This document shows, piece after piece, positions 1 to 64,000 of a DNA stretch of 64,000 nucleotides (positions within the stretch are counted from its first letter, which is position 1; every line of letters begins with the position of its first letter). Origin of the DNA: Archangium sp. (lineage in GTDB: Bacteria > Myxococcota > Myxococcia > Myxococcales > Myxococcaceae); contig JAUYRZ010000096.1 in the NCBI GenBank assembly GCA_030695565.1, positions 1 to 64,000 of the forward strand, in the 5' to 3' direction. Made by a program: the position numbers and the translations under genes. The notes beneath the pieces are model-generated. The model did no database searches. It saw only the letters and a program-made list of their open reading frames with translations, and had not been told where the DNA came from.

Positions 1-101
1 GCGTGTGCCCCTGTCAACGCTTGGCTCTCCGTCTCACGACGGTAGGCCCATGACTCGGGGTCGCCGTGGATTGCTAGTCCTTCGGCGTGCAGCTCTTTCA
101 T
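1..101 (-). CDS. Small hypothetical protein, 5' part only; resembles the small ORF found next to group II intron reverse transcriptases
   Basis: Only the first 33 codons are in the window; the gene continues past the left edge. The start is the ATG at 101-99, with a near-perfect Shine-Dalgarno GGAGGAG at 111-105. The peptide begins MKELHAEGLAIHGDPESW and carries a later SQALTGAH. From memory this matches a family of short proteins (MKExYxEGLAxHxDPESC...EALTG) often found just before group II intron reverse transcriptase/maturase genes. That link is recall, not a search, and the reverse transcriptase itself would lie outside the window. The strong ribosome binding site supports real translation. 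Confidence 0.5.
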   Translation of the reverse strand, partial: MKELHAEGLAIHGDPESWAYRRETESQALTGAH

Positions 102-131
102 CTGCTCCTCCTTGCCGGTTTATCCCGGCGC

Positions 132-175
132 ACCCTCACCCTGACCCTCTCCCGAAGGGCCCGAAGGGAGAGGGA
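132..175. repeat. REP-like palindromic intergenic repeat (copy 1)
   Basis: The sequence ccctcaccctgaccctctccc is followed by a loop and then gggagaggga, so the two arms can pair as a hairpin. The same core, in either orientation, recurs at about nine other intergenic places in the window. This copy lies between the left-edge ORF and the stop codon of the phosphoesterase gene, where it could also serve as a transcript-end hairpin. Confidence 0.75.
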
Positions 176-177
176 AC

Positions 178-789
178 TCAGAGGTCAATCACCGCGGCCG
201 GAAACGCGGCTTCGGAGGTGGTGCAGTTGATGATTCGGGTCGGACCGAACGGCCACTCACCCCGGTCTTCGTGAATATGACCGAACAGGTGCAGCTTCGG
301 CTTCACCCGCCCCAGGTGCCGCAGCAGATCTTCACAGCCGACCCGTTCACCGTCGTGCACCAGGTCGCCGAAACCTGCCGGCGGCCCGTGGGTGATCAAC
401 ACGTCGAGGCCCTCCGGAATCAGCTTCCACTTCGTGTCGATCTCCGCGCCCCGGTGGAGATTGAACGCCCAGTTGTGAAACCACGGCTGCCACGGAGTGC
501 CCCAGATGCGCAGCCCCGCCACCGTGACCTCCGCGTCTTCGAGGTAGGTCAGCCCGTGAAAGAGCGCGCGCGCCGCCGCCGGTTCGCGTTGAAAGGCGAA
601 GTCGTGGTTGCCAGCGATGATCACCTTGTGGGCATGCGGCTGCGCGCGCAGCCAATCAGCCACCTGCTCGAGCTGCGGCAGGGTTCCCCGCTGCGTGAGA
701 TCACCTGCGTGAATGAGCACGTCGCCTTCCGGCAGCGTCAGCCGGGCGTGTTCACCATGCGTGTCGGCGATCGCAACGACGCGCGGCAC
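178..789 (-). CDS. Calcineurin-like metallophosphoesterase
   Basis: A 203-residue protein starting at a GTG. It carries the ordered metal-binding motifs of the calcineurin-like phosphoesterase fold: DTH near residue 9 (D-x-H), GD at about 29-30, GNHD at about 60-63, THGPP at about 134 and GHIH at about 170-173. The overall form resembles small metallophosphoesterases of the MPPED type, which hydrolyse phosphodiesters using two metal ions; the substrate cannot be told. No signal peptide is visible, so it is probably cytoplasmic. It lies 3 bp downstream of the PEGA-domain gene on the same strand and is probably co-transcribed with it. Confidence 0.9.
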   Translation of the reverse strand: MPRVVAIADTHGEHARLTLPEGDVLIHAGDLTQRGTLPQLEQVADWLRAQPHAHKVIIAGNHDFAFQREPAAARALFHGLTYLEDAEVTVAGLRIWGTPWQPWFHNWAFNLHRGAEIDTKWKLIPEGLDVLITHGPPAGFGDLVHDGERVGCEDLLRHLGRVKPKLHLFGHIHEDRGEWPFGPTRIINCTTSEAAFPAAVIDL

Positions 790-792
790 AAA

Positions 793-1098
793 TCACTCGG
801 CCGGAGCGGCTTCCGTCTCGTCCGTCGGCGCCGCACCCGACTTGGTGCTCTCGAAGGCCCACTGGTAGGTCTTCTTCTCGCCCGCCTTCAGCGCGACCTC
901 TTCTTCATGCGAGTCGCCCTTGTGAGAGAGCCGCACCACATGTTTGCCGGCCTTCAGCTTCAAGGTGATCGCCTTGCCGCTGCTGCCAGCGCGTTTGCCG
1001 TCGACCTTCACCTCCACGCCGTCGGGCTTCACGTCGATGGTCAGCTCAGCAGGCGCAGCTGCGAGGACCAGGTGCGACACCAGCGCGAGGGTCAACAT
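793..1098 (-). CDS. Secreted PEGA-domain protein
   Basis: A 101-residue protein. I chose the ATG at 1098 because GGAGG sits 8 bases upstream and the product then opens with a signal peptide (MLTLALVSHLVLAAAPA). The rest is one PEGA-like beta-domain: ELTIDVKPDGVEVKVDGKRAG, a KLKAGKHVVRLSHKG turn, then an acidic Ala/Glu-rich tail. PEGA domains are thought to act in surface-layer or cell-envelope proteins. Here the domain stands alone behind a signal peptide, so an exported envelope role is likely. A longer reading from 1197 is possible but lacks a ribosome binding site. Confidence 0.75.
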   Translation of the reverse strand: MLTLALVSHLVLAAAPAELTIDVKPDGVEVKVDGKRAGSSGKAITLKLKAGKHVVRLSHKGDSHEEEVALKAGEKKTYQWAFESTKSGAAPTDETEAAPAE

Positions 1099-1157
1099 GG
1101 GCAAACCTCCAAGGCGTTGAACAGCGTCACGAGAATACTGCGCTGACAGCGAACTGA

Positions 1158-1556
1158 CTACTTGAGCACCGGCGGGTACCAGAAGTCGGGGAGGCATGCC
1201 CCACCACTGCCCTCGAGCACCTCGAGCCAGGGAAGGGCTCGACGTTCACCTGAACACACCAACGCCAGCGGCACCCGATACCGGCCCACCCCGGCGCGCG
1301 AGTCGTGGAACACCGGGCGAAGCTCGGCGACCTTGGTGCGCACGGCCTCCGCGTCGGTGACCTTCCACACCCGCATGGTGACGCGATCGACCAGCAACGT
1401 CGCGCCAAGCGCCTTCATCGTCTCCGCACGCGCCCCCGTGGGCGAAGGCTCGGCGACCAGCACCGGGCTCATCCACAACGTGTGGCTGCGAGTGCCGTCG
1501 CTCCACGTGTACGAAGGCGTCTGAGACATCACCGCCAGCAAAAGAAGAGTGTTCAT
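1158..1556 (-). CDS. Small secreted hypothetical protein, coupled to the subtilisin gene
   Basis: A 132-residue protein starting at the ATG at 1556, which overlaps the stop codon of the upstream subtilisin gene (TGATG), so translation is probably coupled. The N-terminus (MNTLLLLAVMSQTPSYTW) looks like a short signal peptide. The mature part has a pair of cysteines (LVC near the middle, GGACLPDFW near the end) and no family that I recognise. Coupling to a secreted protease could mean an inhibitor, chaperone or substrate, but nothing in the sequence proves this. Confidence 0.65.
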   Translation of the reverse strand: MNTLLLLAVMSQTPSYTWSDGTRSHTLWMSPVLVAEPSPTGARAETMKALGATLLVDRVTMRVWKVTDAEAVRTKVAELRPVFHDSRAGVGRYRVPLALVCSGERRALPWLEVLEGSGGACLPDFWYPPVLK

Positions 1557-3808
1557 CAAGGCCTCCCGTAGATGCGCAGCTGCCAGCGGGTGAGCGTACC
1601 GACGGTGCCCGCCTTGCGATCCTTCACCAGCACTCTCCACTGACCGTCGGCCGGCTCGTCGAGGTGCCGCACGCTGGTGAACACGAACGCGTCGATGTCG
1701 CTGCACGGCGCGGGGTCGAACGTCTCGGGATCCACGCAGCCATGCACCGGGTGCAACAAATCGGACGCGCCGCCCGAGCGCTGCAGCTGGATCTCCAGGT
1801 CGGCAGAACGCGCGTGGGTGATGGTCAGCTCGAGCTCGATCACCTCGATGTGGCCGATGCCGCTCCCGCTCACGGCGACCGAAGACGACGCGCCTGTCGT
1901 GTCGTTGTCGGGAATCGCGAGGCCGGGCTGCTGAAGCGGAGCATCGAACGAAACTTCGGGACCGACCGGCGTGATGGTGCGGGCCAGCAGTACGGCGGCG
2001 TTCGCGTCGACCACACCGAAGCCGTACGCGTGATGCACGTGCAGGCCGGCGCCGTTGTTGGTCCAGCCCGGCGAGCTGGCGTCGTTCTTCCGCGCTGACA
2101 ACGCGAGCACCCGGCGCACGTCGCGATACGACAAGTCCGGCCGCACCTGCAGCACCAACGCGCCCACGCCCGCGGCGATCGGGGTGGAACCCGAGGTGCC
2201 GCTCATCGTCTTCGAGTAGCTCGCGTTGACGTGCTCGGCGGAGTCGTTGCCGTGGTTGTAGCCATCGCTCCCGGTGATGTCGGTGGTGACCAGGCCCACC
2301 AGGTCGTTGCCTTCGGTGGGCGCGACCACCAGCACGTTCGCCCCGGACTCCGCGTAGTCGGCCTGTTTGCCATCACGCCCCACCCCACCGATGGCCAGCA
2401 CGTAGCGGCTCGAGGCCTGCGCGTCGTAGTTGGAGTTGTCGAGCCCACCCTGCGACCCATCGCCGCCGTTGCCCGCTGCCCAGAAGTACACCACGCCCTT
2501 GCCGCCGCGCCCGGTGGTGGCGCCTTCCTTCACGCCGCGCATCCACAGTGGATCAGCGAAGGTGAGCAGGCCGGTGTTGTCCCACGCGTCGCCCCACGAG
2601 TTGTTGCTGATGCTCACCACGTCTTTGTGGCGAACCATCGCGTCGTATTCGTTGATCGAGGTGAGGTCTTGCAGCACGTTGAAGCTCATGAGCCCGGCAC
2701 GCGGAGCAACCCCACGGACCCCCACGCCGTTGAGATCACGCGCGGCGATCAACCCCGCCACGCAGGTGCCATGTTCCGCCAGGCGCACCGGCGCATTGCC
2801 CAGGTAATCGTGGCTCGCGCCGATGAGCACGTTCTGCCGCAAGTCTTCGTGCCCTTCGTCGATGCCCTCATCCACCACCGCCACCTTCACGCCTTCGCCT
2901 CGAACACCCGCAGCCCAGACCGGCGCGACGCGCACGTCTTCTCCGTTCGGATTGACCAGGTGCCACTGCTCGCTGAAGTAGGGATCGCTTCCATTGGGCA
3001 ACGCGACGGGAACGCCGGAGACCTCGGTGGAAAGGCCGCTCGCCACCGAGCCGGAGACGGCGGCGACGCGCAGGTAATAGGTGCGATCGTTCACCAGCCC
3101 CGAGATGGTGAAGGGGCTGAGCACCCGGCGAAAAATCGCCCGGCCTGGTTTGTCGTCGATGTTGGCCACCTCGAGCCCCGGCGCTTCCGCGAAGTAGATG
3201 ACCGCGCTGCCCGCGGTCTGAGCCCAGCTCACCTCGAGCATCCCGTCTTGCGCGGTGGCCACCACGCCGGTCGGCACGTCGAGGCTGGTCGCCGGCACCA
3301 CGCTCACCACGGTGGTCGCCGTCACGTCGGGCCCGGTGCCTGAGCAGCTCAGCGTGTACGTGGTGGTCTGCGTGGGCAGCACCACCTGCGTGCCGTTGGC
3401 CGGCACTTCACCCTCACCGGTGAGCGTGCAACCCCGCGCCTCCACCGTCTCCCACGAGAGATCGACCCGGCCGTCGGCGATGGTCTGCGCCGGCATCGCA
3501 CCGAAGCGGGTGATGGCCACGTTGGGCCGCACGTTGACCGTGAGGTGACCCTTCGCGCGATTGCACATCAGCTCGTAGCGGGTGGTCTCGGTGGGCGTGA
3601 CCAGCTTCGCTCCGGAGGGCGGCAACACCTCGTCACCGGGCGTGAGCAGGCAACCGCCTGCGTTCTCGGCCTGCCAGGTGAGCTGCACCGACTCGCCGGG
3701 AAGAATGGCCAGCGGGGTGCCGCGGAAAAAACCGATGGTGCCCACCGTGACCGGGGGCGGGCAGCCGGTGAAGACCGCCGCGAGGAGAAGCAGTGCGTGA
3801 CGCCGCAT
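1556..3808 (-). CDS. Secreted subtilisin-family (S8) serine protease lipoprotein with P domain
   Basis: A 750-residue protein. It opens with a lipoprotein signal (lipobox VFTGC, Cys16), then two Ig-like beta-domains (about 20-95 and 96-172), one fibronectin-III-like domain (about 177-268) and the S8 catalytic domain (about 300-610). The triad is visible as Asp313 (VVDEG), His346 (EHGTCVAG) and Ser539 (SGTSGS), with the oxyanion Asn447 (AAGN). The C-terminal 110 residues resemble a proprotein-convertase P domain (LTITHARSADLEIQL ... DGQWRVLVKD). It should be an active protease anchored at the envelope or outer surface. It is probably translated together with the next small gene. Confidence 0.92.
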   Translation of the reverse strand: MRRHALLLLAAVFTGCPPPVTVGTIGFFRGTPLAILPGESVQLTWQAENAGGCLLTPGDEVLPPSGAKLVTPTETTRYELMCNRAKGHLTVNVRPNVAITRFGAMPAQTIADGRVDLSWETVEARGCTLTGEGEVPANGTQVVLPTQTTTYTLSCSGTGPDVTATTVVSVVPATSLDVPTGVVATAQDGMLEVSWAQTAGSAVIYFAEAPGLEVANIDDKPGRAIFRRVLSPFTISGLVNDRTYYLRVAAVSGSVASGLSTEVSGVPVALPNGSDPYFSEQWHLVNPNGEDVRVAPVWAAGVRGEGVKVAVVDEGIDEGHEDLRQNVLIGASHDYLGNAPVRLAEHGTCVAGLIAARDLNGVGVRGVAPRAGLMSFNVLQDLTSINEYDAMVRHKDVVSISNNSWGDAWDNTGLLTFADPLWMRGVKEGATTGRGGKGVVYFWAAGNGGDGSQGGLDNSNYDAQASSRYVLAIGGVGRDGKQADYAESGANVLVVAPTEGNDLVGLVTTDITGSDGYNHGNDSAEHVNASYSKTMSGTSGSTPIAAGVGALVLQVRPDLSYRDVRRVLALSARKNDASSPGWTNNGAGLHVHHAYGFGVVDANAAVLLARTITPVGPEVSFDAPLQQPGLAIPDNDTTGASSSVAVSGSGIGHIEVIELELTITHARSADLEIQLQRSGGASDLLHPVHGCVDPETFDPAPCSDIDAFVFTSVRHLDEPADGQWRVLVKDRKAGTVGTLTRWQLRIYGRP

Positions 3809-3935
3809 GGGCAGTGGTTACTCGCCGCGCGCGCTGCGAGGCAAACACCAACGCTCCCGAGTTGCGGGGACCCTTCTTCCGGGTCTGGCGAGCAATGGAA
3901 TGGAATGGGCCGCCCGCTCACCTTAAGGTTGGCTG

Positions 3936-4823
3936 ATGGCTCCTCTGTCCGCTGCCAGGGCCGGTACCTTTCGCATCGCTGACGAGCTCCCGGTGCATCG
4001 GCTGGGGTACGGCGCCATGCGCATCACGGGCGACGGCATCTGGGGCCCGCCCCGCAACGTCGCCGAGTGCCGCCGGGTGCTGGCGCGGCTGCCCGAGCTG
4101 GGCATCAACTTCATCGACACGGCCGACTCGTACGGGCCGTACATCAGCGAAGACCTGCTGGGCGAAGTGCTGCACCCCTACCCGCCGGGCATGATCATCG
4201 CGACCAAAGGAGGCCTCACCCGCGCAGGTCCTGGCGTGTGGTTGCCCGTGGGCCGCCCCGAGTACCTGCGCCAGTGCGTGATGATGAGCCTGCGCCGGCT
4301 CAAGCTCGATCGCCTGCCGCTGTGGCAGCTGCACCGCATCGATCCGAAAGTGCCGCGCGACGAACAGTTCGCCTGCATCGCCGAGATGCAGCGTGAAGGC
4401 CTCATCCAGCACGTCGGTTTGTCGGAGGTGAAGGTCGAAGAGATCGAAACCGCGCGCCGTCACTTCACGGTGGCCTCGGTGCAGAACCTCTACAACCTGG
4501 TGAACCGCCAGAGCGAAGAGGTGTTGTCGTACTGCGAGAACGAGTCGATCGCCTTCATCCCCTGGTTCCCTCTGGCAGCCGGCAGCCTGGCGCGCTCGGG
4601 TGGGGTGCTCGACACCATGGCGCAGCGGCTGGGCGTGACGCCTTCGGCGTTGGCCCTGGCGTGGGTGCTCCAGCGCAGCCCGGTGATGGTGCCGATTCCC
4701 GGCACCGGTCAGGTGCAGCACCTCGAAGAGAACGTGGCCGCGGCGGGCCTCACCCTCTCGGCTGAAGACTTCGCTGCGCTCGATCTCCAGGGCCGCGCGG
4801 AGTGGGAGAAGCAGAAGCGCTGA
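3936..4823 (+). CDS. Aldo/keto reductase
   Basis: A 295-residue cytoplasmic oxidoreductase of the aldo/keto reductase TIM-barrel superfamily, which reduces carbonyls with NAD(P)H. The catalytic tetrad is present: Asp61 and Tyr66 (FIDTADSYG), Lys91 (IATKGG) and His133 (QLHRID). The C-terminal nucleotide-binding signature is also seen ([14 protein letters not shown]). Length is normal for the family. It starts 127 bp from the divergent subtilisin gene, so the space between must hold promoters for both. The substrate cannot be inferred. Confidence 0.93.
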
Positions 4824-5009
4824 GCAGGACCGCCTGCGGTCTGACAGCTGCGCCTCCCTCTGGGCTGAACAGATCTCGGCCGCTTCCGTTCGTGCCGAGC
4901 GGAGTCGAGGCACCTGTTTCGGGGTGAGGGCCAGGTGCCGGCATGAAGGCTCGAAGCGACCCCTCGACTGCTCTGGGGGGAACACGGTGATGTAGTAATG
5001 GAGCCGCCC

Positions 5010-5834
5010 ATGCGGTTCGCGAGCTTCAGCCTGCTGGTGCTGCTCCTCACCGGATGCCGGGTGATGGGCGTCAACGCCGCGCGGCGCGAAGCGGTGCAAG
5101 AAGCCTTCGTCAGTCAACGCTTCCCGCTCAACGTGGAAGAGGCTGCGCGCCGCATGCAGATGCGGCCCGGCGTGCGGACCAGCTGCGATCGTTACCGGTC
5201 GGGAGCGGTCGAGTGCAGCGGCTGCCTCAACGCCCACTGCTTCAAGCTGATCGATGATCAGGGCTTCACGCGAGTGGCCACGGCCGACGCCTTGCCCGAA
5301 GCCGAGGTGCGTTCGTTGTGGCAACCGCTCGACCCCGGCTCGCTCGAGGCCTTGCGCGGTGAGCTCGACGACCGCATCCACGACGCGCTGGTCGACAAAG
5401 CCAACCAGTTCGAGCCGCGCTGGGGCATCACCGCGGGGGTGCTCGCGGGCCTCTCCACCGATGGTTCTGCGGTGGGCGTCGGCGGCCGCCTGGGGGTGCG
5501 CCGCTGGTTCGACATCCACTTCATCGGGCACGCCGCGCTGGAGTACCGCAACAAGGGCGACCACGAGGTGAGCCTGCGCGTCGGTCTGGAGATCGCCCGG
5601 TGGACGGAAGATCGGTTCTGGGGCCTGCTCGGCGTACCGCCCGCTTCCATCTCGATGTTCATCGGGCCACTCATCCGCGTGCCCGCGGTCAGGGGCGGCT
5701 TGCGCACGGGCATCGGCGTTCACCTGAGCGATTTGCGCAGCGTGCCGCTCTTCGCAGAGGCCGCCGCCGAGACCACTTTTGCCGGCGAAGCCTCGCGGGT
5801 GGCGTTCACGTTCACCGTCGGCGCGGGCATCTAA
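5010..5834 (+). CDS. Predicted outer-membrane-associated lipoprotein, unknown function
   Basis: A 274-residue protein. I prefer the ATG at 5010 over the one at 4998 because GGAG lies about 7 bases upstream and the product then starts directly with a lipoprotein signal (MRFASFSLLVLLLTGC). The middle holds four cysteines (TSCDRY, VECSGCLNAHC) that may form disulfides. The C-terminal half alternates short beta-strands rich in Gly and aromatic residues (GITAGVLAGL, GVRRWFDIHFIGHAALEY, AFTFTVGAGI), like an outer-membrane beta-structure. No family is recognised. Confidence 0.75.
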   Translation: MRFASFSLLVLLLTGCRVMGVNAARREAVQEAFVSQRFPLNVEEAARRMQMRPGVRTSCDRYRSGAVECSGCLNAHCFKLIDDQGFTRVATADALPEAEVRSLWQPLDPGSLEALRGELDDRIHDALVDKANQFEPRWGITAGVLAGLSTDGSAVGVGGRLGVRRWFDIHFIGHAALEYRNKGDHEVSLRVGLEIARWTEDRFWGLLGVPPASISMFIGPLIRVPAVRGGLRTGIGVHLSDLRSVPLFAEAAAETTFAGEASRVAFTFTVGAGI

Positions 5835-6008
5835 ATCGGGCGGAAAAGCCCGCCAGTGTTCGCGGCTTTGACAGTTCGGCCCGCATTCTCAGGGTGATTC
5901 CAGCGAACCCGCGCCGCAAGCCGCGGGAACGGCAACACGTACATCGGCCCACCTCACGAGAGAGGACACGGAAGCGGCGCGCTTGCCGACAATGAAGCCG
6001 AGGCCACC

Positions 6009-7502
6009 ATGACCATCCGAAAAGTCGAACCGCAGGCCAGCGCGCCCCGCCCCGTTGCCAAGCCGTCGACCCCGGTAGCGCCCAGGCCGAGCCTGCCCGC
6101 GGCCGCTCCGACCGTGAGCGCGGAGGTCAAAGCGAACATCAACGTGAAGACCGGCCGCACCAGCAGCTTCGAGGCCTTCAAGCCCGCGCCCATCGCGCTG
6201 GAGAAGCCGCAGCACAGCCGCTCGCATCACACGCGCGATCCCGACGCGCCCTCCGAAGGCCGGGGCACCAACGACGACTCGGTGGGCCGGGGCACCAACG
6301 ACGACTCCATCGGCCGGGGCACCAACGACGACTCCATCGGCCGCGGCACCAACGACGACTCCATCGGCCGCGGCACCAACGACGACTCCATCGGCCGCGG
6401 CACCAACGACGACTCCATCGGCGGCGGCCCCCATGGCCCGCGCGGCACAGGGGACGGCGCGGTGGGCGCGGAAGAAGTCACCAACCAGGGCGCCGCGCTC
6501 ATTCCCGGCCAGGCAGGTCTGAGCCCCGAGACCGTCAAGCAGATGGAGGAGCTGGCCACCGGCCGCTCCGACCGCGCACAGAACGCGGCGTACGTGTTCA
6601 GCACGCCGGAGTTTCAGGCGATGCCCGTCGAGCAGCGGTCGCAGATCGTCGGCGTGATGAACGCCGGCGGCCGCGAGGTCACCCTGGGCATGGCCGAGAT
6701 GTTCGAGCAGAGCGGCGGCGACATGCTCACCCAGAAGGGCAACGGCGGCGTCACGGTGCTCGACAGCCTCGTGCGCATGACCGAACACGGCGAAGGCATG
6801 GTGGGCGACGTGATGTACGACCTCGTGAACCCCGGCCGCATCTGGCAGGGCCGCGCGCCGACCTGCACCGTCTCTTCGATGCAGTACGAGCTGGCGCACG
6901 AAGATCCCGCTGAATACGCGCGGCTGATGGCGGGCCTGGTGTGCGACGGCAAGGTGACCATGCGCGGTGGTGGCGAGCTCGTGGTGGACATCGAGTGGGC
7001 GCGCCGGGCCAGCAGCGTGGCGGGTGATGGGCGCTCGGGCTCGGAGGCCGTCTTCCAGGCCGCCGCGATGGAGTTCGCCAACGGCTCGGACCTCTACCTG
7101 GAATACAGCCAGCAGAGCGTGGGCAGCGGTGAGTCGTACCGCGGGCTCAAGGCAGACCAGATTCGCAACATGGTCGGTGAGCTGTTCGGCGTGGAGTACG
7201 AGACGCGCGAGATCGGCAGCGACGCGGAAGCGACGGCCGAGCTGAACCAGATTCTGGAGCGTGAGCGACCCAACCGCCCGGTGCTCTTCGACATCATGAT
7301 CGACGGCAGCCAGAGCAATCACTGCGTGTCGCTCGAGAGCGTGAAGAACGGCCGCGTGTACTACCGCGACCCCACCACCGGAGAGCGCGAGTCGATGTCG
7401 GTCGAGGAGTTCCGCACCAGCCTGGTGGCGGTGCACTACGCGCCCGAGTCGCAAGGCTTCTTCGGGTCGATGGCGGGCCGCTTCAAGAACCTCTTCATCT
7501 GA
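6009..7502 (+). CDS. Papain-fold (C39-like) putative cysteine protease with a disordered N-terminus and nine-residue repeats
   Basis: A 497-residue protein with no signal peptide. Residues 1-83 are Pro/Ala/Lys-rich and look disordered. Residues 84-137 are six tandem copies of GRGTNDDS(V/I). A helical stretch (about 168-280) leads to a C-terminal domain with the features of papain-like peptidases: Gln280 exactly six residues before Cys286 (WQGRAPTCTVSS), matching the papain Gln19-Cys25 spacing, then His438 (SNHCVSLESV) and Asp454 (YYRDPTTGE). I infer an active cysteine hydrolase. A linker of this kind in front of a protease domain is typical of delivered effectors or toxins, but no secretion genes lie next to it. 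Confidence 0.7.
   Translation: MTIRKVEPQASAPRPVAKPSTPVAPRPSLPAAAPTVSAEVKANINVKTGRTSSFEAFKPAPIALEKPQHSRSHHTRDPDAPSEGRGTNDDSVGRGTNDDSIGRGTNDDSIGRGTNDDSIGRGTNDDSIGRGTNDDSIGGGPHGPRGTGDGAVGAEEVTNQGAALIPGQAGLSPETVKQMEELATGRSDRAQNAAYVFSTPEFQAMPVEQRSQIVGVMNAGGREVTLGMAEMFEQSGGDMLTQKGNGGVTVLDSLVRMTEHGEGMVGDVMYDLVNPGRIWQGRAPTCTVSSMQYELAHEDPAEYARLMAGLVCDGKVTMRGGGELVVDIEWARRASSVAGDGRSGSEAVFQAAAMEFANGSDLYLEYSQQSVGSGESYRGLKADQIRNMVGELFGVEYETREIGSDAEATAELNQILERERPNRPVLFDIMIDGSQSNHCVSLESVKNGRVYYRDPTTGERESMSVEEFRTSLVAVHYAPESQGFFGSMAGRFKNLFI
6258..6419 (+). repeat. 27-bp tandem repeat, six copies, inside the papain-like gene
   Basis: Six head-to-tail 27-bp units encode GRGTNDDSV once and GRGTNDDSI five times. 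The units are nearly identical at DNA level (differences such as ccggggc versus ccgcggc), so the array is young or kept uniform by recombination and may vary in copy number between strains. The unit stays in frame, so changes in number would only lengthen or shorten the linker. Confidence 0.95.
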
Positions 7503-7509
7503 CGGGAGA

Positions 7510-7935
7510 TTACGCAGTCGGCGGGAACCGTGCTTCCAGCAGCGCGCGAACCTCTTGCGGCCTCTCGACCTTCGGCCCGCTGAGCACGATGGTGGTGCCG
7601 TCACCGGTGATTGTGATGGCCCAGCTGTCCGACGCTGCTCCCGCGAGGCCATCCAGCTTCCGGTCCCACACGGCGCTCTTGATGTCTCCCCAGCGCAAGG
7701 CCTGAGTGCCTTTGCGTCGCTCCATGGTCAGGCCGTTGTCATCGATTTGCAGCACGCCAGGCATCCAGAAGCAGATGGCACCGCCAAACAATGCGCCCAG
7801 GAACAACAGGCCGGCCATCGCCCAGTCGTGGGCCATCGCAAAGATGACAGCACCCGCGAGCCCGCCAACGGCCACGAACAGAAACATGAAGAATGCGCCG
7901 CCGCGGCCGACCTTGAACCTTTTTTCGAGTGCCAT
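7510..7935 (-). CDS. Small two-helix membrane protein with a PH-like tail
   Basis: A 141-residue protein starting at the ATG at 7935. Two transmembrane helices lie close together near the N-terminus (GGAFFMFLFVAVGGLAGAVIF and WAMAGLLFLGALFGGAICFW, about residues 12-55). After them comes a beta-rich cytoplasmic part (LQIDDNGLTMERRKGTQALRWGDI, about 63-130) that resembles the bacterial PH-like domains placed after twin helices. The function is unknown. It overlaps nothing and converges with the papain-like gene, with 7 bp between the two stop codons. Confidence 0.7.
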   Translation of the reverse strand: MALEKRFKVGRGGAFFMFLFVAVGGLAGAVIFAMAHDWAMAGLLFLGALFGGAICFWMPGVLQIDDNGLTMERRKGTQALRWGDIKSAVWDRKLDGLAGAASDSWAITITGDGTTIVLSGPKVERPQEVRALLEARFPPTA

Positions 7936-8022
7936 GGATCGCTCTGACCCCCACAGCAGACGACGGGTGCAGGAAATGACCAGGAACTTGCTGCGGGCGC
8001 GCCCCATGCGAGCGTCCGCTCC

Positions 8023-8325
8023 ATGCCCCAACGTCAGAACCACCGGCTCGCGCTGCGTCTCCCTGTCTCGATTGGCCGGCGCGCGGCGCTGAGCGCGGAT
8101 GTCTCGGACAACGGCCTGTGCCTGGAGAGCCCCACGCTGCATGCACAGGGCGCCGAGGTGAGCGGCTTCGTGCTGCACGGCAACATGGAGCTCAAGTGGA
8201 CCGGGCGCGTGGCCTGGGTGACTCCGGGAAACCCGATGGCGAGCACCTGGCACAAGCTGGGCGTGCAGTTCACCCACGTCTCTCCGGGCCTGCGCGCGCT
8301 GCTGTCGATTCGTCAGCGGAAGTGA
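8023..8325 (+). CDS. PilZ-domain protein
   Basis: A 100-residue single-domain protein. The PilZ signature is present in order: an N-terminal basic motif (HRLALRLPV, in place of RxxxR) and, about 20 residues later, DVSDNGLCLE in place of D/NxSxxG. PilZ domains bind cyclic di-GMP and change the behaviour of partner proteins in motility or envelope processes. The first motif has His in place of the first Arg, so c-di-GMP binding is plausible rather than certain. It lies 87 bp from a divergent membrane-protein gene. Confidence 0.8.
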   Translation: MPQRQNHRLALRLPVSIGRRAALSADVSDNGLCLESPTLHAQGAEVSGFVLHGNMELKWTGRVAWVTPGNPMASTWHKLGVQFTHVSPGLRALLSIRQRK

Positions 8326-8329
8326 AGGC

Positions 8330-8557
8330 TCAGCTCGCGCCGCGGAGCGTCCAGATCTCCCGGCCGGTCTTGAGAACCTTCACTTCGATCTTCACCGAGC
8401 TGTTCTCTGCGTCGGCGATCGCCTTCAGCTCGGCGACGTCAGCGGGCGTACCGTCACAAAAGCCCATCGGGCGGCTGGTCTCAGGCAGGAGCAGCTGCAC
8501 CTTGAACTCGCCCTTGTCCCACTTGCTCTGAGTCGCGTTGCTGTAGGGATGAATCAT
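8330..8557 (-). CDS. Small hypothetical protein
   Basis: A 75-residue basic/acidic mixed protein with no signal peptide or membrane segment (MIHPYSNATQSKWDKGEFKV...). The coding frame is clean, uses codons like its neighbours, and sits between the convergent PilZ gene and an intergenic palindromic repeat. I do not recognise the family. A role cannot be inferred. Confidence 0.55.
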   Translation of the reverse strand: MIHPYSNATQSKWDKGEFKVQLLLPETSRPMGFCDGTPADVAELKAIADAENSSVKIEVKVLKTGREIWTLRGAS

Positions 8558-8565
8558 GTTCCTTC

Positions 8566-8602
8566 TTTCCCTCTCCCTTCGGGAAAGGGTCAGGGTGAGG
8601 GC
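8566..8602. repeat. REP-like palindromic repeat (copy 2)
   Basis: Perfect short hairpin ccctctcccttcgggaaaggg followed by tcagggtgaggg. It lies between the 5' end of the small hypothetical gene and the 3' end of the ADP-ribosylglycohydrolase gene. Confidence 0.8.
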
Positions 8603-9631
8603 CTATCTCTTCACGGTAGCGAACGCCGCCGTGAGCACGGGAACCCGGGCCAGCTTCACATCGAACAACCGGTCAGCGACCTCAACCAGCGCGTCCGAGT
8701 ACATGACGTTCCGCCGCAGCCGCCCGGGGATCGCGTCCGTCCCCAGATGAGCGCCGGCGATCGCCGAACACACGCCGGTGATCACATCGACCTCACCACC
8801 ACTGCGAAGCGCCAGCTGAGCCGCGCCGCGAAAGTCGGTCGGCGACTTCAGAAAGCAGAACAGCGCGGTGAGCAGCACCGGCGTCACATGCGCCGGAACA
8901 CCGAGCTCGAAATCGTAGTGTGACGGCGTGACGCCCACGCGGCGCAGCGCCACCATCGCCTTGTCGACATCCCAGGCCAGCGCGCGAGGCAGGTAATAAA
9001 GCTCGTCCGCCAACGCCGGACTGTGAGGCCCCGCCGCCTTGCTGACGTGCTCGCAGAAATCTTCCGCGCTCATCGCCTCGCCCGACAGCCCAAGCTGAAT
9101 CGCGCACGCAAACGCCGACACCGCGGCCGAGCAGAGTGGATCCTTGTGCGTCATCACGGTGAGCACCTGCGAGTCGTGCGCGAGCCGCGTCGGGGTGGGC
9201 TCACTCGACAAACCGACCACCACGCCGCGCGAGAGGCTCGATGGGTCGCACACGCCGATGGGCGCACCCGCGCTCATCCACGGAGTCCCCGCCAGCAACG
9301 CCTCAGCAGCCTGCGTCGCAGAAGGCGGCGGCTGCAGCACGGTGCCCTCCTGCCAGAGCCACGACAGGTGCTGCGCGGCGGTGCGGCCATCGATGCGCTT
9401 CTCACGCACCACCGAGTCAGCCACCGCCATCATCATCTGCGTGTCGTCGGAGAACTGCCCGCGCGGAAACCCACCCCGGGGGCGCGACGCGAAGTCATCG
9501 GCCTGGGGCTGCTGCCGCATGAGCGCCGGCGCGGGCAGGCCACGCAGCGGAAAGCCGAGCGCATCACCGATGGCGAAGCCCAGCACTGCGGCGCGGAAGC
9601 GATCCTGAAGAACGGCGATGTGCAGCGGCAT
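8603..9631 (-). CDS. ADP-ribosylglycohydrolase family protein
   Basis: A 342-residue protein with the start set at the ATG at 9631, which puts the first conserved motif at the usual distance (MPLHIAVLQDRFRAAVLGFAIGD...). The ATG at 9703 is an alternative and has a GAGAG just upstream, inside the end of rlmH. Family motifs seen: GDALG, SDDTQMM (metal-binding acidic pair) and a C-terminal GGEVDVITG where most members have GGDTDT. The family removes ADP-ribose from proteins or small molecules using Mg or Mn ions. The altered C-terminal motif still keeps Glu and Asp, so activity is likely but not certain. It is 79 bp from rlmH on the same strand. Confidence 0.88.
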   Translation of the reverse strand: MPLHIAVLQDRFRAAVLGFAIGDALGFPLRGLPAPALMRQQPQADDFASRPRGGFPRGQFSDDTQMMMAVADSVVREKRIDGRTAAQHLSWLWQEGTVLQPPPSATQAAEALLAGTPWMSAGAPIGVCDPSSLSRGVVVGLSSEPTPTRLAHDSQVLTVMTHKDPLCSAAVSAFACAIQLGLSGEAMSAEDFCEHVSKAAGPHSPALADELYYLPRALAWDVDKAMVALRRVGVTPSHYDFELGVPAHVTPVLLTALFCFLKSPTDFRGAAQLALRSGGEVDVITGVCSAIAGAHLGTDAIPGRLRRNVMYSDALVEVADRLFDVKLARVPVLTAAFATVKR

Positions 9632-9710
9632 GGAGGGGGCGTCGGGAAGATACGCCGTCCGGCGGGACTGGAGCCAATGGGTTGTGCGTCGGCCTGTCGT
9701 CATGGCTCTC

Positions 9711-10169
9711 TCAGGCCTTGTGGTACGGCTCGCCGCGGAGGATGGAAAACCCGCGGTACACCTGCTCGACCAGCATCAACCGGGCGAGCCGGTGCGGCAG
9801 GGTCATGGCTGACAGCGACAACACCAGGCCCGCCTTTTCACGCACGGCGTCCGACAAACCCTCATCGCCGCCAATGGCGAACGCGACGTCTTTGCCGGAA
9901 TCCTGCTGACGGCCGAGCCACTTGGCGAAGTCGACGCTGCTGAGCCCCTTGCCCCGCTCGTCGAGCGCCACCAACACGTCGCGCGGCGAGAGCTTGGCCA
10001 GCAGCGCCTTGCCTTCTTCTTCTTTGGCCTTCGAACCCGAGGCGCGCGACTCCGGCAGCTCGAACACCGCGACCTTCGCGGTGTGGCTCAGGCGCTTCAC
10101 GTACTCGTCGACGCCAGGCGAAAAGAGCCCCGACCGGTCTTTGCCGACCGATAGAAAAGTGAGCTTCAC
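9711..10169 (-). CDS. rlmH: 23S rRNA (pseudouridine-1915-N3)-methyltransferase RlmH
   Basis: A 152-residue SPOUT-class methyltransferase, close to the 155 residues of the E. coli enzyme. It methylates pseudouridine 1915 in helix 69 of 23S rRNA using S-adenosylmethionine. Signatures: FAIGGDEG (residues 97-104), the trefoil-knot segment HRLARLMLVEQVYRG (126-140) and the terminal GEPYHKA. It lies 19 bp downstream of rsfS, the pairing seen in most bacteria, so the two are very likely one transcript. Confidence 0.97.
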   Translation of the reverse strand: MKLTFLSVGKDRSGLFSPGVDEYVKRLSHTAKVAVFELPESRASGSKAKEEEGKALLAKLSPRDVLVALDERGKGLSSVDFAKWLGRQQDSGKDVAFAIGGDEGLSDAVREKAGLVLSLSAMTLPHRLARLMLVEQVYRGFSILRGEPYHKA

Positions 10170-10188
10170 GTGGGCCCGACCTTCGACT

Positions 10189-10803
10189 TCAGCGCGAGAC
10201 GCGGGGCGCGTCTTTCCAGAGGTCTTCGAGGTCCATCTGGTCGCGCCGATCAGGCGTGAAGAAATGGGCCACGACGCCTTCGTCGTAGGTCACGCACACC
10301 CAGTCGGTGGAGGCCTCGACCACAGCGGCCTTCTTCCCCTTGGGCTCGAGCAGGTCTTCAACACCCTCGTGAATGGCGGAGAGCTGGCGATCGGATTCGC
10401 CGGTGGCGAGCACCACGTAGTCGTAGCCGACCGCTGCAGAGCGGGCGCGCACGTCGATGATCATCACGCCTTCGGCCTTCTTCTCCTCGGCGACCTGGGC
10501 GATGGAGCGGGCCAGCGCGAGCGCCTCAGGGGCTTCGGCGACCTTGCCGGCCTTGGGGCCCCGGTTCTCTTTGGGAGCGCGCTTGGCGGCGACCTTCTTC
10601 GCGGCGATCTTCCGGCTGGCGGACGGGCGCTTGGACGTACGGCCCGCAGGGCGCTTACCGGCGGCCTTCTTGCCAGCGGGCTTCTTGCCGGCCGACTTGC
10701 TCGAGTTCTTCTTGGCGGGAACGGCCTTCCGAGCCGTCTTCGCGGCCGGCTTCTTCTTGAGAGCGGGCTTCTTCTTTGCCGGGGTCTTCTTCTTCGCAGC
10801 CAT
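10189..10803 (-). CDS. rsfS: Ribosome silencing factor RsfS with a histone-H1-like N-terminal tail
   Basis: A 204-residue protein starting at the ATG at 10803. Residues 92-198 are a standard RsfS domain (ALARSIAQVAEEKKAEGVMI, DYVVLATGES at 128-137, STDWV at 165-169, DLEDLWKDA at 191-199). RsfS binds ribosomal protein uL14 and keeps the large subunit from joining the small one during starvation. Residues 1-90 are an extra tail made almost wholly of Lys, Ala, Pro and Arg (AAKKKTPAKKKPALKKKPA), like the C-terminal tail of histone H1. The tail should bind nucleic acid or rRNA; this is inference. Confidence 0.93.
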   Translation of the reverse strand: MAAKKKTPAKKKPALKKKPAAKTARKAVPAKKNSSKSAGKKPAGKKAAGKRPAGRTSKRPSASRKIAAKKVAAKRAPKENRGPKAGKVAEAPEALALARSIAQVAEEKKAEGVMIIDVRARSAAVGYDYVVLATGESDRQLSAIHEGVEDLLEPKGKKAAVVEASTDWVCVTYDEGVVAHFFTPDRRDQMDLEDLWKDAPRVSR

Positions 10804-10850
10804 GGGGCGCGCATACTCCAAAAGCCCTGAGGGCGGGGCAACCAATCGTG

Positions 10851-10887
10851 TCTCCCTTTCCCCCGGGAGAGGGTCGGGGTGAGGGCG
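10851..10887. repeat. REP-like palindromic repeat (copy 3)
   Basis: Sequence ccctttcccccgggagagggtcggggtgaggg, a short hairpin with the common tail. It lies just upstream of rsfS and directly beside the proA remnant, between the remnant's stop codon and the rsfS start. Confidence 0.8.
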
Positions 10888-10897
10888 TAACGGTGGG

Positions 10898-10994
10898 TTA
10901 ACCGCGAACCTGCCCATCTCCCTCATTGAAGCGAGTCGAAGCGTTCACCCTCAACGCCGACGCCGTCACCTCGCGATTGAATCGCGGCGCAAGC
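10898..10994 (-). pseudogene. Remnant of a second proA 3' end
   Basis: Read on the minus strand, this stretch encodes LAPRFNREVTASALRVNAS, then [12 protein letters not shown] and a stop. The intact proA at 11756-13006 has [19 protein letters not shown] then TRFNDGG ... EGDGQVRG stop. The remnant is therefore a diverged copy of the proA end with the segment between TRFN and EGDGQ deleted. It has no start of its own and is not expected to be made. It sits where a proA gene normally ends, upstream of rsfS. Confidence 0.85.
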
Positions 10995-11039
10995 GGCCGA
11001 CGACGAGTGCCCGGGTGAAGCCACTCGTTGACCCGAACG

Positions 11040-11666
11040 TCACTGGGTATCGGTGATCGAGATGAAGAGCGCCTCGACGCGAGGAACCAGCTCGTCCCAG
11101 AAGTCGCGCTCCTCTGGGGTGAGGGCGTTCATCTCGGCGTAGCCGGCTCGCCAGCGCGCCACGCGGTCAGCGGGTTGGAAGAGGCCGACGTTCGTGAGTT
11201 CGAGCAACACGCCCAGCCCGGTGAGGTGATCTTCGTACAGGCTCACCCGGCTGGGTCCCGTCAGCACGGCGTCGAGTTGGGCCGCGCAGCGATCTCTGAC
11301 CACAGCGCCGACCAGCGCGCGCACCTCAGGCAGGGCGAAGACCGGGTCGATCCGGTAACCGTCGGCGGAACCGCCCAGGATGGCGTGATGCGGCGCGCTG
11401 CGGGACCTCTTTTCCTTGAACGAGTCGGGGCGCTGGGCGATGGCGGCGAGCGCTTCGAAGAGCGGTTTGGGGAGCTTGATGACCTCCTTCGACTTGCGCT
11501 CGATCGCCCGGGCGAAGTCCTTCGGCGCGCAGCGGTCGAACCAGAGCCGCAGTCCCCACGAGGCCAGCAGGTGGGTGAGGTCCTTCGACGGAGGAACGTG
11601 GATCAACTCAGGCAGCGCGTCGAGACTGGCGTCGTTGTCCCACAGCCCACTGCCCCAGGTGCCCAT
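11040..11666 (-). CDS. DUF4259-like hypothetical protein
   Basis: A 208-residue protein with the start set at the ATG at 11666, since the product then opens with MGTWGSGLWDNDASLD, an N-terminal signature shared by DUF4259 and related small proteins of unknown function. The rest is helical and soluble, with no membrane segments. The gene lies alone between the intact proA and the proA remnant, flanked by an 18-base direct repeat, which suggests that it arrived as cargo of a duplication or insertion at the proA end. Proteins with this opening are often found in scattered, strain-specific places. Confidence 0.75.
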   Translation of the reverse strand: MGTWGSGLWDNDASLDALPELIHVPPSKDLTHLLASWGLRLWFDRCAPKDFARAIERKSKEVIKLPKPLFEALAAIAQRPDSFKEKRSRSAPHHAILGGSADGYRIDPVFALPEVRALVGAVVRDRCAAQLDAVLTGPSRVSLYEDHLTGLGVLLELTNVGLFQPADRVARWRAGYAEMNALTPEERDFWDELVPRVEALFISITDTQ

Positions 11667-11755
11667 GGGGGTGGCCTTACTACCGTGTGAAGAACAAAAA
11701 AATAACTCGGGTGAGTGAATGCTCTTGATGGTGCGGCGGTCGGCGCGATTGAGGG

Positions 11756-13006
11756 TCAACCGCGAACCTGCCCATCGCCCTCGACGACGTACTTCTGAGC
11801 CGTCAGCTCCTTGAGCCCCATCGCGCCGAACGCATGCAGCCGGCTCGTGCTGATTCCGATCTCCGCACCGAGCCCCAGCTCGCCGCCGTCATTGAAGCGA
11901 GTCGACGCATTCACCATCACCGCCGACGCGGTCACCTCACGAGCAAACCGCCGGGCCAGCGCCTCATCGCGAGTGACGATCGCCTCGGTGTGCTCACTCC
12001 CAAACTGAGCGATGTGAGCAAGCGCCGCCTCAAAACCATCGACTACTTTCACCGCAAGAATCAGCTCGAGAAACTCCCGGCCGAAGTCATCGGCCTGAGC
12101 CTCCTTCACGGCAACCCCTGCCGCGCGAAGCGCCTGCTGGGCACGGAGGTCTGCCCGCAGCTCGACGCCCTTGGCCGCCAAAGCCCGCCCCGCCTGCGCG
12201 AGGAACTCGGTCGCGATCGCCGAATCCACCAGCAAACACTCCGCCGCGTTGCACACGCCCGGACGCGACGCCTTCGCGTTGACGATGATGCGCTCGGCCA
12301 CCTCGAGATCCGCGGTCTGCTCGACGTACACGTGACAGACGCCCTGGTAGTGCTTCACCACCGGCACGCGCGCGTGTTCGACCACGAACCGAATGAGCCC
12401 TTCCCCACCCCGGGGAATGCAGAGGTCGATGAGTCCCTCGAGCTTGAGCAACTCGAGCATCGACTCGCGATCCGTCGTCGGCACCAACTGCACCGCGTGC
12501 ACCGGAAGGCCCGCCTTCTCGAGGCCGATGGCCAACGCACCGGCGATGGCCTGGTTGGTGCGGAACGACTCCGAGCCGCCGCGCAGAATGGCCGCGTTGC
12601 CGCTCTTGAGACACAGCGCCGCCGCGTCGCTCGTCACGTTGGGGCGCGCTTCGTAGATCATCAGCACCACGCCGAGCGGCAGCCGCTCCTTGCGCACCTT
12701 GAGTCCGTTGGGGCGGGTCCACCGCTCGGTGACTTCACCGACGGGATCGGGCAACGCCGCCACCGACTCGACCGCCGCGGCCATCGCTTCCACCCGGCCC
12801 GCGTCGAGCAGCAGGCGATCGAGGAACGCACTGTTCTTGCCTGCGCTCTTCGCCGCCTCCACGTCGAGCGCATTCGCGGCCACCAACTCAGCGCTGGTGC
12901 CCCGCAACGCGATGGCCATCTCGCGCAGCGCCTGGTTCTTCTGCTCGGTGCTCGCCGACACGAGCGCGCGCGCTGCCACGCGGGCCTGCATCGCCAGCGC
13001 CTTCAC
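11756..13006 (-). CDS. proA: Glutamate-5-semialdehyde dehydrogenase (gamma-glutamyl phosphate reductase)
   Basis: A 416-residue enzyme (E. coli ProA has 417). It catalyses the second step of proline synthesis, reducing gamma-glutamyl phosphate to glutamate semialdehyde with NADPH. The aldehyde-dehydrogenase-fold signatures are complete: [29 protein letters not shown], and catalytic Cys252 in [13 protein letters not shown] set the start at the GTG at 13006 because it overlaps the stop of the upstream lipoprotein gene (GTGA) with GAGG just ahead; ATG at 12991 is an alternative. proB is not next to it in this window. A decayed second copy of its end lies at 10898-10994. Confidence 0.96.
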
Positions 13007-13635
13007 TGAATCACCTCGTAGCGGGTACCGACCCGGCGCAGACCCTTCGGCGCCGCCGGTGCGTCGAACACGCGCGTGAGCGAACCGGAATCCTTCATCG
13101 CCGCGTTGAACACCTGCGCGCCGCCGCAGCAACTCGCGGTGAACTCGTACACGCCGTTCGCAAGCCATCGCCCATCGGAGTGCACCAGAGAATCCTTCTC
13201 GTGGAGCGCCTGCACCACCACCGGCTTCACGCGTCTCTCGAGATAGCCGCGCAGGTCATCGGTCTTCACCAGGTGGTAGGGCCCGTAGTGATCGATCTGC
13301 AGCGCCACGCTGGAACAATCGGGCGCGAAGATGTCGAAGCGCCAGTCGTTGAAGAAGACCTGGCCGGTGGGCGCGAAGCCCTTCGAGGTGCCGTCAGCGA
13401 ACTTGAAGCGCAGCGACTCGACGCCAAACGTCTTGGGCGCAGGCGGGGGCAGGTCCTTGAGCGCTTCAGCGCTGCCGCTCCAGATGGCGGTGACCGCGCC
13501 ACAGGCGATCGCGTGGTACTCGCCTTCGATCGCGACCTCCTGGGGGGCGAGCGCGGGCGGCTTCACCTCGGCCGGCGGATCCTTCTTGCAGGCGAGCAGC
13601 AGGCAACAGCACAGGAGCGGCCACTGGAAGCGCAT
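13003..13635 (-). CDS. Hypothetical lipoprotein upstream of proA
   Basis: A 210-residue protein with a lipoprotein signal ([19 protein letters not shown], lipobox LLAC). The mature part has a Pro-rich linker and then a compact domain with conserved-looking cysteines ([23 protein letters not shown]). No family is recognised. Its stop overlaps the proA start by 4 bases, so the two are translated from one message, although a functional link to proline synthesis is not evident. Confidence 0.75.
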
Positions 13636-13846
13636 GACGCGCAGTTAACGCGCACCGAGGTCGTCGTCACCCACGACCGGTCATCGGCACGGCGATCGGT
13701 TGCTCGGGGTCGACGGCCTACGGAACGACAGGGCTGCGGCTCGAGGAGATCTCGAGGCGCCTCGACGACGGCCCGGCGAAACCTGGGCAAAGGTACCCGC
13801 TCGCAGCGAGGAGGGATCCGCGCGGCGCGTGGTTCAGCCCTGAGCG

Positions 13847-14410
13847 TCAGTCGAGGGCTTTGTAGATCTCGCTGACGTCGAGTTTGGCGCCCAGGCTCTC
13901 GAGTTCGATCGTCTGGCCGCCGGTGGCGGCGACAACGCTCCATGTTCCATCGACGCCGCGCCGATGAAGCTCGACCCTTCGCTCTTGGTGGGAGACCACC
14001 ACGATCTCGCGCAACGCCTCGAGGCCCCGGTAGTGCTCCAGCTTGGCGCCGCGGTCGTAGGCCTCGGTAGAGGGGCTGGTGACCTCGAGCAGCAACTTCG
14101 GGTTGGTCGCCGCGAGCGGGTCCTCGACCGCGGGTATCACCTTGCCGCAGATGACCGCGCCGTCCGGGTACGTGGTGAGGTCGCTCTTCGAAATGCGGAT
14201 GCGGAGATCGGACGTGTACGTGCGGCACCCTGCCGGGAGCTGATTGCCAATGTGGCGCAGGACGGAGGCCGCCAGCGCGGCGTGCTCTGGCGTGCCGCCT
14301 GCCATCGCGTAGATCTCCCCGTCCAGGAACTCATGGCGCACCTGGCTGTGCTGCTCGAGGAGCAGGTAGTCCTCGTAGAGGTAACGGTGCAGCCGAGCAG
14401 GGGCGACCAT
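13847..14410 (-). CDS. Uma2-family (DUF820) restriction-endonuclease-fold protein
   Basis: A 187-residue protein of the Uma2/DUF820 family, which has a PD-(D/E)xK nuclease fold and is common in multicellular-type bacteria, usually with no known target. The family pattern is visible: HEFLDGEIYAMAGGTPEH near the N-terminus, an acidic residue in YPDGAVICG, and LLLEVTSPSTEAYDRGAKLE giving the E...K pair. The catalytic set looks intact. It is flanked by 211 and 198 bp without genes and does not appear to be part of an operon. Confidence 0.88.
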   Translation of the reverse strand: MVAPARLHRYLYEDYLLLEQHSQVRHEFLDGEIYAMAGGTPEHAALAASVLRHIGNQLPAGCRTYTSDLRIRISKSDLTTYPDGAVICGKVIPAVEDPLAATNPKLLLEVTSPSTEAYDRGAKLEHYRGLEALREIVVVSHQERRVELHRRGVDGTWSVVAATGGQTIELESLGAKLDVSEIYKALD

Positions 14411-14608
14411 GGGGAGAGCATAGCTCGCTCCTCAGGTCCTCGCCGGGCGCTCTCGATCACGGGCGACAGGGAGAAGCCGGAGCGCCGCGGCAACGCGCGC
14501 GACGTGCTCGTGCCGAGGAACTCGACGAAGTGCTTCGCGGCCTCGAGTTAACGCGATCGCCTGTCGTGGCCTCCTTGGCTTCGCGCCCGAACAGCGCAGG
14601 GAGGAACC

Positions 14609-15379
14609 ATGAATTCGCGGCTTCTGACGGTCTTTGCGGTAGCGCTCTGGGCATGCGGTGAGTCCACCGTGGAGCTGATGGCCAGTGCACAGGATCTCGA
14701 CGAGGGCACCGAGATCACCCAGGCCCAGCTCGTCGGGGTGAAGGTCTCGCGCGTACTGGCGACCCCCAACGCGGTCCGGCCCGAAGCGCTGGCGCCACTG
14801 CTCGGCAAGCGGCTGCGCGTTCGGCTGAGCAAGGGCGATCTGCTCCTCGCCTCCTACCTGGGCCCTCCGATCGCCGAGACGGTTCAGAAGAAGACGCGCG
14901 GCTTGACGCTGAGCGTCTCGGGCGCCGAAAACCTGCACGCCGCCGATCACGTCGATCTGCTCGCGGTCGTGCGCGATCCACAGACCAATGAATGGGTCAC
15001 CACCACGCAGACTCAGAACGTGATCGTGCTCTCCGTCGGCAAGCTGGAGCCGAGGACGGGCGACGCCGCCTTCCCGCTGCGGCGCGCCACGTTCCTGCTG
15101 CTCTCTGAAGAAGCGGAGTCCGCGCTGCTCGCGGTTCGGGTCGGTGGGCTGCACGTCGCCCTGCGCCACCCCGACGACATCGACATCCTGGAAGAACGCG
15201 GCCGCGCGACCGCGAACAGCCTCCTCAACGATGAGCGCAAGCGGATCCTCGAGGCGATGCGAAACAACCTCCTCGCCCGGGGGCTCCCCTCGCTTCCCCA
15301 GCCGCACCAGGGCGACGCGCCCGTCGTTCTTCCCAGGGACACCGCGCCGGTTCCGGTGCTGCCGGGCAAACAAGAATGA
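14609..15379 (+). CDS. SAF/CpaB-like secreted protein
   Basis: A 256-residue protein with a lipoprotein-type signal (MNSRLLTVFAVALWACGES). Residues about 25-75 form a SAF domain (AQDLDEGTEITQAQLVGVKV ... LRVRLSKGDLLLASYL), followed by an RcpC/CpaB-type region (LHAADHVDLLAVVRDPQTNEW, QNVIVLSVG, PLRRATFLLLSEEAESALL). CpaB proteins belong to Tad/Flp pilus machines, but no other tad gene is near. The stop overlaps the start of the next gene (ATGA), which encodes a longer protein with the same N-terminal region, so the two are probably partners made together. Confidence 0.8.
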   Translation: MNSRLLTVFAVALWACGESTVELMASAQDLDEGTEITQAQLVGVKVSRVLATPNAVRPEALAPLLGKRLRVRLSKGDLLLASYLGPPIAETVQKKTRGLTLSVSGAENLHAADHVDLLAVVRDPQTNEWVTTTQTQNVIVLSVGKLEPRTGDAAFPLRRATFLLLSEEAESALLAVRVGGLHVALRHPDDIDILEERGRATANSLLNDERKRILEAMRNNLLARGLPSLPQPHQGDAPVVLPRDTAPVPVLPGKQE

Positions 15380-18300
15380 TCCGATCGCTCTCCGTCGCCG
15401 CGCTCCTCTCGGCCTTCGCTTGCGGCGCGCCGGACGGTCCGACGGTCCTCACCGCCGCGCGCGATCTCTCGGCCGGAACCGTGCTGACGCCCGAGCTGCT
15501 CAGCGCTGCGCACGTCACCCACCTCTCGGAAGCGGGCCCAGGCGCCGTGTCTTCCGATGCGCTGCACTCCATTCTCGGCGGCGCGGTTCGGGTGCCCTTG
15601 TCGAAGGGCGACTTCATTCAGCTCGGCGCCCTCACCCCGCCTGGCGTTCCCTTCGATCTCGGCGCGAGCACGCCTTCGGGCCTGCGCGCGGTGAGCATCG
15701 TGGCCACGGGCGCCGACCTGGTGAAGCGGGGCGATCACGTTGACTTGCTGAACTCACTTCAGGATCCGGTCACCGGCCAGGAAGTCGTGGTGCGGCTTCT
15801 TCAGAACGTGGTGGTGCTCGCGGTAGGGCCTGATGATCGCCAGCCCACCGCGGCCTTTCCCCTGCGCCAGGTGACGTTCCAGGTGTTGCCCGAAGAAGCC
15901 GAGCTCCTCGCGCAGGCGGAAGACACCGGCCTCATCCAGGTGGTCCTTCGCAACCCCGATGACCTCGAGCTTCTGGTGGATCAGGGCCGCTCCACGCTCG
16001 ACACGGTCCTCTCCGGCGAGCGCCCGCGGGTGTTGCAGCAGAAGCGCTTCAAGACCATCCAGGTCATTCGCGGGAGCGGAGGCGGTGGCTCTCCCCCGGT
16101 CGAAGAAGTGTACGCCGCGCCGTTGATGGATCGCGCGGTCGAGTCACCCAGGCTCGGCAAGATCGTCTTTCGCGATGAGACCGGCCAGTTCAAGCCGCTG
16201 CCGATTCGGGCGCTCCGCACCTTCGTCTACGTCGAGGGCCCCCGCGCGCGCACCGTGGTGGACTACGTGGTCGAGAACCCGTTCGACCGCGAGCTCGAGG
16301 GCTCATTGCGCTACCCGTTGCCACAAGACGCGAGCCCCGCGTTCTTCGGCACCTTCCAGGGCGCGCTGCCGTTCGACGTGGAGAAGCTGGCGAAATCCGG
16401 CGGCGTGCTTCCTCCGCTCGGGAACGACGTGGTGGTGACCGCGAACCTCACTGCCATCACGCCTGCCACCTCGCCCGGCATCGATTGGAAGGCCTTTCGC
16501 CCCGCGCGCGTCGTGGGCAAACAACAGGCAGCGAAGACCTACGAGACAATCACGCGCCGTCGCGTCGATCCCGCGCTGCTCGAGTGGGCGGGTGGCAACG
16601 ACTTCGAAGCGCGGGTCTACCCGATCGCCGCGAAGAGTCTGAAGCGCGTGGTCCTCGTGTACGAACAGACGTTGTCGTCTGACGGCCACTTCCTGCACTA
16701 CGCCTTTCCGTTGCCTGCGACGGCGATCCCTACTTTCGAGGTGCGGCTGCTGGTCGACGATTCCAAGTCGACTCCCGCGGCGCTCACGGTCGGCGGTGAA
16801 GATCGCCTGGCGGCCTTCACGACCCGGGTGTCTGGTTTTTCGGTCGCCGCGTTGATGCTCGATCGCAAGCCCTTCGCACAGGATCTGCGACTGGCGATGA
16901 AGCCGCTGGCGCCGGCCGCGCAGCTGCTCGTGGGAGGAGGCGATGCCGAGCTGCCCGGGCACTTCGTCTACGGACGTCTCGTCGCTGAGTTCCCGCAGAC
17001 GACGGCCTCGGCACCGACCGGTGACGCGCTCTTCATCGTCGACACTTCGCTCTCCGAAGCAGGAGATCGGGCGCGCCTCGTCGGCCAGGTGCTGCAGCAG
17101 GTGCTCGAGAAGGACGACACCATCAAGCGCTTCAACGTGCTGCTCTTCGACATCCGGTCGCGCTGGCTCTTCCCCGCGGGAATGCGAGAAAACGCCCCGG
17201 CTGCGCGGCAGGAGACGATCGGAGCGCTGAACACGATCTTCCGCGAAGGCGCCACGAGCTTCGAGAGCGCGCTCGGTCTGCTCGAGAGCACCGCCTGGCT
17301 TCCGGCGGGTGCGACCGCGTTCCTGCTCTCCGACGGCAAGCTCACGTGGGGTGAGACGAACCCGAGGCTCTTGCTCAAGCGCTCACCCCGCGCGCAGTCG
17401 CTCAAGTGGATCGCGTTCCGTTTCGGCGACGCGGCGATCAATCGAACGCTCTTCGAGGCGCTCACGGATCGCGGTGGCCAGGTCGTCACCTGCTTCTCCG
17501 GATCACAGGTGGCCACCGCGGCGCTCGCCCATCGCAACCCGCAGCTGCGCATCGAGTCGATTCGCGTCGACGGGGTGAGAGTGCACGACTTCGTGGTGCG
17601 CGGCGCGCCGCAAGCGCTGGTGCCAGGCCAGGTGATCGAGGTCGCCGGCCGGGTGCTGGGCGGGCAGGGGCCTTCGGGTGAGATCGTCGCCCAGGGATCG
17701 CTCGACGGTGTGCCGGTGACGCTGCGCTGGCCCTTCAAGACCGAGGGCCAAGACATGCTCGCGGGCCGTGCGTGGGCCGAGCTGCACACCGAGCGGCTCC
17801 TCGCCCTCGAGAGCTCGCGCCTCGACACGTTGATCCTCGCGCTCTCGCAGCACTTCGGCATGACCAACCGGCTCGCGTCGTTGCTCGTGCTGGAGACCGA
17901 CGCGGAGTACGTGCAGTACGCGCTGAAGAAGGTGCAGGTCAGCATGTCGGAGTTGGAAGCGCTGGCGAAGACCAGCCTCACCCGCGGCGAAGACGTGCCA
18001 GCGGGGCTCGAGCGCACCGCGCTCGGTCAACCGGCCCTGGACTTCCTCGCGCAGTTGCCGAAGGGCGGGCGCGTGGATCCGCTGGCGAACCTGAAGCTCG
18101 AGCCTTCAGCGGGCGGCGAGGCGAGAGCGCAGGCCGAGGCCGCGTACCTGGCTGCGCGCAAGAAGTCCCCGGAGGACCTGTTGGTGTTCCACGCCATCGG
18201 CCAGGCGCGGTTTCAGGCGGGGGATGCGCTCGGTGCGGCGCGGGCGATCTCCTCGGTGGTCGAGCTGCGGCCGGAAGATCCCGAGGCGCTGCGCATGACG

Positions 18301-18993
18301 GGCTTCGTGCTGCTGTCACAGGGCCTGGCCCAGCCCGCGGCTGAGATCTTCGGCCACCTGCGCGCGACCCGAAGCTTCGAGGTGCAGGCCTATCTCGAAG
18401 AAGCGCTCGCCCTGGTCGAGGCGGGCCGTACCGCCGATGCGGCGCTCAACTACGAGCTGGTGCTGGCGCGCACGTGGGACCGGCATTCGCAGGTCGTCGA
18501 AGCGGGCCGCCAGGCCTACGTGCAGTGGCTCAGGCGGTTGCTCGGCGGCTCGACGTTGAACGACGCGCAGCGCAAAGCGGTCACAGGGCGGCTGGCCGTT
18601 CTCGCACAAGGCGTGCCCGTGCCGCTCGACCTGCAGGTGACGCTGCATTGGAACGCCGACGACATCGACATCGACCTGTGGGTCACCGGGCCCGAGGGCG
18701 TGCGCACCTGGTACCAGGAACGGGACACCCGCTCGGGCGGCAAGCTCTTCTGGGACGAGACGCGCGGCTATGGCCCCGAGCTCTTCCACCAGCGCAGCGC
18801 GCACACGGGCAGCTACCGGACGCAGGTGCACTACTACTCGAACAACAGCGAGCAATGGGCGATCCCCTCGGTGGTGCTGGGAGTGCTCGATCGGTACCCG
18901 AACGATCCGAAGCGCTTCAAGCGCCAGTTCAAGGCGGCGCTCCTGAAGAGCCAGGCCGAGTCGGAAGCGGAGCTCTTCAAGACGAACTTCTGA
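15376..18993 (+). CDS. Large secreted fusion: SAF/CpaB region, VIT domain, VWA domain, TPR-like helices and a beta-rich tail
   Basis: A 1205-residue protein with a lipoprotein-type signal (lipobox AFAC, Cys16). In order: a SAF/CpaB region (about 25-220) paralogous to the upstream gene; a VIT domain (about 275-480; TFVYVEGPRARTVVDYVVEN, SLRYPLPQDASPAFFG); a VWA domain with the metal-site motif DTSLS at about 556-560 and FLLSDGKLTWGE; a helical TPR-like part (about 910-1050); and a C-terminal domain like DUF2135 (VTLHWNADDIDIDLWVTGPEG). VIT-VWA pairs are known from inter-alpha-trypsin-inhibitor-like proteins; coupling to a SAF domain is unusual. It should be anchored at the envelope and bind partners. 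It is translated together with the upstream gene. Confidence 0.82.
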   Translation: MIRSLSVAALLSAFACGAPDGPTVLTAARDLSAGTVLTPELLSAAHVTHLSEAGPGAVSSDALHSILGGAVRVPLSKGDFIQLGALTPPGVPFDLGASTPSGLRAVSIVATGADLVKRGDHVDLLNSLQDPVTGQEVVVRLLQNVVVLAVGPDDRQPTAAFPLRQVTFQVLPEEAELLAQAEDTGLIQVVLRNPDDLELLVDQGRSTLDTVLSGERPRVLQQKRFKTIQVIRGSGGGGSPPVEEVYAAPLMDRAVESPRLGKIVFRDETGQFKPLPIRALRTFVYVEGPRARTVVDYVVENPFDRELEGSLRYPLPQDASPAFFGTFQGALPFDVEKLAKSGGVLPPLGNDVVVTANLTAITPATSPGIDWKAFRPARVVGKQQAAKTYETITRRRVDPALLEWAGGNDFEARVYPIAAKSLKRVVLVYEQTLSSDGHFLHYAFPLPATAIPTFEVRLLVDDSKSTPAALTVGGEDRLAAFTTRVSGFSVAALMLDRKPFAQDLRLAMKPLAPAAQLLVGGGDAELPGHFVYGRLVAEFPQTTASAPTGDALFIVDTSLSEAGDRARLVGQVLQQVLEKDDTIKRFNVLLFDIRSRWLFPAGMRENAPAARQETIGALNTIFREGATSFESALGLLESTAWLPAGATAFLLSDGKLTWGETNPRLLLKRSPRAQSLKWIAFRFGDAAINRTLFEALTDRGGQVVTCFSGSQVATAALAHRNPQLRIESIRVDGVRVHDFVVRGAPQALVPGQVIEVAGRVLGGQGPSGEIVAQGSLDGVPVTLRWPFKTEGQDMLAGRAWAELHTERLLALESSRLDTLILALSQHFGMTNRLASLLVLETDAEYVQYALKKVQVSMSELEALAKTSLTRGEDVPAGLERTALGQPALDFLAQLPKGGRVDPLANLKLEPSAGGEARAQAEAAYLAARKKSPEDLLVFHAIGQARFQAGDALGAARAISSVVELRPEDPEALRMTGFVLLSQGLAQPAAEIFGHLRATRSFEVQAYLEEALALVEAGRTADAALNYELVLARTWDRHSQVVEAGRQAYVQWLRRLLGGSTLNDAQRKAVTGRLAVLAQGVPVPLDLQVTLHWNADDIDIDLWVTGPEGVRTWYQERDTRSGGKLFWDETRGYGPELFHQRSAHTGSYRTQVHYYSNNSEQWAIPSVVLGVLDRYPNDPKRFKRQFKAALLKSQAESEAELFKTNF

Positions 18994-19019
18994 CCCTGTG
19001 GAGTAGAAGCCCAGCCGTC

Positions 19020-19337
19020 ATGAGCGACCGTGAAGCGATGTTCAAAGAGATGGTGCGCCAGTTCCCCGACAGCCCGATGGGGCACTTTTCACTCGGCCGG
19101 CTGCTGGTCGATGAGAAGCGCTGGCCCGAGGCCGTCGTGGCGCTGAGCAATGCAGTGCGGCTCGACCCCCACTACGCGGCGGCCATCGTGGCGCTGGGTG
19201 ATGCGCACGCGGGCGCAGGCCAGAAGGCAGAAGCGAAGGCCGCCTGGGAGCGCGCCCTCGCCACGCCCCACGGCTCCCGTGACACCAGCCTGCAAGCCGA
19301 CCTGGAGCAGCGCATTCGCGACCTCGAAGACTTCTGA
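19020..19337 (+). CDS. Small TPR-repeat protein
   Basis: A 105-residue protein starting at the ATG at 19020, 26 bp after the fusion gene. It contains about two and a half tetratricopeptide repeats (MGHFSLGRLLVDEKRWPEAV, AAIVALGDAHAGAGQKAEAK, AAWERAL). TPRs bind other proteins. There is no signal peptide, so it acts in the cytoplasm. Its position suggests that it belongs to the same transcript as the two SAF genes. Confidence 0.78.
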   Translation: MSDREAMFKEMVRQFPDSPMGHFSLGRLLVDEKRWPEAVVALSNAVRLDPHYAAAIVALGDAHAGAGQKAEAKAAWERALATPHGSRDTSLQADLEQRIRDLEDF

Positions 19338-19364
19338 GGTCCGTGAAGTAGACTCATCGGCACC

Positions 19365-19997
19365 GTGCCGCTCGATGAGTCGGAGTACCTCCGCAAGAAG
19401 CCGCAACAATCGCGATCGCGCGCGGTGGTGAGCGCGATCCTCGAAGCGGCAGATCAACTGCTGACCCGCGTGGGCGACCCCGAGAAGGTGTCACTCGAGG
19501 GCGTGGCGCGGCGCGCGGGCATCGGCATTGGTTCGCTCTACGACTACTTCTCGAATCGTGAAGACGTGCTCGGCGCGTTCCTCTCCCGGCTGACCGACGC
19601 GAACTTCGTCGAGCTGGAGAAGCAGGTGAACGCGACGAACGCGGTGTCGTTCGACGAGGCGCTCCCGCTGATCGTCGATGCCACGATGAAGCTCTACCTC
19701 GCGCATCCCGATCGCACGCGCGCGACCATCGCAGCCATCGCGCGCCTGGGGTGGATGCGGCCGGTGGTGGCGGAGCGCGATCGTTTCGCAGGCGTGCTGG
19801 CGGCCCGTCTGCGTGTGAGCTTCCCCGAGCTCGACCCGGACAAGGTGCAGCTGACCACCGAGGTGTTGTGCGACAGCGTGATCGGCGTGGTCGCCGGCGA
19901 GCTGTGGCGCACGCGCACGGCTGAACAGCACGAGAAGGTGCGGGCGGAAGTGGTGTCGATGGTGAAGGCCGCAGTGCAGCGTCTTCGTTCGACTTGA
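19365..19997 (+). CDS. TetR/AcrR-family transcriptional regulator
   Basis: A 210-residue protein starting at a GTG. Residues about 15-65 form the TetR helix-turn-helix DNA-binding domain (AILEAADQLL, VSLEGVARRAGIGIGSLYDYFSNREDVLGAF); the C-terminal part is the ligand-binding helical bundle. TetR proteins repress neighbouring genes until a small ligand binds. The likely targets are its own gene and nearby genes, perhaps the desaturase downstream, but no operator could be picked out. Confidence 0.9.
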   Translation: MPLDESEYLRKKPQQSRSRAVVSAILEAADQLLTRVGDPEKVSLEGVARRAGIGIGSLYDYFSNREDVLGAFLSRLTDANFVELEKQVNATNAVSFDEALPLIVDATMKLYLAHPDRTRATIAAIARLGWMRPVVAERDRFAGVLAARLRVSFPELDPDKVQLTTEVLCDSVIGVVAGELWRTRTAEQHEKVRAEVVSMVKAAVQRLRST

Positions 19998-20006
19998 AGT
20001 CCCCTC

Positions 20007-20327
20007 GTGGTCCGTCATCCCCACGGCGACGCTGCCCAGCGGAGTCATCGATGCGCGCATGGCGTGGGGACCGACGCTGCAGCGCGTGGCGAGTTCACGA
20101 AGGGCGTGGTGAAGAATCTCCCGCCCGGAGACGAGCAGATCGTCGTCGCGGCCAGGGACCTGCCGGCCGGAACTCGGCTGACGCGCGACCACCTGACCAC
20201 CACGCTCGCCGCCCCCTTGTTGCAGCTGTGGGTCGTGACTCCAGCGACGATCGGGGTCGGCAACGGGGCGAAGCTCGGGGTGGCGTTGAAGCAGGGCGCG
20301 CCGCTGTTCTTCACCGACCTCCGATGA
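20007..20327 (+). pseudogene. Truncated SAF-domain (CpaB-like) gene
   Basis: The last 72 codons read as a SAF domain: EQIVVAARDLPAGTRLTRDH, then GAKLGVALKQGAPLFFTDLR and a stop. This is the same domain as in the two genes at 14609 and 15376. Ahead of it the frame (from a GTG at 20007) is Arg/His-rich and looks non-coding, with no signal peptide. The later GTG at 20109 could start a 72-residue protein, but without an export signal. I read this as a gene fragment, the third SAF copy in 6 kb. Confidence 0.55.
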
Positions 20328-20343
20328 TCCCCGTGCCGCGCTG

Positions 20344-20387
20344 ACCCGACCCTCTCCCCGCTTCTTCGCAGGGAGAGGGGGAAGGGA
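20344..20387. repeat. REP-like palindromic repeat (copy 4)
   Basis: Sequence acccgaccctctccccgc, a short loop, then gcagggagaggggg: a hairpin in the opposite orientation to copy 3. It fills the space between the SAF fragment and the desaturase gene. Confidence 0.8.
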
Positions 20388-20432
20388 CGCAACCAACTGG
20401 CGTCGCGTCCGGTACTCACAGGTGAGGCCACC

Positions 20433-21146
20433 ATGAGTGCACGACTCCAAGTGGAAGCACTGTTGGGACACGCCGTTCGCCACGCCATCGCGATCGTCCT
20501 ACTCATCGCAGGCGCCCACCACGCGCCGGTCGCGTTGGCCGGAGCGCTCGTGTTGCACCTCGCCGCCTTCGCGTTCACCCACGAGCTCGCGCACGGAGCC
20601 CTCGGTCTTCCGCGGCGCTTGAACGAGCTGGCGCTCAGCCTCGCCGCGCTCCCGATGTTGGTCGCCGGTCACGGCATGCGAGCGCTGCACCTGCGCCACC
20701 ACGCCCGGCCTCTTGCCGCTGACGATCTCGAAGGCGTGGGCGCCACCATGACGCTGTGGCGCGCGGTGCTCGCGGGCCCGATGAACGCGGCGCAGTACCG
20801 CACCGAAGCCTTTCGCGCCGGCGACAACAGGGCGTGGCTCATCGCCGAGACCATGGCTGCGATCGCGCTCACCGTACTCGCGCTGATCAGCCGCACCACG
20901 CTCGGCGCCGCGTGGGTGTTGGTGAACGTCGTGTTGCAGCTCACTGCTTCGGCGTGGGCGTCAAATCTTCCGCATCGCCCTCCCGCGCACTTCGTGAAAA
21001 TCGCCAGGCACCTCGAGTGGACTCGCAGCGCAGTGGTCGCGAGCTTCCTGCACCACGAACTGCATCACCGCTTCCCATCGCTGCCCCTCCCTGCATGGGA
21101 GAGCATCGGATGGATGAGCCGAAGAAATCAGGAGAACCCCGCATAG
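20433..21146 (+). CDS. Membrane fatty-acid-desaturase-like di-iron enzyme
   Basis: A 237-residue integral membrane protein with hydrophobic stretches at about 16-48, 65-80, 135-155 and 158-178. All three histidine boxes of the membrane desaturase/hydroxylase superfamily are present: HELAH (50-54), HLRHH (86-90) and HHELHH (207-212), which hold two iron atoms. The enzyme should use oxygen to desaturate or hydroxylate a lipid or carotenoid. It is shorter than most acyl-lipid desaturases, and in size is nearer to carotenoid hydroxylase-like members. It follows a TetR gene and may be controlled by it. Confidence 0.82.
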   Translation: MSARLQVEALLGHAVRHAIAIVLLIAGAHHAPVALAGALVLHLAAFAFTHELAHGALGLPRRLNELALSLAALPMLVAGHGMRALHLRHHARPLAADDLEGVGATMTLWRAVLAGPMNAAQYRTEAFRAGDNRAWLIAETMAAIALTVLALISRTTLGAAWVLVNVVLQLTASAWASNLPHRPPAHFVKIARHLEWTRSAVVASFLHHELHHRFPSLPLPAWESIGWMSRRNQENPA

Positions 21147-21263
21147 TGAGCGGCTCGTCGTCGTCCACCGCGGGCAGCGCCATCACCTCGCCCGCCTCCG
21201 TCCAGAGCGACTCCGGCACCAGCGGGTGGAGGTGCGGCGTCAACTGCAAGCTGCTCCCCTCGC
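21147..21263 (-). other. Non-coding stretch with a possible gene fragment
   Basis: No intact gene. Read on the minus strand it encodes LQLTPHLHPLVPESLWTEAG and EVMALPAVDDDEP without a plausible start or end. It looks protein-like in composition and may be a decayed fragment, but I do not recognise it. Confidence 0.3.
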
Positions 21264-21446
21264 CTGATCGAGCCGAAGCTCGCCTCGGGCATGAGCGCAC
21301 CGCATCGCATCAAGGATCTCGCTGACGTGCTCGATCTGATTCGCGCAACGCAACTTGCAGTCGAGCTCGCTACGCAACTGGATGCCTCGGTGCGTGCGAA
21401 GTACCTCGAGCTCTGGCACGCGGCGCAAGCCCCTGAACGCGACTGA
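21264..21446 (+). pseudogene. 3' fragment of a nucleotidyltransferase-like gene
   Basis: Sixty codons and a stop, reading LIEPKLASGMSAPHRIKDLA, then DVLDLIRATQL and VRAKYLELWHAAQ. This is the typical C-terminus of nucleotidyltransferase-fold proteins related to the AbiEii/DUF6036 group (LIExKLASGMxxPxRxKDLADVxELIR). The rest of the gene is absent upstream, so only the end survives. Family assignment is from memory of this motif. Confidence 0.55.
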
Positions 21447-21465
21447 TCATGGAACGCAGCCCTGT

Positions 21466-24021
21466 TCAGTGGATGACCCGAATCGGGGCCTCGCTTTGAG
21501 TGAGCCCCTCGCGCGCGTAGTTGCCCCAGCACTCGACCTCGCCCGTCGTGAGCACCACACACTGCGCAAACCGCGAGAGCCTCGTCACGGGGCCACCGAT
21601 GGCCACGCGCCTCGGCACGAACGTCGAGGGCCCGGCTGAACCCAGCTGACGCGCGCTGTTGTCGCCCCAGCACTGAACGCCGTTGGAGCCCGTCAACGCG
21701 CAGCAATGCAAGTCACCGCACTCGAGCTGCCGAACCGGTCGGAGCAGCCCGGGAATCGGCGAGGGTTCGGTGCGGCCCATGGAGTCGCCCCAGCACCACA
21801 CTTCTCCGCTGAGCGTCAGGGCGCAGGCTCCCGAGTTCACCAGCTCGAGCGACCGCGCCGCGGGCAGCACAGGCGAACCGCTCGTCGCGCCCGCGTCGGC
21901 CAGGCCCAGCTGGTGCGCGCGCGGGTCACCGGAGCAGACCACCCCGCCGTCCATGAGCACCCCGCACTCGAACTGTCGGAAGTCGTGCCGCTGCCACGCG
22001 CGCAGCTGCTCTCGGGTCGCGACCGATGGCACTTCCCGGCACGTCGACGCCATTCCTTGCGAAGCACTGAACGTGCAACACGAGGTCCCGAACGTCTGGA
22101 TCAAGGCCTGCTCGAGCGACGCATCGGTGGGCACCGCGCCGATGCGGGTGCTGACGCCCATCGCGTCGAAGCTGAAGAGCGCTCCTTCACTGATGATGAG
22201 ATTTCCGCACAGGTCATCGACGCGGAAAGCCGTGCTCAGCTGCGAGCCGGGCTGACTGCCGGACCGGGGCGCGGTGACCACACCCCCATCCTTGAAGGCC
22301 GTCTCCATCGTGAACCCTGTACCTTCGTACCAGGCCACATCACCCCCATCGCGGCGCACGGCAGCCAGCGGGAGTCCGTCAGTTCCCAGCTGGCCAGCCG
22401 GGTTGTAGCCCCAGCAAGCGACCTCGCCAGCGTCGGTCAGCCCGCACCCGTGAATATTTCCAACGGCGATCTTCACAAAGGGGCCGGCGTCGGGGAGCAG
22501 CTCGCACGTTTGCCACGCGTTGGGGATGCCACCGTCGGCCTGCTGTATGCACCGGTCGACCCGCCCGTCAGTGCGGTGCCCGTACGTGATGTTCCCGTAG
22601 CTCCGGGGCGCGATCTTCTTCCACGGGGCGGTGGGCCGTGGCGTTTGTCCCGGTCGCAGCCCCCAGCAGGTGACCGCCCCGGCCGGGTCGAGCGTGCAGG
22701 TGTTTCTGTCGAAGGTGGGCACGATCTCGAGGATGGCGGCCGTTTCGATGTGAGCCGCGGCCGGCGACGTGCCGCCATCGAGGAACGAGCCGGGAGACGT
22801 GCCGAAACACAGCCCGCCTCCGTCTGCTTTCAGCGCGCACGCGTGCGTCAGTGAAACCGCGAGCTGCGACACGGGGCCCACATCGACGAGCGCAGGGTGC
22901 GACAGGCACGACACCAGCCCTCCATCTTTGAGCAGACCGCTGGGGCCGCCCGGGCCGCCGCACCCACCGACAGGGAAGAACTCAGTCCAGAGATCAGTTC
23001 CCGCGTCGACTGGGATACCGGGGCAGACGACGCGGCCGCTGGCGGAAACCGCGCAAGGGTACTTCCCGCCGGTGAACGACGCGACGGGGAACCCGACGGG
23101 CCAGACGCCAGGTGACTCACCGTTGCTCGGTGCGCCTCGCAGCAACTGATCGTTCGGGTTCGCGCCCCAGCACCGCGCGCGGCCCGCGACGTTGAGGGCG
23201 CACGAGGTGTCGTCGTGCGCGGAGACATCGACGTAGGTGCACTGCCGGTCTGCGTCGGGCGTGCGAGCGCCGATGCAGCGGCCGCCCAGACAGATTTGAG
23301 CCGTGGCGCAGGTGGCTTCACCACACGCGAGGCCGTCTTCGACAGGCTGTTCGACGCAGCCGACCCCCGCCTGACACGAGGCGAGCTGGCAGCGGTCAGA
23401 CACCGGGCAGATGCGCGGCACCGCGACGCAGCCACCGTCAGCGCCGCACGCGTCGATGGTGCACGGGTCACCGTCGTCACAACTGCCGCCCGACTGCGCG
23501 AGGCAGACGCCGCGAACGCACTGGCCCGACGCTCCACAGCCCGGCGCACACGGGCTGTCGTCTGCGAGCGTGGCCGTCACACAAACACCCTGCACGGGGT
23601 CGAACACGCTGCTCTGGCACTGCGAGCCCTGACACGAGAGCGGCGCCAACCCCACCGCCAGCAGCGTGACGTCGAAGACCGTGGCATCAGCGGCCACGCG
23701 CAGCCTGCCTTCCACTTCTCCCGGACCAGGAGGTGTGAACTCGACCTCGAGCGTGAACGATTCGCCCCCGCCGAGCCGGAGCGCGGGCGCAGTCGAGAAA
23801 GGTGCCTCGGTCGAAGCGGTCACGTCGAGCGATGCGAGCCCGGTGTTCGTCAACGTCACCGACGCCACTCGCTTCGCACCCACGAAAACGGGCCCGAACT
23901 CGAGCGTCGTCGGAAAAACCTCGAGGCCCCCCGTGGTCGGGCGCACCACGGGCTCACACCGGCAACCGGCGAGAGACGCGACGAACATCACCGCGGCGAG
24001 GTGAAGCTGACTGAAGCGCAT
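21466..24021 (-). CDS. Lipoprotein with an N-terminal ASPM-SPD-2-Hydin-like domain, Cys-rich segment and RCC1-type repeats
   Basis: An 851-residue protein with a lipoprotein signal (LHLAAVMFVASLAGCRCEP). Residues about 33-128 form an ASH-like Ig domain (LEFGPVFVGAKRVASVTLTN). A Cys-rich part with CDDGDPCTIDACGADGGC follows (about 130-265). The remainder holds irregular RCC1-like repeats built on H(A/G)CAL and (V/A)xCWGxN motifs (CALNVAGRARCWGANPND, ECWGN), which predict a beta-propeller. Such proteins are abundant on myxobacterial surfaces, with no known ligand. The ATG at 24021 overlaps the stop of a possible 24-codon leader ORF; a GTG one codon earlier is also possible. Confidence 0.82.
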   Translation of the reverse strand: MRFSQLHLAAVMFVASLAGCRCEPVVRPTTGGLEVFPTTLEFGPVFVGAKRVASVTLTNTGLASLDVTASTEAPFSTAPALRLGGGESFTLEVEFTPPGPGEVEGRLRVAADATVFDVTLLAVGLAPLSCQGSQCQSSVFDPVQGVCVTATLADDSPCAPGCGASGQCVRGVCLAQSGGSCDDGDPCTIDACGADGGCVAVPRICPVSDRCQLASCQAGVGCVEQPVEDGLACGEATCATAQICLGGRCIGARTPDADRQCTYVDVSAHDDTSCALNVAGRARCWGANPNDQLLRGAPSNGESPGVWPVGFPVASFTGGKYPCAVSASGRVVCPGIPVDAGTDLWTEFFPVGGCGGPGGPSGLLKDGGLVSCLSHPALVDVGPVSQLAVSLTHACALKADGGGLCFGTSPGSFLDGGTSPAAAHIETAAILEIVPTFDRNTCTLDPAGAVTCWGLRPGQTPRPTAPWKKIAPRSYGNITYGHRTDGRVDRCIQQADGGIPNAWQTCELLPDAGPFVKIAVGNIHGCGLTDAGEVACWGYNPAGQLGTDGLPLAAVRRDGGDVAWYEGTGFTMETAFKDGGVVTAPRSGSQPGSQLSTAFRVDDLCGNLIISEGALFSFDAMGVSTRIGAVPTDASLEQALIQTFGTSCCTFSASQGMASTCREVPSVATREQLRAWQRHDFRQFECGVLMDGGVVCSGDPRAHQLGLADAGATSGSPVLPAARSLELVNSGACALTLSGEVWCWGDSMGRTEPSPIPGLLRPVRQLECGDLHCCALTGSNGVQCWGDNSARQLGSAGPSTFVPRRVAIGGPVTRLSRFAQCVVLTTGEVECWGNYAREGLTQSEAPIRVIH

Positions 24022-24095
24022 CACGGGACCACCAGCGTGGAGATGCCGGGGAAGGCAGCGACCACGACAGCAACGAGAAACGCATTTCGGCTCAT
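24021..24095 (-). CDS. Possible 24-residue hydrophobic leader peptide
   Basis: The reading frame is 25 codons including the stop: an ATG at 24095, a GGTGG about 4 bases upstream, and a stop that overlaps the next ATG (TGATG). The product would be a single hydrophobic segment (MSRNAFLVAVVVAAFPGIST). It could act only to couple translation into the RCC1 lipoprotein gene. It could equally be chance. Confidence 0.3.
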   Translation of the reverse strand: MSRNAFLVAVVVAAFPGISTLVVP

Positions 24096-24210
24096 GTCCA
24101 CCCTGACCCCTGACGTACCGCAGAACACCCCTCGGATTTTGAAATCGCCTGTCGAGCGCTAATCCGAGGGGTGGTGGAGTCGCCGCCCGGGTTTATGTCG
24201 AGAATCAATC

Positions 24211-26079
24211 ATGACACTTCGCCTCTCGGCTCTGGCGCCCGCCTCGACGGGCACGTTCCACCTCGCGCTGAATGAAGACGGCAGTCGCGTGGCCTTCAGC
24301 AATGGCCACCTGCACCGCTTCGACGAGTCCCTCCGCGCGCTGACCCGCTCCGAGCGGCACACCGGCGCCCTGTTGTGGCGAGGTCAACAACTGCTCGTGA
24401 CCGCTGACGGCAGCCCTGTCGTCCCGACCTACGGGTATGGGCCTCTCGCTTTGGCTGCGACGGCAGACGGGCTGATCGGTGCCCTCGGCAGCGAGAAGCT
24501 GCAATGGCTCAGCGGAACTCGAACGAAGGAACTCAAGGCGCCGGCTGATCAGGTCGTCACCAGCCCCGCTGGCACCCGCGGCGCGAGCTGGAATGACCGG
24601 AAGGTGGCGCTCTGGTCGAATCCCGATACGAAGCCCGTGACGTTGACGCACGGCCCTCAGCGCAAGCCGGGCGAGTCGATTCAAGAGTCCATCGAGCACC
24701 TCAGGGCCACCGGCGCCTGTTTCACCGATGAAGAGACGCTGTGGGTGCTCTGGCATACGTGGAACGCCACGGTGCTGGAGCGACGCGACCCGACGGGCGC
24801 TGTGACGGCCTCGGTCTCTTTGCACCAGCGACTGAACCAGGCAGGAAGCCCGATGGCGCTCCTCGCGGTCGGAGGCCACGTCGTCGTCGTGGGCACGCAA
24901 GCGCTGGTGGTGGTCGAGCCGGTGAAAGCAAAGACGGTGGCGCAGCTGTCATTGAAGTCGCTGAAGGTGGCCTTCTCAGGCGATGGCACGCGGTTGGCTG
25001 CGGTCGAGCACGACGGAGCGCTCTCGCTCTTCGACTTCGACCCCACTCGTTGGGAGCTCACGCCGCGCGCCACCTGCAAGCCCGTGGGCCGGACTCACAC
25101 GGCCCGCTGGAGCGCCGCGCACAACACGCTTCACGTCATTCGGCATCAGCCCGACGAGCGCGAGGTGTGGAGCAGCCACGGCATCGTCGACGTGAAGAAG
25201 GGCACAGCGCTGGCGATCGAGCTGCAGCCCGGCACCGGTGAACTGCTGACGACGAACTCCACGCGCACGGCTTCGCTTGGGAAAGTGAAGCTGCGCGGCC
25301 GCATCGGCGAGCCGTCGAGCGCTGCCTTTCATCCCAGCGAGCCGCTGGTGACGACGGGCGCGGTGGTGTTCGACCTGACCGGCAAGGAGGTCGCGACAGG
25401 TGTGGTGAGCGCCGCGGTCTGCGCGTTGCCCAGTGGCCGGCTGCTCACCGCAGGGCCCGAGACGAAGTTGTCAGAGGTGTCGTGGCAAGGCGCGCTCATC
25501 AAAGAGCTGAGGAGCCCTCCCGACGGTTGGGTGCGCTGGTTGGTGGCGAGCCAGGAGAGTGAAGCCTTCACAGCGGTGACGTACGGCCATGGCGGGTCGA
25601 AGGTGTTTGCGTACGCACGCCCTGAGGCGACTCCGCTCGAGCTCCCGGGCAGCGGTGGCGCTCCGAGCCCCTCGGGGAAGTACTTCGCCACCATCGGCTT
25701 CAGCGAGACCGGCGTCTTCGATGCGGCAGGCAGCCGCTTGGCGAAGCTCGAGGGCTCGACCTTCTGGGCCGACCAGGCGCACGCGGTTCGCTTCGCGACG
25801 GAGGAAGTGGTGTTGGTGCCCATGGGTTCTGGATCGCTGCGGCTGTGGCGTTGGCGAAACGACACCTGGCTCGATCTCCTCCGTACCGCGGGCAAACACT
25901 GGTGCGTCATCGACGAGAGCGGGCGTGTCGAAGGCAGTAATGACGCGCTGAAGCTGGTGCTCGATGGGCCGCCGCAGACCGAAGGCTTGCTCGCTTCGTG
26001 GTGGGTCGCCCTCGGAGGAACTGCAACGCCTCCAGCGAAGCCGACGAAGTCGCGTGCTTCGCCGAAGAAGAAGCGCTGA
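24211..26079 (+). CDS. Cytoplasmic beta-propeller-like (WD40-type) hypothetical protein
   Basis: A 622-residue protein without signal peptide. It is built of repeated short beta-strands with turn motifs like those of WD40 or quinoprotein propellers (LALNEDGSRVAFSNGHLHRF, LKVAFSGDGTRLAAVEHDG, SLFDFDP, LRLWRWRNDTWLDLLRT). The Lys/Ala/Pro tail (PPAKPTKSRASPKKKR) is basic. The family is not recognised. The gene ends 20 bp before the TIGR02996 gene, so the two are likely co-expressed; both appear to be protein-binding scaffolds. Confidence 0.75.
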   Translation: MTLRLSALAPASTGTFHLALNEDGSRVAFSNGHLHRFDESLRALTRSERHTGALLWRGQQLLVTADGSPVVPTYGYGPLALAATADGLIGALGSEKLQWLSGTRTKELKAPADQVVTSPAGTRGASWNDRKVALWSNPDTKPVTLTHGPQRKPGESIQESIEHLRATGACFTDEETLWVLWHTWNATVLERRDPTGAVTASVSLHQRLNQAGSPMALLAVGGHVVVVGTQALVVVEPVKAKTVAQLSLKSLKVAFSGDGTRLAAVEHDGALSLFDFDPTRWELTPRATCKPVGRTHTARWSAAHNTLHVIRHQPDEREVWSSHGIVDVKKGTALAIELQPGTGELLTTNSTRTASLGKVKLRGRIGEPSSAAFHPSEPLVTTGAVVFDLTGKEVATGVVSAAVCALPSGRLLTAGPETKLSEVSWQGALIKELRSPPDGWVRWLVASQESEAFTAVTYGHGGSKVFAYARPEATPLELPGSGGAPSPSGKYFATIGFSETGVFDAAGSRLAKLEGSTFWADQAHAVRFATEEVVLVPMGSGSLRLWRWRNDTWLDLLRTAGKHWCVIDESGRVEGSNDALKLVLDGPPQTEGLLASWWVALGGTATPPAKPTKSRASPKKKR

Positions 26080-26099
26080 GTCGAAGTAGAACCCCGCTG

Positions 26100-27941
26100 A
26101 TGGTGAAAGAGATGGCTCTGCTGACTCCGCCCCAGGCGCTGCGTGAGGCGATCGCTGGGTGGCGCAAGACGAAGCATCCCCGCTTTGCCGAGGTGGCGCA
26201 GTGGGCGACCACCCGCGCGCTCGCCGCCGAGAAGCCGCGTTCACCGGTGGGGATGAGCCGGAAGGCAGCGGATGCAGAAGCGTGGCGTGCGGTGCTGGAA
26301 GAGGACGACGTGCTCGACCTGCCGCGACTGCTCGCGGGGATCGGCGGCAGCACCTCGGCCGAATCAGCTGACCGCATCATGTTGCTCTCGAAGCTGAATG
26401 ATCCGCGCGTGAACTCTGGGCTGATCGAGTTGCTCGCTGCGCCGCCCTATCGCGCGCGCACCGCCCTGCCCTTCTTCCGTGCGTGCGCGAAGGCCCTGGC
26501 TGACTCGGGCGACCCGCGCGTACGGCCCTCGCTCGAAGATCTCGCCGCCCGCTACAAGAGCATCTTGGAGACCTCGGTCGGTGATGACGTGACCGCGCTG
26601 CTTCTGCGCACCGTGGCGTCCATCGATCAGGTCAAGCCGGGCCCGCTGCCCGCTGCGCTCGAGAAGAAGTGCGCTGCGCTCGAGGCCTTGTTCGAAGCGG
26701 AAGCCACCAAGGTGCGTCGGGGTTCGGCGCAGAAGAAGTCCGCGCGGCATGACGACGAAGCGCTGCTGGCAGCGATCTACGCGGCTCCTGCAGACGACAC
26801 GCCTCGGCATGTCTTCGCCGACGCACTCTCCGAACGTGGCGATGCACGCGGTGAGTTCATCGCATTGCAGCTCGCCCGGGCGAAGGGAGTGACCACTCCG
26901 GCGCAGCTCATTCGGGAGCGTGAGCTGAGCTGCGACGCAAAACGGCGCGTGGCGTGGGCACTGCCGCTCTCCCAAGGGGGCGCGTGTCACCTCGCGCGTG
27001 GTTTTCCTGACGAGCTGCTCATCGAGCCGCGCATGTTCAAGACCATCGTGGGTCTGCCCGCAGTGCGCATGCTCCACACGGTCACGGGCTTCGAGCGTCA
27101 GGTCTCGGTGAAGCAGGCGAAGGCGTTCTTGTCGCACGAGACCGCGGCGCAGGTGACCACCGTCGGGGGCCTCCAACCGGAGTTGCTGGAGCAGTTCGAG
27201 ACGCCAGTGCCGTGGACGTCGGTGGGGCTGGCGTTTCTGCCGGGGCGCGAACACGTGGCCCTGCTGAAGAAGGTGAGGGAACTGAAGCTCGGTCACGCCG
27301 GGCCCGCGCTGACGGACACCACGTTTGCCGGCATGGACAAGCTCGAGGCACTCCACCTGACGCAGGCGCTGTCTTCGTGGATCCGCTCGCTCCAGGAACT
27401 GGTGGAGCTGCACACCAACGCGTGGATGGCCGGATTCAATTGGGCGAAGGAGCTCGGTGGTTTGCCGAAGTTCAAGAAGCTGGTCACCGGTTCGGCTCCT
27501 CAGTCGACGCAGCTGGAAGGGCTGAAGCTGGAGATGCTCGATTGCCGCGCATCGACCGAGTTGGATCCGGACGCGGTGATCGCGGCGTTGCCGACGCTTC
27601 GGGAGCTGCGGGTGCAAACAGAGTTTACGGCTGCCGAGGTGATGGGGAAGCTGATGCGATCAAACCGGCTGTCACAGCTTCGGTTGGCGTCGGTGGGCAG
27701 CTACGTGTTCGTGAAGCCGAACACGCCTGGAGGAACGTTGGAGATTCGCGCGTGGGATCGGGCGAACTTCGAGAAGCATGCCGTGGTGGTCGCGGCGCTT
27801 CCGGAGGGGTGCGTGTCGAAGGTGCTCATTCGGCCGATGCGAGAGGATCCGTGGGAGATGGCCGGAACGCCGCCTCCGGATGAGGCGATCCAGGTGATTC
27901 GTGGGGCGGCGAAGGTGCCGGTGGAACTGGCCTGGTATTGA
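26100..27941 (+). CDS. TIGR02996 repeat-companion domain protein with helical and leucine-rich-repeat-like parts
   Basis: A 613-residue cytoplasmic protein starting at the ATG at 26100 (another Met lies four codons later). The N-terminal 200 residues are helical, HEAT-like. Near residues 220-262 there is a TIGR02996 domain (LLAAIYAAPADDTPRHVFAD ... RGDARGEFIALQLAR), a short module known mainly from myxobacteria and Leptospira in front of repeat regions. The C-terminal half has loosely spaced leucine-rich strands (VRELKLGH, LEALHLTQAL, LRELRVQTEF). Binding to proteins is likely; the partner is unknown. Confidence 0.82.
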   Translation: MVKEMALLTPPQALREAIAGWRKTKHPRFAEVAQWATTRALAAEKPRSPVGMSRKAADAEAWRAVLEEDDVLDLPRLLAGIGGSTSAESADRIMLLSKLNDPRVNSGLIELLAAPPYRARTALPFFRACAKALADSGDPRVRPSLEDLAARYKSILETSVGDDVTALLLRTVASIDQVKPGPLPAALEKKCAALEALFEAEATKVRRGSAQKKSARHDDEALLAAIYAAPADDTPRHVFADALSERGDARGEFIALQLARAKGVTTPAQLIRERELSCDAKRRVAWALPLSQGGACHLARGFPDELLIEPRMFKTIVGLPAVRMLHTVTGFERQVSVKQAKAFLSHETAAQVTTVGGLQPELLEQFETPVPWTSVGLAFLPGREHVALLKKVRELKLGHAGPALTDTTFAGMDKLEALHLTQALSSWIRSLQELVELHTNAWMAGFNWAKELGGLPKFKKLVTGSAPQSTQLEGLKLEMLDCRASTELDPDAVIAALPTLRELRVQTEFTAAEVMGKLMRSNRLSQLRLASVGSYVFVKPNTPGGTLEIRAWDRANFEKHAVVVAALPEGCVSKVLIRPMREDPWEMAGTPPPDEAIQVIRGAAKVPVELAWY

Positions 27942-28084
27942 TTGAATTGGCCCTCTCCCAGAGGGGCGGCGGTGGCACCACCCACTCGATGCGTGGCCAA
28001 CTGGCCTGCTTCGACTCGATGAACACGATCGCTCTGTTTCGAGCGGGCCCCCAGGCAGAAGCGACCCGCGGTGCTCACGGGCTT

Positions 28085-28827
28085 TCAAGGCGCCGGCGTC
28101 AAGGCGACACGCAGAAGCTGGTCGCGGGCGGCATCGATGCGGTCCACGAGGTGTTTTGGCGAAGAGCCATTGGCCAGCAGCACGAACGTCAAGTCGTCTT
28201 CGGGGAAGAAGAAGGCGGCCGCCTGGTAGCCGAACCCGTCACCGGAGTGACCGATGCCGACGTGGCCATCGATGCGCCATCGGATGAGGCCGAGCCCGTA
28301 GCCATCGAACGCGTCGAACTGTGGAAATGCAGCCCATTCCTCGTCTTCCGAGGTCGCGTTGAACTGCTGCATTGCCCCAAGGCTGGCTGCCGACAGCCCT
28401 TCGTGTCGAACTCATCAGGCCGGTACGTCAGGTGCGGCGCGTCGAGTCTGGAAAAAAGCAGCTCGTTCATCACGGCCTGGTGGGGCTGCCCGGTGAGCCG
28501 CTCAACCACCGCCGCGGCGAGCATGAAGTTGGTGTTGCTGTACGCGACGCGAAGATCCAGCCACACCAGCGCATGGGGCTTGGCTCGCAGCTCGAGCGCC
28601 GCAGACAACGCGATGAAGCGACCGCTGAAGGCGGTGAAGTCGACCGTGAGACGAGGCCCGAGGTCGACCTGAAGCCACCGACCGCCCGCCAGCGCGAAGG
28701 CCGCTCCCACCTCAGCGCCGCCGCCCTGGGCCGACGGGGTGAAACCGACGCCCGTCAGGCGCGCCGAGGCATCGAGCGACCAGGGCATTGCGAGAAGTGT
28801 TGATGCCAGAACAGCGGTGACGAACAT
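28085..28827 (-). pseudogene. Chimeric broken gene: outer-membrane-type N-terminus joined to a serine hydrolase (beta-lactamase family) C-terminus, frameshifted
   Basis: From the start at 28827 the frame encodes a signal peptide and a beta-strand-rich sequence (LDASARLTGVGFTPSAQGGG) up to about 28545. It then passes straight into serine-hydrolase sequence (VAYSNTNFMLAAAVVERLTG) carrying the YxN motif. Near 28400 the frame is lost and the rest continues in another frame (MQQFNATSEDEEW ... HSGDGFGYQAAAFFFPEDD) with the HxGxxxGY motif and a stop at 28085. The SxxK catalytic part is missing. It cannot make an active enzyme. Confidence 0.75.
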
Positions 28828-28883
28828 GGGTGCTCCAGGGTGAGAGTCGGGCGACGAGCGGTGAAACGGGTGACTCAGCAGTC

Positions 28884-29120
28884 GTTCAGTCGAGGCAGCC
28901 CCGGGCGATGGCCGCTGGCGTCACGCCCCAGATGGACCACGCGACCAACGCCATCGCGACCAGCAGCGCAACCCCGCGCGCGACGGCCCCGGCGTGTGCG
29001 GCGATCTCTGCGTCGGCCGCCCACCCAGGCCCAGCGTTGCGAGTTGGTCTTGCCGGTCTCAGCCTCCTCGAGAAGGGCCGCCAGCGCCGTGCTTTGCGTG
29101 CTCGTCAGTGGAGCTCGCAC
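28884..29120 (-). pseudogene. Possible frameshifted small membrane-protein fragment
   Basis: On the minus strand, STQSTALAALLEEAETGKTN leads to SQRWAWV in one frame, and ADAEIAAHAGAVARGVALLV, AMALVAWSIWGV and a stop follow in another. Joined across one frameshift near 29015, these would give a small protein with one membrane helix. There is no family match that I know. It overlaps the start of the DUF418 fragment on the other strand. Confidence 0.3.
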
Positions 29121-29534
29121 TTCGAGCTGCGCGCGTGGTTCTTCGCGCAGGCGTGCATCGAGCTCGGCTCGCTGGGTCTGACGGGTGGCTACGCGCTGTC
29201 ATGCGTCGCGCTCGTGCACCGCTTCCCGACCGCCCTTCCACTCGAGGCCGCGGGCCGCCTGGGCCGCGTCGCGTTCTCTGCGTACCTGATGCACTCGGTG
29301 GTCGGCACCTTCGTGTTCGGTGGCCATGGGCTGGGGCTGTACGGCACCTGGAGCCGAAGCGCGTTGCTGCTGGCCGCCTTCGTCTTCTGGGCGCTGCAAC
29401 TCGCGCTGGCGTGGTGGTGGACGAGCCAGTTCCGCGTCGGCCCGCTGGAGGCCGTGTGGCGTGGCCTGAGCCGCGGCGACTTCAGCCTGGGCGGCACAGC
29501 CCCTGCTGCCGCGAGAGGACGGCAGACCTTCTGA
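29100..29534 (+). pseudogene. C-terminal fragment of a DUF418 membrane protein
   Basis: The 145 codons before the stop at 29534 match the C-terminal half of DUF418 proteins: two or three membrane helices, RVAFSAYLMHSVVGTFVF, GHGLGLYGTWSR and FRVGPLEAVWRGLSRGD, the last being the usual family ending (FxxGPLEWLWR). No membrane-protein sequence is found upstream in frame; from the left (about 28830) the frame is Arg/Ala-rich and not protein-like. The N-terminal half has been lost. Confidence 0.7.
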
Positions 29535-29542
29535 AGGGCGGG

Positions 29543-30607
29543 CTACGGAAGCTTGAACCGAGCCACGCCCTCTCGAACGAAACTCCCCAGGTACAAATAC
29601 CCCTCATGCTCCGTGACGCACGCGATGGGTGAGTAGCTGTCGGGCGCGTCATGCTGAAACGACTCGACGGGTTTGCCCTCGGCATCGACCAGCAGCACAT
29701 ACGAATGCCGCGCCGCCTTCGGCTGCAGGAACTTCGGCAACCCACCCACGATGCGGCGAATGTTCGGCCAGTCACCGAGCATGTCGAGCTCCGGCTTGCG
29801 CGGAGAACCGATGGCCACCCAGAAGCCCTTGCGTGACGGCGACCAGCGCACGTTGTCGGGAAAACCGGGGAGCGAATCGGTGAACAGCTCCTTGCGGCCC
29901 GCGTGTTCGCCGGTGAGCCACACGCGCCACAGCTGGTAGCTGGCGGTCTCTGCCAGCACGAGGAACGACTCGTCTTCGGAGATCGCCAGCCCATTGGCGA
30001 AGGAGAAACCGTCAGCGATGCGGGTGAGCTCCTTCGTCGCGGGCACGTACTTGAGCAGCCGCCCTGTCTTCTGATGCTCGAGCAGATCTTCAGTGAACTG
30101 CTCGATCGAATTCCGGGCGCTCGCGTCGGTGAAATAGATCGTGCCGTCTCGGGTGATCACGAGATCGTCGACGAACTTGAACGGGATGCCGGAGTGACCC
30201 GTCGCGAGCACCTCGAGCTTTCCACTCGCGTCCATCGCCAGCAGGCCCGCGTGCGCGTCGCAGATGATCAACCGGCCGTCGGGGTGGAACTCCATCGCAA
30301 GCGGGCGGCCCTTCGTATCGGCGACCACCTCGACTTCATCGGAGCCGACCTTCAGCTTCACGATGCGGCCATCGCGCAGCCCCGCCAGCAGCTTCCCATC
30401 AGGCGTGATGGTGATCGCTTCAGGGCCGATCAGGTCTTTCGCCCACCACTCCAGGGGCTGCAGCCGATCGTTCAGCGCGTACGGGCCCACGGGTGGTGCA
30501 ACCGGGGGCGGCGTCCACGGATGCGGCTCGATGGGAGAGGTCATCCACGCGAGCCCGCCGGCCGCCGTCAACGCCAACAACACCAACGCCGCCGCTTTGC
30601 GAATCAC
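29543..30607 (-). CDS. Exported strictosidine-synthase/SMP-30-like beta-propeller protein
   Basis: A 354-residue protein. I set the start at the GTG at 30607, since it overlaps the stop of the upstream gene (GTGA); a GTG at 30622 would add five residues. An N-terminal membrane anchor or signal (AAALVLLALTAAGGLAW) is followed by a six-bladed propeller: AITITPDGKLLAGLRDGRIV, DDLVITRDGTIYFTDAS, and SYQLWRVWLTGEHAG. This matches the strictosidine synthase/APMAP branch of calcium-dependent lactonase-type propellers. Hydrolase activity on a lactone or ester is possible, but the substrate is unknown. Confidence 0.85.
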   Translation of the reverse strand: MIRKAAALVLLALTAAGGLAWMTSPIEPHPWTPPPVAPPVGPYALNDRLQPLEWWAKDLIGPEAITITPDGKLLAGLRDGRIVKLKVGSDEVEVVADTKGRPLAMEFHPDGRLIICDAHAGLLAMDASGKLEVLATGHSGIPFKFVDDLVITRDGTIYFTDASARNSIEQFTEDLLEHQKTGRLLKYVPATKELTRIADGFSFANGLAISEDESFLVLAETASYQLWRVWLTGEHAGRKELFTDSLPGFPDNVRWSPSRKGFWVAIGSPRKPELDMLGDWPNIRRIVGGLPKFLQPKAARHSYVLLVDAEGKPVESFQHDAPDSYSPIACVTEHEGYLYLGSFVREGVARFKLP

Positions 30608-32160
30608 GGCAGCGCGCTCCACTGAGAGGCAGCCACGCGCGCGATGAAGCGGGGCGGTGCACCCAGCGAAGGTTTGAAGATGGCGGCATCAGCAGGGTCG
30701 AGCCCATCGAGCACCGGGCACGCCGCCGGATAGGTGCTGTGGCCCACGTGCGCGACGTTGGTTCCCTGAGAGGGGTTGGCGTTGAGCAACGACGACGCAT
30801 CGCGGCAGCGGTTGGCCTCGTCGTAGACGAAGTACGTGAGCGTCGGCGTCTGCTCGACCATCGGCCCGAACTGAAAACCTTCCGCGGTGCGCACGGCGCG
30901 GCAGAACTCGCTCGAGAGCACCCGGCTCACTCCGATGGCGTTGCTCTGGAAGAAACCCTGCACCTGGGTCAGCTGGTTCGTCGACGCGGCCCCGAGTTGC
31001 TCGGCGGTGGCGGTGCCGCAGGTGGCGTCGCAGCGCTTCCACCAGTTGGGCGAGCTGGTGTTGCTCGCGTTGCCGAGGCTGAGGTTGTCGGCGCAGGTGC
31101 CTGCGGAGGCGTGCCGAAAGAACAGCGTGTAACCGCCGGCCTGCAGCGCCTGTCGCAGGGTGATGGCGCGCGTGGTGCTCACGGGGATGGTGCTGCACGT
31201 GGTGCCGAGGCAACCCCACGCGGTGTACGTGTACGTCCGCGGGGCGAGGGGCACGTTGGGGAGCAGCTGGTCGATGCGATCGTTCGCGGTCGCGCCGGCG
31301 CCATCGAAGATCACCGTGGCCGCTGGATCCGTGAGACCCGTCGCGGGACCATTCAACGTGCGCACCACCTTCACGCGCGGCGCGGTGCTGACCCAGGCGA
31401 GCTGAACGCTTCTTCTATCGGCGCTCAAGGTGGTGGTGAGCGCGCTCACGCCGAGGCTGACCCCACCATCACGGGGCGCGGTGACGGCGATGCTCGGCGC
31501 GGTGGCGCCGCACTTGTCGCACGAGTTGCAGTTGAAGACGGCGTAGTGCGTGTCTTGCGTGGTGGAGAGGCCGCTGATGGGTTCGTTCGCGGTGGCTGAC
31601 GGACCTGCGTAGACCAGCGTGCCGTCGTTGATGCTGGTGGGCGCGCTGCCGAGCTTCTTGAACACGCGCACCAACTCGAAGGCGGTGGAGAGCTCGGGCG
31701 GATCCCAGTTGAGTCGCAGTTTGTCGCCATCGAAGACGGAGGTGAGGTTGGTCACCTCGACCGTCGGCGCCAGCGTGTGCGCGCCGCGCAAGGAGCGAAC
31801 GGTGGCCGCGGTCTTCGACCAGGTGCCGTCGGTGGCCTGCCCCCAAAGGTGCCAGGAGAACGGACCGCAGGTGTCGGGGAGGTTGGCGTCGATCAGCTTC
31901 AGCTGATCTCCGATGTAGAGGATGGTGCCCTTACCCAGCGGGTCGCCGACTGCACCACCATCAGGTGGGCTCGCTTCATCACCGCCGAGCGTGCGCGCGA
32001 CGAGAACGGTGGTCGCGTTGAGACCGGGTTCCCAGGTGATGGTCGCCACGCCAGGGCTCACCACCACGTCCACCTTCCCGGGGGGCTCGACGTAGGTGAT
32101 GCGCGTGCCTCCGCAAGCAGAGAGCACGGCGCCCAGACAGACCAGGGTGCGAAGCGACAT
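30604..32160 (-). CDS. Lipoprotein with Fn3-like domains and a C-terminal histidine phosphatase domain
   Basis: A 518-residue protein with lipobox LSAC (Cys16). Three fibronectin-III-like domains follow (about 25-130, 132-232, 235-335; e.g. VATITWEPGLNATTVLVART, LRLNWDPPELSTAFELVRVF). The last 170 residues are a histidine-phosphatase (phosphoglycerate-mutase-like) domain: FFRHASAG with the catalytic RH, LSSEFCRAVRTAE and VGHSTYP as the second His site. The usual RHG is RHA here. A phosphatase held outside the cell by Fn3 spacers is an unusual arrangement. The stop overlaps the start of the propeller gene. Confidence 0.82.
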   Translation of the reverse strand: MSLRTLVCLGAVLSACGGTRITYVEPPGKVDVVVSPGVATITWEPGLNATTVLVARTLGGDEASPPDGGAVGDPLGKGTILYIGDQLKLIDANLPDTCGPFSWHLWGQATDGTWSKTAATVRSLRGAHTLAPTVEVTNLTSVFDGDKLRLNWDPPELSTAFELVRVFKKLGSAPTSINDGTLVYAGPSATANEPISGLSTTQDTHYAVFNCNSCDKCGATAPSIAVTAPRDGGVSLGVSALTTTLSADRRSVQLAWVSTAPRVKVVRTLNGPATGLTDPAATVIFDGAGATANDRIDQLLPNVPLAPRTYTYTAWGCLGTTCSTIPVSTTRAITLRQALQAGGYTLFFRHASAGTCADNLSLGNASNTSSPNWWKRCDATCGTATAEQLGAASTNQLTQVQGFFQSNAIGVSRVLSSEFCRAVRTAEGFQFGPMVEQTPTLTYFVYDEANRCRDASSLLNANPSQGTNVAHVGHSTYPAACPVLDGLDPADAAIFKPSLGAPPRFIARVAASQWSALP

Positions 32161-32186
32161 GCTCGCTGTCTAGCAGACCGCTGAGC

Positions 32187-33314
32187 TCACTTCGGCTTCA
32201 CGCAGCTCGCGATGAGCAAGTGGTTGTGTTTGCCCGGGCTGCCATCGGGGTACCCGAACCGCATGGGGAGCTTCGTCGCGGTGGCGAACGTCTTGCGCAG
32301 CTCCTCCTGATACGGCTCCCAGGTTCCGAGGAAGGACTTCTCGAAGGCGCCGTACGCGGCCACCGTGCAACCGCGCGTCGTCCAGTGGCGCGGCGGAATG
32401 CCAGTCGAGTCGGAGACCATGAAGTCGGCGTGGCTGAGCAGGTAGTCGCGCACCGTGCTGAAGGCCTCGCGCCACAACAGGTAGCTGGCGGCCTTGGTCA
32501 TCGCGGTCACCCGGCCCTTCGCTTCGAGGTGTTTGAGCACGCCGGGCGGAAGCGAGTCGTTGGCGAGGTTGGCCGCGAGGTGGCGATGCGTGCGTCGCGG
32601 GGCGTCGGGCTGGCCGCGCGGCACGAATTGGATTTCGACGTTGGCGAACGCAGGGCTGAAGTCGGGCGCCTTCCACGAAGCCTTCAGGTTGCTCGCGGTG
32701 GTGCCTTCGAGTTCTTTCACTTCGTCGGCCGAGAAGTAGTGCAGCGTGCCGTCGGGCTCGACGCGGAAGAACTTCACCGAGACGGGTTCCTGGCCTGCGA
32801 GCGCGAGCCCCATCAGGTGCATCGAGAGCTGGCCGGGCAGTTCTCCCTGCTGCGTCGCGGAGAGGTTCTTGGAGAGACTGTCGTTGCTCATCAACGTCGA
32901 GGCGCTGGCGTTGGCGATCGCCGAGAGACTCGACTTGAGCACCTTCGCGTTGGTGAGGCCGGGCAGGCGGCGTGGATCTCCGGCGAGCTCGAGGGAGAGC
33001 GTGGTGATGACCTTCGCTTTCGGGAAGAGCGCGAGGGCGGCCATCAAGTCGCCGCCGCCGAAGGGGTACACGAGTTCTTCGGGCAACTCGGGGGGCAGCA
33101 GGTCACCGACGAACTTCGTGGCCTGCACGGCCCAGCGTGAACGGAAGTGGGCGTAGCGTTTGTTCTGGCCAGCGCAGTACGCGGCGAGCGTCTTCGCGTC
33201 GAGTTGGGTCAGTGGCGTGCCCTGGCAGGTGACGACGTCGTAGAGCGGCTTCACGTCAGCGATGAAGTCAGCGGGCGTGGCGGCAAGAATCATCGGGACG
33301 GCAAATGCGAGCAC
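32187..33314 (-). CDS. Exported hypothetical protein
   Basis: A 375-residue protein. I chose the GTG at 33314 because it gives a short signal-like start (VLAFAVPMILAATPADF) and keeps the repeat at 33329-33371 outside the gene. The longer frame from 33572 would read through two REP-like repeats. The mature part has patterns such as ELVYPFGGGDLMAALALFPK and HLMGLALAGQEPVSVKFFRV, then a C-terminal half with a HRHLAANLANDS segment and scattered cysteines. It resembles a conserved myxobacterial protein of unknown function. Confidence 0.72.
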   Translation of the reverse strand: MLAFAVPMILAATPADFIADVKPLYDVVTCQGTPLTQLDAKTLAAYCAGQNKRYAHFRSRWAVQATKFVGDLLPPELPEELVYPFGGGDLMAALALFPKAKVITTLSLELAGDPRRLPGLTNAKVLKSSLSAIANASASTLMSNDSLSKNLSATQQGELPGQLSMHLMGLALAGQEPVSVKFFRVEPDGTLHYFSADEVKELEGTTASNLKASWKAPDFSPAFANVEIQFVPRGQPDAPRRTHRHLAANLANDSLPPGVLKHLEAKGRVTAMTKAASYLLWREAFSTVRDYLLSHADFMVSDSTGIPPRHWTTRGCTVAAYGAFEKSFLGTWEPYQEELRKTFATATKLPMRFGYPDGSPGKHNHLLIASCVKPK

Positions 33315-33328
33315 CGGAGAAACATAGC

Positions 33329-33371
33329 TCCCTCTCCCTGCGCAGCGGGGAGAGGGTTGGGGTGAGGGGCC
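33329..33371. repeat. REP-like palindromic repeat (copy 5)
   Basis: Sequence ccctctccctgc then gcagcggggagagggttggg and gtgagggg. Together with copy 6 it forms a closely spaced pair in opposite orientations between two minus-strand genes. Confidence 0.85.
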
Positions 33372-33392
33372 CGACGCCCCACCTGTGAAGGC

Positions 33393-33433
33393 CCCACACC
33401 CCGACCCTCTCCCCGCTCTCGCAGGGAGAGGGA
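33393..33433. repeat. REP-like palindromic repeat (copy 6)
   Basis: Sequence cccacaccccgaccctctcc, then ccgctctcgcagggagaggg: the inverse orientation of copy 5, 21 bp away. It ends just before the stop of the VWA gene. Two facing copies can form one long stem in the transcript and may act as a processing or termination site. Confidence 0.85.
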
Positions 33434-33438
33434 GCACT

Positions 33439-35031
33439 TCAGTAACCGTCGTAGTTCGCTGCCTGAGCGACTGGCTGAACCCGAAGGCCGATGCTCTTCC
33501 GCAACATCGCGACGAACTCGAGCCGCTGCGCGCGTTCATCCGCAGCGTCTTCCGCCAGCTCAGCGACGTCACTCATCGTCCACCCGTTCGCCGTGTGACC
33601 ACGCAGCAACTCAGCCCCGAGCGCGACCGCCGTGGCAAACCGCAGGTCACTGCCCGTCTCGTTGAGCGCATGTGAAACCGCCGCGCGGGTAATCGGCTCG
33701 GTCGCCTCGAACACTTCCTTCGAATCAGGAAGTTCCCCGCGCACCGCGACGGAACCCAGCGCACCGGCGGCCGAGGTGAGCGTCACCTCATACAGCGCCG
33801 TGACGGCGTGACCCGAGCCGAGCTCGCCCGCGTCGACCTTGTCGTTGCGGAAATCGTCATCCTTCACGTCGCGGTTCTCGTAGCCGATGAGCCGGTACGA
33901 CGAGACCACCTTCGGATCGAACGTGACCTGCACCTTCACGTCCTTCGCGATGAGCTCGAGCGTGCCGGTGAGCCCCTGGCGAAACGAGCGTTCGATGGCC
34001 TGCTCCGAGTCGACGTAGAGCGCCTGGCCGTTTCCTTTATCGGCGAGCTGCTCGAGCGCGCTGCCCTGGTAGTTGCCCACGCCGAAGCCGACGGTGGTGA
34101 GCGTGACGCCCTCTTCCACGTGCGCCTTTACGGAGGCGAGCATCTGCTCCGCCGTGAGGTTCGGCCCGATGTTGGTGTCACCATCGGTGAGCACGATGAC
34201 GCGCGTGCTGGTGCCGCGCTGCACCTGGCCGACGGCGAGCTGGTACGCGAGGTCCATGCCGCTGCCCATGTTGGTGCCGCCGCCGGTGCCGAGTGACCGA
34301 ATGCCCGCGAGAATCTGATCCTGCCGCGCGGCGCTCGTGGGGCGCAGCACCACTTCAGACCTGCCCGCGTAGGTGACCAACGCCACGGTGTCGGTGGGGC
34401 GCAGCTGGCGGGTGAGCACCTCGAGCGCGCGTTGGGCGAGCGGCAGGCGATCGGCACCGGCCATCGAACCACTCACGTCGACGAGGAACACGAGGTGCGC
34501 AGGCTTGCGCTGCTCTTCATCCACGCGGCGGCCCTGCAGGGCGACCTTCACCAGGGTCTTCGATTCATCGAACGGCGAAGCCGCACCTTCCACCGAGATC
34601 GCGAACGGTGCGTTCTTCGGAGCAGCCAGCGCATAGTCGAAGGCGTTGACCCACTCCTCGACGCGGATGCCGTCAGCGGGCGGCAGCGAGTTGCTCTCGA
34701 GGATCAACCGGCGCGCCCAGGTGTACGAGGCGGTGTCGACGTCGATGGCGAACGTGCTGCGCGCGTCGACGACCGTGGGGGTGGCGGGTGCTTGAGGCTG
34801 GTAGCCGGAGTTCTCGCTCGCGAAGTTCTGCAGCTTCTTCTTCTCGAGCTTGCCCAGATTCCTCGACGAGCGGCGCTCGACGAGAGTGTCGCCCGCGAGC
34901 CCATCAGCGCTCATGCCGAAGAGCGCCTTGATGTTGTCGCCGAACGCCGTGACGAGGCCAACGAAGACGAGGCCAGCGAGGAGCACCGAGCCGACGGCGC
35001 CTGCGGAGATGTGAAACGGGGTCTTCTTCAT
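33439..35031 (-). CDS. YfbK-type von Willebrand factor A domain protein
   Basis: A 530-residue membrane-anchored protein with one N-terminal helix (GAVGSVLLAGLVFVGLVTAF). It then has the vWF-A N-terminal region (STFAIDVDTASYTWARRLIL, VEEWVNAFDY), a VWA domain with intact metal site (FLVDVSGSMAG, TYAGRS, VLTDGDTNIG) and a C-terminal DUF3520-type region (VTFDPKVVSSYRLIGYENR ... DVAELAEDAADERAQRLEFV). This is the full YfbK architecture. The family is envelope-located and of uncertain role. It is preceded by 166 bp holding another REP copy. Confidence 0.92.
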   Translation of the reverse strand: MKKTPFHISAGAVGSVLLAGLVFVGLVTAFGDNIKALFGMSADGLAGDTLVERRSSRNLGKLEKKKLQNFASENSGYQPQAPATPTVVDARSTFAIDVDTASYTWARRLILESNSLPPADGIRVEEWVNAFDYALAAPKNAPFAISVEGAASPFDESKTLVKVALQGRRVDEEQRKPAHLVFLVDVSGSMAGADRLPLAQRALEVLTRQLRPTDTVALVTYAGRSEVVLRPTSAARQDQILAGIRSLGTGGGTNMGSGMDLAYQLAVGQVQRGTSTRVIVLTDGDTNIGPNLTAEQMLASVKAHVEEGVTLTTVGFGVGNYQGSALEQLADKGNGQALYVDSEQAIERSFRQGLTGTLELIAKDVKVQVTFDPKVVSSYRLIGYENRDVKDDDFRNDKVDAGELGSGHAVTALYEVTLTSAAGALGSVAVRGELPDSKEVFEATEPITRAAVSHALNETGSDLRFATAVALGAELLRGHTANGWTMSDVAELAEDAADERAQRLEFVAMLRKSIGLRVQPVAQAANYDGY

Positions 35032-35150
35032 GGAGCACCTGGGTGACTGCGAGGTGACGCCATGGTGCGTGGTTCACGTGAATACGAACATCGGCCGTCG
35101 GGAGGTCCTCCCAGTGTCCGTCGGATGAATGACGTATGCCGAAGAGAAAC

Positions 35151-35193
35151 TCCCTCTCCCTGCGAAGCGGGGAGAGGGTCGGGGTGAGGGGCC
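35151..35193. repeat. REP-like palindromic repeat (copy 7)
   Basis: Sequence tccctctccctgcgaagcgg, then ggagagggtcggggtgaggg. It lies 5 bp beyond the ileS stop, between ileS and the VWA gene, where it could form the hairpin at the end of the ileS transcript. Confidence 0.85.
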
Positions 35194-35197
35194 GCTT

Positions 35198-38008
35198 CTA
35201 CCCAACCGCCTCAGTGCACCGAGAGCACAACTCCTGAGCGCCGACCTCAGCCCTGAACGCCCAGCACCGGGGACACTTATGCCCACTCGCCAGCGCCACT
35301 TTCATCTCGCCACCCTCGACGAGATTCACCGCGCTGACCTTGAACAACTCCGCCAATTCCCCCGAGTACTTCGAGAGCAACGGCGACGAAGCCATGGTCA
35401 CCTGCGCCTCCTCCGACTTGCCAATCAGCTTGTCGCGTCGAGCGGCCTCGAGCAGCGGCAAGATCGTCGAGCGCACGGCAAACAACTGGTCATACTCCGC
35501 GACCTTCGCCGCATCGTTCACGCCAGCCGGCTTGGGAAACGGCTCGAGGAACACCGACGCTGCACGAACACCGGGCAGATACCCATACGCCTCTTCACTG
35601 GTGAAGCTGGTCACCGGAGCAAGCACCACCAGCAGCTCCTTCGCGATCCGATACAGCGCCGTCTGGGCGCTGCGCCGCTTCAGGCCGTCCTTCTTGCTCG
35701 TGTAGAGCGTGTCTTTCTGAATGTCGAAGTACTGCGCCGACAACTCATTCGCGCAGAAGTCGACGACGGTCTGGAACACCAGGTGGAACTCGTAGTTGTC
35801 GTACGCGCGCTTCACCTTCTCAGTGAGCGCATCGAGGCGAGCGAGCACCCACTGCTCCAGCGGCAGCAGTGACTTCACTTCATCCTTCGCGGGATCGAAG
35901 TCGAACAGGTTCGAGAGCGCGTAGCGCACGGTGTTGCGGATCTTCCGGTAGCCCTCCGAAAGCCCGTCGAGGATGGGCATCGAGAGCCGCACGTCGTTCC
36001 GGTAGTCGGAAGACGCGACCCACAGCCGCATCACCTCAGCGCCGTGCTTCTTGGTGATGTCATCGGGCGAGACGGTGTTGCCCTGCGACTTCGACATCTT
36101 GTTGCCATTGCCGTCGACCACGAAGCCGTGCGTGAGACACGTCTTGTACGGAGCCACCCCGCGCGTGCCGACGCCCACGAGCAGCGAGCTGTGAAACCAG
36201 CCGCGGTGTTGATCAGAACCTTCCAGGTACAGATCGACCGGGATGCTGGCCTTCTCGCGCTGCTCCATCACCGCCGCGAAGCTGCAGGCGGAGTCGAACC
36301 AGACATCGAGAATGTCCGTCTCCTTCACGAGCGTCGGCTTCTTGCAGGCGGGGCAGGTGTCACCACCCGGCGTGAAGTCGGACAGCGGCCGCGAGTACCA
36401 CGCAGCGGCGCCTTCTTTGGCCACCACGTCAGCGACCTTGTTCATCAACACGGGGTCAATGAGGGCGAACGAGCACTCCGAGCACACCGCGGTGGGAATG
36501 GGCACACCCCAGGTGCGCTGCCGCGAGATGGTCCAATCAGGTCGGGTCGACAACATGCCGTGAATGCGATCGCGGCCCCACTTCGGCACCCAGGTCACGG
36601 CCTCGTCGATCTGCTGGAGCGCCTTCTTGCGCAGGTCGCCGTGCTCCATCGAGATGAACCACTGCGGCGTGGCGCGGAAGATGACGGGCTTCTTGCTGCG
36701 CCAGCTGTGCGGGTAGCTGGTGGTGATGAACTCACCGACCTTGTTCAGCAGCGCGCGTTTCTCTTCGAGCAGCTTCGGCACGCTCTCGTTCGCGTCGAAC
36801 ACGAACTGACCTGCGAGCAACGGCCCCACGGTCTCGTCGTAACGGCCGTCGGCCTTCACCGGGTTGTACGGATCCAACTTGTACCGAAGGCCCACCTCGT
36901 AGTCGTCGGGGCCATGGCCGGGCGCGGTGTGCACGAGCCCGGTGCCGGCCTCGAGCGTCACGTGTTCACCGGTGACGATGGGTGAGACGCGATCGAGGAA
37001 CACGTGGCGGTACTTCAGGCCCTCGAGCTCTTCACCCAGCGCGTAGCCGAGAATGCGCGTGGTGTCGGCGAACACGGCGGCGTCGAAGCTCCCGCCGCCG
37101 ACCTTCACGTCTTTGACCTTCAGCTCTTCAGGCGCGAACTCCGAGAGCACCTTCGCGAGCAGCTCCTTGGCGACCACGATGACCCGGCCACCACTCAGCT
37201 CGTAGAAGACGTATTCGAAGCTCGGGGCCACCGCGATGGCGAGGTTGGCGGGCAAGGTCCACGGAGTCGTCGTCCAGATGGCGAACTCGACCTGCTTGCC
37301 TTTGAGGAAGCCCCACTTCTCCCCGAGATCTCCTTCCGCTGGAAACGCGACGTAGGTGGAGGGGACCTTGATGTCCTCGTACTCAATCTCCGCCAGCGCG
37401 AGCGCGGTCTTGTCGTACACGCACCAGAACACCGGCCGGTTCTTTCGATAGAGCGAGCCCGACTTCGCGAACTTCGACAGCTCGCGGATCTCCTGGGCCT
37501 CGAAGTCGAAGTCGAGCGTGCGGTACCGCGCGTCGTAGCGGGCGAACACGCCCATGCGCTTGAACTCGGCAGCCTGGATGTCGATGAACTGCAGCGCGTA
37601 CTCGCGGCACTTCTGCAGGAAGTCTTCGCGCGACATCAGGCGGCGATCGACCTTGTCTTCACGCAGCTTCTTCTCGACGGCCTGCTCGATGGGGAGCCCG
37701 TGGCAGTCCCACCCGGGGATGAAGTCGGCGCGGCGGCCGGCGAGGTTCTGGTACTTCACCACGATGTCTTTGAGGATCTTGTTGAGCGCGTGACCTGCGT
37801 GCAGCTTGCCGTTGGCGTACGGCGGGCCGTCGTGCAGCACGAAGGGCGGCGCGCTCTTGTTCTTCTCGAGAATGAGCTCGAAGACCTTCTTCTCATCCCA
37901 CGCGGCGAGCATGGTGGGCTCGAGCTGGGCGAGGTTTCCCTTCATGGGAAACCCGGTCTGCGGCAGGTTCAGCGTCGTCTTGTAGTCCCTCGGTGCGGCG
38001 TCACTCAT
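35198..38008 (-). CDS. ileS: Isoleucyl-tRNA synthetase
   Basis: A 936-residue class I aminoacyl-tRNA synthetase, similar in length to E. coli IleS (938). It charges tRNA-Ile. The HIGH-type motif is HAGH (70-73, in PPYANGKLHAGHALNK), the KMSKS loop is intact (NKMSKSQGN), and the C-terminal zinc knuckle is present (CPRCWAFRAEVGAQELCSRC). The editing domain lies between about 200 and 400. It starts 18 bp downstream of nrdB on the same strand and may share its transcript. Confidence 0.98.
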   Translation of the reverse strand: MSDAAPRDYKTTLNLPQTGFPMKGNLAQLEPTMLAAWDEKKVFELILEKNKSAPPFVLHDGPPYANGKLHAGHALNKILKDIVVKYQNLAGRRADFIPGWDCHGLPIEQAVEKKLREDKVDRRLMSREDFLQKCREYALQFIDIQAAEFKRMGVFARYDARYRTLDFDFEAQEIRELSKFAKSGSLYRKNRPVFWCVYDKTALALAEIEYEDIKVPSTYVAFPAEGDLGEKWGFLKGKQVEFAIWTTTPWTLPANLAIAVAPSFEYVFYELSGGRVIVVAKELLAKVLSEFAPEELKVKDVKVGGGSFDAAVFADTTRILGYALGEELEGLKYRHVFLDRVSPIVTGEHVTLEAGTGLVHTAPGHGPDDYEVGLRYKLDPYNPVKADGRYDETVGPLLAGQFVFDANESVPKLLEEKRALLNKVGEFITTSYPHSWRSKKPVIFRATPQWFISMEHGDLRKKALQQIDEAVTWVPKWGRDRIHGMLSTRPDWTISRQRTWGVPIPTAVCSECSFALIDPVLMNKVADVVAKEGAAAWYSRPLSDFTPGGDTCPACKKPTLVKETDILDVWFDSACSFAAVMEQREKASIPVDLYLEGSDQHRGWFHSSLLVGVGTRGVAPYKTCLTHGFVVDGNGNKMSKSQGNTVSPDDITKKHGAEVMRLWVASSDYRNDVRLSMPILDGLSEGYRKIRNTVRYALSNLFDFDPAKDEVKSLLPLEQWVLARLDALTEKVKRAYDNYEFHLVFQTVVDFCANELSAQYFDIQKDTLYTSKKDGLKRRSAQTALYRIAKELLVVLAPVTSFTSEEAYGYLPGVRAASVFLEPFPKPAGVNDAAKVAEYDQLFAVRSTILPLLEAARRDKLIGKSEEAQVTMASSPLLSKYSGELAELFKVSAVNLVEGGEMKVALASGHKCPRCWAFRAEVGAQELCSRCTEAVG

Positions 38009-38026
38009 GCGAGCGAGCTAGTCGCT

Positions 38027-39028
38027 CTAGAAGGCGGAGTCGAACCCAACCTCGCCCGTGACGCCCACCTGGTACGCCGAGACGCGGCGCTCGAAGAAGT
38101 TGGCGAGCTCCTGCACGTCCTGAAGGTCCATGAACGGGAACGGGTTCTTCCCGTTGTAGTGCCGCGGCATGCCCAACATGGCGAGCCGTTGATCGGCGAC
38201 GAACTCGAGGTAGGCCCGCATCTCCTTCGCAGAGAGGCCCGCCACGCCGCCCGAGAGCAGGTCTTCCGCGAACTGCACCTCGCACGAGATGGCCTCTTCG
38301 AGCATGGCGAGCACGCGCGCCTGGAGCTCCGCATCGAAGAGGTCGGGCTCTTCGGCGCGAACGGTGTCGACCACCTTGAACGCGAAGGCCATGTGCGCGC
38401 TCTCATCGCGAAAGACCCAGTTGGTGCCCGCCGCCAGCCCGTGCAGCAAGCCGCGGCTGCGCAGGAAGTACACGTAGGCGAACGCCGCGAAGAAGAAGAG
38501 CCCCTCGATGCACGCGGCGAAGCAGATGAGATTGAGCAGGAACTCGCGGCGCTGCGCCTTCGTGTCGAGCGCTTGTACCGACTGAATCGTGCCCATCCAC
38601 TTGAAGCAGAAGTCGGCCTTGCGGCGAATCGAAGCGATGTTCTCCACCGCCTGAAACGCGCGCTCGCGCTCTTCGGGGTCGGGCACGTACGTGTCGAGCA
38701 GCGTGAGATAGAACTGAACGTGCAGCGCCTCTTCGTAGAGCTGACGCGAGAGGTACATGCGCGCTTCGGGCGCGTTGATGTGCCGGTAGAGGTTGAGCAC
38801 CAGGTTGTTCGAGACGATGGAGTCACCCGTCGCGAAGAAGGCCACCAGCCGCTGCACCAGGTGTTTGTCGGCGATGGTGAGCTTGCCGTGCAGGTCGGCG
38901 AGGTCGGTGGCGAAGTCGAGCTCCTCCACCGTCCACGTGTTCTTGATGGCCGCCCGGTACATCTCGAAGAACACCGGGTAGCGCATCGGGCGCAGCGTGA
39001 GGGAGAGGCCGGGATCGAGCAGTCTCAC
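38027..39028 (-). CDS. nrdB: Ribonucleoside-diphosphate reductase, beta subunit (class I)
   Basis: A 333-residue di-metal subunit that generates the radical used by NrdA. I set the start at the GTG at 39028, which overlaps the nrdA stop (GTGA); this fits the normal N-terminus LLDPGLSLTLRPMRYP. Metal ligands visible: Asp69, Glu100, His103, Glu175, Glu209 and His212 (DESAH). The radical tyrosine is present as Tyr107, spaced from Glu100 and His103 as in E. coli R2 (E..H...Y). It is translated together with nrdA. Confidence 0.95.
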   Translation of the reverse strand: MRLLDPGLSLTLRPMRYPVFFEMYRAAIKNTWTVEELDFATDLADLHGKLTIADKHLVQRLVAFFATGDSIVSNNLVLNLYRHINAPEARMYLSRQLYEEALHVQFYLTLLDTYVPDPEERERAFQAVENIASIRRKADFCFKWMGTIQSVQALDTKAQRREFLLNLICFAACIEGLFFFAAFAYVYFLRSRGLLHGLAAGTNWVFRDESAHMAFAFKVVDTVRAEEPDLFDAELQARVLAMLEEAISCEVQFAEDLLSGGVAGLSAKEMRAYLEFVADQRLAMLGMPRHYNGKNPFPFMDLQDVQELANFFERRVSAYQVGVTGEVGFDSAF

Positions 39029-41481
39029 TGGCACGCCTCGCACGCTTCAGGGTTCTCGAGCGAGCACGAGATGGCCTCTGCGTCGGCCACCTTCGGCGCT
39101 TCGGTGTACGCGACGGTCGCCTTGGCGATGCGCGTCGCGGGCCGGGAGCGCAGGTAATAGGTGGTCTTGAGGCCCTTCTTCCACGCGTACATGTACATCG
39201 AGGAGAGCTGGCCGATGTTCGGGCTCTCGATGAACAGGTTGAGCGACTGGCTCTGGTCCAGGTACGCGCCGCGATCGGCCGCCATGTCGACGAGCGAGCG
39301 CATCGGCAGCTCCCACGAGGTGCGGAAACGCAGTCGCACGTTCTCGGGCAGCTCCGTGAGCCCCTGCGCCGAGCCTTCGGCCAGCTTCAGCTTTGCGCGG
39401 GTGTCGTCGTTCCACGAGCCGAGCGCGCGGAGCTCCTGCACGAGGTAGCGATTGACCTGAAGGAAGTCGCCCGAGAGCGTCTCGCGCTTGAAGAGGTTCG
39501 AGACGAGCGGCTCGATGCACTCAGAGCAGCCGGCGATGGAGGCGATGGTCGCGGTCGGCGCGATCGCCAGCAGCAGCGAGTTGCGCAGGCCAACCTTCTT
39601 GATGCGCGTGATGAGCCCATCCCAACGCTCGGTGTCCGCGGGCGTGACGCCCCACGCGTGGAACTGGAGTTCGCCGCGTGCCGCCCGCGTCTCCTGGAAC
39701 GCCGGGTGTGCGCCGCGCTCTTCAGCGAGCTCGGTCGAAGCGACCAACGCGTGAAAGTAGATCTCCTCGGCGATCTGCTTCGAGAGAGCGCGGGCTTCAG
39801 CGCAGTCGAAGGCGAAGCCGAGCTGAAAGAAGAGATCCTGCAGGCCCATCACGCCCAGGCCCACCGGTCTCCAGCGCAGGTTCGATTTCTTCGCGTTCTC
39901 CAGCGGGTACATGTTCACGTCGATGACGCGGTCGAGCTGACGCACCGCCGAGCGCACCGAGCGGCCGAGCCGGGGGAAGTCGAACGCCGGCGCCCCGGCG
40001 TCGTTGGTGGTGAGGTGGCGCGCCAGGTTGATCGAGCCCAGGTTGCAGACGGCGGTCTCATCGCCCGAGGTCACCTCGAGGATCTCGGTGCACAGGTTCG
40101 AGAGGTGCACCGTGCGGCCCGGCAGCGCCGTCTGGTTGCACGCGAGGTTCGACTTGTCCTTGAAGGTCATCCACCCGTTGCCGGTCTGCGCGAGCGTCTT
40201 CATCATGCGCGCGTACAGCTCGCGGGCCTTGAGCGTGCGTTTGGCCAGACCCCGGCCTTCGGCCTCGACGTACGCCGCCTCGAACTCCGCGCCGAAGAGA
40301 TCGGGCAGCGAGGGCACGTCTTTCGGGTCGAACAAGCTCCAGCTCGCGTCGCTCTCCACGCGCTTCATGAAGAGGTCAGGCACCCAGTTGGCGAGGTTCA
40401 GGTTGTGCGTGCGGCTCGCTTCGTCGCCGGTATTTTCACGCATCTCCAGGAAGGGCTCGATGTCGGCGTGCCAGGTCTCCAGGTAGACGCACGCGGCGCC
40501 CTTGCGCTTGCCGCCTTGATTGACCGCGGCCACCGACGCGTCGAGCGTCTTGAGCCAGGGCACGATGCCGTTGCTCTGGCCGTTGGTGCTGCGAATGAGC
40601 GAGCCGCGCGAACGCACGCGATGCCAGGCCACCCCGATGCCGCCCGAGAACTTCGAGAGCAGGGCGATGTCGGTGTAGCGCTGGTAGATGCTCACCAGCT
40701 CGTCCTGCGGAGAATCGAGCAGGAAGCAGCTCGAGAGCTGCTCATGCCGCGTGCCGGCGTTGAACAAGGTGGGCGAGCTGGGCAGGTACTCGAGCGAAGA
40801 GAACAACCGGTAGAGCTCGAGCGCTTCGCCGACGTTCTCAGAGAGCGAGCACGCGACCCGCATGAAGAAGTGCTGCGGCGATTCGATGACCTCGCGCTTC
40901 TGCGGGTGCTTGAGCAGGTAGCGGTCGTAGACGGTGCGCAACCCGAAGTACTCGAAGAGCCGGGTGCGCGAAGGATCGATGGCGTCGTTCAACTTGCGCG
41001 CGTTCTGCTGCACGAAGGTGAGCAGCCGTTCGTTGATGAGGCCGAGCTGGTGACCCGCGGCGACCGACTGGGTGAAGGAGTGGATCTCGAGGCCGGTGAT
41101 CTCCTTGTCCACGAAGGTGCTCAACAGGCGGCTGGCGAGCCGGGAGTACTCGGGCTCCTCGATGATGAGTGACGCCGCGGTCTGAATGGAGAGCTGATCG
41201 AGCTCGCGGGTGCTCGCGCCATCGTAGAGGCCAGCGATGGTCTTGAGCGCCACGCGCATCGCGTCGACGTGTTCGATGCCTTCACAGCAGCGGCTCACCG
41301 CGCGGACGATCTTGTTCAGGTCGACGCGCTCGAGTGAGCCGTTGCGCTTCTTCACGCGCATGCCCGTGGGCACGACGGAGTCGGAAGGAACGGGTTGGTG
41401 CGGGGCGGTGGTTTCGGTGACGGCAGGCAACATGGTCAGACCCTCGTGTCCTTCAGGGACGAGGACGGTCTGAGGGAGCAT
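39025..41481 (-). CDS. nrdA: Ribonucleoside-diphosphate reductase, alpha subunit (class I)
   Basis: An 818-residue catalytic subunit that reduces ribonucleotides to deoxyribonucleotides. An ATP-cone lies near the N-terminus (MRVKKRNGSLERVDLNKIVR); then come the active-site cysteines (SSCFLLD and NLCTEI), the radical-transfer and substrate motifs (PTATIASIAGCSECIEP), and a C-terminal redox pair CEAC. The ATG at 41481 is my start; a GTG at 41496 with GGGGG upstream would add five residues. It overlaps nrdB by 4 bases. A cobalamin riboswitch lies in its leader, so its expression should fall when B12 is plentiful. Confidence 0.95.
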   Translation of the reverse strand: MLPQTVLVPEGHEGLTMLPAVTETTAPHQPVPSDSVVPTGMRVKKRNGSLERVDLNKIVRAVSRCCEGIEHVDAMRVALKTIAGLYDGASTRELDQLSIQTAASLIIEEPEYSRLASRLLSTFVDKEITGLEIHSFTQSVAAGHQLGLINERLLTFVQQNARKLNDAIDPSRTRLFEYFGLRTVYDRYLLKHPQKREVIESPQHFFMRVACSLSENVGEALELYRLFSSLEYLPSSPTLFNAGTRHEQLSSCFLLDSPQDELVSIYQRYTDIALLSKFSGGIGVAWHRVRSRGSLIRSTNGQSNGIVPWLKTLDASVAAVNQGGKRKGAACVYLETWHADIEPFLEMRENTGDEASRTHNLNLANWVPDLFMKRVESDASWSLFDPKDVPSLPDLFGAEFEAAYVEAEGRGLAKRTLKARELYARMMKTLAQTGNGWMTFKDKSNLACNQTALPGRTVHLSNLCTEILEVTSGDETAVCNLGSINLARHLTTNDAGAPAFDFPRLGRSVRSAVRQLDRVIDVNMYPLENAKKSNLRWRPVGLGVMGLQDLFFQLGFAFDCAEARALSKQIAEEIYFHALVASTELAEERGAHPAFQETRAARGELQFHAWGVTPADTERWDGLITRIKKVGLRNSLLLAIAPTATIASIAGCSECIEPLVSNLFKRETLSGDFLQVNRYLVQELRALGSWNDDTRAKLKLAEGSAQGLTELPENVRLRFRTSWELPMRSLVDMAADRGAYLDQSQSLNLFIESPNIGQLSSMYMYAWKKGLKTTYYLRSRPATRIAKATVAYTEAPKVADAEAISCSLENPEACEACQ

Positions 41482-41551
41482 GAGCACACGACGCACTCAG
41501 CCCCCGCAGGCGCCCTCGGCCCGGGTGGCAGCGCGCACAAGCGCTCTGGCG

Positions 41552-41730
41552 TGGCAGGTCTTCGGGCTCGCGAGCCGTGCTGGTGAACGTCCACCAGCGC
41601 CTACTGCCCCCACTTCCCAGCCGACTTCGGCCAGTGACTTCTGGAGGGTTCGTTCTCGCCTACCGCTGCGGGGCAGCCCCGGAATGTCACCGGGTTCCCT
41701 TTTCATCCCCGTCGCCGGGGAACCAACGCG
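41552..41730 (-). promoter_or_regulatory. Cobalamin (B12) riboswitch in the nrdA leader
   Basis: Read on the minus strand, the leader has the hallmarks of the cobalamin riboswitch in order: ggttcccc ... ggggatgaaa, the conserved core AGGGAACCCGGTGACATTCC followed by GGGGCTGCCCCGCAGCGGTA, and the 3' B12 box GCCCGAAGACCTGCCA ending at about 41552. The nrdA start lies about 70 bases downstream. By analogy with the known B12 riboswitch before nrdAB of Streptomyces, binding of the coenzyme should switch the class I reductase off. Edges are approximate; the P1 stem was not folded. Confidence 0.9.
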
Positions 41731-41788
41731 CGGCCCAGATATGGGGGGATGACCGATCCGTCAACACAAGATGTTGTAGATGCGGGCG

Positions 41789-44482
41789 TCAGGAGCGACG
41801 GCGACGTGTTCCGGAGAGCAGCAACGCCCCGAGCCCCAGCATCAAAGGCTCCACCGAACCGCAGCTGCAACCAACAGCAAAAGTCCGCTGCGTTGGTTCG
41901 AGCGACCCCGCGTCAACTGAGCCACCGTCAACTGAGCCACCGTCAACTGCTCCACCGTCAACTGCTCCACCGTCGAGCGGCCCAGCGTCGACCGGGTCTG
42001 GGCTGATCAGCCGGGCGTGAACCCGCATCGACTGGAGCGCTGGGTCGAACGCTGACCAGGCGAGCCACAGAGTGCCGGGGGCGGGCGACGATGAAACGCC
42101 GTACGCCTCCGTGTCCACACCGGCCGCGACAGGGATGGGGGGCTCTTTCCCGCCGTCCGAGTCGACCGCCAGCATCCAGACGTCGGTTCGGGGATCGACG
42201 GCCTGGGTCTCGAATGCAACCAGGTACCTTCGTCCATCCCAACGGACGTGAGGGCCGCGCGCGGAAGAAGGCGGCCCGTCCAGAAAGAAGTCGCCTCCAT
42301 CCCAGCTCCCAGAGCCGGGTACGAAGGCGGCCAGCAGCGCACCGCCCGAGGGCCCGTGCTCCCACGCCACCAGGAAGTCGCGGCCGTCGCTGCTCACGGA
42401 AGGGTTTGAGAAGTACTTGTCGGCTCGCAGGTTCAACGGTGGAACGTCGAGCGTCTGTTCCCCTGAGACTCGAACCGCCTGGAGCTGCCCCGAGGTGTAG
42501 CCCCAGAGGATGAGCGCGACGCCTGCATCGTTGACCGCGACGGCAGGGCGAATCTTCTCTGCGGGTCCGCCGGGCGAGACCTCGAACTCCGGCCCAAAGC
42601 CTCCGTCGACGAAGCTTCGGCGGGCAAAGACGCCGCCCGGGGTGACGCGGCGATCCGACCAGATGGTCAAGAAGCCATCGCGGTCGCGGCTCGAGGCCAC
42701 TCCGCTGGTGCCAGTGACCCCGGTGGAGACGGCTGTCTCGGGCCCCAGGCCGCCGTCAGGGGAAAGGAACCGCCCGACCATGTTTCCACCCGAGCTCCAC
42801 GCAGCCCAGAACGCGGAGCCGTTGGTCGCGACGTTGACGCCGTCACGGCCATCGACCGACAAGGTGAACTTCACCGGCATGGGCACGCCGCCATCGACGT
42901 TCAGGAACACGCCGTCGAGCCCGAAACGACTCGCCGACCACCCCAACAGCGTGTGGCCGGTGTCGTCGCTCGCCATGCTGGCCTGGTACTGCGACTGGGC
43001 AGTGAAGTTGAAATAGAGCGGGGCCGCGTCGTCGGGCTGTGCGCCGGTCAGTCTTCTGGCTTGCAGCGTCAAGATGTTGCCCCAGTAGCCGACGAGCGAG
43101 TGGCCTCTGCCGTCGCTGGTGATTTCCAGGGGCCCTTCGGGGAAACAACTGCCGTCGACCCGCACGCCGGGCTCGAGCATCAACCCCGCCGTGGAAACTC
43201 GCGCGGCGCGCAACCGCTCGGCGTCACTCTGAGTCCACACCACGATGAAGTTCGTGCCGTCGAAGGTCGAGGTCACCCTGCGGTTGCTCGAGGCGATGTT
43301 CCCGAGTCGCTGGGGCTGCTGGACCACGCCGGTGGCAGAGACGAGCGAGTACCAGACTGAGGTGTTGGAGTCGTCTTCCCACGTCACCAGAAACACGCCG
43401 CCTCCACCGCTTACTTCTGCGCGGCGCTGTTCGCCCGGACTTGCGCTGATCACGAACGGCGCGGAGGTCGGTGCGCCCTGAACGTCGGTCAGCCGGCCGT
43501 AGATGTCGCCGACGTCGTTGCGCCCGTCGACCCAGACCACCAGGTTGGCGGCCACCCCGTTGAAGGCGACGTCGACATCGCTCGAAGCGCAGCACGTTCG
43601 CGTCGTGTTCGGCACCAGCGCGCCACCGTCGGCCGCCGAGATGCCCCCATCGGCCTCGATCACCAGGGTGGAGAGGGCGCTCTCTCCGTGAACCATCAAC
43701 AGGCCAGAGTCCATGCGGGCGAGGTGCGCGTTCCTTCCGTTGGTCACCGCGGTCGCCGGCCCTGGCTGCAAGGCCGCGGAGGAGGCCCTTGCGATGGTGA
43801 TGCCGGGGCCGTCATTGAAGGCCACCACGAGGTCCTGGCCGTCGAACTCCGCGGCCGTCGGCGTCACGTCCCGGGGTGAGATTTCGACGCCGGGTGCGAT
43901 GCCTCCATCGAGGGTGATGCCCGCAGCGTAGGCATTGGGGTGCGCGGTTCTCCGAGCCTCGTTCCAGTAGATCACGTAGTCGACGCCGTTGAACGCGAGC
44001 ACACCGCCGGTGAAGGAGTCCTGGGTCGGGACCAACGCGGTGGGCCCGAAGGACAACTCGGGGCCGACGATCGGGTCGAGCACCGCCGGGTAGCTCGAAC
44101 GGGCGAGCAGCGCTTCGCTCACCACGAGCCGAATGGAGCCGTCTTCGAACCGCGACTCGAGCGGAGTGCGTTGCCCACGCGCATCCACCCAGGTCGCGTG
44201 GCCGTAGCGCATGCCCTGGAAGTGCAGCCCTGTCGGGTCGGCGCTCAGGAACGTTCGGCTGACCTGCACCCTGACTTCCAGGTCGCCTGCCCCCCGGGGG
44301 GCGGCGTCGAAGCGCCAGGCCTGCTCGAAGCCCGCGCCCGACGGGGTCCTCGATTCTTCCAGCGCCACCGCCGCGGGGCCACGCCTCGCAGTGCCGAACC
44401 CCACGCCGAAGTCATCGCCCGTCGGCACCGGGGAGAGCACGAGCGCGAGGAAACCAAAGCCGAGCCAGAACCGTTTTGGCAT
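41789..44482 (-). CDS. Large secreted protein with beta-repeats and a MYXO-CTERM-like tail
   Basis: An 897-residue protein. I chose the ATG at 44482 because it gives a normal signal peptide (MPKRFWLGFGFLALVLSPVP); ATG 44518 is an alternative. The body has repeating beta-units with patterns such as VAFNGVAANLVVWVDGRNDV, DGFLTIWSDRR and GRDFLVAWEHG, like a propeller. A linker of repeated DGG(A/S)V units follows. The C-terminus is AVGCSCGSVEPLMLGLGALL then RRRR: a Cys motif, one membrane helix and an Arg cluster, the layout of a MYXO-CTERM sorting signal. It should be attached to the cell surface after processing. Confidence 0.82.
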   Translation of the reverse strand: MPKRFWLGFGFLALVLSPVPTGDDFGVGFGTARRGPAAVALEESRTPSGAGFEQAWRFDAAPRGAGDLEVRVQVSRTFLSADPTGLHFQGMRYGHATWVDARGQRTPLESRFEDGSIRLVVSEALLARSSYPAVLDPIVGPELSFGPTALVPTQDSFTGGVLAFNGVDYVIYWNEARRTAHPNAYAAGITLDGGIAPGVEISPRDVTPTAAEFDGQDLVVAFNDGPGITIARASSAALQPGPATAVTNGRNAHLARMDSGLLMVHGESALSTLVIEADGGISAADGGALVPNTTRTCCASSDVDVAFNGVAANLVVWVDGRNDVGDIYGRLTDVQGAPTSAPFVISASPGEQRRAEVSGGGGVFLVTWEDDSNTSVWYSLVSATGVVQQPQRLGNIASSNRRVTSTFDGTNFIVVWTQSDAERLRAARVSTAGLMLEPGVRVDGSCFPEGPLEITSDGRGHSLVGYWGNILTLQARRLTGAQPDDAAPLYFNFTAQSQYQASMASDDTGHTLLGWSASRFGLDGVFLNVDGGVPMPVKFTLSVDGRDGVNVATNGSAFWAAWSSGGNMVGRFLSPDGGLGPETAVSTGVTGTSGVASSRDRDGFLTIWSDRRVTPGGVFARRSFVDGGFGPEFEVSPGGPAEKIRPAVAVNDAGVALILWGYTSGQLQAVRVSGEQTLDVPPLNLRADKYFSNPSVSSDGRDFLVAWEHGPSGGALLAAFVPGSGSWDGGDFFLDGPPSSARGPHVRWDGRRYLVAFETQAVDPRTDVWMLAVDSDGGKEPPIPVAAGVDTEAYGVSSSPAPGTLWLAWSAFDPALQSMRVHARLISPDPVDAGPLDGGAVDGGAVDGGSVDGGSVDAGSLEPTQRTFAVGCSCGSVEPLMLGLGALLLSGTRRRRS
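41912..41986 (-). repeat. 15-bp tandem repeat in the DGG linker
   Basis: About five copies of a 15-bp unit (cgtcaactgagccac and variants with ctc or gag) encode the repeated VDGG(A/S) linker of the large secreted protein. The in-frame unit would only alter linker length. It is a coding repeat, not a CRISPR array. Confidence 0.85.
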
Positions 44483-44608
44483 CAGAGAGGGGGTGGGCTG
44501 CAACAGAAGCGCGACCATAACCCGACGCCGCGCACCCTGCGTGCCGGAGGCGCTCCGGGCGCGAGGCGTGGAAGTGAATCGAACGCGGGCCTGGCCGTCG
44601 GTGGCGCC

Positions 44609-44788
44609 ATGCTGCTCGGCGCGATCCTGCTGGCCCTGCTGAACCCGGTTCCGGCGACTTCGCCCGCAGACGTTCGGGCCGAGTGCCTCAAGACCTGTGC
44701 CGGAGCCCCGAAAGGAGCCACCGGCGAGGTGCTCCTGCACTGTCTTCAGCGCTGCGAGCCGGCTGCTGCTGACGCCGGCGTGCGCTGA
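44609..44788 (+). CDS. Small secreted twin-CxxxC protein (59 residues)
   Basis: Starts at the ATG at 44609, with GGTGG about 5 bases upstream. It has a signal peptide (MLLGAILLALLNPVPATSP), then CLKTC, 14 residues, CLQRC. The two CxxxC pairs would join two helices by disulfides, as in coiled-coil-helix hairpin proteins. The same pattern occurs in the gene at 45076, and the two products align along their length, so they are paralogues. Function unknown. Confidence 0.65.
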   Translation: MLLGAILLALLNPVPATSPADVRAECLKTCAGAPKGATGEVLLHCLQRCEPAAADAGVR

Positions 44789-44791
44789 GAA

Positions 44792-45049
44792 TCAGCCCTT
44801 CACGAGGCGATCGACCACGGCCACGTACGCCGTCATCGCGGCATCCTTCGAGGTGCCCTTGCGCTTGGTCCACGCGTCGAACTTCGCGCGGCCCTTGAAG
44901 TCGAGCATGCCGGGGCGCGAACCTGAAACGTCGCCCACCGTGGCCTGCTTGAACAGCGCGTAGAGCTCGAGCAGCTCGTCGTTGCCGGGCGATTCTTTCA
45001 GCGTCTTCACCCGCTTCTGCGCGTCTTCGAACGATTCGGTCAGGGTCAT
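44792..45049 (-). CDS. Acyl-CoA-binding protein
   Basis: An 85-residue protein, the usual length for the ACBP family (the start is the ATG at 45049). The four-helix pattern and ligand motifs are recognisable: LYALFKQATVGDVSGSRPG, the lysine-rich FKGRAKFDAWTKRKG and SKDAAMTAYVAVVDRL. ACBPs hold medium- and long-chain acyl-CoA esters in the cytoplasm. They are common in eukaryotes and found in only some bacteria. It lies between the two twin-CxxxC genes but on the other strand. Confidence 0.92.
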   Translation of the reverse strand: MTLTESFEDAQKRVKTLKESPGNDELLELYALFKQATVGDVSGSRPGMLDFKGRAKFDAWTKRKGTSKDAAMTAYVAVVDRLVKG

Positions 45050-45075
45050 GAGGTGCACAGATAGCACCTCGGCGT

Positions 45076-45309
45076 ATGATGCCGGCCATGCGGTTCGTTC
45101 TCTTCTTCATGCTCACGGCAACGTTCGCGTTCGCGCAGCAATCGCCGTGTCACAGCAAGTGCAACCTCTCGTCGTCGGAGTGCATGAAGTCATGCATGGG
45201 CGACCCGAAGGACGCGCAGAAGAAGGAAAAGGGCGAGCACCTGCAGGAGTGCCTCAAGCACTGCGAGGCGCAGAACGCTCAATGCAAGCAGCGCTGCCCT
45301 TCGAAGTAG
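45076..45309 (+). CDS. Small secreted twin-CxxxC protein (77 residues)
   Basis: The start may be the ATG at 45076, 45079 or 45088; all give a signal peptide (MRFVLFFMLTATFAFAQQ). The mature part has CHSKC, then CMKSC, 18 residues, CLKHC and CKQRC: four CxxxC pairs, with an Asp/Lys-rich loop (MGDPKDAQKKEKGEHLQE). The middle pairs align with the gene at 44609. Disulfide-pinned helices are likely. It lies just upstream of, and convergent with, the sigma-54 activator gene, with 0 bp between stops. Confidence 0.8.
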   Translation: MMPAMRFVLFFMLTATFAFAQQSPCHSKCNLSSSECMKSCMGDPKDAQKKEKGEHLQECLKHCEAQNAQCKQRCPSK

Positions 45310-46755
45310 TCACTTCGGCTTCATCGACTTCGCGTCGAGCGAGTACTTCTTCACCAGCCGCTCGATCGACTTGCGATGCAGCCCCGACTCACGCGCCGCG
45401 CGGCTGATGTTGCCGTCACAGCGCTTGAGCACCTGGCCGATGTACTCGCGCTCAAAGTTCTCCAGCAGCTGCTCCTTGGCGTCCTTGAAGCTCAGGTGCT
45501 CGTTGAACGGGAGCGGCTGCTCCTGGTGCTGACCCTGCACGCGCGCGGGCAGGTGCTGCAGGTCGATCATCTCGCCGTCGCTGAAGGTGAGCACGTGGCT
45601 GATCACGTTCATCAGCTCGCGGATGTTGCCGGGCCAGGAGTACTGCATCAGCACGCTCATCGCGGGGGCCGAGACGATCTTCTTCCCGTGGCGCGCGACG
45701 ATCTCAGGGTCGCCGAGCTCCTTCTTGATGATGTGCGGAATGTCTTCGCGGCGCTGACGCAGCGGCGGCAGCTGGATGTTGATGACGGAGAGCCGGAAGT
45801 AGAGATCTTCGCGGAAGTTGCCGGTCTGGATCTCTTTGACGAGATCCCGATTGGTGGCGGCGATGACGCGAACGTCGATCTCCTGCACCTCGTTGCCGCC
45901 GACGCGCCGCACCTCGCGGTTCTCCAGCACGCGCAACAGCTTGGGCTGCAGGTCGGTGCGCAGCTCTCCCAGCTCATCGAGGAAGATGGTGCCGCCGTTG
46001 GCGCGCTCGAAGGCGCCGGGGCGTGAGGCGATCGCGCCGGTGAAGGCGCCCTTCTCGTGACCGAACAACTCACTCTCGATGAGGTTCGGAGGAATCGCGC
46101 CGCAGTCGAGCACCACCATCGGCCCGCGTTTGCGCCCGGAGAGCTCGTGAATGGCGCGCGCGACCAGCTCTTTGCCGGTGCCCGTCTCGCCCTGGATGAT
46201 CACCGACACGTCCATCGGCGCGATCTTCTTGATGAGCCCGAAGATCTGCCGCATCTTCACCGACTGGCCGATCATCCCGCACAGCTCGCCATCTCGATCG
46301 GGCTCGACCGTCACCTCTTCATCGATGGGCGCGAACGACAGCGTGGTCTGCCCGGCTCTGACCTGGCTGCCCTGAGACAAATAGGCGCGCTCGATGCGGC
46401 GGCCGTCGAGCCAGGTGCCGTTGGTCGAGTTCAGGTCGATCACCAGGTAACCGCGCTCGGTGTACTGAATCTCGAAGTGGTGCCGGCTGGCGGTGCGGTC
46501 TTCCACCAGCACGAGGTCGTTGGTGGAATGGGCGCCGACGCGCAGCCGCTCCTTGTCGCTGACCACTTCTTTACCGGTATCGGGCCCGCCGGTGACCGCC
46601 AGGCGGCACTTGCGCACCTTGAGGGTGGTGCGGTTCTCGACCACCAGCGTGTGCGTGGTGGTGATGTGGCCTTCTTCGAACGGATCCAGATACGCGGCAT
46701 CACCGGGGCTGGTGAGGATCTCGTCCTGGCCTGACGTCTTCGGCTCATTCGACAT
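45310..46755 (-). CDS. FHA-domain sigma-54-dependent transcriptional activator
   Basis: A 481-residue enhancer-binding protein. Residues about 65-135 are an FHA domain ([32 protein letters not shown]), which reads phosphothreonine. The AAA+ domain (about 165-395) has Walker A GETGTGKE, the sigma-54 contact loop GAFTGA and Walker [11 protein letters not shown]. The C-terminus is a Fis-type helix-turn-helix ([20 protein letters not shown]). This architecture is frequent in myxobacteria, where Ser/Thr kinases feed the FHA domain. Target genes are not evident here. Confidence 0.95.
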
Positions 46756-46797
46756 TGGGGCGGCAAGCTAACACCGCGCACGCTACATACGCGCGCC

Positions 46798-47697
46798 TTG
46801 GTGAAGTCTCCGCAGCCCCTCGCTCCCGGCCCCGCCCACGCGCTGATGCACCTCACCGTGTTCGTGTGGGGGTTCACGGCGATCCTCGGGCGGCTCATCT
46901 CGCTGAGCGCGGTGCCCCTGGTCTGGTACCGGCTGCTGGTGGTGCTGGCGGTGATGCCGGTGGTCATCTGGTGGCGCGGGCTGCCGATGAAGGTGCCGTT
47001 GCCGCAGCTGCGTTCCTTCGGCGTCGCCGGCACGTTGGTGGCGCTGCACTGGCTGCTCTTCTACGGGTGCATCAAGTACGCGGGCGTCGCGGTGGCGGTG
47101 TTGTGTTTGTCGACCATCACGTTCTTCACCGCGCTGCTCGAGCCGCTGGTCTTCAAGCGCAAGGCGGTGATGTCGGAGCTGCTCATCGGCTTCGGCGTGA
47201 TGCTGGGCGTGGGGTTTCTGGTGAAGGTCGAGACCAGCACCGACTTCACCGGGCTCGCGATGGGTATGGGCAGCGCGTTGTTCTCGTCGGCCTTCGGCAC
47301 GCTCAACGGGAAGCTGGCCCGCGAGTCGCACGGTGAGGTGATGACGTTCTACGAGCTGTCGGCGGCGGCGCTGGTGACCAGCGTGTTCTTTCTGCTGCAG
47401 CCGGGCTCGTTCGTCTCGCCGATGGCGTTGTCGATGGTGGATGCCGGGTTGTTGTTGCTGCTGGGAGTGGGCTGCACGGTGCTGCCGTGGATGTGGAGCC
47501 TGCGGGTGCTGCAGACGCTGGCGCCGTACGCGCTGGCGCTCGCCGTGTCGCTCGAGCCCGTCTACGCGATGGGGCTCGCCTGGTTCATCTTCCCCGGGGC
47601 CGAACAACTCACCTGGCGGTTCTACGTCGGCGTGCTGGTGCTGCTCTCGCTCGTGGTGCTCAACACGGTGCGCAGGGTCAGGGTGAGGGGTCGATGA
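46798..47697 (+). CDS. EamA-family (DMT) transporter
   Basis: A 299-residue integral membrane protein of about ten helices in two EamA halves (HLTVFVWGFTAILGRLISLS; GVGCTVLPWMWSLRVLQTLA). The family exports or imports small metabolites by exchange; the substrate is not known. The first codon is TTG at 46798, but the next codon is GTG (46801) and is an equally likely start. The C-terminal VRRVRVRGR is coded by a REP-like repeat that runs into the end of the gene. It is divergent from the sigma-54 activator gene. Confidence 0.85.
   Translation: MVKSPQPLAPGPAHALMHLTVFVWGFTAILGRLISLSAVPLVWYRLLVVLAVMPVVIWWRGLPMKVPLPQLRSFGVAGTLVALHWLLFYGCIKYAGVAVAVLCLSTITFFTALLEPLVFKRKAVMSELLIGFGVMLGVGFLVKVETSTDFTGLAMGMGSALFSSAFGTLNGKLARESHGEVMTFYELSAAALVTSVFFLLQPGSFVSPMALSMVDAGLLLLLGVGCTVLPWMWSLRVLQTLAPYALALAVSLEPVYAMGLAWFIFPGAEQLTWRFYVGVLVLLSLVVLNTVRRVRVRGR
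47674..47692. repeat. REP-like repeat half (copy 8), used as coding sequence
   Basis: Sequence agggtcagggtgaggggtcg, one arm of the family, forms the last codons of the EamA gene (VRVRGR). It appears to have been captured at the 3' end. Confidence 0.6.
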
Positions 47698-47905
47698 TTC
47701 GCCACCACGCGCTTCTCGAGCCCCTGATTGAACGTGTCGTACATGTGTTTGCAGAGCGACCGCTGTGGCTGCTCACCGCAGCCCCTCTCCCCGTGGCGAA
47801 ACAACGCCGCTCCACCTGGGCACGAATCGGCTCGGAGGCCGAACCGCCCGATTCAGCGCATCGACTCCTGAGGCCCACCAGCCCCAGGGCGCTCGCGCTG
47901 AGCAC

Positions 47906-50461
47906 TCACGGACTCGAGTCGCACGCGTTGCCGATGCCGTCACCATCAGCATCCGCCTGGCTCTGGTTCCACGACGTCGGGCAGTTGTCGGAGCCATCGC
48001 AGACGCTGTCCCAGTCGGTGTCGGTGCCCGGCCCGCTGCACCAATCACACAACCAGCAGTCGCCCAGGCCGTCGCCATCCGCATCGGCCTGATCGCTGTT
48101 CCAGCAGCCCCTGCAGTTGTCTCGATCGTCGCACACCCCGTCACCATCGCCGTCGCCCAGCGTGCACGTGGGGGGACACGCACCGCGATCTCCCCCGCAT
48201 CCATCAGGCCCGCAGGTGTTGGTGTTGGGCTGGCAGCAGGTGAGGTTGGTGGTGCAGGTGCCCGTGCCGCAACCGCAGACGCCGCCGCAGCCATCGCTCC
48301 CGCAGGTGTTGGGCAAGCAGCTCGGCACGCAGGCGACCGCGCAATCGAGCGTGGGTGAAGCCTGCAGGTAGCGGAACCAGGTGCTGTTGGCCGACCTCGT
48401 GCTCGACGTCGCGCGCAGCCGCACGGTGGTGCCCGAAGGGACTCCGGGCGAGACGTTGCTGGCCGTGAAACGCGCGCCGCCGCCGCTCAACGCAGTGCGG
48501 GTGGTCAGGTTGATGGTGCGCACCGGCGAACCGCTCACCTCCAGCCGCAACGCCGACACTGAGTCATCCAACACCGAGTACTGCACCCGCGTGCTCGTGG
48601 GCGACGACGAGACGGTGCCGAAGCCAGGGTCCCACCCGGTACCGCGCGTCCCACCACAGCCATCAGCGCCGCACAGCGCACCGTTCGGCTGGCAGCACGT
48701 TCCATTCGCCAGACACACCGAGCCGCTGGCGCAGGAGCGCGTGCCTCCGCACCCGTCAGCCCCACACGCCTGGGTGTTGGGCTGACAACACGTCGCGTTG
48801 GAGAGACAGACGGCGCCGCTCGCACACGCGCAGCTGCCTCCACACCCGTTGCTGCCGCAGCTTCCCTGCGCGCAGCTGGGCGTGCAGGTGGTGGGGCACT
48901 CACCGTGCGAACCACCACACCCATCCGGTCCACACGGGTTCGAGTTGGGGGTGCACGGGCCTGGGCTCCCCGTGGTGGTGATGTCGATGGTGTTGGTGCC
49001 CGTGAGCGTGGTGAGCAGCGTCACCCAGAGCACATCACCTGCATCATCGAGCGAGGTCGACGCCGCGACCGGCGCACCATTGAGCGTCACGGTCGCACCC
49101 GTATCGGTGAAGCCGCGCACCACGATGGTGGGCCGCTTGTATTGGCCCGCGCCGGTGTCGAAGCGCAGCCGCAGCGTGTTGCCCGAGGCGTGGGCTTCCC
49201 AGGTGCGGTACACGTGGTTGTAGCCAGCGGGTGAGTACGCGTGCGGCGTGGCGTTGCCGCTGCCTTCATTGCCCAAGCTGACCAGTGAGCCGATGATCGC
49301 CTGCACCTGCAGCATGCCGTCGTGGATCGACTCGGTCTCGCGCAACAGATCCGCGGCGCCGTGTTCCGTGTACTTCCCCATGCTCATCGCCAACGAGTAG
49401 TTCTGGTACCCGCGCGTCGCGCCGCCACCGCCGTAGAGCGAGCCGAACTGCGTGCCCCAGGTCATGCGTTTGCTGCCGTACGCGTCGAAGAAGTTCATCT
49501 GGTACGAAAATTCCTGGCCGTTCAAGTCGGGGTACACCGGCATGCGGGTGCCCTGCGCGTTCTGGCCGCCGGCAAACCCTTCTCCGGCTCGTTTCTGCGT
49601 GTACGTCTCGGTCTGTACGAACGCCGCTTCGGCATCACCTCTGCCGGAGAGCGGGGTCACCCACTGCCAGATGAAAGGAATGGTGTTGGCGCTGCCGTAG
49701 GTCCAGTTGCGCAGGTCATTGGTCACGAAGAACTTCGAGTCGCCGAAGCTCTGGCCATCGGGCGCGCCGTTGCCGCCTGCCCAGTCGGTGGTGCCCTTCC
49801 ACCCCGCGGGAACGACCAGCGAGTACGGCGCCAGGGTGTTGTTCATGAAGCTCACTGGATCGCTGTCGATGCCGGCCGACGCGTCGATGGTGTGCGCGAA
49901 CACCACGTAGTCGAGCCCATCGGCGATGAACCAGTCGGTGGTCACCCGCACCCACTTGCGGTCATCGGGCGTGGCCTTCTGCAGCGTGGTGTACTGCTTG
50001 TAGGTGACGCGGAAGATCAGGTGATGCGCACCGAGCAGCACCGGCGTCTGCTGAAAGTCGAAGCCGTCCCGTTTGTTGGTGGTCGCGCTGAGCCCCGCGC
50101 CGAACACCGGGTGGGTGCCGCCGTACTGGCTGTAGTGCATGTGCATCACGTTGGTGCCCCAGCCCTGGGCGTTCCCCGCGTTGATCGCCGAAGGATCTTC
50201 CTCCGCGATGATGCGCGCCGAGGAGACGTCGGGCTGCCAGGTGAGCCGCGTCACGTAGCCCTTGATGCCGGGCACCACCGCGTTCGGAAAGTCCTTCGCG
50301 AAGTAGAATTCGCGATCGAGACCCTTCGAGTCCTTCCAGGTGATCTTGTCGACCGTGAGGAACCCGTTCACGCCGGGTGCGTCAGGTTGATACGTGACGC
50401 CGAACGCCGGCGCAGCGCACAGCAGAGCAACCACCGTCCCACGGCCAAGCCAGAGTTTCAT
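47906..50461 (-). CDS. Secreted Cys-rich protein with thrombospondin type-3 repeats
   Basis: An 851-residue protein starting at the ATG at 50461 with signal peptide MKLWLGRGTVVALLCAAPAFG. The N-terminal 520 residues form a large beta-rich domain of no known family (GFLTVDKITWKDSKGLDREF, WVRVTTDWFIADGLDYVVFA). The next part has at least five CG(P/A/S)DGCGG knots mixed with a second beta-domain. The end carries two thrombospondin type-3 calcium-binding repeats (DGDGDGVCDDRDNC, ADADGDGIGNACD). It is likely a surface or matrix protein. Confidence 0.85.
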   Translation of the reverse strand: MKLWLGRGTVVALLCAAPAFGVTYQPDAPGVNGFLTVDKITWKDSKGLDREFYFAKDFPNAVVPGIKGYVTRLTWQPDVSSARIIAEEDPSAINAGNAQGWGTNVMHMHYSQYGGTHPVFGAGLSATTNKRDGFDFQQTPVLLGAHHLIFRVTYKQYTTLQKATPDDRKWVRVTTDWFIADGLDYVVFAHTIDASAGIDSDPVSFMNNTLAPYSLVVPAGWKGTTDWAGGNGAPDGQSFGDSKFFVTNDLRNWTYGSANTIPFIWQWVTPLSGRGDAEAAFVQTETYTQKRAGEGFAGGQNAQGTRMPVYPDLNGQEFSYQMNFFDAYGSKRMTWGTQFGSLYGGGGATRGYQNYSLAMSMGKYTEHGAADLLRETESIHDGMLQVQAIIGSLVSLGNEGSGNATPHAYSPAGYNHVYRTWEAHASGNTLRLRFDTGAGQYKRPTIVVRGFTDTGATVTLNGAPVAASTSLDDAGDVLWVTLLTTLTGTNTIDITTTGSPGPCTPNSNPCGPDGCGGSHGECPTTCTPSCAQGSCGSNGCGGSCACASGAVCLSNATCCQPNTQACGADGCGGTRSCASGSVCLANGTCCQPNGALCGADGCGGTRGTGWDPGFGTVSSSPTSTRVQYSVLDDSVSALRLEVSGSPVRTINLTTRTALSGGGARFTASNVSPGVPSGTTVRLRATSSTRSANSTWFRYLQASPTLDCAVACVPSCLPNTCGSDGCGGVCGCGTGTCTTNLTCCQPNTNTCGPDGCGGDRGACPPTCTLGDGDGDGVCDDRDNCRGCWNSDQADADGDGLGDCWLCDWCSGPGTDTDWDSVCDGSDNCPTSWNQSQADADGDGIGNACDSSP

Positions 50462-50586
50462 GCGTTGAGCCCCCGCGCGGTTTGCGTTGCACGCTCGGGG
50501 CCGAGCCGTTCGGAGAGGCAAACGAAGCCAGCTGCCGCGTTTTCGCGAATGAACTGCGTCGCGGGCGACCGAAGCTGCACGTGCGG

Positions 50587-51468
50587 CTATTTGAGAGACA
50601 GCACGTGCTGAACGATCGCACCCGCGATGTCCTTCTTGGTGGCCTGCTCGAGACCTTCGAAACCCGGGCTGGAGTTGAGCTCCATCACCTTGGGGCCGGT
50701 TCGGCCCTCGAGCATGTCCACTCCGCACACCGACAAGCCGATGGTCTTCGCCGCGCGCACGGCGGTCTCCTGGTAGTCCCTGTCGAGGCGAATCGGTTTG
50801 CCCTCGCCACCGCGGTGCAGGTTGCTGCGGAACTCTTCGCCTTGCGCCTGCCTGCGCATCGCGCCGACCACTTCGTCGCCCACCACCAGGGCGCGCACGT
50901 CTTTGCCCGCCGACTCCATGATGAATTCTTGCAGGCACACGTCCTGGCCCAGGCCCCAGAAGGTCTGCACGATGGTCTCGGCCTCGGCGCGGGTGTTGGC
51001 GATCATCACGCCCACGCCCTGCGTTCCGCGCAGCAGCTTGATGATGCAGGGCAGCCCACCCACCGCGTCCACCAGCTGGCGCACTTTTGCGCCGACCGTG
51101 GCCATCACGGTGCGGGGCACGTCGACGCCGGCTTGCGCGAGCAGCTGCAGACAGCGCAACTTGTCGCGGCTGCGGGCGATGGCCCCCGCGGGGTTGGCGA
51201 CCGGGACCCCCATGGTCTCCAGGTGACTGACGACCGCCATGCCGTAGGTGGTGATGCTCGCCCCAATGCGGGGGATGGCCGCGGTCAGGTTTTCGATCGG
51301 CTCACCGCGGTAGAGCAACGAGTTGCCGCCCGGTGCGACCACCAGGGTGCAGCGCAGGGTGTCCATCACCAGGGCCTGCGCGCCCTGGGCCTTCGCTGCT
51401 TCGATGAGCCTCGAGGTGGAGTACAGCGACTTCTTTCGCGACAGGATGCAGAGCCGCTTACGAGGCAT
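50587..51468 (-). CDS. rimK: RimK-type ATP-grasp alpha-glutamate ligase
   Basis: A 293-residue ATP-grasp enzyme close in size to E. coli RimK (300), which adds glutamates to the C-terminus of ribosomal protein S6. Visible signatures: a RimK N-terminal part (PRIGASITTYGMAVVSHLET, NPAGAIARSRDKLRCLQLLA), the nucleotide-lysine region (LPCIIKLLRGTQGVGV), and the metal-binding end KVMELNSSPGFEGLE. In several bacteria such enzymes act on other substrates (tetrahydrosarcinapterin, LysW), so the S6 target is inferred. Confidence 0.88.
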   Translation of the reverse strand: MPRKRLCILSRKKSLYSTSRLIEAAKAQGAQALVMDTLRCTLVVAPGGNSLLYRGEPIENLTAAIPRIGASITTYGMAVVSHLETMGVPVANPAGAIARSRDKLRCLQLLAQAGVDVPRTVMATVGAKVRQLVDAVGGLPCIIKLLRGTQGVGVMIANTRAEAETIVQTFWGLGQDVCLQEFIMESAGKDVRALVVGDEVVGAMRRQAQGEEFRSNLHRGGEGKPIRLDRDYQETAVRAAKTIGLSVCGVDMLEGRTGPKVMELNSSPGFEGLEQATKKDIAGAIVQHVLSLK

Positions 51469-51517
51469 GGGCGGGCGACCGTAACAGTTCAGAGCCAGAG
51501 CAACAGACCCCCGCGCC

Positions 51518-51534
51518 GGGTCGGGGTGAGGGCC
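51518..51534. repeat. Partial REP-like repeat (copy 9)
   Basis: One arm only (gggtcggggtgagggcc), between rimK and the fragment at 51557. Confidence 0.6.
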
Positions 51535-51556
51535 CTTTCAGTTACACTCGCTGCGC

Positions 51557-51712
51557 TTGCGCACATACCTCGTCGGGCCCCTCGCTGGACGAACTGCGCT
51601 CGTCATCGCCTTCCTGCTCGCCCTGCCCTTCTGCTGGGTCGGGCTGTTCGCCGACGACTACTTCCACCAGCTGGCCATCGAGGGCGACCCGCTGATGCCG
51701 GTGACGCCGTGG
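51557..51712 (+). pseudogene. N-terminal fragment of a polytopic membrane protein
   Basis: It encodes MRTYLVGPLAGRTALVIAF then LLALPFCWVGLFADDYFHQLAI, a start typical of large multi-helix membrane glycosyltransferase-like proteins with the early acidic DDY motif. After VTPWDA the frame becomes Arg/Pro-rich and is not protein-like. The rest of the gene has been lost, and the coupled ORF for the kinase-like gene begins right there. Confidence 0.55.
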
Positions 51713-51713
51713 G

Positions 51714-51869
51714 ATGCCCCAGCGCATTCAGGTGCGCTTCGACGAGAACCCCGAGCTCGGCGGGTACACCCTGGCGCGGTGGCAAGATGGTGTATTGGGG
51801 CCGCTGTTGCTTCCGGCCGTGGGTGAGACGCTCGAGCTGCCCCGGCTGCATGGGGTGTTGGCCTTATGA
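51714..51869 (+). CDS. Small ORF coupled to the pseudokinase gene
   Basis: Fifty-one residues (MPQRIQVRFDENPELGGYTL ...) starting at the junction with the membrane-protein fragment and ending in TTATGA, which overlaps the ATG of the pseudokinase gene. It may be the remaining end of a longer lost gene, or a genuine coupled small protein. No family is recognised. Confidence 0.45.
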   Translation: MPQRIQVRFDENPELGGYTLARWQDGVLGPLLLPAVGETLELPRLHGVLAL

Positions 51870-53017
51870 CTCCATTCGAACCCATCCCCGAGCGCACTCA
51901 CGTCGGCGGCGGCGATCGGCTGCTCGGCGCGACCATCGGAGCGTATCGCGTGCTCGAGCACGTGACCGAGGGGCGGCTCGGCACCGTCTACCGCGCGCAG
52001 GAGATCGCGAGTGGTACCCCGGTGACGCTGGAGGTGCTGCGCACCGGCCGGGTGGGCAACGATGAAGAGGCGCGGGCGGCGAACGCGATCGGGTGTGCGG
52101 GCATCGCCGAGGTGCAGGCGTTCGGTCAGCTCCCCGACGAGCGCCGCTACCGGGTGATGGAGCGGCTGGACGGTGAGTCGCTCGAGCAGGTGCTGCTGCG
52201 TGGCCCGCTCGAGGCCCGCGAGGTGGTGCGGGTGCTGAATGAAGTGGCCAGCGTGCTTCAGGCGTCTCATGCGTGGGCGATCACCCATGGCCTGTTGGGT
52301 CCGTCGAGCGTGTGGCGGGTGAATGGTGGGGTGAAGCTCATCGACTTCGGGTTGGTGAAGGCGGCCGCGCGCGAGGTGGATCTGCAGGCGCTGGGGGCGT
52401 TGGGGTTTGCGCTGTTGGCAGGGAAGGAGCTCGAAGGTGCTCCGCCTGTGCTGGGCCCGGAGCCGCTCCACCGTCTTCTCCGCGCGTTGTTCGAGAAGCG
52501 CGTGGTCGACGCGACGGTGGCGAAGCGTGAGCTCGAGCAGATGCTCATCGCGGCGCCGGCCAGACCCGCGCGGCGAACAGTGCTGCCGTCGGTGCTCGTC
52601 GGCTTCGTCATCGCGGTGGGCGTGTTCGCCATGTTCTTCATGTCGAAAGAACAGGTGGCTCTGCCGGTGGTGGAGGTGGCTGAGCCAGCAGCTGACCCGT
52701 TGATCGAGGAAGAGTTGATCGAGCCCGAGGAAGCGCCCGTCGTTCAAGATGTCGTCGCCCCCAGGCCCCTGCCCCGGGTGGTGAAGCAGGCGCGGCCCGT
52801 ACCGGGTGCGCAGGCGCTGCAGGAGCTGACGTCGAAGTTGGAAGCACAGCTTCGGAAGAAGGCGCGGCCCGGTGACGATCTCGATCAAGCGCTCTTCGTG
52901 CTCAACAAGCAGCGACTGCGGCTGACGGGGAATCCGAGTGAAGCCGAGCGGAAAGAGGTCGCCAGGCAGCTGGCAGGTTGGCGGCGAAGCTACCTCCAGC
53001 TTCAACGGCAGCGCTGA
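51866..53017 (+). CDS. Membrane-anchored Ser/Thr pseudokinase
   Basis: A 383-residue protein. Residues about 25-230 follow the bacterial Ser/Thr kinase fold (TEGRLGTVYRAQ glycine loop), but essential residues are changed. The ATP-anchoring Lys of the third strand (VAIK) is Glu56 in VTLEVL, and the HRDLKPEN loop is HGLLGPSSV (141-149), lacking the catalytic Asp, the Lys and the Asn. The DFG metal motif remains (160-162). A transmembrane helix (239-258) leads to a periplasmic Pro/Glu-rich then helical tail. Phosphate transfer is unlikely; a binding or scaffold role fits better. Confidence 0.85.
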   Translation: MTPFEPIPERTHVGGGDRLLGATIGAYRVLEHVTEGRLGTVYRAQEIASGTPVTLEVLRTGRVGNDEEARAANAIGCAGIAEVQAFGQLPDERRYRVMERLDGESLEQVLLRGPLEAREVVRVLNEVASVLQASHAWAITHGLLGPSSVWRVNGGVKLIDFGLVKAAAREVDLQALGALGFALLAGKELEGAPPVLGPEPLHRLLRALFEKRVVDATVAKRELEQMLIAAPARPARRTVLPSVLVGFVIAVGVFAMFFMSKEQVALPVVEVAEPAADPLIEEELIEPEEAPVVQDVVAPRPLPRVVKQARPVPGAQALQELTSKLEAQLRKKARPGDDLDQALFVLNKQRLRLTGNPSEAERKEVARQLAGWRRSYLQLQRQR

Positions 53018-54417
53018 TAGTCGGCCAACCGGCCCTGCAGCTGCATGCGCAACCCCGTCGACGCGCGCCGAGGCAACACCTCGAGGGCCCGCTGCTGACT
53101 CACCACCGCCAGCGCACACAACCCTGCCTGATGCTGCACCGCCGCGGTCGCCGCCTGCACGCGCGCATCACCCGGAGCGAGCCCCGCCGCTTTCTCCGCC
53201 AGCACGACGCCTTCCTGGCAGCGCGCCTCGGCGCACCTGAACTTCGCCAGCTCGCTGAGCGCAAAGAACGACTTCGGCTCCAGCTCCACCGCCAACGCGA
53301 GTGCCTGGCCCCGCTCCGGATCGATCGCCGGCAGCGCGAGCCCCAACAACAACCACCCGGCCGCAGCTTGAGGCGTCTGCTGGGTGAGCGCGCGCGCCGC
53401 GTCGACGCGCCCCTCCGCGGTCTCCTGAGTCACCACGTTCTGCTCCTGCGCCATCAGGTCACTGGGCCCGAGCTTCAGCGCCATCTGCGCCTCGGCCCGG
53501 GCACGCGGCCACGCACCGACCGCACCCGCCGCGCGCGCCAGCAGCGCATGCACCTCCGCATCGGGCATCACGCGTTCATTGAAGGCCGTATTGAGCTGCG
53601 CCAGCTCCATCACCTGCGAGCGGGTCTGCCCCTTCGCGATGTACGCGTCGGCCGCCTGCGCCATCTCTTCTGGAGACACCTTCCCCAACGCCGCATCCCA
53701 CGCGCTGCGCGGCTCTTCGCCTTCCGCGAGGCTGCGCATGAATCGGTCGAGCGCACCGCGCTGCTCATTGAACAAGAAGTGCACCCAGAACCACGAACTG
53801 GCGGCCCGGTGCTGCTCGAGGCCGTTGAGCGGATCGGGCTCCACATCCCACGCCCAGAGTGACGTCACCGGGAGCACGCCCCACCGCATCACCTCCCCGA
53901 GCTTGAGCTGATGCGCCGCACCGCGCACCGCGAGCTTCTTCTCGGAGTCGATGGTGATGGTCTCCAGATAGATGGCCAGGCCCTCCTCGAACCACCGCGG
54001 CCACCTTCGCAACGCGCTCGCCGAGGAATGGTGCGCCAGCTCATGAAGGGTCAGCCGCAGCTGGGTCGACTCGATGAGCGCGGTGGTGCTGGCGGTGAGC
54101 AACAACGGCCCGCGCCAGTCATGTGCGAGCGTGGCGTCGAGCAGGGGATCTCCCGAGAGATCCTGCAGCTGCGCGGTGCTGGCGAAGATCACCGTCTCCA
54201 ATGGCTCAGGAGAATCCTTGCCGCCGTTGGGAAACGCAGCGAGCACCGAAGCGCGCGCCCGCTCGAGCTGCACCGCCGTGCCGCGCGCCTCTTCGGCAGG
54301 CAGGTTGGTGCGCACCACGAAGTGCTGGGAGCGGAGCTCAAGCCAGGGCGTGCCCGCATGCGTGGCGCACTCCGGAGCAACGTGCGCGCAGCTGGAGAGC
54401 AGCGCGAACACACACAC
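53002..54417 (-). CDS. Lipoprotein with a peptidase-MA-like zinc metalloprotease domain and TPRs
   Basis: A 471-residue protein starting at a GTG, with lipoprotein signal VFALLSSCAH. A zinc-binding HELAH (125-129) is followed by WFEEGLA (Glu144/145) as third ligand, the gluzincin arrangement of DUF1570/peptidase MA-like proteins. The C-terminal half is helical TPR-like (AEVHALLARAAGAVGAWPRA, PRRASTGLRMQLQGRLADYQ). It should cut or bind cell-wall or surface proteins. Its 3' end overlaps the pseudokinase gene tail-to-tail by 16 bp. Confidence 0.85.
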   Translation of the reverse strand: MCVFALLSSCAHVAPECATHAGTPWLELRSQHFVVRTNLPAEEARGTAVQLERARASVLAAFPNGGKDSPEPLETVIFASTAQLQDLSGDPLLDATLAHDWRGPLLLTASTTALIESTQLRLTLHELAHHSSASALRRWPRWFEEGLAIYLETITIDSEKKLAVRGAAHQLKLGEVMRWGVLPVTSLWAWDVEPDPLNGLEQHRAASSWFWVHFLFNEQRGALDRFMRSLAEGEEPRSAWDAALGKVSPEEMAQAADAYIAKGQTRSQVMELAQLNTAFNERVMPDAEVHALLARAAGAVGAWPRARAEAQMALKLGPSDLMAQEQNVVTQETAEGRVDAARALTQQTPQAAAGWLLLGLALPAIDPERGQALALAVELEPKSFFALSELAKFRCAEARCQEGVVLAEKAAGLAPGDARVQAATAAVQHQAGLCALAVVSQQRALEVLPRRASTGLRMQLQGRLADYQRCR

Positions 54418-54440
54418 GAACGTCGAACGAATCGTCGGCC

Positions 54441-55205
54441 TCAGTTCTTGAAAACTTCCGCGAAGAAGTCGTCCATCATGCCGTACGCGCGCGCCGCCAC
54501 GACAGGATTGTACTGGGCCCGGCCGGGCGTATTCGCGTCGACGTCGGTGAAGCTGTGCACGGCGTTGCCGAACGCCACCAGTTGCCAGTCGACCTTCGCT
54601 GTCCGCATCTCGGCCTGAAAGGCGGTCACCTCTTCGGGCGGCACGTTGGGATCATCGGCCCCGTGGAGCGCGAGCACCTTGCCGGTGATGTTCTTCGCGT
54701 CATCGGGCGTGGGCGAACCGAGCCCGCCGTGAAACGAGACCACCCCACCCACCTTCGCGCCGCTGCGGGCCAGCTCGAGCGCGCCGGTGCCCCCGAAGCA
54801 GAAGCCGATGGCGCCCACCTTCTTCACGTCGAGCGGCGCCCTGGCGGCCAGCAGCATCTGCAGCGCCTTGTTCACCCGCTGACGCATCAGCGGCCGATTG
54901 CCACGCACGGCGCCGGCGGCCTTGCCTGCTTCTTCCTGGTTCTTCGGGCGCACGGTGGTGCCGTACATGTCGGCCACGAAGACCACGTAGCCGCGGGCGG
55001 CGACCAGCTCGGCCTGCTTGATGTTCGCCTCGTTGACGCCCAGCCAGTTGGGCACCAGCACCAGGCCCGGCCGCGACGTGGAGGCGTCGTCGTAGACCAG
55101 CACGCCCTCGAACTTCGTCTTGTCCAACTCGTAGGGGATCTTCCGGGTGGTCATCGCGGCCAGGGCGGGGAGGGAGAGCAGCGACAGGAGCAGTGCGCGG
55201 TTCAT
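54441..55205 (-). CDS. Exported dienelactone hydrolase family protein
   Basis: A 254-residue alpha/beta-hydrolase. The ATG at 55205 gives a signal peptide (MNRALLLSLLSLPALAA). The catalytic triad of the family is seen as Cys136 (GFCFGG), Asp184/185 (HGADDPNVP) and His217 (AVHSFT). The family opens lactone rings or cleaves esters; the natural substrate here cannot be named, and export is unusual for classic chlorocatechol-pathway members. Confidence 0.92.
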   Translation of the reverse strand: MNRALLLSLLSLPALAAMTTRKIPYELDKTKFEGVLVYDDASTSRPGLVLVPNWLGVNEANIKQAELVAARGYVVFVADMYGTTVRPKNQEEAGKAAGAVRGNRPLMRQRVNKALQMLLAARAPLDVKKVGAIGFCFGGTGALELARSGAKVGGVVSFHGGLGSPTPDDAKNITGKVLALHGADDPNVPPEEVTAFQAEMRTAKVDWQLVAFGNAVHSFTDVDANTPGRAQYNPVVAARAYGMMDDFFAEVFKN

Positions 55206-55328
55206 GAACGAGGTCGATACCACGCTCCTGAAGGTGGCACCGCGCCTGACAGCTTCTTCACGCCTTCCAGCAACCGCGCAGAATCAATCTGCAAACCAGA
55301 AGGCACATCACTTGCTGATGGGCCGCGC

Positions 55329-56738
55329 ATGACCAAGCGATTCCTGAGCGCTCTCGTCGTCCTCTTCACGGCAGTCGCCTGCCGGCCGCCCACGCAGCTC
55401 ACCTGCGGAGACGGCACCCGCAACGAAGGCGGCGCCTGCGTCACCACGCTCCGCTGCGCGTCTGGCACGCACGAAGAAGCAGGCGAGTGCGTGGCGGATC
55501 CCTTCGCGGTGATCAACTGCGGCGCCGGCACGCACCTCGAGGGAACGGCCTGTGTGATCGACCCACCGCCCCTCGAGCCGCCTTCTCCGTGGAGCGCGCC
55601 CGTGCCGGTCTGCTCGGAAGGCACCGCCTGCAACACCCCGCTGCTGGTGCAGACGCCGCAAGGCGCGGTGGTGGTGGTGGCCGAGTCGGGCGACTCTTCT
55701 CTGTCGGTGGCGGCGTACCGGCAGACGGCCGCGGGCTTCGTGCTGGCGCGCCGTTTCGAAGGAATCTCCTCGGTGGCGATGACACCTTCGGTGGCGCTGC
55801 GCGGTTCGACGCTCTACCTCGCGTACACGGACTACGAGCCGGTCGGCGGCCAGGAGTACGGCCCCGGCGATCTGATGCTCTCCACCTCGGCCGACTTCGG
55901 AGCGACCTGGTCTGCGCCCACGCGCATCAACCCGATGCCGGCCACCACGTTGCTCTACGCGCCGCGCCTGACGGTCTCTGCCGCGGGCATCGATCTCATC
56001 TACGTCGACACCGACGGCCGCTCGTCGCTCGACAACCTGTACATCCACTCCGACGACGACGGGCTGACCTTCAGCGAGCCGGTGCGGCTGCCTTCGGGGT
56101 CGGCGTACGACTCGCTCTCGTTCACTTCGTCGGGCGTCCGGGTGGGCGACGCGCTGGAGGTTCCCGTGCAGCGCTCGGGCTACGACATGGTGAACGGCGG
56201 CCAGCTCTCGACGGTCGAGGTGCTCACCATCAAGCCCGGCCCGGTGATGGACACGCAGGCCAACCGGGTGAAGCGGGTGTACTCGTCGCGCGACTTCCCG
56301 CTCGATCCGGTGCCGGTGCTCGATGTGTCGGAGAGCGGCGTGCGGTGCATGGCGTACGTCGACGCGCCCTCACGCGACTTCAGCATCTTCGTGGTGCGCA
56401 GTCAGAGCGCGCTCGACGGGACGCAGCGGCCGGTGTTGTTGCCGGGTGGGCCGGGTTCGGCGCAGCTGGCGCCCGCGGTGTTGGCCACGCCGGAAGGTGA
56501 TTGCGAGCTGGCCTGGCTCGACAACCGCAGCGGCGCCTGGGAGCTCTACGAAGCGACGCTCAAGGCCGACGGCACGTGGCTTTCGCCGCGCAAGGTCTCG
56601 CCCATGGGCTTCACGGAGGACGGCATCACGAAGACCTTGTCGGCGAAGGTAGCGCTGACGCGGTCGGCGACCGGCCGTCAGCTGGTCTGGTCAGACTTCC
56701 GCGACGGCGTGGAGAGCGTGTCGTTCTCATCCCGCTAA
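55329..56738 (+). CDS. Sialidase-like (BNR/Asp-box) lipoprotein
   Basis: A 469-residue protein with lipoprotein signal FLSALVVLFTAVACRPP. A short Cys-rich segment repeats CxxGTxxExxxC three times (about 25-75). The remainder is a beta-propeller with Asp-box repeats (STSADFGATWSAPTRIN, IHSDDDGLTFSEPVRL), as in sialidases and related lectins. The sialidase Arg triad and Tyr/Glu nucleophile could not be assigned, so binding is more certain than cleavage. Confidence 0.8.
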   Translation: MTKRFLSALVVLFTAVACRPPTQLTCGDGTRNEGGACVTTLRCASGTHEEAGECVADPFAVINCGAGTHLEGTACVIDPPPLEPPSPWSAPVPVCSEGTACNTPLLVQTPQGAVVVVAESGDSSLSVAAYRQTAAGFVLARRFEGISSVAMTPSVALRGSTLYLAYTDYEPVGGQEYGPGDLMLSTSADFGATWSAPTRINPMPATTLLYAPRLTVSAAGIDLIYVDTDGRSSLDNLYIHSDDDGLTFSEPVRLPSGSAYDSLSFTSSGVRVGDALEVPVQRSGYDMVNGGQLSTVEVLTIKPGPVMDTQANRVKRVYSSRDFPLDPVPVLDVSESGVRCMAYVDAPSRDFSIFVVRSQSALDGTQRPVLLPGGPGSAQLAPAVLATPEGDCELAWLDNRSGAWELYEATLKADGTWLSPRKVSPMGFTEDGITKTLSAKVALTRSATGRQLVWSDFRDGVESVSFSSR

Positions 56739-56744
56739 ATGAGA

Positions 56745-56788
56745 TCCCCTCTCCCTTCGGGCCTTCGGGAGAGGGTCAGGGTGAGGGA
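56745..56788. repeat. REP-like palindromic repeat (copy 10)
   Basis: Sequence cccctctcccttcgggccttcgggagagggtcagggtgaggg, a hairpin 7 bp after the stop of the sialidase-like gene and before the convergent gene at 56810. It is well placed to act as a shared transcript end. Confidence 0.85.
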
Positions 56789-56809
56789 GCCCGAAGTCGC
56801 CCCCGCACC

Positions 56810-57235
56810 TCAATTCCACCCGGCCAACTTCTCCACCAGCGCCGCCCGCTCGGCCGCAATCTCCCGAGCGGTGCGGAACCCCAGTCGCCGAAACACCACC
56901 ACCGGAGGGCACCACCCGGCCAGGGCCTGCATCAACAAGAACCCAGTCTGAGCGAACGCGAGAAACCGCGCGTAGCCATTGCGGCGGCCCAATCCGATCG
57001 CAGTCGAACCCATCAGCGCGAAGTGGGCCATCAGCATGCGATCGATGTCGAGCTCGCGATCGAGCCGGTGGATCCGGTTGATGACGGCATCGCGCCCGCG
57101 GCTCAGCGCGTCATCCATGCGAGCGTGGGTCCTGGCATCGATGGCCTGGTTGACCTGCGACGGAGTGCGCCTTCGAACCCGGTCAGACCGGGCGCCCACC
57201 ACATCGGGTACCCCTGCGATGAAGTTGGTGTTCAT
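56810..57235 (-). CDS. Small membrane protein of the DUF2892/YgaP-transmembrane type
   Basis: A 141-residue protein with the start at ATG 57235. The N-terminal 75 residues are charged and helical (VNQAIDARTHARMDDALSRG). Then come one or two membrane segments and the family ending ALAGWCPPVVVFRRLGFRTA followed by REIAAERAALVEK. The GWCPP...LGxRTA motif is typical of DUF2892 inner-membrane proteins, sometimes linked to rhodanese domains; none is seen here. Confidence 0.8.
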   Translation of the reverse strand: MNTNFIAGVPDVVGARSDRVRRRTPSQVNQAIDARTHARMDDALSRGRDAVINRIHRLDRELDIDRMLMAHFALMGSTAIGLGRRNGYARFLAFAQTGFLLMQALAGWCPPVVVFRRLGFRTAREIAAERAALVEKLAGWN

Positions 57236-57352
57236 GCAGGAACACCAAGCAACACACACACCACGGCCACTTCCCTGCGGAGCGCGCGAACCTCCCTGTG
57301 GCATCAGGTCTCGGTGTGGCGATCGCGTTCACGTCTGACATGCTGCGCCGTG

Positions 57353-58546
57353 ATGAGTCGCGTCAGCCTGGTCCTGCTGGTGCTGCTGTCGGGTCGAAGC
57401 GGGGCGCAGACCTTCTTCTTCGAGGGCTTCGAGACGGCGGGCTTCATGGCGGTCGATGGCGGGTTCACCCAGTTCAACGACGCGGATCCGGTGAGCGTCT
57501 TCTCGTGGACGGGTGATGCCGGCGTGATTCGGGGGGCGCAGGCGCTGGTGGTGCAGCGCACGATGACCACGGGCTCGGGGCCGGCGAACTCCGATCTGCT
57601 GCGCGCGACCTTCCCAGGTCACACCGGCACCGTGAGCGTGCAGACCTGGCTGCGGTTGGACTCCAGCAGCGGTTTCTACGGAGCCTGGCCGGTGCAGCTG
57701 CATGGGGTCGGTAACCCCGGCGGCACCAACGCGGAGATCCTCATTCGCGGCAGCACCCCTTCGCTGCAGGTGCAGACCGGTGGGCGGGCCGGCTTTCGGC
57801 CCTGTACGCCGACCATGACGTTGCCCGATGCGGGCTGGCACCTGCTCGAGTTGATCACCACCGGCAACGGCACCGATGCAGGGCTCGCGCGTGGGTACAT
57901 CGACGGCGTGCCGTTCTGCGAGTCGGCCAATGATTGGAGCGGCTACCCGGTGGGTTTTCTCCTCACCGGCACCAGCGCCTACGAGCGGGCCTGGGCGGGC
58001 ACGATGGTGCTCGATGAACTGCGAGTCGCCGATGGCGTGCTGGTCGACCGGCTCGAGGTGACGCCCGGTGCACTCGCAGGCACGGTGGGCGACTGCCTGC
58101 CCCTCACGCTCGACACCGGCAGCATCGACGACGCGGGGGCGCTCGATCGCACCCTCACGGTGGACTGGGCCGTCACGCAAGGCGCGGTGGCGTTGAGCAG
58201 TGCGGGCTGCACCGATTGGGACGGTGGCTCGGTGAGCACGAACGTTCCTCTCTCAGCGCGAACGGTGTTCGGCGTGAAGCTGGTGAGCGCAGGCCCGGCC
58301 GAGGTTCAGGTGGTGAGCGCGGGTCTGCTCGGTGGAGCGACGCTCCGATTCAACATCGAGCCGCTCGATGCCGGCTCACCCGACGCGGGTCTGATGGAGA
58401 ACGACGCAGGCCGCGACCCGCAGCGCCTGGCCGTGGGGTGCTCGTGCAGTTCGGCGAGTGACGCCGCGTGGAGCCTGTGGGTGCTGGCGCTCTTCTTCAT
58501 TCAGGCGTTGAGGGAATCAGGGGCAGCACGACCGACGCCGAGGTGA
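57353..58546 (+). CDS. Secreted lectin-like/LamG-like protein with a MYXO-CTERM-like tail
   Basis: A 397-residue protein with signal peptide MSRVSLVLLVLLSGRSGA. The body has a jelly-roll appearance (FFFEGFETAGFMAVDGGF, SVQTWLRLDSSSGFYGAWPV, GWHLLELITTGNGTDAGLAR), like LamG or carbohydrate-binding modules. The C-terminus has LAVGCSCSSASDAAWSLWVL then a helix and Arg residues, the same VGCSC layout as the protein at 41789. Its 3' end overlaps the convergent lipoprotein gene by 50 bp. Confidence 0.78.
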   Translation: MSRVSLVLLVLLSGRSGAQTFFFEGFETAGFMAVDGGFTQFNDADPVSVFSWTGDAGVIRGAQALVVQRTMTTGSGPANSDLLRATFPGHTGTVSVQTWLRLDSSSGFYGAWPVQLHGVGNPGGTNAEILIRGSTPSLQVQTGGRAGFRPCTPTMTLPDAGWHLLELITTGNGTDAGLARGYIDGVPFCESANDWSGYPVGFLLTGTSAYERAWAGTMVLDELRVADGVLVDRLEVTPGALAGTVGDCLPLTLDTGSIDDAGALDRTLTVDWAVTQGAVALSSAGCTDWDGGSVSTNVPLSARTVFGVKLVSAGPAEVQVVSAGLLGGATLRFNIEPLDAGSPDAGLMENDAGRDPQRLAVGCSCSSASDAAWSLWVLALFFIQALRESGAARPTPR

Positions 58547-59009
58547 TCGCGTCGACGCCTGCGTCGTCGGTGACGCGGAGCCCGGTCAGCTCGAGTGTGA
58601 AGGAACGATCCACTCCGCCATCGGTGCCCGGGCCGGCGTCAATGCCGCCTGAGACGATGGTGCCGGCCATGGGGTGAAGCTCACCATCGAGGTCAGCGCG
58701 CCACTGGAGTCGTTCCGGAAGCGCGCAGCCGAGGTCGGTGGGCGTCGTGCGGGGCAGCGACCCTTGGGTGACCGGGAGGTGCAGTTCGCCATTGAGCCTG
58801 CCGCCGAGACGCCGGGTGGTGAAGTTCAGGCGCGTGCCGGCATCGTCGGCGATGACGCGCGCGACCTCCTGGCCCGCGGTGAAGAACTCCCCGAAATCGA
58901 GCTGCACCGCTGCGTTGAAGCGGGCCTGCTCACAGGCGGTGGGCGGAGGCAGGCGAAGTTCGCCACAGGCGCAGCAGACGAGAGGCAGCACGAGGCTGAG
59001 TCGGTTCAT
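58497..59009 (-). CDS. Hypothetical lipoprotein
   Basis: A 170-residue protein starting at the ATG at 59009 with lipobox CCAC (MNRLSLVLPLVCCACGELRL). The mature domain is beta-rich (LDFGEFFTAGQEVARVIADD, LNFTTRRLGGRLNGELHLPV, SFTLELTGLRVTDDAG), without a recognised family. It converges and overlaps with the lectin-like gene; both are probably envelope proteins. Confidence 0.72.
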   Translation of the reverse strand: MNRLSLVLPLVCCACGELRLPPPTACEQARFNAAVQLDFGEFFTAGQEVARVIADDAGTRLNFTTRRLGGRLNGELHLPVTQGSLPRTTPTDLGCALPERLQWRADLDGELHPMAGTIVSGGIDAGPGTDGGVDRSFTLELTGLRVTDDAGVDAITSASVVLPLIPSTPE

Positions 59010-59186
59010 GCGCCCTCGCCCAGCAAGAGCCTCGCCAGCCCCATCCGCACCGCGGAGAATCCGAGGGATCGTGCCGAAAACTCGGCCCATTGCCTCGTCT
59101 TGAATCCGAGGCGGGATGCGCCTGCCCCACACCTGCTCCAGGCGAGGCGGCGGTCAACACGGCACCGATGTCGTGCCCACTTGCCG

Positions 59187-59552
59187 TCAGTGGAGGTGCT
59201 CGAGAATCCAGATGGCTTCGACCGGCGTGCTGCAGCTCTGGAAGGCGCTCGCGTGCCGTTCGGGAACGCGGGTGACGTTCTCGGTGCCGGCCAGAGAAGC
59301 AAGCTTCAGCAACGAAGCCGCGTCGTCGTAACAAGCGGGGTCATCGAGCAGGTCGACCTCGGCGAAGAGCCGTCGCACGGTGCGCACCTCACGCGTGGGG
59401 AGAACCTGCCTGCCGTTGCGGTCGACCCAGTCACCGGGATCGTCTTCCCAGTGAAACGCGATGCCGCGGGCGAGCAGATGCTTCCAGAGCTGCACGGCAT
59501 CACTCCGGTTTCGGATCATCTCGGGCCGCTTCGTCGAGTTCATCTCGCTCAT
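59187..59552 (-). CDS. Hypothetical protein
   Basis: A 121-residue soluble, helical protein (ATG 59552; MSEMNSTKRPEMIRNRSDAV ... WKHLLARGIAFHWEDDPGDW). No signal or family is recognised. It is flanked by 177 and 178 bp without genes. The acidic WEDDPGDWVD segment and the alternating charge suggest a small regulatory protein, without proof. Confidence 0.6.
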   Translation of the reverse strand: MSEMNSTKRPEMIRNRSDAVQLWKHLLARGIAFHWEDDPGDWVDRNGRQVLPTREVRTVRRLFAEVDLLDDPACYDDAASLLKLASLAGTENVTRVPERHASAFQSCSTPVEAIWILEHLH

Positions 59553-59730
59553 GCACACCGAAGTACCAGAGGTGACTGACAAGTGACCTGCACCCCGCAC
59601 TGAACCCGCAGGGATTTCGCGAGCTTGCGAGAGGGCTTGTCGCCGCATGAGACTCAACTGATGGTCGCCCAACAGCCCGGGATAGTCAGCTTTGGCTTCT
59701 TCAGAGGTGGAAAGCGACAGGAAGTGCTGA

Positions 59731-60033
59731 TCAGCTGAACGACTTGATGCCGACCGCGCTCATCAGCGCTCGGTCGATCTCCTCCATGCGGGCCGCAGAG
59801 AGTGGCCCCCCAATGGGCCGAGGATTGAACAACTCCCGCCTGACCGGCTGAACGTCCTCGCACTTCACGACCGATGAGCGCAACAAACCGCCCTCACCTG
59901 CTTTGAGAGGGACGTGCCACGGCCCGAAGCGGAGCTGCGAAGAAATGGGCGCGATGAGCACCGCATGCGCGGCGGTGTTCCGAATCAGCGGCGAAACAAT
60001 CAGCGCGGGGCGCCGCTCGTCAGAAATCCGCAT
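59731..60033 (-). CDS. MazF/PemK-like toxin, short at the N-terminus
   Basis: A 100-residue protein with the MazF/PemK core: RRPALIVS, VLIAPISSQL, GLLRSSVVKCEDVQPV and a helical end (RMEEIDRALMSAVGI). MazF toxins cut mRNA at short sequences. The usual first strand (RGDVVLVDFPF) before RRPAL is mostly missing; in frame upstream there is only VRGAL before a stop. No antitoxin gene is next to it. It may be an orphan or inactive copy. Confidence 0.75.
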   Translation of the reverse strand: MRISDERRPALIVSPLIRNTAAHAVLIAPISSQLRFGPWHVPLKAGEGGLLRSSVVKCEDVQPVRRELFNPRPIGGPLSAARMEEIDRALMSAVGIKSFS

Positions 60034-60089
60034 GAGGGCCCCGCGAACAAGGAGGCTCGACGCTCACAGACCAGTCATCAGGTGACACG

Positions 60090-61208
60090 TCAGCGCTTGC
60101 GCAGGAACACCGTGCCCGCCGAGTAGCCTGCGCCAAAGGAGCAGATCAGACCGATCTCGCCTTCGGTGAAGCCCTCGTGGAACAGGTGGAACGCGATGAT
60201 CGAGCCCGCCGACGAAGTGTTCGCGTAGGTGTCGATCACCACCACGTTCTCTTCGGCGGTGGGCTCGCGGCCCAGCACGCGCTTGGCGATCATGTCGTTC
60301 ATGTTGACGTTCGCCTGGTGCAACCAGAGCCGCTTGAGCTTGCTCTGATCCACACCCAGCTCTGCGCTGTGCGAGAGGATCATCTCGGAGACCATCGGCA
60401 CGATGTCCTTGAAGACCTTGCGGCCCTGCTGAACGAACAGCTTGTCGGGCGCGCCTTTGCCTTCCGGCGCCGCGTTGTTGAGAAACCCGAAGTTGTTGCG
60501 GATGTTGCTGGAGAACTCGGTCTTGAGCCGGGTGCCGATGACTTCCCAGCCGCCCGGCGCGGCGCGTTCGGAAGACTCGATAATCACCGCGGTCGCCACG
60601 TCGCCGAAGATGAAGTGGCTGTCGCGGTCTTTGAAGTTCAAGTGCGCCGAGCAGATCTCGGGGTTGACCATCAGCACCGCCTTGGAGGGGTTCGACGCGA
60701 TGAAGTCGACGGCCGTCTTGAGGCCGAAGGTGGCCGAAGAGCACGCGACGTTCATGTCGAAGCCGAAGCCGTCGATGCCCAACGCGTGCTGAATCTCGAC
60801 GGCCATCGCGGGGTAGGCGCGCTGCATGTTGGAGCAGGCGCACAACACGGTGCCGATCTCGCTCACCGGCTTGCCCCACGCGGCGATGGCGTCTTTGGCG
60901 GCGGCGACCGCCATCTCGGCGAGTACGGAGAGTTCGTCGTTGGGCCGCTCGGGGATCACCGGGCGCATGACCTCGGGGTCGACGATGCCCGACTTGTTCA
61001 TCACGAAGCGCGACTTGATGCCCGACGCCTTGTGCACGAACTCGGGCGACGAGGGCTGGAGCGCCTGCACGGTGCCCGCGGCGATCTCAGCGGCGTGCTT
61101 CGTGTTGAAGTTCGTGACGTACGTGTTGAACGCCGCGACGAGCTCCTCGTTCGAGATGGAGTGAGGGGGTGTAAATAGACCGGTTGCGGCGATGACGGCG
61201 CGGTTCAA
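60090..61208 (-). CDS. Beta-ketoacyl-ACP synthase III (FabH-like)
   Basis: A 372-residue thiolase-fold enzyme that condenses acyl-CoA with malonyl-ACP. The catalytic triad is present: Cys156 (NVACSSATF), His297 (WLHQANVN) and Asn330 (TYANTSSAGS). I chose the TTG at 61208 because AGAGGT lies about 7 bases upstream and the product then begins NRAVIAATGLFTPP as in the family. The length (372) is larger than E. coli FabH (317), which points to the branch resembling Pseudomonas PA3286, active on longer acyl-CoA; this is recall. Confidence 0.92.
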   Translation of the reverse strand: MNRAVIAATGLFTPPHSISNEELVAAFNTYVTNFNTKHAAEIAAGTVQALQPSSPEFVHKASGIKSRFVMNKSGIVDPEVMRPVIPERPNDELSVLAEMAVAAAKDAIAAWGKPVSEIGTVLCACSNMQRAYPAMAVEIQHALGIDGFGFDMNVACSSATFGLKTAVDFIASNPSKAVLMVNPEICSAHLNFKDRDSHFIFGDVATAVIIESSERAAPGGWEVIGTRLKTEFSSNIRNNFGFLNNAAPEGKGAPDKLFVQQGRKVFKDIVPMVSEMILSHSAELGVDQSKLKRLWLHQANVNMNDMIAKRVLGREPTAEENVVVIDTYANTSSAGSIIAFHLFHEGFTEGEIGLICSFGAGYSAGTVFLRKR

Positions 61209-61399
61209 GGGCTGACCTCTTTCGAAGACCGCGAGGGGTAGCACGCTGCGCGCGTGACGACACCAACCACGAACTGACAGTCACTCCCGCTCGACAAACG
61301 CCCACACATCACTACCCGCCGGTCGGGCAGCAGCGCCGGACTCGGTGGGAGCGCGAAGACAAGGACACGGCTTGCGCTCGCCGCGGCTAACCTGGCGCG

Positions 61400-64000
61400 G
61401 TGGCAACCACTCGTCGCCCCGTTCCCGGCGTCTATGACTCGCCCATCACCACGGAGCTTGCGGAGGCGCTTTCCTCCGTCGAGACACAGCTCAAACAACT
61501 CGAAGATCTCGAGCCTGCTGAAGCACCACGGGTGTTGTCCCAACTCCTGCACAATCGACTGATTCATGCCTTCGGCTCTTTCTCTGCATCGAAGGAGGAC
61601 TCGCTCGCAAAGCAGGTCGGGTTGGCGAATCAGATTCTGAACCTTCTCGCGACAGAGGCGCCTCACAGCGGCGCAGAAGAGAGAGTGGTCACCCCGGGGC
61701 GACGCCTGCTTTCCGTTCTGCTCCCCGCGCAAGGCCTGGGTGCGCCGGTCTCACCCATCCGACCGCACATTCCGCTGGCCACCAGCGACTTGATCGTGAA
61801 CGGGCATCACGACGTTGCGCTGGGGCCCGAGGTCAAGCGAGAGCTCGCTTCTGCAGACCGGGTCGACCTCCTCTGCTCCTTTCTGAAGTGGAGTGGCTTC
61901 CGCCTCATGCAGGACGAATTGGCGCGACTGGTCGAGCGCCGGCCCGGCTCGCTGCGTGTGCTCACCACTGCCTACATGAGCGCAACCGATCGACGCGCAT
62001 TGGACGCGTTGGCCGAACTCGGCGCCCAGGTGCGCGTGTCGTACGACACGACGCGCACCCGACTCCACGCAAAGGCGTGGCTGTTTCATCGTGACTCAGG
62101 TTTCTCGACCGGCTGCATCGGCAGTTCGAACCTCTCCGCAGCAGCCATGCTCGACGGTTTGGAGTGGAACGTTCGACTGTCGCAGCAGGACAACCGCCCC
62201 ATCCTCGAGAAATTTCGCAGCACCTTTGAGCAGTACTGGGCCGATCAGGAATTCCGGCCCTACGACGCGAAGGAGTTCGACGACGCGATTGCAGCCCAGG
62301 CCAACCAGCAAGCGCGCCACCTCTTTGTCTTCGACGTCTTTCCTCGGCCCCATCAGCAGGAGATTCTGGACGAGCTCGCGGCGGAGCGAACCCACGGCCA
62401 CTTTAGAAACCTCGTGGTGGCCGCGACCGGCACGGGCAAGACGATCGTGGCGGCGCTCGACTACAAGCGGCTGCGCGAGTCGTTGCCGGGCCATCGACTG
62501 CTCTTCGTCGCCCATCGCAAGGAAATCCTCGAGCAGTCACTGACTGCCTTCCAGGTCGTGCTCAAGGACGCCGCGTTCGGTGAACTGCTCGTCGGCGAAC
62601 ACCTTCCGGTCCGGGGTGAGCACGTCTTCGCGAGCATTCAATCGCTCTCCGCGCAGAAGGTCGAAGCGCTCGCGCCCGATGCCTACGACGTGGTCATCGT
62701 CGACGAGTTTCACCACGCGGCCGCCGACAGTTACGAGCGTCTCCTTGCGCGCCTCAAACCGCGAGTGCTGTTGGGCCTCACGGCAACGCCAGAGCGCACC
62801 GACGGGAAAGACGTGCTGCATCACTTCGGTGGCCGAATCGCTTCGGAGCTCCGCCTCTGGAAAGCACTCGACCAGGACCTTCTCGCGCCCTTTCATTACT
62901 TCGGGGTGGGTGGGGCTCCCGATCTTCGGAACCTGACCTGGGCAGCGGGCCGCTACGCGCCAGCGCAGCTCTCGAACGTCTACACGGCGAACGACGTCTT
63001 CACGCTTCGCGTGCTGCAGGAAGTGCAACGCCGCGTTCGCGACATTCAGACGATGAGGGGGCTCGGCTTCTGCGTCGACGTCGCGCACGCCAAATTCATG
63101 GCCCGCAAGTTCACCGAAGCCGGCTTGCCTTCTCGGGCGCTGTCCGCCGACACAGGGCGCACGGAGCGAGAAGAAGGGCTGGCCGCGATGCGACGTGGCG
63201 AAGTGCGCGTGCTCTTCAGCGTCGACCTCTTCAATGAAGGTGTCGACTTGCCAGATGTCGATACGGTGCTCTTCCTTCGACCTACTGAGAGCGCGACCGT
63301 CTTCCTCCAGCAACTGGGCCGCGGTCTGCGAAAGAGCCCGAACAAGGAATGCCTGACCGTTCTGGACTTCATCGGGAACGCGCATCGCAAGTTCCGCTTC
63401 GACCTCCGGTACCGCGCAATCGTCGGTGGTACGCGCCGAGGCATTCAGCGTGACGTGGAGGAAGGGTTCCCGTCACTCCCGAGCGGCTGCGTCATCGAGC
63501 TCGATCGTCAGTCCCAGGATGCGGTCCTGGAGAACATTCAGCAGTCGCTGCGCCTAGGAAAGCGCGCGCTCGTCGACGACTTGAAGCAACTGGGGCGCGA
63601 CGTCGATCTGCCCACCTTCCTGGCGGAGACAGGCACTGACCCAGAAGAAGTCTACGCTTCGGGCGCCGAACCCTGGACGTACACGCGAATCCGTCGAGAA
63701 GCGGGCCGTGAGTTGAGCGCACGAGAGGACTCCGATCTTCAGCTCGAGCGCGCCTTCTCGCGGCTTCTCCACATCGACGACTCGAAACGTCTCGACGGTT
63801 TGCGTGCATTGCTGCAGCAAAAGTCGCCTCCGAAGGCGAGCGCAGACGACCTCATGCAGCGATGGCTCTACGTCCTGCTCGGCTATGCACGTGAGCCGTA
63901 CGCTGGAATGGCGACAGCCTGGAAACATCTCTGGTCGCGGCACGCGCTCCGCAACGAACTGCTCCAGCTCTTGAACGTGCTGGCCGATCGGTCACGCTGG
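61400..64000 (+). CDS. PLD-domain DEAD/DEAH helicase, DUF3427 type (3' end beyond window)
   Basis: It starts at the GTG at 61400, with an in-frame stop codon just upstream, and is open to the right edge: 867 codons and no stop. Residues about 150-290 hold a phospholipase-D-type catalytic motif (LHAKAWLF with H223 and K225, then GSSNLS at 241-246). The helicase core follows: Walker A AATGTGKT (K347), DEFH (435-438), LTATPERTDG and LFNEGVDLPDVD with QQLGRGLRKS. The C-terminal part (GFPSLPSGCVIELDRQSQD) resembles the start of DUF3427. It looks like a nuclease-helicase used in repair or restriction. Confidence 0.9.
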   Translation, partial: MATTRRPVPGVYDSPITTELAEALSSVETQLKQLEDLEPAEAPRVLSQLLHNRLIHAFGSFSASKEDSLAKQVGLANQILNLLATEAPHSGAEERVVTPGRRLLSVLLPAQGLGAPVSPIRPHIPLATSDLIVNGHHDVALGPEVKRELASADRVDLLCSFLKWSGFRLMQDELARLVERRPGSLRVLTTAYMSATDRRALDALAELGAQVRVSYDTTRTRLHAKAWLFHRDSGFSTGCIGSSNLSAAAMLDGLEWNVRLSQQDNRPILEKFRSTFEQYWADQEFRPYDAKEFDDAIAAQANQQARHLFVFDVFPRPHQQEILDELAAERTHGHFRNLVVAATGTGKTIVAALDYKRLRESLPGHRLLFVAHRKEILEQSLTAFQVVLKDAAFGELLVGEHLPVRGEHVFASIQSLSAQKVEALAPDAYDVVIVDEFHHAAADSYERLLARLKPRVLLGLTATPERTDGKDVLHHFGGRIASELRLWKALDQDLLAPFHYFGVGGAPDLRNLTWAAGRYAPAQLSNVYTANDVFTLRVLQEVQRRVRDIQTMRGLGFCVDVAHAKFMARKFTEAGLPSRALSADTGRTEREEGLAAMRRGEVRVLFSVDLFNEGVDLPDVDTVLFLRPTESATVFLQQLGRGLRKSPNKECLTVLDFIGNAHRKFRFDLRYRAIVGGTRRGIQRDVEEGFPSLPSGCVIELDRQSQDAVLENIQQSLRLGKRALVDDLKQLGRDVDLPTFLAETGTDPEEVYASGAEPWTYTRIRREAGRELSAREDSDLQLERAFSRLLHIDDSKRLDGLRALLQQKSPPKASADDLMQRWLYVLLGYAREPYAGMATAWKHLWSRHALRNELLQLLNVLADRSRW

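Follow-up and report, generated by a model that had tools for sequence, protein, structure and literature searches.

The question raised by this locus is whether a gene for a kinase-like receptor without catalytic residues is decaying, or has been kept because its product works by other means. Bacterial pseudokinases are common and hardly studied, and a 2025 review, cited here and below from its available portion, calls for the characterisation of one representative of each bacterial pseudokinase family (PMC12599244). The window, that is, the whole stretch of 64,000 nucleotides analysed, comes from an Archangium sp. contig, and the gene considered here encodes 383 amino acids plus a stop codon from an ATG start.

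Layout of the gene and its catalytic motifs

The features of the gene are the following:

51866..53017, + strand: receptor-type pseudokinase gene (open reading frame, Pfam, orthologues, AlphaFold model)
51881..51901, + strand: conserved N-terminal motif PIP-[ED]-x-T-[QH], residues 6-12 (alignment of copies)
51968..51988, + strand: remnant of the Gly-rich loop, E35-V41, EGRLGTV (alignment with intact kinases)
52031..52033, + strand: Glu56 at the position of the VAIK lysine (alignment)
52286..52312, + strand: degenerate catalytic loop HGLLGPSSV, residues 141-149 (sequence and alignment)
52343..52351, + strand: DFG motif, residues 160-162 (invariant in 10/10 copies)
52352..52378, + strand: place where the activation segment and APE are deleted, DFG and Asp172 of alpha-F being separated by 9 residues
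52580..52636, + strand: predicted transmembrane segment, residues 239-257 (hydropathy; helix modelled at 241-258 with low confidence)
52799..53002, + strand: extracytoplasmic three-helix tail, residues 312-379, common to intact receptor kinases (tail homology, AlphaFold)

The GC content by codon position (0.77/0.44/0.82) fits a coding frame in a GC-rich genome, and scans of 51400-53200 gave no promoter-like sites and two weak terminator-like ones. The Pfam Pkinase profile (PF00069) matches residues 27-172 at 34.3 bits, over a curated cut-off of 31.7, in an alignment that spans only profile positions 1-153 out of 263, and it matches all ten members of alignment A3 at E <= 0.01; this match above cut-off, together with a kinase fold, makes the protein a member of the protein kinase superfamily. 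For the copies, Pfam returned kinase-type matches and, besides these, TCAD9 alone, below cut-off in 4/10 and located within the kinase region in the single member whose match was placed; there was no PASTA match in the pseudokinase. An AlphaFold2 model built on A3 (10 sequences) reached a mean pLDDT of 81.6, with block means of 87-98 over residues 21-230 and of 81-95 in the tail, where three confident helices are modelled (315-332, 339-353 and 359-382), while the linker and the N-terminus are of low confidence. In VIA-align comparisons the model gave near ties with PknA (4ow8, Z 22.3, 213 residues, 3.0 A), PknB (1mru, Z 22.2), the MviN pseudokinase domain (3otv, Z 21.5) and the FhaA complex (3oun, Z 21.4). 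The 19 hydrophobic residues 239-257, preceded by an Arg-rich flank, suggest that the chain crosses the membrane once, leaving the kinase fold inside and the tail outside, beyond an acidic and Pro-containing linker, and the hydropathy peak is present in 10/10 copies. The membrane helix and external tail of the preliminary description, which had been made from the sequence alone, are in this way borne out by hydropathy, tail homology and the three-helix prediction.

The catalytic motifs were compared with 29 intact kinase rows from the same myxobacterial family, which represent 28 proteins, own_L005 being a duplicate of G000C124. Both the Gly loop and the DFG had been described as kept; the DFG indeed is, whereas the loop survives only in part, as TEGRLG versus the GEGGMG of kinases, with Thr34 at the first Gly and Arg37 where these kinases usually have a Gly. 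Arg37 occurs in 9/10 copies, G010 being the exception, and in none of the 29 intact rows (28 different). At the beta3 strand the window protein reads VTLE versus VAIK, so that the Glu56 described earlier holds, and the position is mostly Glu across the copies (8/10), with Gln in G022 and Lys in G010. The sequence and the kinase alignment likewise agree with the reported change of HRDLKPEN into HGLLGPSSV: residues 141-148 are HGLLGPSS versus HRDLKPSN in kinases, with Leu143 at the position of the catalytic Asp. The HRD Arg is Gly in 10/10 copies, and the Asp is absent from all of them, replaced by Leu, Ser, Ala, Asn or Cys (Asn in 4/10). If a pseudokinase is a kinase homologue that has lost at least one of the beta3 Lys, HRD Asp and DFG Asp, Glu56 and Leu143 make this protein one, and it would presumably lack phosphotransfer activity.

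A further loss, absent from the preliminary description, is the deletion of the activation segment with its APE motif, together with a compressed C-lobe. Only 9 residues separate the DFG from the alpha-F Asp in the window protein, versus 39-44 in the 15 of 29 intact rows that could be measured by pattern (41 in kinase L009), the other 14 displaying a full segment with APE or SPE. The gap is of 9-13 residues in 10/10 copies (10 each in G003, G009 and G119, as read by eye) and the activation segment is absent in all of them; an 'APE' string of G010 falls within its 13-residue linker and was not counted as the motif. This pattern of losses is not due to chance, since the nine other readable homologues have it as well.

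Orthologues, order of the losses and constraint

When 96 genomes of the myxobacterial family, the window's own included, were scanned with a profile built from eight copies (A1), orthologues appeared in 11 of them (Archangium/Myxococcaceae MAGs) at 414-613 bits, the next best match being at 168 bits. No further copies were found in 147 genomes of the class, among them those of the family. By tool-assigned genus group, four copies belong to g1, four to g5 and one each to g18, g6 and g3, and the matching named records are Archangium sp., Archangiaceae, Myxococcus sp., Myxococcaceae and Myxococcales MAGs. A contig scan with the single window protein gave no match, and the same scan with alignment A1 gave 12 loci, nine of them pseudokinase copies. 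The g3 copy (G007) has a frame break and lies on a short draft contig (3.3 kb); it was excluded from all alignments, so that counts run over ten copies including that of the window. Orthologues with intact VAIK and HRD motifs would have indicated a recent decay, and none exists among these ten readable copies: the substitutions are kept, with 10/10 lacking the HRD Arg and Asp and 9/10 the beta3 Lys.

In a kinase-core tree of 160 columns and 39 rows, the ten pseudokinases form one clade (99/99) against the 29 intact kinase rows (28 different); G010 branches first and the remaining nine group at 98/97. G010 is the most divergent copy and keeps both the beta3 Lys and the catalytic-loop Lys, which suggests that the decay of the catalytic centre was stepwise and old. 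Most simply, the HRD and the activation segment would have been lost before the two lysines, and the family can be regarded as a record of stepwise decay, with Lys but no Asp in G010 and neither in the nine others. Long branches keep the tree from resolving the sister kinase of the clade. The gene tree departs from the genera: in an AU test, uniting the four g1 rows in a single clade, a grouping picked after viewing the first tree, gave p 0.001. This mismatch points to either duplication with loss or transfer.

With G010 set aside, the other nine copies average 54% amino-acid identity over the kinase region, 64% over the tail and 66% over the N-terminal 20 residues, versus 28% over the linker and membrane parts, and third codon positions are the least conserved in each region. 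Pairwise dN/dS ranges from 0.24 to 0.60 in the kinase region (7 pairs) and from 0.12 to 0.37 in the tail (6/7 pairs, one being saturated), values that are rough given dS estimates of 0.56-1.42 and GC-rich third positions. In most pairs constraint is weaker on the kinase region than on the tail, and the kinase values of up to 0.60 would also fit a mere structural role; the three-helix tail is the best conserved folded part of the protein.

These data bear on the idea of a decaying pseudogene, or of a recent paralogue on its way out, which would account for the lost catalytic residues and activation segment, the patchy distribution, the frame break of G007 on its short contig and the remnant of an upstream gene whose middle is missing. 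Such a decay is already contradicted by the common losses and the conservation, as the frame is open in 10/10 readable copies from four genus groups, with the same losses throughout, a confident fold, a conserved tail and dN/dS below 1, and it must be considered highly improbable. The earlier proposal, that catalysis was lost under selection while a role was kept, is, on the contrary, well supported by the conserved frame, fold and tail and by losses common to the copies, and the gene very probably encodes a maintained non-catalytic protein.

The outer tail and the candidate roles of the protein

As a single query, the window protein matches G000:C21 (locus L009), a live kinase from its own genome, in the tail (E 8e-4). 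A tail profile (A2) made from the ten pseudokinase tails and the tail of G000:C21, so that the match to this kinase is a given, produced 74 matches in 44/96 family genomes. Eleven of these are pseudokinase copies, and 52 of the 63 others are open frames of 500-770 aa. The 21 proteins examined among these 63 (L009 and 20 others) are all intact, with Lys, HRD Asp, DFG and APE or SPE, and two of them belong to the window's genome (G000C21 and G000C124). A class of tail-bearing receptor kinases can thus be defined here by a three-helix tail after the membrane helix, which the pseudokinase has, and by an intact catalytic core, which it has not. The common tail suggests that the pseudokinase has the build of a receptor kinase that kept its outer domain and lost its catalytic centre. 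Compared with the pseudokinase, G000:C21 shows the same order of kinase domain, hydrophobic segment, linker and tail (25% tail identity), but intact motifs and activation segment and no PIP-x-x-TQ N-terminus. In L009 and its relative G005C26, as in the pseudokinases, a TQ stands a short way ahead of the D-x-L-[IL]-G with which the kinase domain begins, which hints that these two are the closest kin. The G000C21 type, the nearest of the tail-sharing kinases, is also present in G005, where the pseudokinase was not detected, so that co-occurrence is not strict.

Modelled alone, the tail again gave three helices (pLDDT 84.9). Foldseek found no solved structure like it at E <= 0.001, and a profile search of solved chains gave nothing below E 0.37; being a short three-helix arrangement, weak structural matches to it carry little weight. 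As a separate observation, the intact receptor kinase L050 (G071:C2) has, as judged by eye, what seems to be a related helical tail repeated twice in tandem.

The view favoured here, with a probability of about 0.5, is that of a conserved dead single-pass receptor kinase that pairs with tail-sharing kinases, as a partner or decoy, and tunes their output. A cytoplasmic PknA/PknB-like fold that lacks the catalytic Asp, the beta3 Lys and the activation segment would be joined, via a single membrane helix and a linker that varies among copies, to a small outer three-helix domain, and the protein would work without catalysis, by binding. Intact receptor Ser/Thr kinases with the same tail would be its partners, contacted via the outer domain and/or the kinase fold, and this pairing would raise or lower their output, as receptor pseudokinases do elsewhere; in plants, the available text on EFR and BAK1 describes a receptor pseudokinase that regulates its partner (PMC11259431). 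The lack of phosphotransfer, the pairing and the direction of regulation are all things that we infer. Pairing is put first because many live kinases have this tail and no other folded part is as well conserved; taken by itself, its chances fall a little short of even. The lack of a conserved neighbourhood (see below), the loose co-occurrence, the patchiness (11/96 genomes) and the conflict between gene tree and genera count against it. The preliminary description had suggested binding to ATP or to a true kinase: the latter seems plausible, since the tail is common to intact receptor kinases, and the former less likely in view of the beta3 Glu and the imperfect Gly loop, even though the DFG is invariant. 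A bolder version, rather unlikely, would make the protein a bacterial counterpart of pseudokinase co-receptors: a dead kinase derived from a large set of myxobacterial receptor kinases with one outer three-helix domain in common would pair via this domain with several live paralogues and control their phosphorylation non-catalytically, its charge-swapped Arg37/Glu56 core, free of an activation segment, offering a fixed docking surface.

The main rival, itself rather unlikely, starts from the other end of the protein. An active kinase would phosphorylate the N-terminal [ED]-x-T-[QH], and an FHA protein or an enzyme would then be recruited to this MviN-like phospho-scaffold, with no need for tail pairing. 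T11 of this motif is invariant in 10/10 copies, the N-terminus is modelled with low confidence, as noted above, and its first 20 residues are as conserved as the tail (66% identity among nine copies), which fits such a scaffold too; a PIP motif of the pseudokinase kind is absent from the 40 residues preceding the Gly loop in all 29 intact rows (28 different). Moreover, the model is as near to MviN as to PknB, and PknB phosphorylates MviN, which then recruits FhaA, according to the review (PMC12599244). However, the phosphosite of MviN lies in the C-terminal tail of the pseudokinase domain and its DFG is lost, unlike here, and a phospho-scaffold leaves the strong conservation of the outer tail unexplained.

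Improbable, if not to the degree of plain decay, is a protein that kept nucleotide binding, in which Arg37 takes the role of the beta3 Lys and the DFG Asp binds the metal, the nucleotide serving as a switch or in a non-kinase transfer of the SelO/SidJ type. The invariant DFG is in line with it, as are the presence of Arg37 in the nine rows without beta3 Lys and its absence from G010, which has the Lys, and from the intact rows, and non-kinase activities of pseudokinases are known (PMC12599244). On the other hand, the correlation between Arg37 and Glu56 amounts to one branch of the tree, a beta3 Glu should repel phosphate, the first Gly of the loop is lost, and SelO retains its Lys (WHLK or LHLK in Table 1 of PMC12599244).

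The family also provides a natural case in which the activation segment was cleanly removed, as well as a set of live same-tail paralogues in one genome; with these paralogues and the decay record at hand, the regulation of live by dead bacterial receptor kinases becomes directly testable in myxobacteria.

Relation to known pseudokinases and genomic surroundings

Myxobacterial kinomes are very large, and the window's genome has 135 PF00069 matches, that of the window protein being the second weakest. Among 134 kinase rows (133 loci plus the window), Lys, Asp and Asp are all present in 120, and the catalytic Asp is absent from nine, a number that includes the window and two rows of the same C65 frame. 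A Glu stands at the APE place in 131/134 rows; the other three are the window, which lacks this region, L229, which reads SPD but is intact in other respects, and L270, whose match is short and partial. The 597-aa frame L267 (G000:C65:6360-8032) has two kinase-domain matches, and its row (HGHLAPHN, VLVQ) suggests a fusion of a pseudokinase domain with another kinase domain. Among other kinase-like frames of this genome, L201, L260, L261, L268 and L269 lack the catalytic Asp (HHN, HSN, HAA, HSA and HGE) and keep APE or SPE. In M. xanthus, 11/99 STPKs are reported as pseudokinases in the available text of PMC6791715, and 7/22 developmentally regulated STPK genes encode pseudokinases; these are myxobacterial dead STPKs too, a likeness between census figures and not protein by protein.

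Several known proteins resemble this one. PknA and PknB are alike in fold (Z about 22) and topology, whereas the pseudokinase has a dead catalytic core, lacks the activation segment and gives no PASTA match in Pfam. MviN (Rv3910, of family ActPs3), a membrane protein essential for peptidoglycan synthesis, is likewise a membrane-bound pseudokinase with a shortened activation loop and a similar fold; its DFG is lost, in contrast to the invariant DFG and attached helical tail found here (PMC12599244). EssB/YukC is likewise a single-pass protein with a cytoplasmic pseudokinase domain and a reduced activation loop; EssB has lost the three motifs (LDMR, Ytfvlapd, TRG) and belongs to type VII secretion (PMC12599244), whereas here the DFG is kept and the four nearest window genes, as compared with Pfam, give no type VII secretion context. 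As the families are described in PMC12599244, ActPs1 has all three catalytic residues substituted and ActPs3 all three motifs degraded, DFG included, whereas the DFG Asp is intact in this protein. ActPs2 combines Lys to Arg at beta3, Asp to Asn at HRD and a mostly deleted DFG, versus Lys mostly to Glu, Asp to Leu, Ser, Ala, Asn or Cys and a kept DFG; GLW has GLW for HRD and Leu or Trp for the beta3 Lys, versus HG-x-L and Glu, Gln or Lys; CP1 has no membrane segment and a linked COG3899 domain; and DLHK keeps the HRD Asp without a membrane segment, the reverse of the lost Asp and predicted segment found here. By motif, the family thus fits none of ActPs1-3, GLW, CP1, DLHK and EssB as that review describes them. 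The literature on myxobacterial pseudokinases, in a range that mostly excluded subscription papers, gave the tyrosine pseudokinase EcpK and the M. xanthus census, with no description of this family among the texts available. Myxobacterial pseudokinases have been reported before, and this one represents a known kind in a form specific to its lineage.

Gene context was compared over 5.1-20 kb around nine orthologues plus the 3.3 kb contig of G007, and the neighbourhood is not conserved. Synteny is long between G009 and G119, and G030 and G116 have in common one upstream gene family (an OPT transporter in G116) and two downstream ones (Band_7). These last are two same-strand genes of Band_7/SPFH type after the pseudokinase (L075:10661-12728 in G116, by Pfam; L069:3840-6112 in G030, by BLAST likeness). 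Frames antisense to the pseudokinase gene also recur among the neighbourhoods. When the 115 window frames of at least 90 aa within 10 kb on either side were compared with the orthologue neighbourhoods, three were matched: the pseudokinase, its antisense frame and a frame at 45313-46767, named response-regulator-like by eye (match in G003). With neighbourhoods that differ, no partner follows from gene context. A tRNA-Leu adjoins the copies of G004 and G022 (nine loci scanned), is absent in the window, and was treated as a coincidence; a role in defence was also dismissed, the matches to the PADLOC PD-T4-6 kinase models (best 5e-21) being taken as generic kinase-domain ones. Within about 2.5 kb of the pseudokinase, an FKBP-type isomerase was found in G009, G119 and G022:

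L070:11090-11503: FKBP-type isomerase
L076:7789-8259: FKBP-type isomerase
L073:12816-13556: FKBP-type isomerase

As G009 and G119 are syntenic, this proximity amounts to two observations and may be due to chance.

In the window itself, the four nearest genes gave RimK, DLH and two without a Pfam match over cut-off. The first is a RimK-type ATP-grasp ligase at 50587-51468 (- strand), which adjoins the pseudokinase in divergent orientation. Between them, 51560-51866 (+ strand) holds two pieces of a membrane-protein gene, about 52 near-start codons and about 51 end codons, which lie in different frames and lack the some 476 codons that would separate them. G003 and G004 carry an intact version at other places, as open frames of 662 and 675 aa; the stop of the remnant in the window overlaps the ATG of the pseudokinase (ATGA). 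Farther away, a cobalamin riboswitch lies at 41536-41743 (- strand, 109.3 bits), and a group II intron match (D1-D4-6) at 1-98 (- strand) runs off the window edge.
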